Assembly: GCA_029858505.1 (NCBI GenBank)
Contig: JAOUEW010000012.1
Location: 1-33,537, forward strand
From: Deltaproteobacteria bacterium
GTDB lineage: Bacteria; SAR324; JACQKK01
Reading direction: 5' to 3'
Length of the DNA: 33,537 bases
The position numbers and the translations under genes were made by a program. Shown piece after piece: positions 1-33,537 of this stretch; position 1 is the stretch's first letter; the number at the start of each line of letters is the position of its first letter. The notes beneath the pieces are model-generated. The model saw nothing but the letters and a program-made list of their open reading frames with translations, was not told where the DNA came from and searched no databases.

Positions 1-180
1 TCGAATCCGGTGGGTGAGGTCTGATCCCCGCTTGATGAGACCTCACCCCCCGCCCCCCTCTCCCGAAGAGAGGGGGAGTTCAATTGCGTTTGGGCGTTGC
101 TAGCTTCCGACCAGTCTCCAACAACAGAACAGATGAATTGAATAGCCGATGGCTTCGAGCATTGCCCCTCTGTAAGGAGG
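1..180. other. Probable host flank without a gene
   Basis: No convincing ORF is seen. The stretch holds two perfect inverted repeats. The first has 11-bp arms at 12-22 and 38-48 (GGGTGAGGTCT and its complement) with a 15-nt loop. The second has 9-bp arms at 54-62 and 68-76 (CCCCCTCTC and GAGAGGGGG) with a 5-nt loop. C-rich hairpins of this style resemble dispersed intergenic repeats of bacterial chromosomes, so I read this as chromosome outside the prophage. The boundary is inferred from the end repeats that start near 181. That the stretch is host DNA rather than phage is an inference. Confidence 0.5.
12..76. repeat. Two adjacent inverted repeats (host-type hairpins)
   Basis: Arms 12-22/38-48 are an 11-bp perfect match with a 15-nt loop. 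Arms 54-62/68-76 are a 9-bp perfect match with a CCGAA loop. Neither is followed by a convincing T-tract, so they look more like a dispersed intergenic palindromic element than a simple terminator. Copies elsewhere in the host genome would confirm this, but none is visible in the window. Confidence 0.6.
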
Positions 181-228
181 TGTTTGCTTTGGCAACTATT
201 TGAATCTGCTTTGGCAATGTAAGGAAAA
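181..228. other. Phage right end with two MuA-type end repeats
   Basis: The 11-mer TGCTTTGGCAA occurs exactly twice, at 185-195 and 207-217, with a spacing of 22 bp (two helical turns). Both copies have the same orientation. In Mu the transposase binds tandem 22-bp sites (R1, R2) starting a few bases inside the end, and the end itself is 5'-TG. Here TG at 181-182 lies four bases outside the first repeat. The block lies directly beyond the last prophage gene, as expected for attR. If 181 is the end, the 5-bp target duplication would be GGAGG at 176-180. The exact terminus is inferred, and TG at 171 is an alternative. Confidence 0.6.
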
Positions 229-271
229 GCAAAATCGAACGCCATCAGAAATCCCCGCTTCCATCAACCTA

Positions 272-1033
272 TCAGAAATTCCTTACAATCAATTCTTCGG
301 CGGGTACTCCCTTCCCGCCTCCTACAGTATAACGAATTGGTACTTTTTCAACCTTCAATGTTTTGAATATTTTCCTCATAACGGGGTGGTTGTTGATGGT
401 GAGTATTCCCTTCCCCCGCATGGACTCTAGCCGACCGGCCAAGGAATAATAATTCTCTATTGTAAAGTCCACTCCATACCCTTCGGTTTTCCAATATGGG
501 GGGTCGAGGAAAAACAGTGTATCTTGTCGGTCATATTTATCCAGGCAGGTTTCCCAGCCCAGATGTTCGATTGTAACTCGGGCTAGACGCAGGTGGGCAA
601 CGCTCAAGTCTTCCTCCAGGGAGGTCAGGTTCAGCCGGGGTGGGGTCGTTACGGCCGTACCAAAAGAGCGGTTTGCCACTTTGGCCCCGAAGGCCATCTT
701 TTGCAGATAAAGGAATTTTGCCGCCCGTTGGATGTCGGTATGAACCTCTCCGGGAGTCTGTTTATACCAATCGAACTGCTGGCGACTGACCAGCAGCCAC
801 TTGAACTGCCGGGCCAGCTCCTCCAGGTGATGTTGAACCACCCGGTAGAGGTTAACCAGGTCCCCGTTGATGTCGTTGATGACCTCCACTTTGGAGGGAG
901 ATTTCATGAAAAACAAGGCCGCCGCCCCGCAGAACGGCTCCACATAACAGGAATGAGCCGGAAAGAGCGGCAGAATATCTTTGGCCAGTCTGCGTTTTCC
1001 ACCAATCCAGGGGATTATCGGCTTTTGTGGCAT
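272..1033 (-). CDS. DNA adenine N6-methyltransferase (D12 class, Dam-like)
   Basis: This 253-residue protein transfers a methyl group from S-adenosylmethionine to the N6 of adenine in DNA. Conserved parts are the N-terminal PWIGGKRRL (residues 8-16), the SAM-binding motif VEPFCGAAALFF (31-42) and the catalytic motif DPPYW (177-181), all in the order and spacing of the D12/Dam class. The length is close to Dam (about 270). It is the last gene before the phage end, where Mu carries its DNA modification gene mom. Protection of phage DNA from host restriction is therefore the likely role. A gap of about 100 bp precedes it, so it may have its own promoter as mom does. The start has a modest GGA ribosome site. 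No restriction partner is seen nearby. The target sequence cannot be read from the protein. Confidence 0.93.
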   Translation of the reverse strand: MPQKPIIPWIGGKRRLAKDILPLFPAHSCYVEPFCGAAALFFMKSPSKVEVINDINGDLVNLYRVVQHHLEELARQFKWLLVSRQQFDWYKQTPGEVHTDIQRAAKFLYLQKMAFGAKVANRSFGTAVTTPPRLNLTSLEEDLSVAHLRLARVTIEHLGWETCLDKYDRQDTLFFLDPPYWKTEGYGVDFTIENYYSLAGRLESMRGKGILTINNHPVMRKIFKTLKVEKVPIRYTVGGGKGVPAEELIVRNF

Positions 1034-1100
1034 GTTTTTTCCATCTACCCTCGCCGGGAAGGCGTGGGGTTCGCCCGGTCAGGTTACCGCCTGGCCGCCG

Positions 1101-1118
1101 GTGGCGCGTCAACGCCAC
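1101..1118. other. Hairpin upstream of the methylase
   Basis: Arms GTGGCG and CGCCAC (1101-1106, 1113-1118) flank a 6-nt loop in the 104-nt gap between the fibre accessory gene and the methylase. No T-tract follows on either strand, so it is not a clear terminator. It lies where Mu has the regulatory region of mom. Function unknown. Confidence 0.35.
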
Positions 1119-1137
1119 GGGTCGCGCTTTCCTTTCC

Positions 1138-1698
1138 CTACCAAACCACCGCTTCGACTGCCGCAACCGTGGTAGCCGCCGCCACCTGTGCCCGCAGGGT
1201 ATCCAGGCGGGTCAATTGGGTTTTTACGTGCGTCCTGGCATCCACCCCCGCAGCCTTGATCTGCACGTCCGTGTGTGGACGCCGCGCCCACACGCCAGCC
1301 ACATTAGCGCACATGAACGCATAGGTGCCGATTGGGCCATCAATAATAGCCGCAGACACTTCAGCGGTCAGGTTAATCTGGCTGGTTTTGTCGGTTGGGT
1401 ATGTGTGCGCCGACCCCAAAGCGAAACCGGTAACCCCCGCCTCAATGGCGGCCTGGCAGGCGGCGGCTAGGCGTTGGTTAGCCGCCTGTTTAGCCCATTC
1501 AAGCAGATATGCCGGAACATCGGCCGGGGCGACGTAACAGACTGCGACCGCTTGTGCAGGGACTTCTTGGGCGGCCACGAATTTTAGGGCGTCCAGTTCC
1601 ACCGTCCCTGCGTGGGCGGTGGTATAGTTTGTGATAAACTGATCGGACGGCTCAATAGTACGTGTGGTATTGTCAGGCAATCTGTATAAGATGAGCAT
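1138..1698 (-). CDS. Tail-fibre-associated protein, DUF4376-like
   Basis: This 186-residue protein lies immediately downstream of the tail fibre, in the position of Mu-type fibre assembly genes. Residues of about 85-180 match the DUF4376 pattern: a GFALGSAHTYPTDKTSQINL-type segment, an alternating helical middle and a C-terminal helix ending in VAAVEAVVW. The family is found in small proteins encoded next to phage tail fibres, and its exact molecular role is not established. The N-terminus (MLILYRLPDN) resembles the start of fibre assembly proteins that read fibre tips. The ribosome site is GGAG upstream of the ATG. An accessory or assembly role in host recognition is inferred from position. 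Confidence 0.75.
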   Translation of the reverse strand: MLILYRLPDNTTRTIEPSDQFITNYTTAHAGTVELDALKFVAAQEVPAQAVAVCYVAPADVPAYLLEWAKQAANQRLAAACQAAIEAGVTGFALGSAHTYPTDKTSQINLTAEVSAAIIDGPIGTYAFMCANVAGVWARRPHTDVQIKAAGVDARTHVKTQLTRLDTLRAQVAAATTVAAVEAVVW

Positions 1699-1711
1699 CG
1701 TTGTGGCTCCG

Positions 1712-3073
1712 TTAATTGCTGAGAATTAAAAATCCTACATCATACAGATCATAAAAAGTTGATCCCGGCACCTGCGATATTATCCGACATTGAGTTGTGG
1801 TTTTCAACGTTGGGGCTGATCCTGGTCCACTGTCGGCGCGTATAGCGAGCGGTACCGTACCATAACTGTTACCCATGAAAAGGTAATTTGAATCCGCCAT
1901 TGGGGTGGTAAACGTCACGGTGTAATCGCCAACCCCATTGTCGGCGATGGATGAAATGTTGAATTTCGCGCGGATATACAAATTACGGGTGACATTGCCG
2001 CCCGTGGTGCCGACTGAGGTGACCGCGACAGTGTAAGTATTGACATCAACAAAAGTCACTGGATACGTCCCAGTGGTTCCGCTCAACGAACCACTGGTAA
2101 ATGACAGGTTGACCAGCATTTCTGTGGTCATATTGTGCGCGGTATGCGTGACGGTGACCACCGTTCCGGTTGTCGTGTAGGTGGCTGTGGTGTATGGGAT
2201 GCTGTTGAAATTTGCCCATGCTTTAGTAGCCCTTTTGTTATCTGTGGGGTCCAACAGATCAAAATCCGCTCCATCGTATGTGGCGGTATAGACTACACCC
2301 ATCTGTATTTCGCCGCCAATCAGCAAACCATCAACCCGGTTTTTAATTGAAATGGCCCCCAGGGTATTTATACGTAGCGTAGCGGGACCTGTGTTGGTAT
2401 TTAGGGCTTTGAACCTCACCGTCATCCCCTTAAAATATGCGGCCGGTGGGTTGCTGATGGAGATGGCATACTCGTTTGCCACGCCTGTATCATCGGCGTA
2501 GCCAGCGGCCAGCGGGATTTGACCGGCCGGGATTTTGCCGTCGCTCAACAATGTCCCCACCCGGTTAAACCATTGACTGACTCCATCCGATTTCAAGATC
2601 AGCGTTTCCCCTTTATCCAGAGTCCGGCTGATTTGCCCTTCTACGGTGTCCGTCCCCGCCCGCTGCACGGTGACCGCGTTGGCGCTGGAATCCGTGCGGA
2701 CGAAGGTGAATCGTGAAGGCACCCCGCCGATGGCCCCGTTGACCGGAGCCAGGGCGGCGGCGGGCAGGGTTAGGGTCACGTTACCGGTGGTGGCATCCAC
2801 AAACACCATTCCGGCATGATCCGGGGTCAAAACCTGGTTGGTGGTGAAGGTGGAAACGTTTCCTCCCAACATTCGGCGGATGGCTTGGCGGATTTGAGTG
2901 CGGGTGGCGGCAGCAGGATTGATACCCTGGGCCTCCAACACGCCAACCAATTCCTCCTGGATGTCGTTCAGGAAATCCTGATGAACAGGAGAAGCCGGAA
3001 TCGGCGGGATGGCCGCCGGGTTTCCCTCGGTGAAAAGCCCCCCAATCATTAAAGCATCTTGATTTCTTTGCAT
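1712..3073 (-). CDS. Tail fibre protein (Mu S position)
   Basis: This 453-residue fibre protein probably binds the host surface. The N-terminal 70 residues (DFLNDIQEELVGVLEAQGIN, then a QIRQAI-type helix) are the baseplate-attachment region common to fibres of Mu-like and P2-like phages. The middle and C-terminal parts are rich in Thr, Val, Gly and Asn, with beta-type repeats typical of trimeric fibres. The last 100 residues contain several aromatic and Asn-rich strands that could form the receptor tip. It follows the gp48-like gene by 11 nt with a GAGGG ribosome site, and is followed by the DUF4376 gene. No invertible segment or alternative fibre end, as in Mu gin/S', is visible. Host specificity cannot be read from sequence. 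Confidence 0.85.
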   Translation of the reverse strand: MQRNQDALMIGGLFTEGNPAAIPPIPASPVHQDFLNDIQEELVGVLEAQGINPAAATRTQIRQAIRRMLGGNVSTFTTNQVLTPDHAGMVFVDATTGNVTLTLPAAALAPVNGAIGGVPSRFTFVRTDSSANAVTVQRAGTDTVEGQISRTLDKGETLILKSDGVSQWFNRVGTLLSDGKIPAGQIPLAAGYADDTGVANEYAISISNPPAAYFKGMTVRFKALNTNTGPATLRINTLGAISIKNRVDGLLIGGEIQMGVVYTATYDGADFDLLDPTDNKRATKAWANFNSIPYTTATYTTTGTVVTVTHTAHNMTTEMLVNLSFTSGSLSGTTGTYPVTFVDVNTYTVAVTSVGTTGGNVTRNLYIRAKFNISSIADNGVGDYTVTFTTPMADSNYLFMGNSYGTVPLAIRADSGPGSAPTLKTTTQCRIISQVPGSTFYDLYDVGFLILSN

Positions 3074-3084
3074 CGTTTTCCCTC

Positions 3085-3672
3085 TTAAGCGTAGTTGAAA
3101 ATCACACAGGTATGGGATGGTTTGTCCTCACGAATTGCTCCCTCCAAGTGGGCCTCACGGCCCCAGACCCGTAGAGGTTCCCCAGCGCAAGACCCAGCGC
3201 AAAATCGTATAAGGGTCACGTTTGGGGCGTTGACCTGCCAGGCGTACAACCACCCATCCCCATACAGCGGTGATCCGGCGGGCGATCCCGCCACAAACTG
3301 TTGGAATGTATTTATGGTGACATGGAACCCTATTGCCGAGGCCATCTCGATAAAATAGGTATCCCACTGGCCCCCGAGTTCGCTCCATTTACCGGACAAA
3401 GCCTCCCTGCGCTCTGTCAAACTGATCGGCGGCGGCAGGCGCGGGTCAGGCAGTCCGAACACCCGTTCCCAGTCCGGCAGAATTTCCAGCGTGGTGGCCG
3501 GGTCAGTTTCCTGGGCTACCATCTTCTCAATTTTGGCATCCAATCTGGAAAACTCTGTTGCCCAGCCTCTAAACGCTTGGTGCATCGCGGGGGCGGCCTC
3601 TTGCGTGCAAGCAACCCCTGGCGGAAGCAAGGCCCGCAACGCCAGATAATAATCATCCGCTGTCATTGCCAT
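3085..3672 (-). CDS. Baseplate protein, YmfQ/DUF2313 family (Mu gp48-like)
   Basis: This protein of 195 residues has the features of the Mu gp48/YmfQ family. It opens with TADDYYLALRALLPPG, followed by a Trp-rich stretch with DWERVFGLPD and a conserved RREAL helix, and ends in a region with several Trp and Cys residues. In contractile phages this family sits between the baseplate J protein and the fibre and is thought to connect fibre to baseplate. The gene overlaps the end of the gp47-like gene by 10 nt, which suggests coupled translation, and the fibre gene follows. Length is normal for the family. Confidence 0.9.
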   Translation of the reverse strand: MAMTADDYYLALRALLPPGVACTQEAAPAMHQAFRGWATEFSRLDAKIEKMVAQETDPATTLEILPDWERVFGLPDPRLPPPISLTERREALSGKWSELGGQWDTYFIEMASAIGFHVTINTFQQFVAGSPAGSPLYGDGWLYAWQVNAPNVTLIRFCAGSCAGEPLRVWGREAHLEGAIREDKPSHTCVIFNYA

Positions 3673-4745
3673 GTGATGGCTCCCATCACAATCAATTCGC
3701 CCGGATTGGCCGTGATGTTGGCTGTGGGAGAAACCAGCACATGGTCGGTTTCCCCTGCGGCCAGGCTGATAGCCTCGTGAACGTGGCTCACCAGGATTTG
3801 TTGCCCTGGGCTTGCTTCAGCGTTGATCAGCGCCGTCAGGTTGGCGGTGATGGCGTCACGCACCACCTGGGTGTTGGGTGTGACGGCCTGGATCGTGAAG
3901 TTGGCCTGTTTCGCCGTGGGGGCGAACACAAACAGTTTGGCCGAATCTATAGGCACCGGTGCTTTGCCCGTATTCCGTTTGATTCCGTCTGTCCCCAAAA
4001 TCCGGGACTTCACAGCATCAATCATGGCCTGGCCGGGGATAGCCAACGCCCCGGCCCCCTGGCCATCGGCCATGATCGTCACCCCAACCGTTCCGGGGCC
4101 GCCCCACAAGGGAAAACACCATGCGCGGGTAACACCCGCGATCTCCTTGGCCCACGTTACGTAGTCGTGGTCGTTCCCTCCATGCGGCGGTTCCTCCATT
4201 CGTTCTAACTGCCGGTCCAGCAGCTGCTCCGCCGTCTCCTGATCGGTTCCGCCGGTCAACCCTCCCGTTCCCACCAGGGCCGCCTGGTTGACGCCAGCCA
4301 CGGGTGCAATAAATTGCATGGCGGCCCCCTGGGCCGCGTTGCCGGCCGTTCCCGCGTCCTGGGCGGTTACGGCCAGGGCGGCGGCTCCCGCAGCCAGGAC
4401 GGAATCTGCATCCACCGTGTAACGGACACTGCCGATTTGCAGCGGCGTGGCGGCGGGCACCACCGCGCCGGATTGGCCTGTCACGTTCACCGGCCCCTTG
4501 GCTTTGGAGGCCGCCTTCGGGGTAATGCCCCATCGCCTGGCCCACAGCGCTTGATTCTCCGGGTCGGCCAAGTCGGGGATCATCTGGCGGGCGGCCCATT
4601 CCAACCGCCCGTCCAACTCATACATTCCACCGGCGTGTACAAACGCTAGGATATCCAGGTCAGACCCGCTCAAATCCGCCCCGGCGGCCAGCAAGTCGGC
4701 TTTGGCCCGCTCATATTTTGTTTTCAGGGTCTCCCGGGTCAGCAT
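3663..4745 (-). CDS. Baseplate wedge protein, J family (Mu gp47-like)
   Basis: This 360-residue protein belongs to the baseplate J family, which forms the wedges around the central hub of contractile tails. Evidence is the N-terminal RETLKTKYERAKADLL helix, a DLDILA segment, the KGPVNVTGQSGAVVPAATPL strand region typical of J proteins, a GGTDQETAEQLLDR helix and the family motif PPHGGNDHDYVTWAKE. The start is one nt upstream of the gp46-like stop region, and the stop overlaps gp48 by 10 nt. Order gp45-gp46-gp47-gp48-fibre is exactly as in Mu. Confidence 0.95.
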   Translation of the reverse strand: MLTRETLKTKYERAKADLLAAGADLSGSDLDILAFVHAGGMYELDGRLEWAARQMIPDLADPENQALWARRWGITPKAASKAKGPVNVTGQSGAVVPAATPLQIGSVRYTVDADSVLAAGAAALAVTAQDAGTAGNAAQGAAMQFIAPVAGVNQAALVGTGGLTGGTDQETAEQLLDRQLERMEEPPHGGNDHDYVTWAKEIAGVTRAWCFPLWGGPGTVGVTIMADGQGAGALAIPGQAMIDAVKSRILGTDGIKRNTGKAPVPIDSAKLFVFAPTAKQANFTIQAVTPNTQVVRDAITANLTALINAEASPGQQILVSHVHEAISLAAGETDHVLVSPTANITANPGELIVMGAITWQ

Positions 4746-4746
4746 C

Positions 4747-5160
4747 TCATCCCCACAGGGCTTTCAATGTTTCGGTTTGGCCGTCCGGCCGGGTGATTTC
4801 CACCCGCAGGGCCAGCAAATCGTTTTGCCGTTCCGCTTCCACGCGCACAGCCTGGGCCGCTCCTTCATCCACCAGCCATTGCAGGGCCTCTTCGGCGAAT
4901 TCCTGGGCTTGGATCAGTGTTTCCTGCCCCCATTTTGCACGATCCAGCATCCACAATCGGCTTCCTAATGGGCGCTTACGGTACGTATCTGCCCACCATC
5001 CTCGCCTTTCCAGCGGGTTTGGCATCTCCTCCGCCTCGGCCCGGCGGTCGCTGAACAGGCTGATAAACACCAACCGATTCAGGTTCCCCGTCAAGGAAAA
5101 CGCCGGGGGACCTTCCACCCATTGCCCTTCAATCCGTTGAAAAATCGTCACGCTGGCCAT
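4747..5160 (-). CDS. Baseplate protein, Mu gp46 family
   Basis: The 137 residues match phage GP46 family proteins, which are related to the gp25-like baseplate wedge. Signs are the N-terminal PPAFSLTGNLNRLVFISLFSD-like strand pair, the RRGWWADTY motif, the segment GSRLWMLDRAKWGQETL and a C-terminal strand pair with EAERQNDLLALRVEI. The protein helps to link sheath and baseplate. It lies 8 nt after the spike gene and directly in front of the J gene. Confidence 0.92.
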   Translation of the reverse strand: MASVTIFQRIEGQWVEGPPAFSLTGNLNRLVFISLFSDRRAEAEEMPNPLERRGWWADTYRKRPLGSRLWMLDRAKWGQETLIQAQEFAEEALQWLVDEGAAQAVRVEAERQNDLLALRVEITRPDGQTETLKALWG

Positions 5161-5168
5161 TGTCCCTG

Positions 5169-5675
5169 CTACATTTGCGGCACGGGTGCCGCCGTTGAAC
5201 TCCCCGGCGCGGCGGATATGTGCGTGTGCGAGTTGTACGTCAACCGTATGGCCGCCATGCTTCCCGCCGCATCGGTCACATTCCCCGAGGCGGTCACATT
5301 CCCAGTCACGTCCAGATCTCCCACCACATGCACCTTCTTTCCGGCAGCGGGAATAACTTCAATGCTTCCGTCCGATTTCTCGACAATCTGGTTCCCGTGC
5401 TTCGAGTACAGGCACACCTCGCCAGGGGCTAAATTTTTCGGGCGGCTGGCCCGGTCCGACACCGCCACGGCCAAACCGTGAGCGCGGTCCCCTCCAACGA
5501 ACAGCACCAGCGCCTGGGCGTCTGCTGGCGGGTTGGCCTCAAGTCCGTAGGGCTGGGCATGTTCCACATAAGCCGTTTCCCCGATCAACAGTGTCACCTG
5601 CAACCGCTGAGTTTTCAGCGCCTGCTCCACCAGTTTAACCAGCCCTCTGGCCACCAAGTCTCTCACCAATCTCAT
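5169..5675 (-). CDS. Baseplate spike, Mu gp45 family
   Basis: This protein of 168 residues is the central membrane-piercing spike of the contractile tail. The N-terminal 90 residues form the OB-fold-like part (VEHAQPYGLEANPP, ALVLFVGGDRAHGLAV). The C-terminal half is a Gly, Val and Thr-rich beta-helix region (VVGDLDVTGNVTASGNV). Near the end stands SHTHISAAPGS, the HxH motif that in Mu gp45 binds iron at the spike tip in the trimer. It overlaps the hub gene upstream by 4 nt. Length is slightly short of Mu gp45 (197). Confidence 0.93.
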   Translation of the reverse strand: MRLVRDLVARGLVKLVEQALKTQRLQVTLLIGETAYVEHAQPYGLEANPPADAQALVLFVGGDRAHGLAVAVSDRASRPKNLAPGEVCLYSKHGNQIVEKSDGSIEVIPAAGKKVHVVGDLDVTGNVTASGNVTDAAGSMAAIRLTYNSHTHISAAPGSSTAAPVPQM

Positions 5676-6763
5676 GCCGCGCCTTTCTGCTTTTTGGACT
5701 TGGATTTGTTCCCTAATTTATAGGGGGCCGGGTCAAAGGCGTCCTGCGGATACAGGGTTAATTCCGTTCGGGTGCCGTCTTTATCCAGCGTGTACCGGCA
5801 GGCCGCCAGCAGCAGGGTGTCATCAATTCCCAGGGTGGGGATTTCAACCCGTACCAGGGCGTTAGGCCGCCACAGCACGTCATCCGGCCCTTTCCAGCCC
5901 GGCACCAGCACCGCCAGGGCCTGCCCACGCCCGGACCGCACCGCCGCCTCCCAGGCGGCTCGGCGGTCCATCGTGGCATCGTCCCCGTGGGCTTCGGCCA
6001 CCACCACCTGGTTGCGGTACCGCGTCACATCATAATCCCTGGCCTGCCCCTTCTGGCCAAAGGCCGCCTGCGGGGCGCTCTCATCCGTCAAATGGCTTTG
6101 CCCCAACACCAAGTACACCGAATACCGCTCCGTTAGGCTCCGGGTATATTTGGCGGAGAGAACGTTCTCTCCTTCAATCAGCGATCCGGCGGAAATTTCT
6201 TTTCCCGGTTTGGTGATCCTCAGGTCTCCCTCCGGGTCGCTGGTCAGCAGCAGTCCCCGCTGGCGGGCCAGCCGCTCCAACAGTGCAAAATTTGTTTCCC
6301 CTGGATGCACCGCCACCACGCCGAAGGGCTCTCCCGGCCCGGCGAACAAATCCACCGGCACGGCATACCGGCTGGCCAGCGTGTTGGCAATCTGGTGGAT
6401 GTTTTGGCCGGTCAGATGGCCCCCATCCAACTCCGCGCAACAGTCCACCAGGTCACAGGTCAGGTCCCGGCCCTGCACCTCCACCAGGTGGGCCTGGGCC
6501 GATATTTCCCTGGTCACGGCATCCACCCAGCCGGTCACCACCAAGTCGGTACCGATCACCACCTGACAGCGGTCACCCTCCACCACCAAAAACACCCCGC
6601 CAAACTCGGTCATCCGCAGGCGGAACACCGTGGCCAGATGTTCAAAGGACGTGAATATTTCCACCTCTTCCCAGCCGGTAAAATCCTGGCCGTTTACCAG
6701 CAGACGCACGGTGTTTTTGTCATCGCCTACCTGCGGCGATACCTCCACATGAGCATCAGACAT
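5672..6763 (-). CDS. Baseplate hub protein, Mu P (gp44) family
   Basis: The 363-residue product is the hub at the centre of the baseplate, equivalent to T4 gp27. Family features are the N-terminal LLVNGQDFTGWEEVEIFTSFE strand pair, VVIGTDLVVTGWVDAV, the DLTCDLVDCCAEL segment and an ADV-like domain with GETNFALLERLARQRGLLL. The basic C-terminal tail (NKSKSKKQKGAA) is common in hubs of Mu-like phages. The start overlaps the gp43-like gene by 8 nt with an excellent GGAGG site, and the end overlaps the spike gene. Confidence 0.94.
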   Translation of the reverse strand: MSDAHVEVSPQVGDDKNTVRLLVNGQDFTGWEEVEIFTSFEHLATVFRLRMTEFGGVFLVVEGDRCQVVIGTDLVVTGWVDAVTREISAQAHLVEVQGRDLTCDLVDCCAELDGGHLTGQNIHQIANTLASRYAVPVDLFAGPGEPFGVVAVHPGETNFALLERLARQRGLLLTSDPEGDLRITKPGKEISAGSLIEGENVLSAKYTRSLTERYSVYLVLGQSHLTDESAPQAAFGQKGQARDYDVTRYRNQVVVAEAHGDDATMDRRAAWEAAVRSGRGQALAVLVPGWKGPDDVLWRPNALVRVEIPTLGIDDTLLLAACRYTLDKDGTRTELTLYPQDAFDPAPYKLGNKSKSKKQKGAA

Positions 6764-7919
6764 TCAGCACCTCCAAAGGCCGGCCGCCTTGCGCGAACAG
6801 CGGGTGAGGCAGGCGGTTCCGGGCCACAATCTCCGCTTCCCTGGCGGCGGAACCATAAAGGTTCCAGGCAATCACCAGGGCCGGGGTGGTCTGGGCCGGG
6901 GTGTAGATAGTCAACAGGGGCAGGGTTTCTCCCCTGGCCCGCAAGTCGGCCAGGAAGGCCGCCCGCAGCGCCCGTAGCAGACGAAACAGGGAATCCGGAA
7001 TCCTGATTCCGCCCGCCAGAGAACAAAAAAACAACGCATCCATCGCCGCCTGCCATTCCAACCGAACCGCTTTGGCATGATTGGCGCTGGTGTAGGCCAA
7101 CCCGGATAACACCGCCGCGCTGTCGGCCAGCGCCGCCGCCCTGACCAGCAGATGAATCCGCCCCATCGCCTCCGCCCGGGCGGCCATCCCCGCCGATACC
7201 AACGGGGGAATATGACTTTTCGCCCCGGCGTTGTGCAGGGGGCGGTACAGCCGCATGGCCTGTTCCGGCTCGGCGGCCAAGGCACGCAGCCGGGAGATGC
7301 TGCCGGTGATCGCCGCCGCCAAATTGTAAGGGGCGCGAATCAGGGCCGCAGTATCAGAGGCCACCCCGCCCACCATCGCCTCCACGCTGGCCAGCACCAG
7401 CCCCACGTCATCTTGCAATGCCTCCACCGTATCAGCCGTCATGCCCACCACATCAAACACGCGGGAAAAATCATCCATAGCCTCGGTGATGGCACCCGTT
7501 GCGGCCGACAGCAGCAGCGTTGGGGTATGGGGCCGGGCCACGACGGCCTGGGCGTCTCCCGCTTCCACAAACTGGATATCAAAAACGGCAACGCCCTGCT
7601 CCTTGGTGCTTTCAGTTTGGCGTACCGACCGTACTTGCACCCGCATTTTCCCCCGGCGGGGATGCACCAAAACTCCCGGCCCTGGCTTTTCCAGCGCATC
7701 TTCCAGGCGATTGCGGGCCTCGTGATAGCGGGGACCTGTCACATACGCCCGCAAACTAAACCCTTTGGCCGACCCGCCCAGGTCTTCCACGAAAGGCCGA
7801 TCACGCCCTGGAAGTTCGTGCACCGCCACCCGGCGGCCGGAATCCTTTCCGTATTCGTCCACCTTGAAGGGGACGCCCCGGAAACTGGCCGGTCTCAATT
7901 TTTGTACCCAGGTGCTCAT
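6756..7919 (-). CDS. Tail/DNA circularization protein, Mu N (gp43) family
   Basis: The 387 residues carry the DNA-circularization N-terminal domain (PF07157-like) in the first 100 residues: WVQKLRPASFRGVPFKVDE, then GRDRPFVEDLGG and a VHPRRGKMRVQVRSV strand. The remaining part is helical and Ala-rich. In Mu, N enters the cell with the DNA, holds the injected linear DNA ends together, and is part of the baseplate or tail lumen. Position between tape measure and hub is conserved. The start codon is 2 nt behind the tape-measure stop and has only a weak ribosome site, so translation is probably coupled. Confidence 0.93.
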   Translation of the reverse strand: MSTWVQKLRPASFRGVPFKVDEYGKDSGRRVAVHELPGRDRPFVEDLGGSAKGFSLRAYVTGPRYHEARNRLEDALEKPGPGVLVHPRRGKMRVQVRSVRQTESTKEQGVAVFDIQFVEAGDAQAVVARPHTPTLLLSAATGAITEAMDDFSRVFDVVGMTADTVEALQDDVGLVLASVEAMVGGVASDTAALIRAPYNLAAAITGSISRLRALAAEPEQAMRLYRPLHNAGAKSHIPPLVSAGMAARAEAMGRIHLLVRAAALADSAAVLSGLAYTSANHAKAVRLEWQAAMDALFFCSLAGGIRIPDSLFRLLRALRAAFLADLRARGETLPLLTIYTPAQTTPALVIAWNLYGSAAREAEIVARNRLPHPLFAQGGRPLEVLNV

Positions 7920-7920
7920 C

Positions 7921-9744
7921 TTAGATATACCCTGGCCGCATCATCATCCCTGTTTCCACCGTGGTTTCCACTCCACGACCGCTCAAACTATTCACCCTCA
8001 TCCCCGCCGGTGCGTTCTCAAACCGAATAGATACCTCGGCTTTCTTCTCGTTCGCACTGTTTCCCAGAGCGGCGGCGCCGCCGCCCAGCAGGGCTCCCAG
8101 CAGTGCCCCAATACCGGTTCCCAGTATTGGAACGATGGAACCCATTGCCGCCCCAACGGCGGCACCGCCAAGCACGCCCACACCCATGTTTGCCGCGTTG
8201 TTCCTGTCTTGGCTCGTGGCACCCGTGAACGATTCAGCAATCTGATCCAGCCCGTATCCTACAACCGGAACCATTGCCGCCATGCCTAGCATCCCGCGCC
8301 AGCCCCCCCTCTTTCCGCCTCCTAAAATTGCAGGTCCACCCAACCCGCCAAGCCCGCCCATCGGCCAGTTGGTGATAAACACCGGTGTGACCCCGGCGGC
8401 GGCTTCCAGGGCTTTCCCTTCCGCCACACCCAACCCCACGCCGCCCATCCCCCGGAGGCCGCGCCACACAGACCAACCTGCCCCGGCCCCGCGAATCATG
8501 TTGTACCCGCCATAGGCCAGCGCGGCAGTTCCCAGGCCAGCCAAGCCCAGGCCCAGGCCGCCAAGCAGACCCGGAATATGCTGCGTGGCGGAGAGCAAAT
8601 CAGTGAGCACATGGTAGATTTCCGTGAGGATGGGCAACAGCGGTTCGCCTATCATGGCTCCGGTGTCGGTTAGTTTCGACAGCAATCCCTGGCGGCTCAT
8701 GGAGTGCGTTCCCTGGATTAATTTAATCCGTTGGTCCAGAGAGGCCGATTCCAGCGCCTTCTTTTCGATGTAATCAAACCCCTGCCCCTTCTGCTCCGCC
8801 AACAACAGAGCTTTGGCATATTGCCCTCCTTGTTGCCCAAAAATAACGGTCAAAAATTTTCCCATCTCCTGCTCGTTCATCCCCCCGGTTCGTGTTTTTA
8901 GGCGTTTAATTGCCTCGCGAACCCCGACAAATTCACCGTGCTCATAAAAACTTAATCCATTCTCCTCCATCATTTTACGTTGTTGTCTGTGCGTGGGGTT
9001 CATCCTCTCCAAGAAGTCCTTCACATCCGTGCCCACCTCTTCACGTAGAGTCTGTCCCACGCCAATCAGGGTCGTCAGGTCTTTCGGGGTAATGTTCATC
9101 AGGGCGGCTTCCGCACCGGACCGCTGGAATCCATAGGCGATCCCGCCAACAGAGAGGGACGTGGCCCCGGCCACCCTGGTTGCCCAGTCGCCTGTTTCTT
9201 TGTATTGGTTGCCCCTCAAACCAAAAGCCACACCAGCCAACGCCAGATATTGGCTGATGGCCCCAAGGTCTTCCTGGTTGGCCCCGGCCATCGCCAGGGC
9301 AGTCCACACCGCCCCGCCTTTCCCTTTGATCTCCTCCAGGGTCAATCCCGCTTTGACAAAATCATCCGTGGCCTGCAAAACTTTGGCACTGGTAAAACCG
9401 AATTCAGCACCGATTCCCCTAGCGTTATCCCTCACGTCTTTCATCGCCTCGGCCATTTTGTCGGCCCCCATCGTGGAATCCCACATGTCGCCCTTGATGC
9501 GGGCCATCAGCAGTTCAATTTCCGATGCGGCCGCCACGGCGGGCTTCAGTTTGTTCAGTCCATACAGTCCGGCGGCAATGCTGGCCGTACCCAGGTTGAT
9601 GGACCTAACCATTCGGTCGTAGTCCGCCTGGACTTGTTTCGCCCCATCGCCTAAACTATGGATATGCGCCTTCAATTTATTGAGGGCACCGGAAAACATA
9701 TCCACGGCGGTGATAGTGATGGCCAGCTTCAGCGCTTCAGACAT
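7921..9744 (-). CDS. Tail tape measure protein (Mu gp42-like)
   Basis: This 607-residue protein sets tail length and sits in the tail tube lumen. It opens with LKLAITITAVDMFSGALNKL, a typical start for tape measures of Mu-like phages, followed by a long helical region with an EFGFTSAKVLQATDDFVKAG TP901-type core. Two Gly/Ala-rich hydrophobic stretches lie at about 390-420 and 530-560. The predicted tail is short to medium. The gene is separated from the chaperone genes by 278 nt, the largest gap in the tail operon, and this gap is filled by a plus-strand gene. The minus-strand ATG (9742-9744) overlaps an ATG of that gene head to head. The ribosome site is weak (AGG). Confidence 0.93.
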   Translation of the reverse strand: MSEALKLAITITAVDMFSGALNKLKAHIHSLGDGAKQVQADYDRMVRSINLGTASIAAGLYGLNKLKPAVAAASEIELLMARIKGDMWDSTMGADKMAEAMKDVRDNARGIGAEFGFTSAKVLQATDDFVKAGLTLEEIKGKGGAVWTALAMAGANQEDLGAISQYLALAGVAFGLRGNQYKETGDWATRVAGATSLSVGGIAYGFQRSGAEAALMNITPKDLTTLIGVGQTLREEVGTDVKDFLERMNPTHRQQRKMMEENGLSFYEHGEFVGVREAIKRLKTRTGGMNEQEMGKFLTVIFGQQGGQYAKALLLAEQKGQGFDYIEKKALESASLDQRIKLIQGTHSMSRQGLLSKLTDTGAMIGEPLLPILTEIYHVLTDLLSATQHIPGLLGGLGLGLAGLGTAALAYGGYNMIRGAGAGWSVWRGLRGMGGVGLGVAEGKALEAAAGVTPVFITNWPMGGLGGLGGPAILGGGKRGGWRGMLGMAAMVPVVGYGLDQIAESFTGATSQDRNNAANMGVGVLGGAAVGAAMGSIVPILGTGIGALLGALLGGGAAALGNSANEKKAEVSIRFENAPAGMRVNSLSGRGVETTVETGMMMRPGYI

Positions 9745-10039
9745 GATGGCCTATGGGATTGTTGCCGCCCTGGTTGGGTGGATAGCCCTGGGAGGTTGGA
9801 TCATCGTGACCCAGCCTGGCTTGGGCATGTGGTTTGCCCTGCTGGGGTATTGCGCGGCTTCGTTTCTGTTCGTAGTCTGCGCCGGGGCCGGGATGTTCAT
9901 CGGCTCCGCCCTGCATGTCTATGTTTGGCCTCAAACCGATTCGGCCTCGCTGATTTTATCCGGCGCGGGGGCCGGAATGGCAGTCTGGGCCTATCTGCTG
10001 TGGCGGAAGCTGGCCAAAATCTTTACTCCTTCGGCATGA
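9719..10039 (+). CDS. Antisense small membrane protein, unknown
   Basis: This ORF points against all its neighbours. From the ATG at 9719 it encodes 106 residues; ATGs at 9743 and 9746 would give 98 or 97. I prefer 9719 because GGTGAT stands just upstream. The protein has three or four membrane segments: IVAALVGWIALGGWIIV, then WFALLGYCAASFLFVVCAG continuing into GMFIGSALHVYVW, then LILSGAGAGMAVWAYLLW. It ends with the basic RKLAKIF. The codons look like real coding sequence, and the minus strand has no credible gene in this 278-nt gap. It overlaps the first codons of the tape measure and the last codons of the chaperone extension in antisense. A superinfection-exclusion, anti-holin or other lysogenic-conversion role is possible, but no family was recognised. 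Confidence 0.6.
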   Translation: MASFSASDMMAYGIVAALVGWIALGGWIIVTQPGLGMWFALLGYCAASFLFVVCAGAGMFIGSALHVYVWPQTDSASLILSGAGAGMAVWAYLLWRKLAKIFTPSA

Positions 10040-10486
10040 CCATCTTGCTAATCTCTTCCAGGTAAAAAGCCAGCCGGGTCATATCCAGGTCCAGAATTTC
10101 CGTCCGGGTCCAGCCGGTTTTCATTCCCAGCGCCAACACCGCCCGGTCAAGCTCTTTCAGCCATTTTCCGGGGTCTTTGTCGGCGGATTTTCCCCTTTTT
10201 TTTCCCCCTCTTTCGCCCCTCCTTGAATCACATCGTTCCCGGCGATAACCAGAGCCGTCATGTCATCCTGGGACATATCGCAAACCTTTTCCCAAGGCAG
10301 GGGGCCGGGCAGATCGTTGTATTTTTGCACCATCCTGGACGCCAATGCGGCTTTGTACGTCAAGTCCTGTTTGACCGGGACAATTTCCTCCGCGTCAAAC
10401 AAATCCCGTGCTTTGGGGGGCCGCAGGGTGATTTTCATCCCGCTGTCGGGGAGGATAAATTCTCTGCGCTTGTGAGATTCGTTCAT
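10023..10486 (-). CDS. Tail assembly chaperone, -1 frameshift fusion product
   Basis: The gp41-like gene ends in the zero frame at 10157. A run of eight A residues on the minus strand (10203-10196) lets ribosomes slip back one base. Codons AAA AAA re-pair in the -1 frame and reading continues for 57 more codons to TAA at 10025-10023. The product is 97 + 57 = 154 residues. The extension contains KWLKELDRAVLALGMKTG, then WTRTEILDLDM and TRLAFYLEEI, a typical second-part tail chaperone sequence. Programmed frameshifting in the gene pair before the tape measure is conserved in long-tailed phages, where both products assist tail tube assembly. The extension has no start codon or ribosome site of its own. 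Confidence 0.85.
10157..10486 (-). CDS. Tail assembly chaperone, short form (Mu gp41-like)
   Basis: This 109-residue protein begins with KRREFILPDSGMKITLRPPKARDLFDAEE, the strand-rich start of Mu gp41 and related tail assembly proteins. It ends in a lysine-rich tail that covers the frameshift site. It overlaps the tube gene by 4 nt. This is the unshifted and probably more abundant form. With its longer partner it should bind the tape measure during tail building and be absent from the finished virion. Confidence 0.92.
   Translation of the reverse strand: MNESHKRREFILPDSGMKITLRPPKARDLFDAEEIVPVKQDLTYKAALASRMVQKYNDLPGPLPWEKVCDMSQDDMTALVIAGNDVIQGGAKEGEKKGENPPTKTPENG
10196..10203 (-). promoter_or_regulatory. 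Frameshift slippery site
   Basis: Eight consecutive A on the minus strand, flanked by GGGGG and GGGG, are read as GAA AAA AAA GGG in the zero frame. A -1 slip gives the frame of the gp41 extension. G-rich flanks could pause the ribosome, and the GGGGG upstream may pair with the 16S anti-Shine-Dalgarno to stimulate slippage. Confidence 0.8.
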
Positions 10487-10845
10487 GTCATTTTCTCCGC
10501 TTTGCTGCCGCTCATCTCCACGGCAATGCGCCCAACGCCTGCTTTAACGGCATCGCAGGATTTGGTGAAGGCGTTACGCATCACCCAGCGTTCAGCGGTT
10601 TCCTCGTAGTGAATAATCATGGTCACTCCATGCCATCCGCTCACGTCCTGCTGGTCCACCCCTGCTTTGGCCAGCAGGTCAAATTTCAGATTAGCGGGCT
10701 GGTGCATCTCGGTGTAATCCGTGTCTCCGTAATCATCCACCAATTCTTTGCGGGCGCGCCCGCCGGGGTGAAACGACACAGACTCCTGCTCCACGGCCAG
10801 GGGGTCGCCGTCTTTGAAGATGTGAATGATGCCGACTGCGGGCAT
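10483..10845 (-). CDS. Tail tube protein (Mu M, gp40)
   Basis: The 120 residues form the inner tube of the contractile tail. They match the Mu M/tail tube family with VGIIHIFKDGDPLAVEQESVSF at the start, a conserved GGRARKELVDDYGDTDYTE loop, and WHGVTMIIHYEETAERWVMRNAF in the second half. Length (Mu M is 118) is normal. It follows the sheath gene by 21 nt with a strong AAGGAGG site, as befits an abundant structural protein. Confidence 0.94.
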   Translation of the reverse strand: MPAVGIIHIFKDGDPLAVEQESVSFHPGGRARKELVDDYGDTDYTEMHQPANLKFDLLAKAGVDQQDVSGWHGVTMIIHYEETAERWVMRNAFTKSCDAVKAGVGRIAVEMSGSKAEKMT

Positions 10846-10866
10846 GATGCCTCCTTGTTCCGGGTG

Positions 10867-12336
10867 TTACAGCCTGGGTTGAAATTGCAATGCCAGAATC
10901 CGCAACTGATTGATCACGTCCGGCGGGATGATGGCGTTTACACGGTTGGCGTCATTGGCGTCCCGTTCAATCACCAAGTCCCGTTTGAATTGGGAAATGT
11001 TTTCGACCAGTCCGGCCTCCATCCATTCCGCAAACAAGGCGATCATTTCTCCCCGCAAAATGCTGGGGGTGGCGACGGCCTGGCCGCCGCCAAAGCGCGT
11101 GCCGTCGTTGGCTAATTTGTGCCGGGGATACTTTTGCGTCAGGCGGACCCGCGTGGAAAACCGCAGGTAGGCCAGGACGCGGATGGTTTCCACATCCACC
11201 AAGCCCGCATCGGGCAGCCCTGCTGTGTTCTGGGTGTGGTTGGTCACCAGCCGCTCTACCAGACAGTTGCCTCCCGCGTCCACCGTGTAGGTGGCCAAGC
11301 CGTCCTTCAGGTGCAGGTTACGCTCGGTCTGGGTGAAGCGGTCGGCGTCCGCCGGGGCCAGCATCCCGGTCAGCGGCAGGGTTTGCCTGGGGCGTCCGGG
11401 GTCGGGCTCTCCAGCGTCCACAGCCGCCGCGATGGCCGCCGCTATCCAAGGCGGTGTGGGGCTTTTTTGCAGACCCACCGCCACGATCAGAGGGTTGTTC
11501 CGGGTAGAGGCCCAGGTGGACCCGGCGGCGTGAGTGCCCCCCAATGCGGTGAACGCAACCCCTTCGGACTGGCGCATCGGACCCCAGCGCCCGTCCAGTT
11601 CCGTTTCCAAAACCAACATGTTGGCCCCATCGGTATAAGGGGTTGTAATGGTGTTGTACCAGCCGCCAGCCGTCGCCGTCAGCGCGGCGGTGATGTCGGG
11701 GTTTCCGGCACCACCGGTCATGGCGGTGACAGCCAGCGTCACCCCGGCGGGCAGCCGCTCTCCCTGAAAATACGAATGGCGGATGTCCAGGCTGTTTCCC
11801 GTCTCGCCCTTCCATCGGCAGGTGATATTGACCTTAGACAGAGTCACCCCGTCCACGGCGGCCGTGGCCGCACAATCCGGGTCGGCATTGATGGAGGCCG
11901 CCATGTTGGCGGCGATGGTATTGGCCGTGTCGTTGGCGGCCACGCCAACGGGCATCCTCCGTCCGCCGATGTACAAAGCAATGGTTCCCCCGCCGACGGC
12001 GGGGCCGGTAACGGTGACAGCCCCGGCGGCGGCAACCCCCGCCGCCAGGTCGTCCAAGGCCACGGCCCATAGGTCCACGTTGGGGTTGGCTTTTTTGACG
12101 GCGGCAATCATGGCCGCCAATAGGCTTCCCCGCCCAAAGTCGGCCATGCCTTGACTGTCCGACAGCACTCGGGTAGGCACCCCGGCCGCCACCTGGCCGA
12201 CGGCCAGACGCTGGCCGATCAACAGCAGTTCCCCCGGCATGGACGGTGTGCCGGATACCATTTTGCTGGTGTCAAACTCTGCGAATACGCCGGGCGTCAT
12301 CAGGCTGACGGGGATTTGATTGAACGAGACGCTCAT
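10867..12336 (-). CDS. Tail sheath protein (Mu L, gp39)
   Basis: This 489-residue protein is the contractile sheath, which drives the tube through the outer membrane. Family features are the N-terminal SFNQIPVSLMTPGVFAEFDTS, the GELLLIGQRLA strand and the conserved C-terminal half with DRFTQTERNLHLKDGLATYTVD, LVERLVTNHTQN and a final region with VIERDANDANRVNAIIPPDV. The length is very near Mu L (495). The ATG overlaps the end of the DUF2635 gene by 4 nt and has a GGAGG site. Confidence 0.96.
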   Translation of the reverse strand: MSVSFNQIPVSLMTPGVFAEFDTSKMVSGTPSMPGELLLIGQRLAVGQVAAGVPTRVLSDSQGMADFGRGSLLAAMIAAVKKANPNVDLWAVALDDLAAGVAAAGAVTVTGPAVGGGTIALYIGGRRMPVGVAANDTANTIAANMAASINADPDCAATAAVDGVTLSKVNITCRWKGETGNSLDIRHSYFQGERLPAGVTLAVTAMTGGAGNPDITAALTATAGGWYNTITTPYTDGANMLVLETELDGRWGPMRQSEGVAFTALGGTHAAGSTWASTRNNPLIVAVGLQKSPTPPWIAAAIAAAVDAGEPDPGRPRQTLPLTGMLAPADADRFTQTERNLHLKDGLATYTVDAGGNCLVERLVTNHTQNTAGLPDAGLVDVETIRVLAYLRFSTRVRLTQKYPRHKLANDGTRFGGGQAVATPSILRGEMIALFAEWMEAGLVENISQFKRDLVIERDANDANRVNAIIPPDVINQLRILALQFQPRL

Positions 12337-12536
12337 TTGCGGCCTCCTTTCTGGGCGGATTCAGGCGTGGCGATGGCCGATTTGGGCGATTCCACCGCCT
12401 CCACGTCTCCATCGTTCAGCCGCCGCCGCCAATGCGTTCCGTCTTCCACCAACAGGCCCTCGGGCGGCAGAGGATTTCCGGTGGCCGGGTCCAACACCCG
12501 CAGGCCAGGGCCGGGCTTGATAAAAATCTTCGCCAT
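12333..12536 (-). CDS. Small tail protein, DUF2635 (Mu gp38-like)
   Basis: This is a 67-residue protein with the DUF2635 pattern: KIFIKPGPGLRVLDPATGNP, LPPEGLLVED and THWRRRLNDGDV. The family is found directly upstream of the sheath gene in Mu-like phages, and its role in the tail is unknown. The last residues, from about 50 on, are low-complexity. Ribosome site AAGGAG; ends in an overlap with the sheath start. Confidence 0.9.
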   Translation of the reverse strand: MAKIFIKPGPGLRVLDPATGNPLPPEGLLVEDGTHWRRRLNDGDVEAVESPKSAIATPESAQKGGRK

Positions 12537-12548
12537 CTGTTCTCCTTG

Positions 12549-13118
12549 TTAGGGAAGGTTGATATGGTCTTGTGCTTCCGGCGTTCCGTCTTTCGGGGCC
12601 AGGTCCCAATCCGCGTAAAACCGCAGAAAATCGTTCAGGGCGGCAATGTCGGCGGCCGTCATGGCCTGCACCTCTACCGTCTGCCTCCAGCTGACGGCCC
12701 ACAGGGCCAGCCCGGCGGCCTGATCCGCCGGAGCGGAAAATAGGTTTTCGGCTTTCAGATCGGTGGGGGCCTGGGTGTTCGCGGCGCCCCACCGGTTCCC
12801 CGCTGTGGTCAGCAGCACCGCCTGGGCCAGCGCCAGGGCGGCGGCCCCCCGGCCAGTTTTGGCCGCGCCGCCTGCGGCAGGTAAGTCTTTCCCCAGAACA
12901 AACACGGCCCATTGGGCTGTCAGCCGGTAGTCTCCCTGGCTTTGCATTTCGATTTTCGGAATTCCCAGGCAGGCCGCCAGCAAGGCCGGAGTTTTGGTTG
13001 CCAGGGTTTTCAGGTTGTCCAGGTTGAAGCGGCCATCGTGGGCCTGGCAGTTTCCGCCCGGCACCAGCGGAGCCAACGCCGCCACAATCTGGTCCCGTAT
13101 CTGAATCAACCTGTCCAT
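12549..13118 (-). CDS. Neck/tail terminator protein, DUF1834 (Mu gp37-like)
   Basis: The 189 residues match the DUF1834/Mu gp37 family, presumed tail terminator or joining proteins. Visible features are the N-terminal RDQIVAALAPLVPGG, a YRLTAQWAVFVLGKDL strand, and a C-terminal pair of strands (ALWAVSWRQTVEV) followed by DFLRFYADWDLAPKDG. It starts one nt after the virion morphogenesis gene stop and precedes DUF2635, as in other Mu-like phages. Confidence 0.88.
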   Translation of the reverse strand: MDRLIQIRDQIVAALAPLVPGGNCQAHDGRFNLDNLKTLATKTPALLAACLGIPKIEMQSQGDYRLTAQWAVFVLGKDLPAAGGAAKTGRGAAALALAQAVLLTTAGNRWGAANTQAPTDLKAENLFSAPADQAAGLALWAVSWRQTVEVQAMTAADIAALNDFLRFYADWDLAPKDGTPEAQDHINLP

Positions 13119-13119
13119 G

Positions 13120-13572
13120 TCATGCTCTCAACATTTTTTCGGCCCAGTTGTCCACGATTTGTTCGATGTCAGCCAGGTCTTTATCTGACAGCCCCAGGTA
13201 CGGGCGGGCGGGCAAGCCCGGCTTGCCCACGGCGGCTCCTCCAAATTGGTGGATGGCGGCATAGACCAGGTTGGATCCGATCTGCACCTGGTGGCCGGAA
13301 ACCAGATGCTGAATGGATTGCAGCAGGTGGATTTCACCCATTAGCAGGCTGTGGCCGACATGGCGTGAGTGCCTGTATCGCTCCGACCAGGGCGCCCACG
13401 GCTTTCCATCCGGGCTGGTTTTATCCTTGGCAATCCGCTGCTGAGTTTGGGCGGCAACCATTCCGCCCAGAGCATCCAGCAAACCGTGCATGTCGGTTCC
13501 GGCCATCCGCCGCAGTTTGGCTTGCAGCCGTTCAATCCCGGCCACTTCCACTTGGATCGCCGTGCCGGACAT
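13120..13572 (-). CDS. Virion morphogenesis protein, PF05069 (Mu G family)
   Basis: The 150-residue protein belongs to the phage virion morphogenesis family: a LDALGGMVAAQTQQRIAKDK helix, the PDGKPWAPWSERY motif, and a C-terminal IHQFGGAAVGKPGLPARPYLGLS segment that is diagnostic. The family acts in tail completion or head-tail joining. In Mu the G gene lies between F and I, but here it lies after the gp36-like gene, an arrangement known from other Mu-like prophages. Ribosome site AGGAGA. Confidence 0.93.
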   Translation of the reverse strand: MSGTAIQVEVAGIERLQAKLRRMAGTDMHGLLDALGGMVAAQTQQRIAKDKTSPDGKPWAPWSERYRHSRHVGHSLLMGEIHLLQSIQHLVSGHQVQIGSNLVYAAIHQFGGAAVGKPGLPARPYLGLSDKDLADIEQIVDNWAEKMLRA

Positions 13573-13584
13573 TCGATTCTCCTG

Positions 13585-14004
13585 TTACATCCCGCCGGTA
13601 TTGTCCCGGCCCCAACGCCGGGGTTGCGCGGTGAGAACGGCCTGGCCGGACGTGGTGGGCTGACCGGTTTCAATCCCCAACGTGGCCCGCCCATCGGCCA
13701 AGTCTTTCAGCCACTTGATACGCTCCTTGTGCCGGTTGGCCCTCTCTTCGGTCAGCATTCCGGGGCCGCCGGACAACTCGTACAGGGCGATATCCACCGC
13801 CACCTGCGTCAGCACCGGCGGCACAACCACCAGCGGAACGGGATAGCGGGCCGCCAGGTAGCTGTCCATCAGAGCAGAGGCATCGGCCAGGGCTTTGTCC
13901 ACCACCGGACCGTCTACCAATCCGTCACCGTTCCGGTCGGCAACCAGCAACAGGGCATCGTTTCCGTAAGCGGTCACAATGTCAGATTGGGTGGCGTAGG
14001 GCAT
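13585..14004 (-). CDS. Head-tail connector, DUF1320 (Mu gp36-like)
   Basis: This protein of 139 residues has the DUF1320 signature: YATQSDIVTAYGNDALLLVADRNGDG, LADASALMDSYLAARYPVPL, the helix VAVDIALYELSGG and ERANRHKERIKWLKDLADG. It is homologous to head completion proteins of other phages and probably closes the portal vertex. It starts 2 nt after the preceding small gene with a GGAG site. Confidence 0.94.
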   Translation of the reverse strand: MPYATQSDIVTAYGNDALLLVADRNGDGLVDGPVVDKALADASALMDSYLAARYPVPLVVVPPVLTQVAVDIALYELSGGPGMLTEERANRHKERIKWLKDLADGRATLGIETGQPTTSGQAVLTAQPRRWGRDNTGGM

Positions 14005-14006
14005 AT

Positions 14007-14207
14007 TTACTCCTTAGGTTTTTTATCTTTCTTCCTCGGGAGGTCCGCATCGGCCTCGCTGACCATCAGCAGAGGCTCGGTTTTGATCTCTTCGATTTGT
14101 TCAGCCGTCAGGTCGTCCAAAAAAACGATGGTTTCCTCCGGGCCGAATTTAATTCCCGCCCGCCAGAAACCCTCTTGAGGCCCTTTCACAATCAGCGCGT
14201 TCGCCAT
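14007..14207 (-). CDS. Small protein, Mu gp35 / HI1506-like
   Basis: The protein has 66 residues and a compact strand-helix pattern: ANALIVKGPQEGFWRAGIKF, then TIVFLDDLTAEQIEEIKTEPLL. A charged Lys-rich tail (PRKKDKKPKE) follows. It resembles the small Mu gp35/HI1506 group that lies between the major head protein and DUF1320 in Mu-like phages. Function unknown; the tail suggests nucleic-acid or acidic protein contact. Ribosome site AAGG. Confidence 0.8.
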   Translation of the reverse strand: MANALIVKGPQEGFWRAGIKFGPEETIVFLDDLTAEQIEEIKTEPLLMVSEADADLPRKKDKKPKE

Positions 14208-14232
14208 GATTTACCTTTTGGTCGTTGGTTAA

Positions 14233-14253
14233 GGGCGGCTGTTACAGCCGCCC
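14233..14253 (-). terminator. Hairpin after the major capsid gene
   Basis: A perfect 9-bp stem (GGGCGGCTG and CAGCCGCCC) with a 3-nt loop lies 15 nt beyond the capsid stop codon. No T-tract follows on the minus strand, so it is more likely an attenuator or 3' stabiliser, which would let the capsid protein be made in excess of downstream genes. Confidence 0.5.
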
Positions 14254-14267
14254 TATCAGATCACGGG

Positions 14268-15146
14268 TTAGGCCAGCCAGGGCACCACCAGGACTTCCGC
14301 GTCACCGACCCAGGGGTTGCTGGCACCGTTGGCTCCAGTCTGGGCCTTCAGGATGGTCTTGGCGGCCATCTCCAGGGAGGGAGGCACCACCAAAACGGTC
14401 GGTCGGATTCCCAGAGGGCGGCCATCATCGCTCTTGTATGCCCCCATCGCCGCCTTGGCGGCGGCATAGGCATTGGAATCCAATACCTGTTTGGACCCGT
14501 AGGCCATTTGCCAGAACGCAAACCCCACGTTGGCGCGGGCTTCAACGCCGTAGCGGAATTCCCTGCGGGCAAACACCTGCTCATCATCCGCCCTATCCAT
14601 CGCCTGAAAGGCGTAGTCCAGGCGCTTTTGGAAAATCAAGGGCTTCAGCGCGCGACTCGTGTCCAACAAAAACCAGGGCGTTCCGGCCCCGCCGCCGTTA
14701 TTGCTCACCACTCCGCCGCCAACCGGATGATTGGTGTCGAAAAAATACTGCCCGTCGTAGCACCGGGTGGTCCACCCCGCGAGTAAAAGGGCAAAAACCA
14801 ATTCATCGGGGTGGGTTTTAGCCGCCCGGCCCAGCTCAGCAATCAGCGGAGAATAAACCGCATATTGGTCGTCCTCAACGTCGGACTTCGGTACAGACAC
14901 GGTACTTTCAAACGTTTTGTTTTTCAGGCTGTAATCGAACTCTTTCAGGTTGTTGATCATCCTGTCCCCCAGCCATTCCCGCAGTTTGGGGAATTGCCCC
15001 AGCCAGGCATAGCGGTTTTCGGCGGTCGAACTGGGCACCTCGGTGGCCACTTTAGCGAACATGGAGACCGCGCCGTCGAAGGCCTCTTTGAAATTGGCCT
15101 TGAATCCAACGTTCAAGGCGGAAATATTTGTTGCGTTGATAAGCAT
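14268..15146 (-). CDS. Major capsid protein (Mu T, gp34)
   Basis: This 292-residue protein builds the icosahedral head. It matches the Mu gpT family with the N-terminal ALNVGFKANFKEAFDGA, the highly conserved ENRYAWLGQFPKLREWLGDR (with RMINNLKEFDYSLKNKTFE following), VEDDQYAVYSPLIAELG and DGQYFFDTNHPVG. Mu T has 305 residues. It follows the decoration protein gene, and a strong hairpin follows it. An AAGG ribosome site precedes the ATG. Confidence 0.97.
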   Translation of the reverse strand: MLINATNISALNVGFKANFKEAFDGAVSMFAKVATEVPSSTAENRYAWLGQFPKLREWLGDRMINNLKEFDYSLKNKTFESTVSVPKSDVEDDQYAVYSPLIAELGRAAKTHPDELVFALLLAGWTTRCYDGQYFFDTNHPVGGGVVSNNGGGAGTPWFLLDTSRALKPLIFQKRLDYAFQAMDRADDEQVFARREFRYGVEARANVGFAFWQMAYGSKQVLDSNAYAAAKAAMGAYKSDDGRPLGIRPTVLVVPPSLEMAAKTILKAQTGANGASNPWVGDAEVLVVPWLA

Positions 15147-15188
15147 GGTTGCCTTTTTGTTTATGTGAATTGTTATGGGTTGACAGCG

Positions 15189-15596
15189 TCAGCGGATTTC
15201 CACCCACACGCCGTCCGATTCGATGTCGATGATTTTCCCTGCGGCAGAGCGGGTGCCGGCTCCGTTCGTGGCGGCCACGGTCTGGTCGTCCACGATGTAG
15301 GCCGTCCCACCCACGTTGGCCTGGCCAATCGGGTCGGCCCCGGAGTTGGAAAACTTGAAAACCCCCCTGCTCACCTTGGCGGAAACGGCTCCGTCCGCCC
15401 CGCCCGTGTTGTCGGCCTGGGCATTGGCCCGCCCAACGGCTTTCAGGGTAGTCGCAGTGGAACCGGGCACGGCGAATCCCGTAGCGTTCACCGCTACCAA
15501 CGCCCCTTGATAAATTTTCGCGTTGGCGGCCACGGGGAGAGACAGGTCGTTCCCTGCGCGTTCCGGCGTGTTGCGGGCAGTCGTGAGTGCGGCCAT
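15189..15596 (-). CDS. Head decoration/stabilising protein (DUF2190-like)
   Basis: The 135 residues are Gly, Ala and Val rich beta-type sequence. Motifs include NDLSLPVAANAKIYQGALVAVN, a GFAVPGS segment, KAVGRANAQADN and the C-terminal GGTAYIVDDQTVAATNGAG. This pattern is that of capsid cement proteins encoded between protease and major capsid protein in Mu-like and other phages. It probably binds the outside of the shell. Ribosome site GGGAG 8 nt upstream of the ATG. Confidence 0.85.
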   Translation of the reverse strand: MAALTTARNTPERAGNDLSLPVAANAKIYQGALVAVNATGFAVPGSTATTLKAVGRANAQADNTGGADGAVSAKVSRGVFKFSNSGADPIGQANVGGTAYIVDDQTVAATNGAGTRSAAGKIIDIESDGVWVEIR

Positions 15597-15599
15597 GTT

Positions 15600-16643
15600 T
15601 TAGGCTCCCTGTTGAGTGTGTTGATTATTGGTGTTTTTGGCGGCCAGGTATTTTTCTTTGGTCAGCCCCAGTTTGGCGGCCACCTCGGATTCGGCCTGAT
15701 TCAGTGCCAGAGTTGCGCCTTCGGGATGCTTTCCGTCCAGGCCGGAGGCGGGAACAATCACCGGCAGGGTTTTGGCCAACTCCCGGAATTTCTCCAGGCC
15801 GCCTTGCTGCTGGCACATCGCCAGATACATCGGGCGGGAAGCCGGGGCGATTTTTCCTTCTTTCGCGGCCGTGTCCAATTCGGTCTCGATGGCGGTCGTA
15901 TGTTTGGCGGCTTGTTCTTGGTTCAGGGCCTTTTCGGCGCTCAAAGCCCGCGCTTCCAGCTTCTTGTGAGACTCCATCGGGACAAACTGAGTCAGGTCTG
16001 GGGTCTGGACTTGGTTTAAAGCCAACTCGGCTTTACTCTTGCTTTCCTTCAGGGCACTCACGGCGTTCACGGCTTCCGCTTCGGTGGCGGCCTCAGGCAC
16101 ACCCAAGGCATGGCACAACTGTTTCGGGAGCATTCCATTCTCCGATTGAGTTACAGCCCCGGCTTGATTCAGCGCCTTCATGGGCAGGTTGGGTTTGTTG
16201 GTCATTGTCGCAGATGACATCCTCAGGATGCGTTTGTTGTTGTCAGCCCAAAACACAGGGGAAATGTAGCGATACTCCTTCCCCCTTAAGACATCCTTGC
16301 CTTTTGGTGTCCACTCTACTCGGCCCCAGATGGACCCGCCCTCTCTCACCTCCAGGCGGTTAATCCAACCTGCGGCAGGCGCTTCTATTTGTGGGGTTTC
16401 GACAGCGTGGAAAAAGTCAACCACCATCTCGGTGTTTCTTGCCTTAAAGGCGCTCACAATGGCGTCCGGGTTATCGTTTATCCAGGTACGGCCATCCACC
16501 CCAACAATAGTACGTCCCGCCGGGATCAATTCGATTTCCGTGGGCAGTTCCCCTTCCGAAGATGTATTCAAAGCCAAAAACAGATTGCCTGTTTGACTTT
16601 GCTCCGGACTGGCTTGTGCTTGTGTTGGGTGGTTCGTACTCAT
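15600..16643 (-). CDS. Head maturation protease with scaffold region (Mu I/Z)
   Basis: The 347-residue protein fits the Mu I family. The N-terminal half (residues 30-150) holds the protease domain, with VVDFFHAVE, APAAGWINRLEVREGG, SIWGRVEWTPKGKDVLRGKEYRYISPVF and MSSATMTNKPN. The C-terminal half (155-347) is helical, charged and probably the scaffold (gene Z function). ATG 16643 is chosen because GGGGA precedes it and the family homology begins here. The open frame runs on to 16919, but that part is Pro/Phe-rich and unlike the family. Odd: the motif ALN followed by Q or T recurs at residues 24, 157, 208, 239 and 313. A nested scaffold start inside the gene is likely by analogy with Mu, but I could not fix its position. 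Confidence 0.92.
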   Translation of the reverse strand: MSTNHPTQAQASPEQSQTGNLFLALNTSSEGELPTEIELIPAGRTIVGVDGRTWINDNPDAIVSAFKARNTEMVVDFFHAVETPQIEAPAAGWINRLEVREGGSIWGRVEWTPKGKDVLRGKEYRYISPVFWADNNKRILRMSSATMTNKPNLPMKALNQAGAVTQSENGMLPKQLCHALGVPEAATEAEAVNAVSALKESKSKAELALNQVQTPDLTQFVPMESHKKLEARALSAEKALNQEQAAKHTTAIETELDTAAKEGKIAPASRPMYLAMCQQQGGLEKFRELAKTLPVIVPASGLDGKHPEGATLALNQAESEVAAKLGLTKEKYLAAKNTNNQHTQQGA

Positions 16644-16672
16644 GTTCCCCAGGTTAGGGAGGCAGACATGGG

Positions 16673-16698
16673 AAATAAACCCGGACGGGCGACCGGGT
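16673..16698 (-). terminator. Hairpin with T-rich tail, copy B of a repeated element
   Basis: On the minus strand the stem ACCCGG/CCGGGT (arms 16693-16698 and 16679-16684) is followed by TTATTT. The element shares 19 exact bases (GGGAAATAAACCCGGACGG on the plus strand, 16670-16688) with copy A at 23338-23356. It ends only 27 nt before the protease ATG, so if it terminated efficiently the protease would have no promoter. It may instead be a conditional terminator or a dyad operator for late transcription. Confidence 0.55.
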
Positions 16699-16700
16699 AA

Positions 16701-16724
16701 AAACAAACGGCCGCTGGGGAGCGG
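16701..16724 (-). terminator. Second hairpin with T-rich tail
   Basis: Stem CCGCT/AGCGG (5 bp; arms 16720-16724 and 16711-16715) is followed on the minus strand by GCC and then GTTTGTTTTT. Together with the hairpin at 16673-16698 it forms a tandem terminator-like block in front of the protease gene. Confidence 0.4.
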
Positions 16725-16921
16725 TCTATGGGCGGGGATAATGGAGGAGATACATGATAGCGGCTGGGGAATCAAGCGGAGGGGGAAAACAGAGCGGGCG
16801 GGGAAAGGGGGGCCGGGAAAACCGTAAAAACCCGGAGGCGGGAAGTTGCCCCCTAAAACCCCCGTAAACGGTTTTTGGGGTAAAATTGGCAGTAGGGTTG
16901 CTTTGCGCTGGGAACGCAAAA

Positions 16922-16940
16922 TCTAAACGGGGTCTAAACG
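16922..16940. repeat. Direct repeat TCTAAACG x2
   Basis: TCTAAACG stands at 16922-16929 and 16933-16940, an 11-bp period that places both on the same DNA face. A related CGTAAACG lies at 16863-16870. The pair sits just downstream of the promoter candidate, so it may bind a regulator. Confidence 0.4.
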
Positions 16941-16941
16941 C

Positions 16942-16970
16942 CAATTATGGGGTATTGCCGAGCGGGTCAA
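16942..16970 (-). promoter_or_regulatory. Candidate late promoter before the protease gene
   Basis: Minus strand TTGACC (16970-16965) is followed after 17 nt by TAATTG (16947-16942), or after 15 nt by CATAAT. The match to sigma70 boxes is partial. Location equals Mu P-I. About 300 nt of untranslated leader with hairpins would precede the protease. Confidence 0.25.
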
Positions 16971-17093
16971 GAAGGGGTATCGTGAGGATGGCGGGTGTGA
17001 CACGGTGATATTCTCCCGACCGTAGCACGGGCGCAAGCCCGGAGCGCCATGTGGGGTTTCCGCGAAAGCGGGCTGGGAGGCCCCACCACCCGC

Positions 17094-18290
17094 TTATTTT
17101 TTGGTTTTTTGTTTCAGTCTCTGAAGTTCACGGTCTCTTTTGGCTATATCACTGGATAGCCGCCGGAAACTGGTCAAAAACGTGTCTGTTCCTGTTTTTG
17201 CCGCTTTGACCACACTGACATAGCCGTCCTTTTCCAATACAAATATCAGGCTGTTCGGCCTGTCCTGGATGACTTCTCCTCGTTCAATTGTCTCCTGTAC
17301 CCAGGAGTATTCGCTGAGATGGATGTCCGGATGATTCTGTCTCTGCTTTTTCAGGGTGTCTGGGGAAATCCTGACCACCTGTTCGTTTGTTGCGATACGC
17401 CCAGCCTGGGCTTCATCCAAAATCCCCACCGGCATATCCCCTTGAGGTTTTTCGGCCCAAAGGCCGAATACCTCGCTTTTCACCACCTGCCGGACGGCCT
17501 GGGCCGCCGCCTGATGCAGCCCCGCCGCCGCCGCTGTGTTCAATTTTTGAGTCAGAGCGGCCTGCGGAATCGCCCGCCGGGCCTTGCCGGGATTAATGTC
17601 AAAGCCGGGGTCTATGCCCTTCGGCACCCGCTCAACCTGGCCGGTGCGTTTGTTCGTCCAGTTGACGTATTCCACCGTGGGGCTGGGGGACACCTTCCAG
17701 CCACGCCGTCCGGCCTCGCCCTCTGACACTTGGCGCACCCAGCATTTGCACCGCCAGCCGTTGGGCGGGAAGTGTGTGTTCCAAAATGGGTCATCGGCGG
17801 GCAGCAGGGTACCGTCCAAAACCACGTGCTGGGGCCGGTGGCGCAGAGACGGCCCCAGGCCGTAGATGAGATAAGGGAGAAACTCCTTGGTGCGTTGGAT
17901 GCGTTCCCACTGGCCTGCGGCGCGGGCCGTGCGAAGATTGGTGTCGTAGATGATTTTCAGGCGGCGGGGCGACCCCAGCTGCACCGGGAGTGTTTCCCCG
18001 GTCTTGGGGTCGGTCATGGTCTTCACGCCCCACCAGCCCAGCCGTTGCAAGGCGGGAGTCAAATCCCTCTTAAACTGGGCCAGGGTGCGCCCTTCGGCCA
18101 GGGCGCGGTCCACCTCTCCCCGGATGGCCGTCAGCACATCCAGGCTCCCGGCCTTGGCCACGGTAAAAGCCGCCGCGTGTTCCTCCCGCCACACGTCCCG
18201 GAAATCAAACGATGGTTTGAACCCCTTAGCCCGGAAGTAATCCAGGGCTTCTTTGGGCGGGGCGGGATTGAACGTGAACGTGTCGGCCAT
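17094..18290 (-). CDS. F-like head morphogenesis protein with nuclease-like C-terminus
   Basis: The 398 residues start with the Mu F / SPP1 gp7 domain (about 1-230): LDYFRAKGFKPSFDFRDVW, a GRTLAQFKRDL helix, RLKIIYDTNLRTARAAGQWERI, and a LPADDPFWNTHFPPNGWRCKCWV motif with paired Cys. These proteins act with the portal in head assembly and DNA packaging or ejection. Residues of about 270-398 form a separate domain: VRISPDTLKKQRQNHPDIHL, then WVQETIERGEVIQD, NSLIFVLEKDGYVSVVKAA and TFLTSFRRLSS. This resembles the barnase/EndoU/colicin/RelE-like (PBECR) nuclease domains often fused to phage Mu F-like proteins, possibly injected effectors. It starts 6 nt beyond the portal stop. Confidence 0.9.
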   Translation of the reverse strand: MADTFTFNPAPPKEALDYFRAKGFKPSFDFRDVWREEHAAAFTVAKAGSLDVLTAIRGEVDRALAEGRTLAQFKRDLTPALQRLGWWGVKTMTDPKTGETLPVQLGSPRRLKIIYDTNLRTARAAGQWERIQRTKEFLPYLIYGLGPSLRHRPQHVVLDGTLLPADDPFWNTHFPPNGWRCKCWVRQVSEGEAGRRGWKVSPSPTVEYVNWTNKRTGQVERVPKGIDPGFDINPGKARRAIPQAALTQKLNTAAAAGLHQAAAQAVRQVVKSEVFGLWAEKPQGDMPVGILDEAQAGRIATNEQVVRISPDTLKKQRQNHPDIHLSEYSWVQETIERGEVIQDRPNSLIFVLEKDGYVSVVKAAKTGTDTFLTSFRRLSSDIAKRDRELQRLKQKTKK

Positions 18291-18296
18291 GCCGCC

Positions 18297-19880
18297 TCAG
18301 GGTTTGTCGGTGGCCGCGCCAAGCCCACGGGCTTTGAACCCGCTCCGGGCCAGGGCATCCATCAGTTTTTGCAGGTCCATCTCCGGGACAATCTTTACGA
18401 GTCCGTTCAAAATTTCTTCATAACTGCTGGCGTTTTCGATGAGCACCCGCACGGGGGCCAGCATGGGGGCCATCTGTTCTTCCCATTCGGCCAGTTCTTC
18501 CTCTGCCAGGGCATCCATCTGGTCAGGCGCATCAGTTTGGGAGACCCCGGCTGTGTTCAGGGCGACCCCACTGGAACAGGAACAGACCGGGCAGGCGTGG
18601 CCGTGCCGATGGGGCTGCGCCTGATTCAGCGCGGGGGTCTGAGGGCTGACACCCAACAGTTCCTCTCCTTCGTCCGGGTCGGACAGCGCCAACTTGTCGC
18701 GGATTTCTGCCGCCGACACCCTCAAACCCAACGGCACCAACTTGGCCAGGTTGTCGCTGAGGGTTTTGGTATCGTCTGGTTTTGGCACAGGCAATGTAAT
18801 GCGAGGATAAATTTCCCGGGGGCCGTGGTTCAAATCAACAAATGGGCGCACCAAATACAAATTTAGCGTGCTGGCCAGATGCTTGGCGTCAAATTCAACA
18901 ATGTCCATCCGGACATCATTGTGCACCTTGGCCTGCGCCATACTCGATCCGTCATCAACCGTCATGGTTTGGCCCAAAACAGCTTTGCTGATCTGCTTGT
19001 CGGCAAAATTGGCCAGGTGTTCATAGATATCCGCGCCTGTGCCTTTGGCCGCCTCTTGAAACACAATATCCATCGAAGCCGGGATGATTCCGGCCGCGTC
19101 AACGCCGATGTCCTTCACGGCCTGGAGCAAGGTCCGTTTGTCGGCTTCGGTGGCCCCGTTTTGATATTTCCCCAGGCGCAGGGGCATCCCAAATATTTCA
19201 ACAAATTGAACCCAGTCTTTGAGATCATAGGATTTGATCAGATACAACCAGGCGGCCAGGCGGGCCAGCCCGCCACGGATTGGTAGACCGGCTTTTAGAT
19301 TCGGCTGGTGAATTAAAAACTTGAACGGAGGCAGAGGGTCGCCCTCAAAACGGCCAAACCTCCGTAAACGCAACTCCTTACCGGTTTCCCGGTCATAAAC
19401 AAAATGCCGGGGGTCCCGCCAAATATACTGGACGGGCGTAAATTTTTTGGCGGATGTTGACCAGATGATTTCCACGACCGAAAAACCTTTTCCTAAGGCG
19501 TCCAGCAAATCCATTTCCAGGTTGCCGAAGGCGGGGTTGGAAATAATTTCCCTGATCTCATCGGCCAGGGCCACGTCAGTTTTGTCTTCGCTGGCGGCGA
19601 TCACCACCGGCTCCAGCCCGGCCACCGCCATTTTTCGGGTGGCCAGAGCGCTCCGGTAATGGCCATCCCGCTCCTCCATTTCTTCGGCCAATGTCAGATA
19701 ATCGTGGATGTCTCCGTGGATGGCCGCGTGGAGCACCTGTCCCAGCCGGTAGGGGGTTATCCCGTCAGCAGCGGTGTCTGTCCACGGCTGGCGCACTTCG
19801 GTGACCGCCGGGGTGACCACCTCGTTTTTCAGATCGGACAGCCGCACCGGGCGGCCGTCAGGTCCATAAAGATCAGCCAT
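18297..19880 (-). CDS. Portal protein, DUF935 (Mu gp29)
   Basis: This 527-residue protein forms the ring through which DNA enters the head. Family features are the DLYGPDGRPV start, EEMEERDGHYRSALATRKMAV, GKGFSVVEIIW, WVQFVEIFGMPLRLGKY, and DNLAKLVPLGLRVS in the second half. ATG 19880 is chosen because AGGAGG stands 6 nt upstream and TGATG couples it to the terminase stop; the open frame continues upstream without support. Odd: at residues 417-443 an inserted-looking segment, PALNQAQ then HRHGHACPVCSCSSG then VALNTAG, combines six possible zinc ligands with the ALN[QT] motif also found in the scaffold. The C-terminal 80 residues are acidic and helical. Confidence 0.95.
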   Translation of the reverse strand: MADLYGPDGRPVRLSDLKNEVVTPAVTEVRQPWTDTAADGITPYRLGQVLHAAIHGDIHDYLTLAEEMEERDGHYRSALATRKMAVAGLEPVVIAASEDKTDVALADEIREIISNPAFGNLEMDLLDALGKGFSVVEIIWSTSAKKFTPVQYIWRDPRHFVYDRETGKELRLRRFGRFEGDPLPPFKFLIHQPNLKAGLPIRGGLARLAAWLYLIKSYDLKDWVQFVEIFGMPLRLGKYQNGATEADKRTLLQAVKDIGVDAAGIIPASMDIVFQEAAKGTGADIYEHLANFADKQISKAVLGQTMTVDDGSSMAQAKVHNDVRMDIVEFDAKHLASTLNLYLVRPFVDLNHGPREIYPRITLPVPKPDDTKTLSDNLAKLVPLGLRVSAAEIRDKLALSDPDEGEELLGVSPQTPALNQAQPHRHGHACPVCSCSSGVALNTAGVSQTDAPDQMDALAEEELAEWEEQMAPMLAPVRVLIENASSYEEILNGLVKIVPEMDLQKLMDALARSGFKARGLGAATDKP

Positions 19881-21388
19881 CACCATCCTCCTTTTGTTCC
19901 GTGACCGGCGATGTTGGCCCACCGGCCTGGCCGGTCATCCTGATCCGGTCCGTGTTGTTTTTTCTCCCCGTAGGCCGATGTCCATCCGTATTCCACCGCA
20001 CCCTGGCGGCTGGCAAAGTGGGCCAGGGCAATAGCAATCCCGGAATCCGCATGGCGGGGTTGTCCATCAGCGCCGTTTTGCCCATCCCGTTCCGGCGGCT
20101 TGGAAATGCCCTTCACCACCCGGAAGGCCAACAGGTCGTTCAGCAAATCGGCATGAGCCGGGAGTTCAATTGACCCGTCCTCAAACGCCTGTTTGAGGGG
20201 GGCCATCTGATCTCGGTACCATGGTTCAGATAGTTTCACCCGGTGGATCATCCCGCCGCCGAATCGTTGCGCGGTGGATTCGGCAATGTCGGCCCCGATG
20301 CCCGTGGAATCTATGGCCCCGCCGGAAAAACGGGGCAGACGCTCCACTAAGTGACGCAGCACCTGCTTCTGCTGGGCGAAAGGCACCCGGCGCATCTCGA
20401 TCACGAAGGGAAACCGGCGAACCAACAAGCGGGAGACCTGGCACGGGGCAATGGCCGACAGGTCATGCTCCCGGCCAATGTCCATGCCGAAATGGCTTGG
20501 AAGTGCACCATCCATATTTTTTAACAGGGGGTCCACTTGGGCGGTCAGCCAGTCGGCGGTTTCCGCCTGGCGCTGGGGCTCCGGAGCAAGATCATATCCG
20601 GGCGGGCATTCCAGGCGCAGCACAGGGCCGGGGCGCATCCGCGCCTCGACCAGCGCCCGGCTCAACCATCTGCCCGACCCCTGGCTGGGGATGCAGAACA
20701 ATTCTTCGTCAGCGTCCGACCCGTAAAAATCGGTCAACTCTTTCCGCCAGGCGGCTTCCGCCTCCCGAGTCCAGGCACGTTCCAATTTTTGGCATATCCG
20801 CTGGTACAAGCCGTCTCGCAGAGCGTCATCCAGGGTGATCTTGTGGTGACTGTACGGTCTGACCCCCGCCAAAATGTCCCGGACCAATTGATTGAACGGG
20901 TTTCCGTCTCCGTTGTGGGTGGAGATGATCCGCACCTTGCCGCCCCACATCAGCAGGGCGATGGCCGCCTTCAGTAGTTCCCCTAGGTGTTCGTGGAACG
21001 CGGCCTCGTCAATGCAAATTACGCCCTGCTTGCCCCGCAAGTTTGTTGGTCTGCTGGATAACGCGGTGACCCGGAATCCGGACGCCATCTTGATTCGGTA
21101 CGCCAGGATGGACTTGTCTTCATCTTCCAGCACAGTCTCCTCCACGTCTGCCGCCGCCAACTGGTAGGCTTTGGCCCAATCGGCACAGTCGCGCACAAAC
21201 TCCTGGGCCATGTCCTGGTTGTATCCGATGTACCAGTAATCCTGGCCCCCGGCCGTTTCGCTGGCGGCCGCGATCAACGCGGCGTCCCCCGCCTCGGCCC
21301 AAGAAAGGCCAACCCGGCGTCCTTTCTCAGCGGCCTTCACGGGGGACAGGTCTTTCAACCAGCGGCTTTGATAGGGGAGCAGGATCAT
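19880..21388 (-). CDS. Terminase large subunit (Mu gp28)
   Basis: The 502-residue ATPase-nuclease packages phage DNA. The N-terminal ATPase has a Walker A-like KGRRVGLSW (22-30), a DYWYIGYNQDMAQEFVRD segment, and Walker B GVICIDEAAF (122-131) followed by the coupling motif RIISTHNGDGNPF. The C-terminal RNase H-like nuclease has HFGMDIGREHDLSAI and GAIDSTGIGAD with the expected acidic residues. In Mu-like phages this enzyme cuts outside the phage ends and fills heads by headful, which carries host DNA. The ATG overlaps the small subunit gene by 4 nt and the stop overlaps the portal start by 1 nt. Confidence 0.96.
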   Translation of the reverse strand: MILLPYQSRWLKDLSPVKAAEKGRRVGLSWAEAGDAALIAAASETAGGQDYWYIGYNQDMAQEFVRDCADWAKAYQLAAADVEETVLEDEDKSILAYRIKMASGFRVTALSSRPTNLRGKQGVICIDEAAFHEHLGELLKAAIALLMWGGKVRIISTHNGDGNPFNQLVRDILAGVRPYSHHKITLDDALRDGLYQRICQKLERAWTREAEAAWRKELTDFYGSDADEELFCIPSQGSGRWLSRALVEARMRPGPVLRLECPPGYDLAPEPQRQAETADWLTAQVDPLLKNMDGALPSHFGMDIGREHDLSAIAPCQVSRLLVRRFPFVIEMRRVPFAQQKQVLRHLVERLPRFSGGAIDSTGIGADIAESTAQRFGGGMIHRVKLSEPWYRDQMAPLKQAFEDGSIELPAHADLLNDLLAFRVVKGISKPPERDGQNGADGQPRHADSGIAIALAHFASRQGAVEYGWTSAYGEKKQHGPDQDDRPGRWANIAGHGTKGGW

Positions 21389-21915
21389 CCTCCGGCCCCC
21401 AACACCCGCTCTCGAATTTCCTTTACTGTTTCTTCACTAAGCCCTTCTTTCCTGGCCTTGATCGCCACATCATCGGCGGCCAGAGCTAAGTTCTTTTTTA
21501 TGGCCGATAATTTGTCTACCAGGGTTTTGTCCGCCGTGCTCAAGTCGCGCATGGCTTTGGCCAGCGCCATCACCTCATGGGGTTTGATGGTCTTGCCTTC
21601 ACCATTCACCGCGGCGATGATGTCAAACACCACCACCCGCAGCATTTCGGCAAGCAGCCGACCCACATCGCCTTCCTCCTTTTCGAGTTTGGTCACCCAA
21701 ACCTTGGCGATCTCCTGGGCCTCTTTGTAACGGGCCATTTGCTCGTTGGCCACTTTGGCGTAGCGCCCCACCGCCGACCGGCTGACCGCCTGGCCGTTTT
21801 GCCGGATGAGGCCGACGATATCATCAATGGTTTTTCCTTCCCGCAGGGCTTCATCCACCGCACGGCGGATTTCTTTGGGGAGAGTTTTCAGGGTGCTCTT
21901 CCGGCCCATGTTCAC
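21385..21915 (-). CDS. Terminase small subunit, DUF3486 (Mu gp27)
   Basis: This 176-residue protein should recognise the packaging site next to the phage end. The DUF3486 pattern is clear: KSTLKTLPKEIRRAVDEALREG, then IDDIVGLIRQNG with an AVSRSAVGRYAK helix-turn-helix, then long helices with EGDVGRLLAEMLRVVVFDI. The helical rest probably makes the oligomer ring. The start overlaps the preceding gene by 4 nt; an in-frame ATG two codons later is an equally good start. Confidence 0.92.
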   Translation of the reverse strand: MNMGRKSTLKTLPKEIRRAVDEALREGKTIDDIVGLIRQNGQAVSRSAVGRYAKVANEQMARYKEAQEIAKVWVTKLEKEEGDVGRLLAEMLRVVVFDIIAAVNGEGKTIKPHEVMALAKAMRDLSTADKTLVDKLSAIKKNLALAADDVAIKARKEGLSEETVKEIRERVLGAGG

Positions 21916-22205
21916 TCCGGGGATGGGCGCGCCACGCCGGGGATGATGGCCAGGCCGTTGGCGGCTTCGATGCCTCGTTGGGTGATCTGGGCGGTAGACA
22001 ATCCCCCGCCGGTAGTCAGGGATACCAGCCCCTGCTCGGCCAGCCAGGCCAGTTCAACGGTCACCTGGTCGGCGGTGGCGGGTACCCCGGTCTTCGGCAT
22101 GGCGGCGGCTAAAATGTGCTGGCCCGCCGTGTAACCGGGGGTTGCGTTCAGCAACTTCAGGATTTCCAGGCGGCGGTGTGCCCGCAAGGTTTCGTGGTAG
22201 CTCAT
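21912..22205 (-). CDS. Small winged-helix-like phage protein (VpaChn25_0724 family, Mu gp26 position)
   Basis: The 97 residues match a conserved family of Mu-like phages: SYHETLRAHRRLEILKLLNATPGY, TVELAWLAEQGLVSL, TQRGIEAANGLAIIPGVARPSP. The fold is that of a small winged helix, like ArsR-type proteins. Its role is unknown. Always next to the terminase small subunit, it could help DNA recognition in packaging. It overlaps both neighbours by 4 nt. Confidence 0.88.
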   Translation of the reverse strand: MSYHETLRAHRRLEILKLLNATPGYTAGQHILAAAMPKTGVPATADQVTVELAWLAEQGLVSLTTGGGLSTAQITQRGIEAANGLAIIPGVARPSPE

Positions 22206-22498
22206 TCTCGATTCAGCAGATGTTCATTCATGATATCCACGGCTCGTTTTAGGCCGGACATAGATCCGGACAATTCCCGCAGGTCACCGTGGACCTGACC
22301 AACCCGGTCCGCCAACAACCGAAAATCCTCTTTGGTCGGCGCGTGTTTGATTTCGATTTCCACCCGGTCCATGCGGCTTTCCAGGCTGCCGATTTGGTCC
22401 ACCGTGGCTTGGTGCCTCCGGCTTATCCAGGCGTATACGCCAATCAAAAACGAAAATGCCCCTTGAGCAAAATCCAACCAGAACCGGTTGTCCATCAT
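22202..22498 (-). CDS. Membrane-anchored coiled-coil protein, DUF2730 (Mu gp25-like)
   Basis: The 98 residues have one N-terminal membrane segment (FWLDFAQGAFSFLIGVYAWI) followed by a coiled coil of about 65 residues (IGSLESRMDRVEIEIKH, then LLADRVGQVHGDLRELSGSM). This matches the DUF2730 group found between lysis and terminase genes of Mu-like phages. The topology is compatible with a spanin-like or holin-accessory role in lysis, but no outer-membrane lipoprotein partner is seen. It overlaps the holin gene by 4 nt. Confidence 0.82.
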   Translation of the reverse strand: MMDNRFWLDFAQGAFSFLIGVYAWISRRHQATVDQIGSLESRMDRVEIEIKHAPTKEDFRLLADRVGQVHGDLRELSGSMSGLKRAVDIMNEHLLNRE

Positions 22499-22902
22499 TC
22501 CCTCCCCTTAATAGCTCCGGTCACTGACGGGGTGATCTTTTCCAGGCTTCGTCCAATGGTGTAGCCTCCGAAGCCGATCTGCAGGAGCGTCCAGGCGTCC
22601 GGGGCAAGTCGGTTGGGCAGCACCCCAAAAGAGTCCAGGGTCACCAGACCCAGGAATATCCACATGGAGACAGGCCGCCAGGACCGCTGGAGCCAGTTTC
22701 CGCCCTGGGCGTCTGCTAGATTGATGGCGGCCTGGGCTTGGGCCACCTGCCCTTGGAGTTGGATGATTTCTGCGCTCACTTGAGCCTGGATTTTATCCAA
22801 CTCCGCCTGAGCTTTTTTCTGTTCAACCTCGTTTGGAAACAGGTTGATAATCAGGTCTGCGGCTGGTTTGAATAAACCGGCAATGGTTTCCAGCGGGCTC
22901 AT
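22495..22902 (-). CDS. Holin, 3-TM family
   Basis: The 135-residue protein belongs to the 3TM holin superfamily (GTA_holin_3TM-like). An amphipathic helix (IAGLFKPAADLIINLFP) is followed by an Ala/Gln-rich coiled coil (residues 28-65), the conserved NWLQRSWRPVSMW, and two hydrophobic segments (IFLGLVTLDSFGVL; WTLLQIGFGGYTIGRSLEK). It makes the membrane lesion that lets the peptidase reach the cell wall. It overlaps the peptidase gene by 4 nt. Confidence 0.88.
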   Translation of the reverse strand: MSPLETIAGLFKPAADLIINLFPNEVEQKKAQAELDKIQAQVSAEIIQLQGQVAQAQAAINLADAQGGNWLQRSWRPVSMWIFLGLVTLDSFGVLPNRLAPDAWTLLQIGFGGYTIGRSLEKITPSVTGAIKGRE

Positions 22903-23288
22903 TTTTCCTCCAATTGAAAGTGGGGGCCGTCGAAAAACTTATCGGGAACCCCGTCACGGTCCCAATCACCGCCCCAGGTGATAGAGATTCCCAGCGTTGC
23001 CGCAACCCCAAGCACAAAATGAGCAAATTCGATAAAACGTGAGCGGTCGGCCCAATCCAAGGGGAACGGAGCCACGTCAGCGGCCAGGCTGGGCAGGGCA
23101 TTGTGTCTGCTCTTGGGCCACGGAGTTTTGCTGTGACCTTCGGCCACGGCCTGATCTTGCTCGGCCTGGGTTCGATGGCCGCACAACACCGTGCAGTCGC
23201 GGTGTTTGATGACCTCCGTGAACAACCGCTGCAAGTCGGGGTGGCAGGTGGACAGACGGGCCAGGCTTTGAGGGGAAAACGTGGACAT
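22899..23288 (-). CDS. Endolysin, M15 family L-alanyl-D-glutamate/D-Ala peptidase
   Basis: The 129-residue zinc peptidase cuts peptide bonds in peptidoglycan. Zinc ligands are visible in the usual spacing: SRHN (His62), AADVAP (Asp71) and GPHF (His123). Residues before them (VLCGHRTQAEQDQAVAEG) are typical of phage M15C endolysins. There is no signal peptide, so it needs the holin. ATG 23288 is chosen for its AAGGAG site; the frame is open to 23486 without support and through a terminator-like hairpin. The ribosome site is partly buried in a perfect hairpin (23296-23320), which may delay translation. This is the first gene of the lysis and late block. Confidence 0.94.
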   Translation of the reverse strand: MSTFSPQSLARLSTCHPDLQRLFTEVIKHRDCTVLCGHRTQAEQDQAVAEGHSKTPWPKSRHNALPSLAADVAPFPLDWADRSRFIEFAHFVLGVAATLGISITWGGDWDRDGVPDKFFDGPHFQLEEK

Positions 23289-23295
23289 GCGGGCT

Positions 23296-23320
23296 CCTTG
23301 CGGTGAGGGTTTCCGCAAGG
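23296..23320 (-). promoter_or_regulatory. Hairpin covering the endolysin ribosome binding site
   Basis: On the minus strand CCTTGCGG (23320-23313) pairs perfectly with CCGCAAGG (23303-23296) across a 9-nt loop. The AAGG of the AAGGAG ribosome site is within the 3' arm. Pairing would hide the site and reduce early endolysin synthesis. Confidence 0.6.
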
Positions 23321-23340
23321 GTACGGCTGGTAAAGGAGGG

Positions 23341-23366
23341 AAATAAACCCGGACGGCTGTCCGGGT
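23341..23366 (-). terminator. Terminator-like hairpin, copy A of a repeated element
   Basis: A perfect 8-bp stem ACCCGGAC/GTCCGGGT (arms 23347-23354 and 23359-23366) with a 4-nt loop is followed on the minus strand by TTATTT. It separates the activator and membrane-HTH operon from the lysis genes. It shares 19 exact bases with copy B before the protease gene. It is either a terminator of the middle operon or part of the late control region, since Mu has its P-lys promoter here. Confidence 0.65.
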
Positions 23367-23391
23367 AAGGGGGGAAGGGCTAAGTTTCTCT

Positions 23392-24384
23392 TTACCCTTT
23401 CGCCTCGGCGGAATCAACTGTTTCCAGAAGGTACCGACCGGCCAGGGCGGCAAGTTTGGGAGCGCTGATGGTCTCCTTCTTTTCATTTTTAAGGCGGAAA
23501 TGATTTCCCAACATCGAAATGGTCGCAGGTTGCAGCCCTTCCCGTTCGCACCATTGCCGTAAGCTCATTTTGGATTCTGCCATGCTGATCTTGATTATGT
23601 TTTGCAGGCGTTTCACCAGTACATCATTTTCTGTTTCAGGTGTTTTTTGCCGCATGATCTGTGGCGTTTCGGTCGGGTGTTTTGTTTCAGGGGCGGGGTG
23701 TTTCGGGTGAAACGTTTCAGGCCGTTTCGGGTGAAACGTTTCAGGCCGTTTCGGGTGAAACGTTTTGGGTGTTTCAGCCGAAACGGCCTGGCCCAAAACA
23801 GCAGATACCTGGCCCGCCAGCAGGGCCGCCGCGACCTGGAACAATATCACCGCCAGCCCCGTGGCCGCCAAAACAACCACCTGGTTAAATTCGGTTGTGA
23901 CAGGGACCAAAAGGACATCGTGTTTCAGTTCCAATTCAGCCAGATTGGCCCGCGCTTGGTCTATGTGGCCCTGCCATCCAATCCTTCCTGACGCGGCCAT
24001 TTGCAGGTAATAATCCAACTCGGTCTGTTTTTTGGATAAGTTTTTTTCGGCGATTTCCAGTCTTTGCGGGCGAACTGCCTCCGCCTGCTGGGCGGCCAGC
24101 AGGGGTTTGGCCACCTGATATATGGGGCCAATGAGCAACAGGCTGCTGGCCAGCGTACCCAGGACCAGCCAGCCCCACCATTTCGGCGTCCAAAGTACCG
24201 CTGCCCCTTGCCGAAACCAGAACCAGGCCGCCAGACATCCCAGCAGCACAGATAACACGGGGCCTATGGTGTGATCGTAATACTGCCGCCAAAACGCCCA
24301 GCCGTCCCATTGCATAACCACTTCGCACCCAACCAGCGCCAAGGCGGCAGGCAAAGCCGGAATAAACAGTTTCCATTGGTTCAT
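23392..24384 (-). CDS. Membrane protein with HPKRP repeats and C-terminal HTH-like region
   Basis: I do not recognise this 330-residue protein. The first half has membrane segments at about 4-24, 38-57, 70-92 and 175-200 (including VVVLAATGLAVILFQVAAALLAG). An extracytoplasmic or coiled region with an EIAEKNLSKKQTELDYYL helix lies between the third and fourth. Then comes a tandem repeat of 8 residues (TFHPKRPE, about three copies) and a Thr/Pro/Lys linker. The last 90 residues look like a compact DNA-binding domain: MSLRQWCEREGLQPATISMLGNHF, followed by a basic helix. It overlaps the Mor-type activator by 4 nt, so they are co-translated. A membrane-tethered regulator or a sensor of cell state is an inference. 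Confidence 0.72.
   Translation of the reverse strand: MNQWKLFIPALPAALALVGCEVVMQWDGWAFWRQYYDHTIGPVLSVLLGCLAAWFWFRQGAAVLWTPKWWGWLVLGTLASSLLLIGPIYQVAKPLLAAQQAEAVRPQRLEIAEKNLSKKQTELDYYLQMAASGRIGWQGHIDQARANLAELELKHDVLLVPVTTEFNQVVVLAATGLAVILFQVAAALLAGQVSAVLGQAVSAETPKTFHPKRPETFHPKRPETFHPKHPAPETKHPTETPQIMRQKTPETENDVLVKRLQNIIKISMAESKMSLRQWCEREGLQPATISMLGNHFRLKNEKKETISAPKLAALAGRYLLETVDSAEAKG
23700..23771. repeat. 24-bp tandem repeat with GAAACGTTTC palindromes
   Basis: Two identical 24-bp units (23700-23723 and 23724-23747) and a third imperfect unit (23748-23771) lie inside the membrane-HTH gene. Each unit carries the palindrome GAAACGTTTC (23709-23718, 23733-23742; the third ends in TT). A GGCCGTTTC/GAAACGGCC pair flanks the last unit. 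In protein they encode the TFHPKRPE repeat. Confidence 0.9.
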
Positions 24385-24770
24385 ACCTCTTCCTCAAACA
24401 GGCTGACTTGGCGGTGGTCAGTTTGCGTTGGGGCCTGGGCAGGGTCAGAGCCCAGGATGCGCCTAACATGCCGGACCGTTGTGCTATACCGGCGGGCCAG
24501 AGATGCCTGTGTTTCCTCCCGGCCAAAGCGTTCGTGGATTTCCCTATTCCGTGCTTCCCGGCGGGCCTGTGCCGCCAAAGGGACGTCCAAAGTTTCCGCT
24601 CCGATTGCTTTGGAGAGAGCAATTGCAGCAGGAAGGCCAATGCACTGACTGATAGGGTGTTTTTCCACCGGCCTGCGCGGGATGTATATCCGCAAACCAC
24701 CAAACGATTCACACAGCCGCATAGCAGCATCCCGCCCAATTGCGGCTATCAGGTCTTGGGTACTTTTCAT
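24381..24770 (-). CDS. Mor/C family transcription activator
   Basis: The 129 residues match the Mor family, which turns on middle and late transcription of Mu-like phages. An N-terminal dimerisation part contains AIGRDAAMRLCESFGGLRIYIPRRP and a similar second half (CIGLPAAIALSKAIGAETL). A C-terminal HTH contains RNREIHERFGREETQASLARRY and TTVRHVRRIL. The C-terminus QVSLFEEEV looks like a sliding-clamp binding motif. It overlaps the CxxC gene upstream and the membrane-HTH gene downstream by 4 nt each. Only one Mor/C member is seen, against two (Mor, C) in Mu. Confidence 0.92.
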   Translation of the reverse strand: MKSTQDLIAAIGRDAAMRLCESFGGLRIYIPRRPVEKHPISQCIGLPAAIALSKAIGAETLDVPLAAQARREARNREIHERFGREETQASLARRYSTTVRHVRRILGSDPAQAPTQTDHRQVSLFEEEV

Positions 24771-25540
24771 TTCTCCCTCTCGGTAATCTCCGGGGTTTGA
24801 ACAGCCTCCGCTTTGCGGGCCTGGCTGTTTACATAGGTGTCATCCGGCATGGCTGTTTCCAGGCTGGCCACCGACGGCCATTTCGTTCGATTTAGCATTT
24901 TGGTAAACCCTTCCTTCACCCGGATGGCGTCCACGGATTCAACCCATCCGGGGAATTGCCAGGTCAGGTTTTCCATCCAGGTTTCCGCCATCAGTTTGAT
25001 CACATCCGCTGCCGGAGCATCGGTCAGTCGCAGGGCCAACAGGCGTTGAAAGCCATCTTTGATTTCTCTGCGGAGCCACGCCGGGCCGCCGCCCTTGGCC
25101 TCCCACTCCACCAGGGAAGCCATCCCCTCCAACGTTTTGCTCGGTTGCCCTTGTGGCCTTCGCCCTGCCGCCAAGTGGCTTTCCACAGGTGCCCATGCGC
25201 TTCCGCTGGCATTCACACTTTCCAACACCCGCTTCAGGTAATTGTGATTGGCCAGGGGTTTGGTCATCCCTTTGGTTCGCAGGGCCTCTACTGTGTCCCC
25301 CAGGGCGCGGGCCAGCGCCGTCCGGTCGGGGGTCAGGGCCATAACCTCCTTGCTCAACCGCAGAGCGCGGCCCCACCCCAATGATCGGCTGGCCGAGCGG
25401 AACAGCCCCAGGTAGGCCGCCAGCGGCTGGGCCAGCGGGCCAATCGCAATCAGCGCACGCAGGGTTTCCCTGGCATCCGCCTCTTCCAGGGCAGATTCGA
25501 CGGGGAAATGGGCGTGACAGCACGGGCAGGTCAAGTTCAT
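24767..25540 (-). CDS. Conserved early protein with CPCCH motif, unknown
   Basis: The 257-residue protein begins with MNLTCPCCHAHFPVE, a likely small zinc-binding finger, followed by a helical domain (ETLRALIAIGPLAQPLAAYLGLF) and a part with REIKDGFQRLLALRL, WMENLTWQFPGW and VKEGFTKMLNRTKWPSV. I recognise no family. Position between GemA and the activator, in the semi-essential early region, suggests a role in replication or host takeover. It overlaps both neighbours by 4 nt. Confidence 0.75.
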   Translation of the reverse strand: MNLTCPCCHAHFPVESALEEADARETLRALIAIGPLAQPLAAYLGLFRSASRSLGWGRALRLSKEVMALTPDRTALARALGDTVEALRTKGMTKPLANHNYLKRVLESVNASGSAWAPVESHLAAGRRPQGQPSKTLEGMASLVEWEAKGGGPAWLRREIKDGFQRLLALRLTDAPAADVIKLMAETWMENLTWQFPGWVESVDAIRVKEGFTKMLNRTKWPSVASLETAMPDDTYVNSQARKAEAVQTPEITEREK

Positions 25541-26217
25541 CGTTCCATCTCAAAAAATTGCTTGACCTCCGCCGCGTCGTAACTCACCTCCACCCCTGCG
25601 GGGGCATACCGTCGCATTTCGCCTATCGGAACATTTTGTCCTTTTGATCGGGGCCGGAGTGGGATTTTACCGTTCTTCCGGTACCTCCCCCGCTGGATGA
25701 TAACAAGCCGGAGATATCCTCCGACCAAGGCTTCTTCCGCTGCTTGGTAATATTCACGGCGGCGGGCAACGTATTCCTCAACTCGTTTGGCCTGTTCTTT
25801 TTCCAGGGCCGTAATCATCCCCCGCAAGGCTTCGTGGTTTTCCCAATTGATTCGTTCCGTTTGGCCCATCCGGCGTTGGATTTCCCCCAGCACGTAATCC
25901 CACGGCAAGGTCATGCTGGCCAGCAATGCCTCGATTTTTCGCAGCTGCGCCTCGTGCCGGTGACCTTCAATTTGAGGCCGCCCGGGAAATGCTGGTGCCG
26001 GGCGGCGGGCGAGTTTTTTGCCCGTCTGGGTTTCCATTTGACGGGCGAGGTTCTCCAGGTCGTCCTGCCGCATCAATCCAGCGCTGGTGACGCCCCACGC
26101 GTCCCACAGCATCAGGCGGTAGTCCTCATCGCTCATGCCCAAGGCCTTCTTGGCTGCGTGGATGCGGGCCAGCATGGCATTGCGGCGTGGGTTTGTTTGT
26201 TTTGATGCGGCATTCAT
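25537..26217 (-). CDS. GemA / Mu gp16 family regulatory protein (DUF1018)
   Basis: The first 130 of 226 residues match DUF1018. Visible parts are RNAMLARIHAAKKALGMSDEDYRLMLWDAWGVTSAGLM, quoted here in pieces: RNAMLARIHAAKKALGMSDE and YRLMLWDAWGVTSAG. Then comes the motif RPQIEGHRHEAQLRKIEALL with WDYVLGEIQRRMGQ. In Mu, GemA alters host gene expression and DNA supercoiling. The C-terminal 95 residues are an extra helical, basic part not usual for the family (ITALEKEQAKRVEEYVARRR, IIQRGRYRKNGKI). It overlaps the transglycosylase gene upstream and the CxxC gene downstream by 4 nt each. Confidence 0.88.
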   Translation of the reverse strand: MNAASKQTNPRRNAMLARIHAAKKALGMSDEDYRLMLWDAWGVTSAGLMRQDDLENLARQMETQTGKKLARRPAPAFPGRPQIEGHRHEAQLRKIEALLASMTLPWDYVLGEIQRRMGQTERINWENHEALRGMITALEKEQAKRVEEYVARRREYYQAAEEALVGGYLRLVIIQRGRYRKNGKIPLRPRSKGQNVPIGEMRRYAPAGVEVSYDAAEVKQFFEMER

Positions 26218-26750
26218 TTCCGGCTCCTATAATTGGCCATCACTCCGGCCACGTATCCCCGCACCTGGGCGGTTTCGCAGACCCTCCTGTTTCCCGCGTT
26301 GTAGAGACACAATGCCCTGGCTGTCCACCCCTGGACCTGCTCCAGATGCAGGGCCATCAACCGAGCCGCACAGTTGGCGTTCTCCTGCGGCTCCCGGAGG
26401 CGCTCCCACGGGCACCCCGCGTGGACAGCGGCAATCTGCCTGATTTGCCACGGCCCCGTTTCACCCGCCATCCCGTCCGGCGGATACGGGCGGCAGCCGC
26501 TTTCCTGCTGACAGATGGCCCACAACAGGGCCGGGTCAACCCCGGCCTTTCGGGCGGCACGCTCGTTGACGGCGGCCATGTCGGGGCTTCCGGCGGGCCG
26601 GGCCTTTGGGGCGGGGAGCAAACCAGCGGCGGCAGACGCGCTGAACGTGCTCCCCGACAGCGGTCCAGGCCGACATTCCAACCACCAGACCGAGCACGCC
26701 AAAGCTGCTGATAAACAAAACCCATACAGATACGGATTGAGTATCCACAC
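26214..26750 (-). CDS. Lytic transglycosylase (SLT domain), membrane-anchored
   Basis: The 178 residues have an N-terminal hydrophobic segment (YLYGFCLSAALACSVWWL) and an SLT domain at about 55-175. The catalytic glutamate is in WAICQQESGCRP (Glu83). GETGPWQIRQIAA is the conserved GLMQ-type motif, and LCLYNAGNRRV closes the site. It cleaves glycan strands of peptidoglycan. The start is GTG with GGAGG 4 nt upstream. It lies among early genes, far from the lysis cassette, which is odd. It may serve DNA entry, remodel the wall in the lysogen, or resemble conjugation-type local wall opening. It overlaps gemA by 4 nt. Confidence 0.87.
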   Translation of the reverse strand: MWILNPYLYGFCLSAALACSVWWLECRPGPLSGSTFSASAAAGLLPAPKARPAGSPDMAAVNERAARKAGVDPALLWAICQQESGCRPYPPDGMAGETGPWQIRQIAAVHAGCPWERLREPQENANCAARLMALHLEQVQGWTARALCLYNAGNRRVCETAQVRGYVAGVMANYRSRK

Positions 26751-26768
26751 GATGCCTCCGTGGCTTGG

Positions 26769-27296
26769 TTATCCCACCACCTGCTCAAGGTCGGTTTCAT
26801 TGGGCTTGATGATAAAATCCTCACCCTGGCTGATCGTAATCCCCTTCAGGTGAGCGACCGTTTCCGGCTCCCGCAGGATCGCCTCTTTGTCTACCTCTTC
26901 TTTCACCCGGATAAACCGGGTGAAATCCAGCGCCCGCAGGGTATCAATCACGGCTTTCACGCTGGCCACTCGCACGCTTGGCGGGCGCATCCGCCAGGCC
27001 ACAATTCCGTGCTCGAAGTCCACTGTTTTTACTTTTCCATCGTTGGTCAGCCGCTTGCGGTTGGCCTCGCAGTAGATGCGCAGGCCCTCGGCGCAATCCT
27101 CAATGCCTTGCTTGTGCGGGGCGGCCTCACTCATCAGTTTCTGGTCAAAGGCAGATTTTTGTTCATCCACCGCTGCTTCCAGCATCTTCAATTCCCGCTG
27201 ATGCGCCCCGATGGTCATCACGTATTCAGCGGCTTCCTGGTCGGTCTTGGGCACGGCCACCGCCACGGCGTCCGTTTTCAGTCTCGTTTTTGCCAT
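26769..27296 (-). CDS. gam: Host-nuclease inhibitor Gam (Mu Gam family)
   Basis: The 175-residue protein binds DNA ends and shields them from RecBCD-type nucleases; it is related to Ku. It has the family pattern: an N-terminal helix pair (AAEYVMTIGAHQRELKMLEA, AVDEQKSAFDQKLM), EGLRIYCEANRKRLTND, then KVKTVDFEHGIVAWRMRPPSV and a C-terminal VDKEAILREPETVAHLKGI. Length equals Mu Gam (174). Ribosome site GGAG 6 nt upstream. A near-perfect inverted repeat fills the gap ahead of it. Confidence 0.95.
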   Translation of the reverse strand: MAKTRLKTDAVAVAVPKTDQEAAEYVMTIGAHQRELKMLEAAVDEQKSAFDQKLMSEAAPHKQGIEDCAEGLRIYCEANRKRLTNDGKVKTVDFEHGIVAWRMRPPSVRVASVKAVIDTLRALDFTRFIRVKEEVDKEAILREPETVAHLKGITISQGEDFIIKPNETDLEQVVG

Positions 27297-27321
27297 CTGA
27301 TCTCCAATCCGTGGATGATGA

Positions 27322-27381
27322 GGTGCCCCGGCGTTGTGCTAGGAGGAGCCTGGGTAGCAGGCAGTACAACGCCGGGCCACC
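27322..27381. other. 16-bp inverted repeat upstream of gam
   Basis: Arms 27322-27337 and 27366-27381 match in 15 of 16 positions (CCCGGCGTTGT core perfect) with a 28-nt loop. A short inner GCTA/TAGC pair lies at 27338-27341 and 27355-27358. It fills almost all of the 87-nt gap between two genes. No T-tract follows, so it is more likely an RNA control structure or protein site than a terminator. Confidence 0.6.
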
Positions 27382-27383
27382 GG

Positions 27384-27710
27384 TTATGCTGGGGCCTGGA
27401 CCTCCAGGGCCAGCTGGCCCGCCAGGTCTTCCAGAGATATCTTCCGCAGCTGGGCTTCTAAGCCCAAGCTGTGCAATGCCCGTGTGTGGAGGAATTTCAA
27501 GGTTTCCTCCAAGTCTTTTTTAGAGACTGCCATGTAGTATCCCGTGCCAGGCACCGCGCAAATCGGCACCCCAGATTTACGCAATTCGGAAATCGCCTCC
27601 CGGATTTTCCTATCGGCCATCCCGGTCCGTACAGCCAGGGCTTCCACCGATACACCCCGTGACCGGCCTTTGTGTTCCTTCAAAATTTTCAACACCACTT
27701 TGGCATTCAT
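27384..27710 (-). CDS. Small winged-helix DNA-binding protein
   Basis: The 108 residues begin with NAKVVLKILKEHKGRSRGVSVEAL, followed by ALAVRTGMADRKIREAISEL as helix-turn-helix and SGVPICAVPGTGYYMAVS as wing. This is the architecture of small winged-helix proteins frequent in the early region of Mu-like phages. ATG 27710 is chosen for its GGAG site; the frame is open to 27761. The C-terminus is helical (LKFLHTRALHSLGLEAQL). An early regulator is inferred; target unknown. Confidence 0.8.
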   Translation of the reverse strand: MNAKVVLKILKEHKGRSRGVSVEALAVRTGMADRKIREAISELRKSGVPICAVPGTGYYMAVSKKDLEETLKFLHTRALHSLGLEAQLRKISLEDLAGQLALEVQAPA

Positions 27711-27729
27711 GCCGTTCTCCGTATCTGGT

Positions 27730-27930
27730 TTATTGCAGGCTTGGCGATGATGGCTCGGCATATTCCGCGCACGGCTTTCCTCTGCCCAACCGTTTGATGC
27801 AGTCCATTCCAGACGCCACCATTCGTCCCGTCACCGATGCTGCGTCTTCGCTGGATTCCGCCGGACACCGCCAAATCAAATCCATGCGGCCATCGGCGTG
27901 TTCACGCACTTCAATCACGGTCACCTTCAT
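27730..27930 (-). CDS. Small early protein, unknown
   Basis: This is a protein of 66 residues from ATG 27930, preceded by AGGGAA. The sequence has a strand pair (KVTVIEVREHADGRMDLIWRC) and a region with SGMDCIKRLGRGKPCAEYAE. Not recognised. An in-frame opening up to 28107 overlaps the HU gene antiparallel in frame and is rejected. Similar small proteins fill this part of Mu-like early operons. Confidence 0.6.
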   Translation of the reverse strand: MKVTVIEVREHADGRMDLIWRCPAESSEDAASVTGRMVASGMDCIKRLGRGKPCAEYAEPSSPSLQ

Positions 27931-27948
27931 GATTTCCCTTGTGGGTTT

Positions 27949-27970
27949 GGCGGGCTTGTTACAGCCCGCC
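27949..27970 (-). other. Hairpin after the HU gene
   Basis: An 8-bp perfect stem (GGCGGGCT/AGCCCGCC) with a 6-nt loop lies just after the HU stop. The minus-strand GGCTGTAACA in it is shared with the hairpin behind the capsid gene. No T-tract. Attenuator or 3' stabiliser. Confidence 0.4.
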
Positions 27971-27976
27971 AGGTTT

Positions 27977-28249
27977 TCAATCCAAAAAGCCTTTGGCTGC
28001 TTTGATCTTTGCAACCTTCTTCGCGGGGATTTTGATCTCTTCCCCGGTTTTTGGATTCCGCCCAATGCGGGCTTTTTTTGCTTTCTGCTCGAACGTGGCA
28101 AATCCAACCAACGTCACCTTGTTTCCCGCCCGCACTGCGGAGCGGATGGCTTCCACTACGGCTTCAAGTACCCGGCCAGCCTCGGCCTGCGATGTTTCCA
28201 GCCTTTCCGCCACGCGTTCCACCAAGCCTGCTTTTGTTATATTTCCCAT
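27977..28249 (-). CDS. HU/IHF family DNA-bending protein
   Basis: The 90 residues are a complete HU: ITKAGLVERVAERLETSQAEA, VLEAVVEAIRSAVRAGNKV, the GFATFEQKAKKARIGRNPKTG arm with the proline at the tip and IKIPAKKVAKIKAAKGF at the end. Phage-encoded HU can assist the MuA transpososome (Mu uses host HU and IHF) or shape the early promoter. Strong AAGGAG site. Confidence 0.95.
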   Translation of the reverse strand: MGNITKAGLVERVAERLETSQAEAGRVLEAVVEAIRSAVRAGNKVTLVGFATFEQKAKKARIGRNPKTGEEIKIPAKKVAKIKAAKGFLD

Positions 28250-28270
28250 ATATCTCCTTACGTTTATGGA

Positions 28271-28654
28271 TTACCGCCCGATCATCTTCCGGGCGGCGGT
28301 TGAGGCCGGGGTGCCGTTGCGGTCTCCCAGCAGTAACTGCCACAATCTCCGCCACCACCGGCGGCGGCGGATGCCTGGCCCGCTGGCCTCTACCCAGGGC
28401 AGATGGGTAAACCCTGCGAGGCTGTGGGGTTTTGTTCTTGTGCTGCTTTCCTGTTTGTTTATGTGGCTGCGAACCAAGTCTTCCAGTTGGATTTTGCGGT
28501 CCATTACCGTCCGCCAAAACACACCCGTTTGACCTTTGTATTTTCCGCTCAACACCTGATTCAGCGTTGAGTGGTTGTAGCCTATGGCCTTGCCAACCTG
28601 GCGGTAGCCGCAACAATCAACCGCCTGCTGCAATAATCTCCATGTGCTGTCCAT
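28271..28654 (-). CDS. HTH protein resembling the MuB N-terminal domain
   Basis: The first 60 of 127 residues form a helix-turn-helix: YRQVGKAIGYNHSTLNQVLSG followed by KYKGQTGVFWRTVMDRKIQ. The rest is basic and low in order (GIRRRRWWRRLWQLLLGD). This HTH style, with the SGKYKG after the recognition helix, resembles the N-terminal DNA-binding domain of MuB, which the MuB in this window lacks. It may be a detached MuB domain or an independent early regulator. Strong GGAGG ribosome site. Confidence 0.72.
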   Translation of the reverse strand: MDSTWRLLQQAVDCCGYRQVGKAIGYNHSTLNQVLSGKYKGQTGVFWRTVMDRKIQLEDLVRSHINKQESSTRTKPHSLAGFTHLPWVEASGPGIRRRRWWRRLWQLLLGDRNGTPASTAARKMIGR

Positions 28655-28684
28655 TGGCCCTCCTTCCGTTGATGGCCGTGGCGT

Positions 28685-29239
28685 TTAGCAGGGATAGGTT
28701 TCCCCGCTGTTGTGATCGGTCACTGTTTTGTTCCGGTGGCTCCAGGCCGGGGCCAGGGGGCCGCTGTCACGTACCAGCAGATACCGCCCTTTTCGCGAAA
28801 AAATCCGTCCGGTTTGCATGTCACGGGCGGTTAGGTTGGTCACATAACCGGCCTTTCGCAGAGCCGCCACGTATTTCTCGGCAGCCCGGCGGGGGTTGAT
28901 TTCATTTCCCGTGGCGGCCAATTCCACTAGATCATCCAGCGAAAATCCCTTGCTCATTCGCATGGTTTTCCACAGCCGTTCTCGGTACGTGCCGACTGAG
29001 CGGATGCCCACGCCCAATGGTCGGCTGTTGATGGTAGGACGTTCCATTATTTTTGCCTTTCGACTGAGTTCGTATACTCCGCGCCGAGGCTGGGTAATCA
29101 GCCTCCGGCGGGCCAGCACCGCCAGGGACTGCTGGATCGCGCTTTTGCTGACTCCCTCGCACCGTCGAATGTCCCGGAGCCACAACCCGTTGGGGGCCTG
29201 GGCCAGCCGGGCGTGTATTTGTTGCGCCCGCCACATCAT
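28685..29239 (-). CDS. Early winged-helix protein, unknown
   Basis: The 184-residue protein overlaps the end of muB by 4 nt. The N-terminal 65 residues hold a winged helix (IRRCEGVSKSAIQQSLAVLA, then RRRLITQPRRGVYELS). A second helical part with FSLDDLVELAATGN and RRAAEKYVAALRKAGYVT forms a further wing-like unit, followed by GRYLLVRDSGPLAPAW. An internal ATG at residue 65 (MERPTIN) could be an alternative start. Similar proteins occur behind MuB in other Mu-like prophages. Function unknown; DNA binding likely. Confidence 0.75.
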   Translation of the reverse strand: MMWRAQQIHARLAQAPNGLWLRDIRRCEGVSKSAIQQSLAVLARRRLITQPRRGVYELSRKAKIMERPTINSRPLGVGIRSVGTYRERLWKTMRMSKGFSLDDLVELAATGNEINPRRAAEKYVAALRKAGYVTNLTARDMQTGRIFSRKGRYLLVRDSGPLAPAWSHRNKTVTDHNSGETYPC

Positions 29240-29985
29240 TTGTGATTCCCTCCGTTCAAAGCCCGCAGTTTTGGGCGCGGCCCCTGAAACTCATAGATCA
29301 TCGGCAGGTCTTTGGTCTGGGCCAGCCCAATCTCGGCCAGGCCGTTGGTCTTGGCATGGGCCTCGGCCACCGACAGGGCGTTCAGCGCCAGCCGAATTTT
29401 GCCATTGCTGGCCGTAGTGATGTGATCCACCAGGTCCGCCCCAATCCTCACCTCGGCCAGTCCGGCCAGTGCCCGCACGTCGTCTATCGTGGCGGGTTGA
29501 TACTCAACCACCCGGCCTACCCGGCTGGCCACCTGAGGATATTTGGCCACCTTGGCGTGCAGGGCTTCCATTCCAACCATGATGACCACGCACTCGGTGG
29601 TATCGTTTAGGTCCCGGAAGGTTTCCAAGGTGCGTGAATCGTGGAACAGGTGATCGGCTTCGTCCACCACGAGCGCGGGGAACCCGGCGGCGGCCAGACG
29701 TTCTACCACCCGGTGGAACAGGCGGTCACGCCCATACGGAGGGTGGCGGTCCCCCAGTTCCACGCAGAGTTCCCGCAGGGCCGAATGCTCCGTCCAGTGC
29801 GCTTTTCCGCGCAAATAAACGGCTCCGTGTTCGATGGCGAACCGCCGAACACTCTTGGTTTTTCCCAGGCCGGGGTGTCCGGTGACCAAAATCAGCCCCG
29901 CTTCTCGGGCGGCTCGGCGCTGCACCGCCGCCACCGCTGCCAGCAACCGTTGGTGGTTGGTTGTTGCCACAAATGCTGTTTTCAT
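29236..29985 (-). CDS. MuB-like target DNA activator ATPase
   Basis: This is a 249-residue AAA+ ATPase that chooses target DNA and stimulates the transposase. Walker A is GHPGLGKT (36-43) and Walker B ALVVDEAD (104-111), followed by a DTTECVVIMVGME sensor-1 strand and an ASRVGRVVEY arginine-finger segment. ATG 29985 has a perfect GGAGGA site; the frame continues to 30111 but across two dyads. Compared with Mu B (312) it lacks the N-terminal HTH domain. The gene follows muA after 94 nt. Confidence 0.94.
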   Translation of the reverse strand: MKTAFVATTNHQRLLAAVAAVQRRAAREAGLILVTGHPGLGKTKSVRRFAIEHGAVYLRGKAHWTEHSALRELCVELGDRHPPYGRDRLFHRVVERLAAAGFPALVVDEADHLFHDSRTLETFRDLNDTTECVVIMVGMEALHAKVAKYPQVASRVGRVVEYQPATIDDVRALAGLAEVRIGADLVDHITTASNGKIRLALNALSVAEAHAKTNGLAEIGLAQTKDLPMIYEFQGPRPKLRALNGGNHK

Positions 29986-30017
29986 GCGCTTCCTCCGTGG
30001 GTGTTGACAACAGATTC

Positions 30018-30062
30018 GGAGGCGGGGTAGGCTCAAACATCCTGGTTTGAGGCCCTGCCTCC
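30018..30062. other. Nested dyad between muA and muB
   Basis: Inner arms CTCAAAC/GTTTGAG (30032-30038, 30045-30051) with a 6-nt loop are enclosed by GGAGGC/GCCTCC (30018-30023, 30057-30062). It lies in the 94-nt gap. It might adjust the ratio of MuB to MuA or serve as a protein site. Confidence 0.5.
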
Positions 30063-30068
30063 CGTTCA

Positions 30069-30099
30069 GCCGCCGGTGCTCACCCGGCGGCTTTTTGTT
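30069..30099 (+). terminator. Intrinsic terminator on the plus strand, over the muA stop
   Basis: A perfect 8-bp GC stem (GCCGCCGG 30069-30076, CCGGCGGC 30084-30091) with a 7-nt loop is directly followed on the plus strand by TTTTTGTTT. It is a textbook rho-independent terminator for transcription antisense to muA. On the minus strand the same stem covers the stop codon of muA. Confidence 0.7.
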
Positions 30100-32122
30100 T
30101 GTGGGGTTCAAACCCCACCAGTTCCCGGAACACCGGGTCTTTCAGTCGTTCCGCCAAATCCAGCCTGTCTCCATCTGTTACCGCTGGCCCGTTTTTCCTC
30201 ACCCACAACGCCCAGTCCCGGTCGGCTAAGTCCCCGCTAAACCGGGGTCTGCCGTTGATTTCCGCCGGGGCCGGTTCGGCCAAAGCCGTCATTTCCTGGG
30301 CATCAACCTGTTCCTGCAGAGTGAGAGGTTTGGGCGCGGCCCGTTCCTCTCGTTCTAGATCAATCCCCTTAGCCAGGGCCTTGTTTTCCAGCCTGCGCAC
30401 CTGCGCTTGCTGGCGCTGGTGATCTGCCCGTTCGACGTAGGAGATTATTTTGTACGGCTGGCTGTTGGCCCGAATGCCCGCTTCGCAAATCCGCACACCG
30501 TCCAGGGTCATCACCCACACCCGGCTGGGGTCGTGGATGTCAAATGCAATCCGCATCCGCTCTCCGTGGAACTCGGCCAGGTCAGCGGAAAAATACCGCT
30601 GGCCCATCAGACTCACCTCGCCCCGCGCCACGGTGCGGATTTCCTCTGGCATCCACAGGGTGGCGTCCTCTTCCGGCATCAACGGCTGCCAGCCCTGGGT
30701 CAGAGCGGCGTCCCACGCTTCTTTCGGGGTTTGGTGCCGTGCCCGGCCCGTGGCCGGGTCGGTTATTTTCAGCAGGCCCCGGTGCGGCCGGTGGTTGTAA
30801 TCGTCCAGCGCCGCCCGCACCAGCCCCAAAAAATCATCCCAACTGGGGAGCCCCTGCCCCGTTCTGCGGGTGACCCTGTAGGCCAGGGTTTTGGCTTCGG
30901 GGTCCATGTCTTTTCCCATGTAGGTGGGGAGCATCTTGGCCGCCCGCACCCACACCGTCCGGTGGAATCTCTCTACAATGCCTTTGGACTGGGGGCGGTA
31001 GGCGATGGAGTGATCCAGTTGGATGCCCAGCCGGGCCATGAAGCCAGTCACCGGATTTTTCATTAAGTCGTTCTTAAACCCGCTGCCGTTGTCCACGTAA
31101 AAGATGGCCGGTATACCGTGGGTTTTGCAGGCGTGCTTCAGCGCGTCCAAAACTACGATGGCCCCCTCCGCCAACCCAATCCCAAACCCCACAGCTTTCC
31201 TGGTGGCTACGTCTATCACGGTGACGATTTCCGGGCGGATGGGGAGACCTGTGCGGGGGTTCCCAACTTCGGCATCCCAGGTGTGGCCGTCCGCAACCAC
31301 CACATCCCCCGGCCATAACTGGCTGGTGTCCCGCCGCGCAAACGGGCGGATGGCCAGAAGCTCCCGCTGGCCCATCCGGCCCCGGTTGACCTCCACGTTG
31401 CCCAGGCGCCGCAACAGGGTGCGGGCCTGGTCGTAACTGGGCGGGGTGACCCCAGCGGGCAAAAGCCCTGGGGTACGCAGATATCTCACGCAGTCGGTCA
31501 GGGCCGGTTTCTGGGGCTTCCGGTACGTTTTCAGCAGCGCTGGTGCCCAGGGCGGTGTGGTGGCGGTTTGTTTGACCCTGGGGGCCACTGCCGTTGTCCC
31601 ACTGCGTTCCTGGGCCAGCCAGCGGTGGATAGAGCGACTGGATAGCGCCCGGCTTTTCCCCAATCTGGCATTGGCCGCCGACACTAGCCGCTGGATGTGC
31701 TCCGGCAGGGTGCCCCCCCTGGCCTGGGACACCACGATTTCCACGGCCCGCTTCAGCCGGATTCCCCGCTCCGCCATGACCCTGCGAACGTGGACGATGA
31801 TGCCCAACCGGGCATCCATCGCCTGGGTCTGCCAGTCGGCCAAAGCCGTGATGAGAGGCAGGGGCACCGGCAAAGCGGGCGGCAGGGCGGATTCCTCCGC
31901 CGGTTTCAGCAGGGCCGCCTGGGTTTCCGGCGGCAGGGCCGACAGAGAATATAATTTTTGGAGCCCCCCAAACACCACCACTTCCCGGACTGCCCATTTT
32001 TCCCGGGCCGCTCTGGCCCGCACCTGCCGTTCCGTCCCCGGCAGCCCCGGCAGACCGGCCAACTGCCTGGCGGAGTAGTAACCCGATGTGTTTTCGATCA
32101 CCTTAGCCTCTCGTTGAGCCAT
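30080..32122 (-). CDS. Transposase MuA (DDE recombinase)
   Basis: The 680-residue transposase cuts the phage ends and joins them to new DNA. Order: N-terminal DNA-binding (Mu-type) domain 12-75 with SARQLAGLPGLPGTERQVRAR; end-binding helical domains to about 260; DDE domain with Asp278 (VVADGH), Asp344 (FYVDNGSG) and Glu384 (GIVERFHR), close to Mu 269/336/392; then the beta-barrel domain and a C-terminal helical part for MuB and ClpX contact. ATG 32122 is used; an in-frame ATG at 32176 has a better AGGGAG site and would add 18 residues. It overlaps the preceding gene by 25 (or 79) nt. Confidence 0.96.
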   Translation of the reverse strand: MAQREAKVIENTSGYYSARQLAGLPGLPGTERQVRARAAREKWAVREVVVFGGLQKLYSLSALPPETQAALLKPAEESALPPALPVPLPLITALADWQTQAMDARLGIIVHVRRVMAERGIRLKRAVEIVVSQARGGTLPEHIQRLVSAANARLGKSRALSSRSIHRWLAQERSGTTAVAPRVKQTATTPPWAPALLKTYRKPQKPALTDCVRYLRTPGLLPAGVTPPSYDQARTLLRRLGNVEVNRGRMGQRELLAIRPFARRDTSQLWPGDVVVADGHTWDAEVGNPRTGLPIRPEIVTVIDVATRKAVGFGIGLAEGAIVVLDALKHACKTHGIPAIFYVDNGSGFKNDLMKNPVTGFMARLGIQLDHSIAYRPQSKGIVERFHRTVWVRAAKMLPTYMGKDMDPEAKTLAYRVTRRTGQGLPSWDDFLGLVRAALDDYNHRPHRGLLKITDPATGRARHQTPKEAWDAALTQGWQPLMPEEDATLWMPEEIRTVARGEVSLMGQRYFSADLAEFHGERMRIAFDIHDPSRVWVMTLDGVRICEAGIRANSQPYKIISYVERADHQRQQAQVRRLENKALAKGIDLEREERAAPKPLTLQEQVDAQEMTALAEPAPAEINGRPRFSGDLADRDWALWVRKNGPAVTDGDRLDLAERLKDPVFRELVGFEPHKQKAAG

Positions 32123-32577
32123 TTCCTGGTCTTTCTCAACCGCTGGTTTTCCGCCTCGATTTTCCCCAGTTTCCATTCGTCTATCTCCCTTCCGGTGATC
32201 AGTTTTCCGCCCCGCAGGGCGGCCAGCCAGTCGGTGATGAGGGGCTCTCCCAGGGCCGCCTCCAGGGCGGGCACCAGGTGCGCCGGAATCTGCCACGCCG
32301 TCCGGCTCTCGCCGCACCAAGCGTCCAGGTGGGCCTTGGTGTACTTCCGCCCGGTCAGGTCGCTCACACGGTCGGCAATCTGATCCCGGCTTAACTTGGA
32401 GCGCTTCAGTGCTTCCCGCAGCAGACCCCGCACCGCCTGGTCCAAGTCCATTCCACCCGCCACGGCGGGCAGGGGGCGGGGTACCGTGTCGTCCCACAAA
32501 ATTGCGTCAAACCCCATCTGCCGGGGGTCGTTCGTTCGTTTGGCCATGCGGCTCTGCTGATGCTGATGAGCGGCCAT
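32098..32577 (-). CDS. Conserved protein preceding MuA
   Basis: The protein has 159 residues (149 if the ATG at 32547, MAKRTNDPRQMGFD, is used, which looks more like the family start). It has a helical region with DQAVRGLLREALKRSKLSRDQI, TGRKYTKAHLDAW, and PAHLVPALEAALGEPLITDWLA. A closing coiled helix follows. Such proteins with an HTH-like motif (SRDQIADRVSDLTGRKYTK) stand directly before the transposase gene in many Mu-like prophages; a Ner-like or transpososome accessory role is possible but not shown. Neither start has a strong ribosome site; coupling to the micro-ORFs upstream is likely. Confidence 0.78.
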   Translation of the reverse strand: MAAHQHQQSRMAKRTNDPRQMGFDAILWDDTVPRPLPAVAGGMDLDQAVRGLLREALKRSKLSRDQIADRVSDLTGRKYTKAHLDAWCGESRTAWQIPAHLVPALEAALGEPLITDWLAALRGGKLITGREIDEWKLGKIEAENQRLRKTRKWLNERLR

Positions 32578-32591
32578 CCTGGCCTGTGTTC

Positions 32592-32607
32592 ACGCCCGTC
32601 CGGGCGT
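32592..32607. other. Short palindrome ACGCCCG-TC-CGGGCGT
   Basis: Seven-base arms (32592-32598, 32601-32607) with two central bases lie 15 nt ahead of the ATG at 32577. The loop is too short for an RNA hairpin, so if used it is a DNA site for a dimeric protein. GTGTTC flanks both sides. Confidence 0.4.
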
Positions 32608-32627
32608 TGTGTTCCCAAACAAAATCA

Positions 32628-32687
32628 TCACGATACCGGATGGATTGTCTGGCCCTGATTTAATGGCTGGTTTAATGCTTTTTCCAT
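32628..32687 (-). CDS. Micro-ORF (19 residues) with strong ribosome site
   Basis: The minus strand reads AAGGAGAAGAGGA, then ATGAGATGG. The second ATG opens 19 residues, MEKALNQPLNQGQTIHPVS, whose TGA overlaps the ATG of a further 12-residue ORF (32590-32628). That ORF is in frame with, but stopped before, the CDS at 32577. The strong site without a normal gene suggests a leader peptide or a remnant. The ALNQ-PLNQ sequence recalls the ALNQ motif of scaffold and portal. Confidence 0.4.
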   Translation of the reverse strand: MEKALNQPLNQGQTIHPVS

Positions 32688-32705
32688 CTCATTCCTCTTC
32701 TCCTT

Positions 32706-32765
32706 AAAAATGGGCCACCCCAGGGGCGGGGGTTGGCGGGGGGGAAGGACCGCCCCCAGGGTGGC
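32706..32765 (-). terminator. Long G/C hairpin with T5 tail
   Basis: Arms 32750-32765 and 32714-32729 pair in 14 of 16 positions. On the minus strand the stem is followed by CCATTTTT (T-run 32710-32706). It is the second of two terminator-like structures after the BRO-like gene and stands right in front of the micro-ORF ribosome site. The plus-strand loop region is very G-rich (G-runs at 32723-32744) and could form a quadruplex. Confidence 0.6.
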
Positions 32766-32769
32766 TTGT

Positions 32770-32816
32770 AAAAAGCGCCTGGCTCCATGCCGATTAAGGG
32801 GCTTCCGCCCCGGCGC
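32770..32816 (-). terminator. Terminator after the BRO-like regulator
   Basis: Outer stem GCGCC/GGCGC (32812-32816, 32775-32779) encloses an inner GGGGC/GCCCC hairpin (32807-32811, 32798-32802) and is followed on the minus strand by TTTTT (32774-32770). It begins 8 nt after the stop codon of the regulator gene. Confidence 0.6.
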
Positions 32817-32823
32817 TGTCTGT

Positions 32824-33345
32824 TCAATTGACCAGCCCGTCCAGTTTCTTGGCCAGTCGGATCAGCGGCTGGAGCTCCGCCACCGCCGCCCGAAAATCCA
32901 GCACGGGAGTTCCCCTGTTTTTAACCTTGCCCATCATGATTTCAAGCAGAGTCACCCGCATCTTCAGGTCTTGAATGTCCTCCATGTCCTTAAAATTCAC
33001 CTGGTTTTCAATTTCCTTCAGCACCAAGTCTTCCGCCCAGTCCCGGAACCGTTTGGCCCGTTCCGATTTAATGAAAAACCCCAGGCGGACAACACCGCGC
33101 TTCGTCCAGAGAGTTGCCTTCTGCAGCCCTCCAAGGGTGTGAATATTATTCACACCCCAATGCTTGCCTTCCGCCAATTCATCAGCATGAATAGATTTGT
33201 GTTTTCTGATTGTCTCCTCGGTCACCCCAAAGCCCGTAGCCACCTCGCGGGTGTTCAGCCACCAACCGTGGATTTCATCCGGCATGAGGTGTAGCGTCAC
33301 CCCGTCAAAACTCTCAATTTTGGAAGGTCGAACGTTTGAGTGCAT
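32824..33345 (-). CDS. Phage regulatory protein, BRO-N/ORF6N-like
   Basis: The 173 residues carry an N-terminal DNA-binding part: WWLNTREVATGFGVTEETIR, then KHKSIHADELAEGKHW. The segment TLWTKRGVVRLGFFIKSERAKRFRDWAEDL is conserved in antirepressor-type and DinD-like proteins; key residues are TKRGV and RAKRFRDWAE. A coiled coil follows (DMEDIQDLKMRVTLLEIMMG). Probably an antirepressor or early regulator. It has only a weak ribosome site, is followed by a double terminator, and contains a 23-bp palindrome in its middle. Confidence 0.75.
   Translation of the reverse strand: MHSNVRPSKIESFDGVTLHLMPDEIHGWWLNTREVATGFGVTEETIRKHKSIHADELAEGKHWGVNNIHTLGGLQKATLWTKRGVVRLGFFIKSERAKRFRDWAEDLVLKEIENQVNFKDMEDIQDLKMRVTLLEIMMGKVKNRGTPVLDFRAAVAELQPLIRLAKKLDGLVN
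33135..33157. promoter_or_regulatory. 23-bp palindrome GGGTGTGAAT-ATT-ATTCACACCC
   Basis: Perfect 10-bp arms with three central A/T bases lie inside the regulator gene (codons for GVNNIHT). The form is typical for an operator of a dimeric HTH repressor. Coding constraint would not by itself produce such symmetry. Confidence 0.5.
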
Positions 33346-33446
33346 GGTTTCTCTGTTCGTTGGTGGTGTCTCAAATAACCAGGGCCTCTAAACATTGCCC
33401 CGGCGGCCAAAGCCTGATAGTTTCAGGTCAACGGCCTGGGTTTTGT

Positions 33447-33537
33447 CTAGCCATCAGGGGGTTTTTGTTCGGTTTGTTCCGGATTTACGGGTATAACGGC
33501 TGCGCGTGGCCCGGCCCTTGTAATGGCCTTGCGCATC
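33447..33537 (-). CDS. C-terminal end of a gene cut by the window edge
   Basis: An open frame enters from the right edge and stops at TAG 33449-33447. It ends in RAGPRAAVIPVN, then PEQTEQKPPDG. An ATG at 33536 is present, but the gene may begin outside the window. Too little is seen to name it. In this position Mu has ner or its regulators. The gap 33346-33446 shows no clear promoter. Confidence 0.4.
   Translation of the reverse strand, partial: MRKAITRAGPRAAVIPVNPEQTEQKPPDG

What the first reader, a model, noticed from the sequence alone, without database searches (positions are those of the whole stretch)
9719..10039. Antisense membrane protein gene embedded in the tail operon
Every other gene runs on the minus strand with almost no gaps. 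Between tail chaperone and tape measure there is a 278-nt gap whose only good coding sequence is on the plus strand: about 100 residues with three or four membrane segments and natural codon use. Its start overlaps the tape-measure ATG head to head and its end overlaps the chaperone extension. It could be expressed in the lysogen, when the late operon is silent (superinfection exclusion or host conversion). It may also interfere with tail gene expression by antisense RNA.
Basis: partly seen in the sequence, partly recalled or inferred. Interest (0 to 1): 0.8.

Follow-up and report, generated by a model that had tools for sequence, protein, structure and literature searches.

The report
Antisense membrane gene in phage tail operon
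A Mu-like prophage carries, inserted backwards between two tail genes, a small gene for a membrane protein, and about 6% of its surveyed relatives carry mostly unrelated small membrane-protein genes in the same place and orientation; they probably work in the dormant prophage, for example by keeping other phages out, but nobody has tested this.

Summary
The + strand ORF 9719-10039 (106 aa, three predicted membrane helices) is the only plausible coding sequence in a 278-nt gap between the tail assembly chaperone extension and the tape measure gene (TMP). It has native codon use, the best Shine-Dalgarno match of 239 + strand ATGs tested, and a chance of about 2 in 10,000 in shuffles. Phages with an orthologous TMP lack the gap, so the window probably carries an insertion.

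The protein has no detectable homologue, so its own selection could not be tested. The arrangement does recur: among 182 distinct Mu-like sheath-to-TMP junctions, 11 others have an antisense membrane ORF in the same slot, from about six families. By a strict scan none was found at the other 168 junctions. Two of these families show purifying selection in the antisense frame (dN/dS 0.11-0.29). I therefore read it as a moron gene.

Best explanation: an inner-membrane protein made in the lysogen, most likely a superinfection-exclusion factor. It occupies the slot of HK97 gp15 with the orientation of Tab in Mu-like JBD26. Coding status is well supported; expression and function are inferred. Antisense regulation is possible but unsupported.

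The parts
9719..10039 (+). Antisense membrane-protein gene: 106 aa, three predicted TM helices; an in-frame GTG at 9716 is an alternative start
9706..9714 (+). Shine-Dalgarno GGCGGTGAT (8 of 9 to GGAGGTGAT), 4 nt before ATG 9719; duplex energy -12.3 against -0.3 for the internal ATG 9743. It is antisense to TMP codons ITA, so part of the match may come from TMP conservation
9629..9657 (+). Candidate promoter TGGACT-17-TAAACT inside the TMP coding region; modest evidence (rank 6 against 85 control stretches; below the threshold of the consensus scan, which found none)
9745..10022 (.). 278-nt insert relative to phages with an orthologous TMP
10026..10031 (-). AAGGAG followed by TAAAG at the end of the chaperone extension: probably the former TMP ribosome site, now 281 nt from the TMP ATG (inference)
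7921..9744 (-). Tape measure protein, 607 aa
10157..10486 (-). Tail assembly chaperone (gp41-like), 109 aa
10023..10156 (-). Shifted-frame extension of the chaperone (KWLKELDRAVLALGMKTGWTRTEILDLDMTRLAFYLEEISKMVMPKE), resembling the extension in L070
9720..10016 (.). Imperfect inverted repeat at the two ends of the insert (9720-9733 and 10003-10016, 13 of 14); may be chance

Best explanation
The + strand ORF is a moron: an accessory gene inserted backwards at the junction of the chaperone extension and TMP of a Mu-like prophage. It encodes a 106-residue inner-membrane protein with three helices. Shown by sequence: the ORF, its codon use, its hydropathy, its ribosome site, the extra DNA relative to orthologous phages, and the recurrence of antisense membrane ORFs in this slot. 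Inferred: because it points against the late operon, it is transcribed on its own from the silent prophage, from a promoter within the 5' end of TMP. Inferred: the protein sits in the inner membrane and blocks entry of related phages, most likely at TMP-dependent DNA passage across the inner membrane, as proposed for HK97 gp15. Its place next to TMP would let the exclusion gene and the TMP variant it must spare travel together. The slot tolerates insertions perhaps because TMP is needed in only a few copies per virion (general knowledge).
For: Coding: codon score and shuffles; SD 8/9, the only one of 239 + strand ATGs at that level, energy -12.3. Insertion: phages with orthologous TMP (31-34% identity) have the TMP ATG a few nt after the extension stop; TMP in the window has a weak ribosome site (-2.4 against a median of -5.4). 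Recurrence: chaperone stop to TMP start has median 116 nt and 95th percentile 184 nt at 129 junctions; 13 exceed 300 nt (leaving out L074, whose insertion lies one gene upstream), and 11 of these hold an antisense membrane ORF. By a strict automatic test (55 aa or more, two or more helices), 8 of 14 enlarged or inserted junctions pass on the antisense strand and 0 on the sense strand, against 0 of 168 other junctions on either strand; shuffles average 0.4%. Selection: L109/L110 dN/dS 0.29 with third-position excess (10/8/21), L203 family 0.11-0.13. Function: HK97 gp15 lies between the frameshifted chaperone and TMP and is a known exclusion protein escaped by hybrids with other tube and TMP genes (PMC10883804); Tab of Mu-like JBD26 is an antisense moron in the late operon with its own promoter (PMC10884400). 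A holin is encoded elsewhere.
Against: No homologue of this protein was found, so its own selection cannot be measured. No match to any defence family. No RNA evidence; the promoter match is unremarkable and the consensus scan found none. gp15 is a sense-strand protein of another family (YebO-like) in a siphophage, whereas this is a contractile-tailed phage type. The ORF's stop codon lies inside the flanking chaperone extension, and its best start inside TMP, which is untidy for a cassette. Two enlarged junctions (L193, L241) have no such ORF.
Confidence: 0.5

Rival explanations
1. A moron that benefits the lysogen in another way: a membrane protein altering host physiology, transport or stress, with no role against phages.
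For: Same gene-level evidence; no sequence link to any exclusion or defence protein; families in this slot differ, so functions may differ.
Against: Repeated placement beside TMP of unrelated membrane proteins suggests a link with TMP, and the one characterised gene found in this slot, HK97 gp15, is an exclusion protein.
Confidence: 0.3
2. The transcript, not the protein, matters: antisense RNA against the TMP ribosome site and the chaperone end tunes tail gene expression.
For: The + ORF overlaps the TMP 5' end and the chaperone extension end.
Against: Synonymous constraint in the antisense frame of two families, conserved hydropathy and native codon use all point to protein. Most related phages have no insert.
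Confidence: 0.07
3. A late lysis or virion factor such as a second holin, antiholin or membrane component.
For: Small size and several helices.
Against: Wrong strand for the late operon; a holin (22498-22902) and an endolysin (22902-23486) are present together elsewhere.
Confidence: 0.05
4. A chance ORF in a spacer or in a decayed insert.
For: No homologue found; antisense ORFs of this length are common in this GC-rich DNA.
Against: Shuffle chance 0.02% for three helices, codon score, SD, and recurrence at the same slot.
Confidence: 0.08

Closest known systems
HK97 gp15 moron (superinfection exclusion)
   Same: Small membrane protein encoded exactly between the frameshifted chaperone and TMP
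   Different: Sense strand with its own terminator, YebO-like family, siphophage; no shared family with the window protein
Tab of Pseudomonas Mu-like phage JBD26
   Same: Small moron on the strand opposite the late operon of a Mu-like phage, expressed from its own promoter in the prophage (PMC10884400)
   Different: Lies between the terminase genes, blocks tail assembly, paired with an anti-Tab gene; not described as a membrane protein in the passages read
Antisense membrane ORFs at the same slot in Mu-like phages (L024, L047/L109/L110, L077, L203/L134/L041/L044, L227, L232), found here
   Same: Slot, orientation, small size, two to three helices
   Different: No significant sequence similarity to the window protein; L047 and L109 are related to each other

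Membership tests
Phage moron | Extra gene present between two genes that are adjacent in related phages | tested here: met
   Orthologous-TMP phages L070/L104 and L105/L106 lack the insert
Phage moron | Own promoter and expression from the repressed prophage | tested here: inconclusive
   Candidate TGGACT-17-TAAACT ranks 6 against 85 controls; consensus scan found none; no RNA data
Phage moron | Own terminator (usual, not universal) | tested here: inconclusive
   No terminator-like site on the + strand close after the stop at 10039; simple consensus scan only
HK97 gp15 family | Sequence membership (YebO-like, PF13974) | tested here: not met
   gp15 matches PF13974; the window protein matches no Pfam family
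HK97 gp15 family | Located between chaperone and TMP | tested here: met
HK97 gp15 family | Blocks DNA injection of related phages | not testable with these tools
   Needs an infection assay
Tab | Located between terminase genes with an anti-Tab partner | tested here: not met
   Window gene lies in the tail operon with no partner gene in the gap
Holin | Match to a holin family | tested here: not met
   No PHROG holin match; the phage holin is at 22498-22902

The most novel reading that the evidence does not exclude
The chaperone-TMP junction of Mu-like phages is a standing slot for unrelated, antisense, lysogen-expressed membrane proteins, each matched to the neighbouring TMP, so that exclusion specificity and the DNA-entry protein it must spare move as one swappable unit.
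Probability: 0.3. Interest if true: 0.75.

Novelty: new variant of a known kind. Interest (0 to 1): 0.57.

Why it matters
Morons are usually noticed one at a time. Here, mostly unrelated small membrane-protein genes are found again and again in one slot of a tail operon, on the wrong strand, where family libraries miss them (those scanned matched nothing convincing in Pfam, PHROGs or PADLOC). If they are exclusion proteins, TMP of Mu-like contractile-tailed phages becomes a likely target at the inner membrane, a step that is poorly understood, and the slot becomes a source of new exclusion genes that can be found by position alone.

Tried and rejected
Homologues of the 106-aa protein: viral contigs (only the window's own contig), 58 genomes (only noise besides itself), Pfam, PHROGs, PADLOC and tblastn against phages, all negative. 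A sheath single-protein search of genome contigs found nothing; the alignment search worked. L110 and L203 proteins against phage records: no match. A cluster of 11 antisense two-helix ORFs about 2 kb upstream of TMP was rejected as an artefact: these Ala-rich ORFs are antisense to the sheath gene. The original gp15 paper is not held; its content is cited through a later paper. Fold search was not run because the single-sequence model is of low confidence. Literature searches found no description of this antisense slot, which covers open-licence papers only.

Full report
What the window is. The 33,537-base window equals a complete contig (IMGVR_UViG_3300022208_000018; contig 7 of genome G000). 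It encodes a Mu-like prophage: transposase (30080-32497), MuB-like protein (29236-30111), Gam (26769-27296), a late activator (24381-24770), endolysin and holin (22495-23486), head genes, sheath, tube, chaperone, TMP, DNA circulation protein and tail fibre, all on the minus strand.

The observation. TMP starts at 9744 and the shifted-frame extension of the chaperone stops at 10023-10025, leaving 278 nt. The + ORF 9719-10039 fills this gap and overlaps both neighbours. It has three hydrophobic segments and GRAVY 1.12. Scored by the phage's own synonymous codon use it is as good as the real genes (0.12-0.14 against a mean of 0.114), while the other five frames of the gap score 0.014 or less. ORF length alone is not informative here: 20% of shuffles give an ATG ORF of 90 aa or more; with three hydrophobic segments 0.02% do. 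ATG 9719 has GGCGGTGAT, eight of nine to the extended Shine-Dalgarno, the only + strand ATG of 239 with that score, and a duplex energy of -12.3. The sequence is antisense to TMP codons, so part of this match could follow from TMP conservation. A promoter-like pair TGGACT-17-TAAACT lies about 60 nt upstream of the start, but five of 85 control stretches score higher.

An insertion. The TMP of L070/L103/L104 and L105/L106 is orthologous to that of the window over the N-terminal 460 residues (31-34% identity). In these phages the TMP ATG follows the extension stop by a few nt. In the window an AAGGAG-TAAAG sits at the extension end, as expected just before an ATG (compare AAGGAGTAAAT-ATG before the gene at 14004), while the actual TMP ATG has a weak site (-2.4; median of other junctions -5.4). 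The simplest reading is that about 278 nt were inserted between the ribosome site and start of TMP. The direction of change is inferred from two outgroup types.

The slot recurs. I collected Mu-like loci through the sheath gene and obtained 182 distinct sheath-to-TMP junctions. The distance from chaperone stop to TMP start has median 116 nt (95th percentile 184) at 129 junctions without an antisense membrane ORF; it exceeds 300 nt at 14 of the 141 junctions that could be measured. One of these, L074, has its insertion one gene upstream, between tube and chaperone, also with an antisense multi-helix ORF. Of the remaining 13, 11 hold an antisense membrane ORF (window, L024, L047, L109, L110, L203, L134, L041, L044, L227, L232) and two do not (L193, L241). 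L077 has one too, with a 221-nt gap. This makes 12 of 182 junctions, window included. Scanning along the locus, antisense two-helix ORFs peak in the 100-nt bin just upstream of TMP (leaving aside an artefact inside the sheath gene), and no sense-strand ones occur there. With a strict test fixed for all loci, 8 of 14 enlarged or inserted junctions pass on the antisense strand, none on the sense strand, and none of 168 other junctions on either; shuffles of the same gaps pass at 0.4% on average. The 14 were chosen after seeing the ORFs in part, and several are related, so the binomial figure printed overstates the case; about seven independent families remain, the window's included. L047 and L109 are related to each other (z = 6); the window protein matches none of the others.

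Selection. Two families have variants. L109 and L110 differ at 39 of 201 positions (10/8/21 by codon position), dN/dS 0.29; the other five frames give 0.41-1.45. Three variants of the L203 family give 0.11-0.13. The counts are small, but both point to protein-coding genes on the antisense strand. The window's own family has one member and cannot be tested.

How it probably works. An antisense gene inside a late operon cannot be expressed by the late promoter, so it would need its own, and could be active while the prophage is silent. Tab of the Mu-like phage JBD26 is the demonstrated case: antisense, own promoter, expressed from the prophage (PMC10884400). The slot itself is that of HK97 gp15, an inner-membrane exclusion protein; HK97 hybrids with the tube and TMP genes of HK022 escape it (PMC10883804). 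TMPs are also reported as partners of inner-membrane defence (SNIPE; PMC13190303). From these I infer that the window gene is a superinfection-exclusion protein acting at DNA entry, with TMP as the likely target. I put about 0.9 on a real protein-coding gene, 0.75 on expression in the lysogen, and 0.5 on exclusion.

Limits. No expression data; the collections exclude much; host taxonomy was not resolved; literature coverage is open-licence only. The general claim about the slot rests on an automatic hydropathy scan with simple thresholds.

Noticed in passing
L023 7882-8088 (-); L273 8278-8775 (-); L027 8960-9199 (-): Antisense genes directly after TMP: annotated hypothetical CDS in Chromohalobacter phage YPCBV-1 and Alteromonadaceae phage B23, and a 79-aa two-helix ORF in L027. 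The 3' side of TMP may be a second moron slot.
   Followed up: partly
L074 6866-7282 (-): 138-aa antisense ORF with several hydrophobic segments inserted between the tail tube and chaperone genes.
   Followed up: partly
L054 10875-11387 (-): 170-aa antisense four-helix ORF further downstream in a Mu-like locus with an unusual gene order.
   Followed up: no
L193 about 6148-6470; L241 about 6126-6703: Enlarged chaperone-TMP junctions (323 and 578 nt) without an antisense membrane ORF; content unexplained.
   Followed up: no
window 9720-9733 and 10003-10016: Inverted repeat (13 of 14) at the two ends of the insert; the left arm is TMP coding sequence that is similar in relatives, so it may be chance or a trace of how the insert arose.
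   Followed up: no
window 32710-33294 (+) and 32824-33345 (-): Overlapping ORFs at the right end where a Mu-like repressor would be expected: the + ORF matches no family, the - ORF weakly matches Bro-N. The repressor was not identified.
   Followed up: partly
window 272-1033 (-): DNA methyltransferase at the far end of the late genes, in the position of the Mu modification genes.
   Followed up: no
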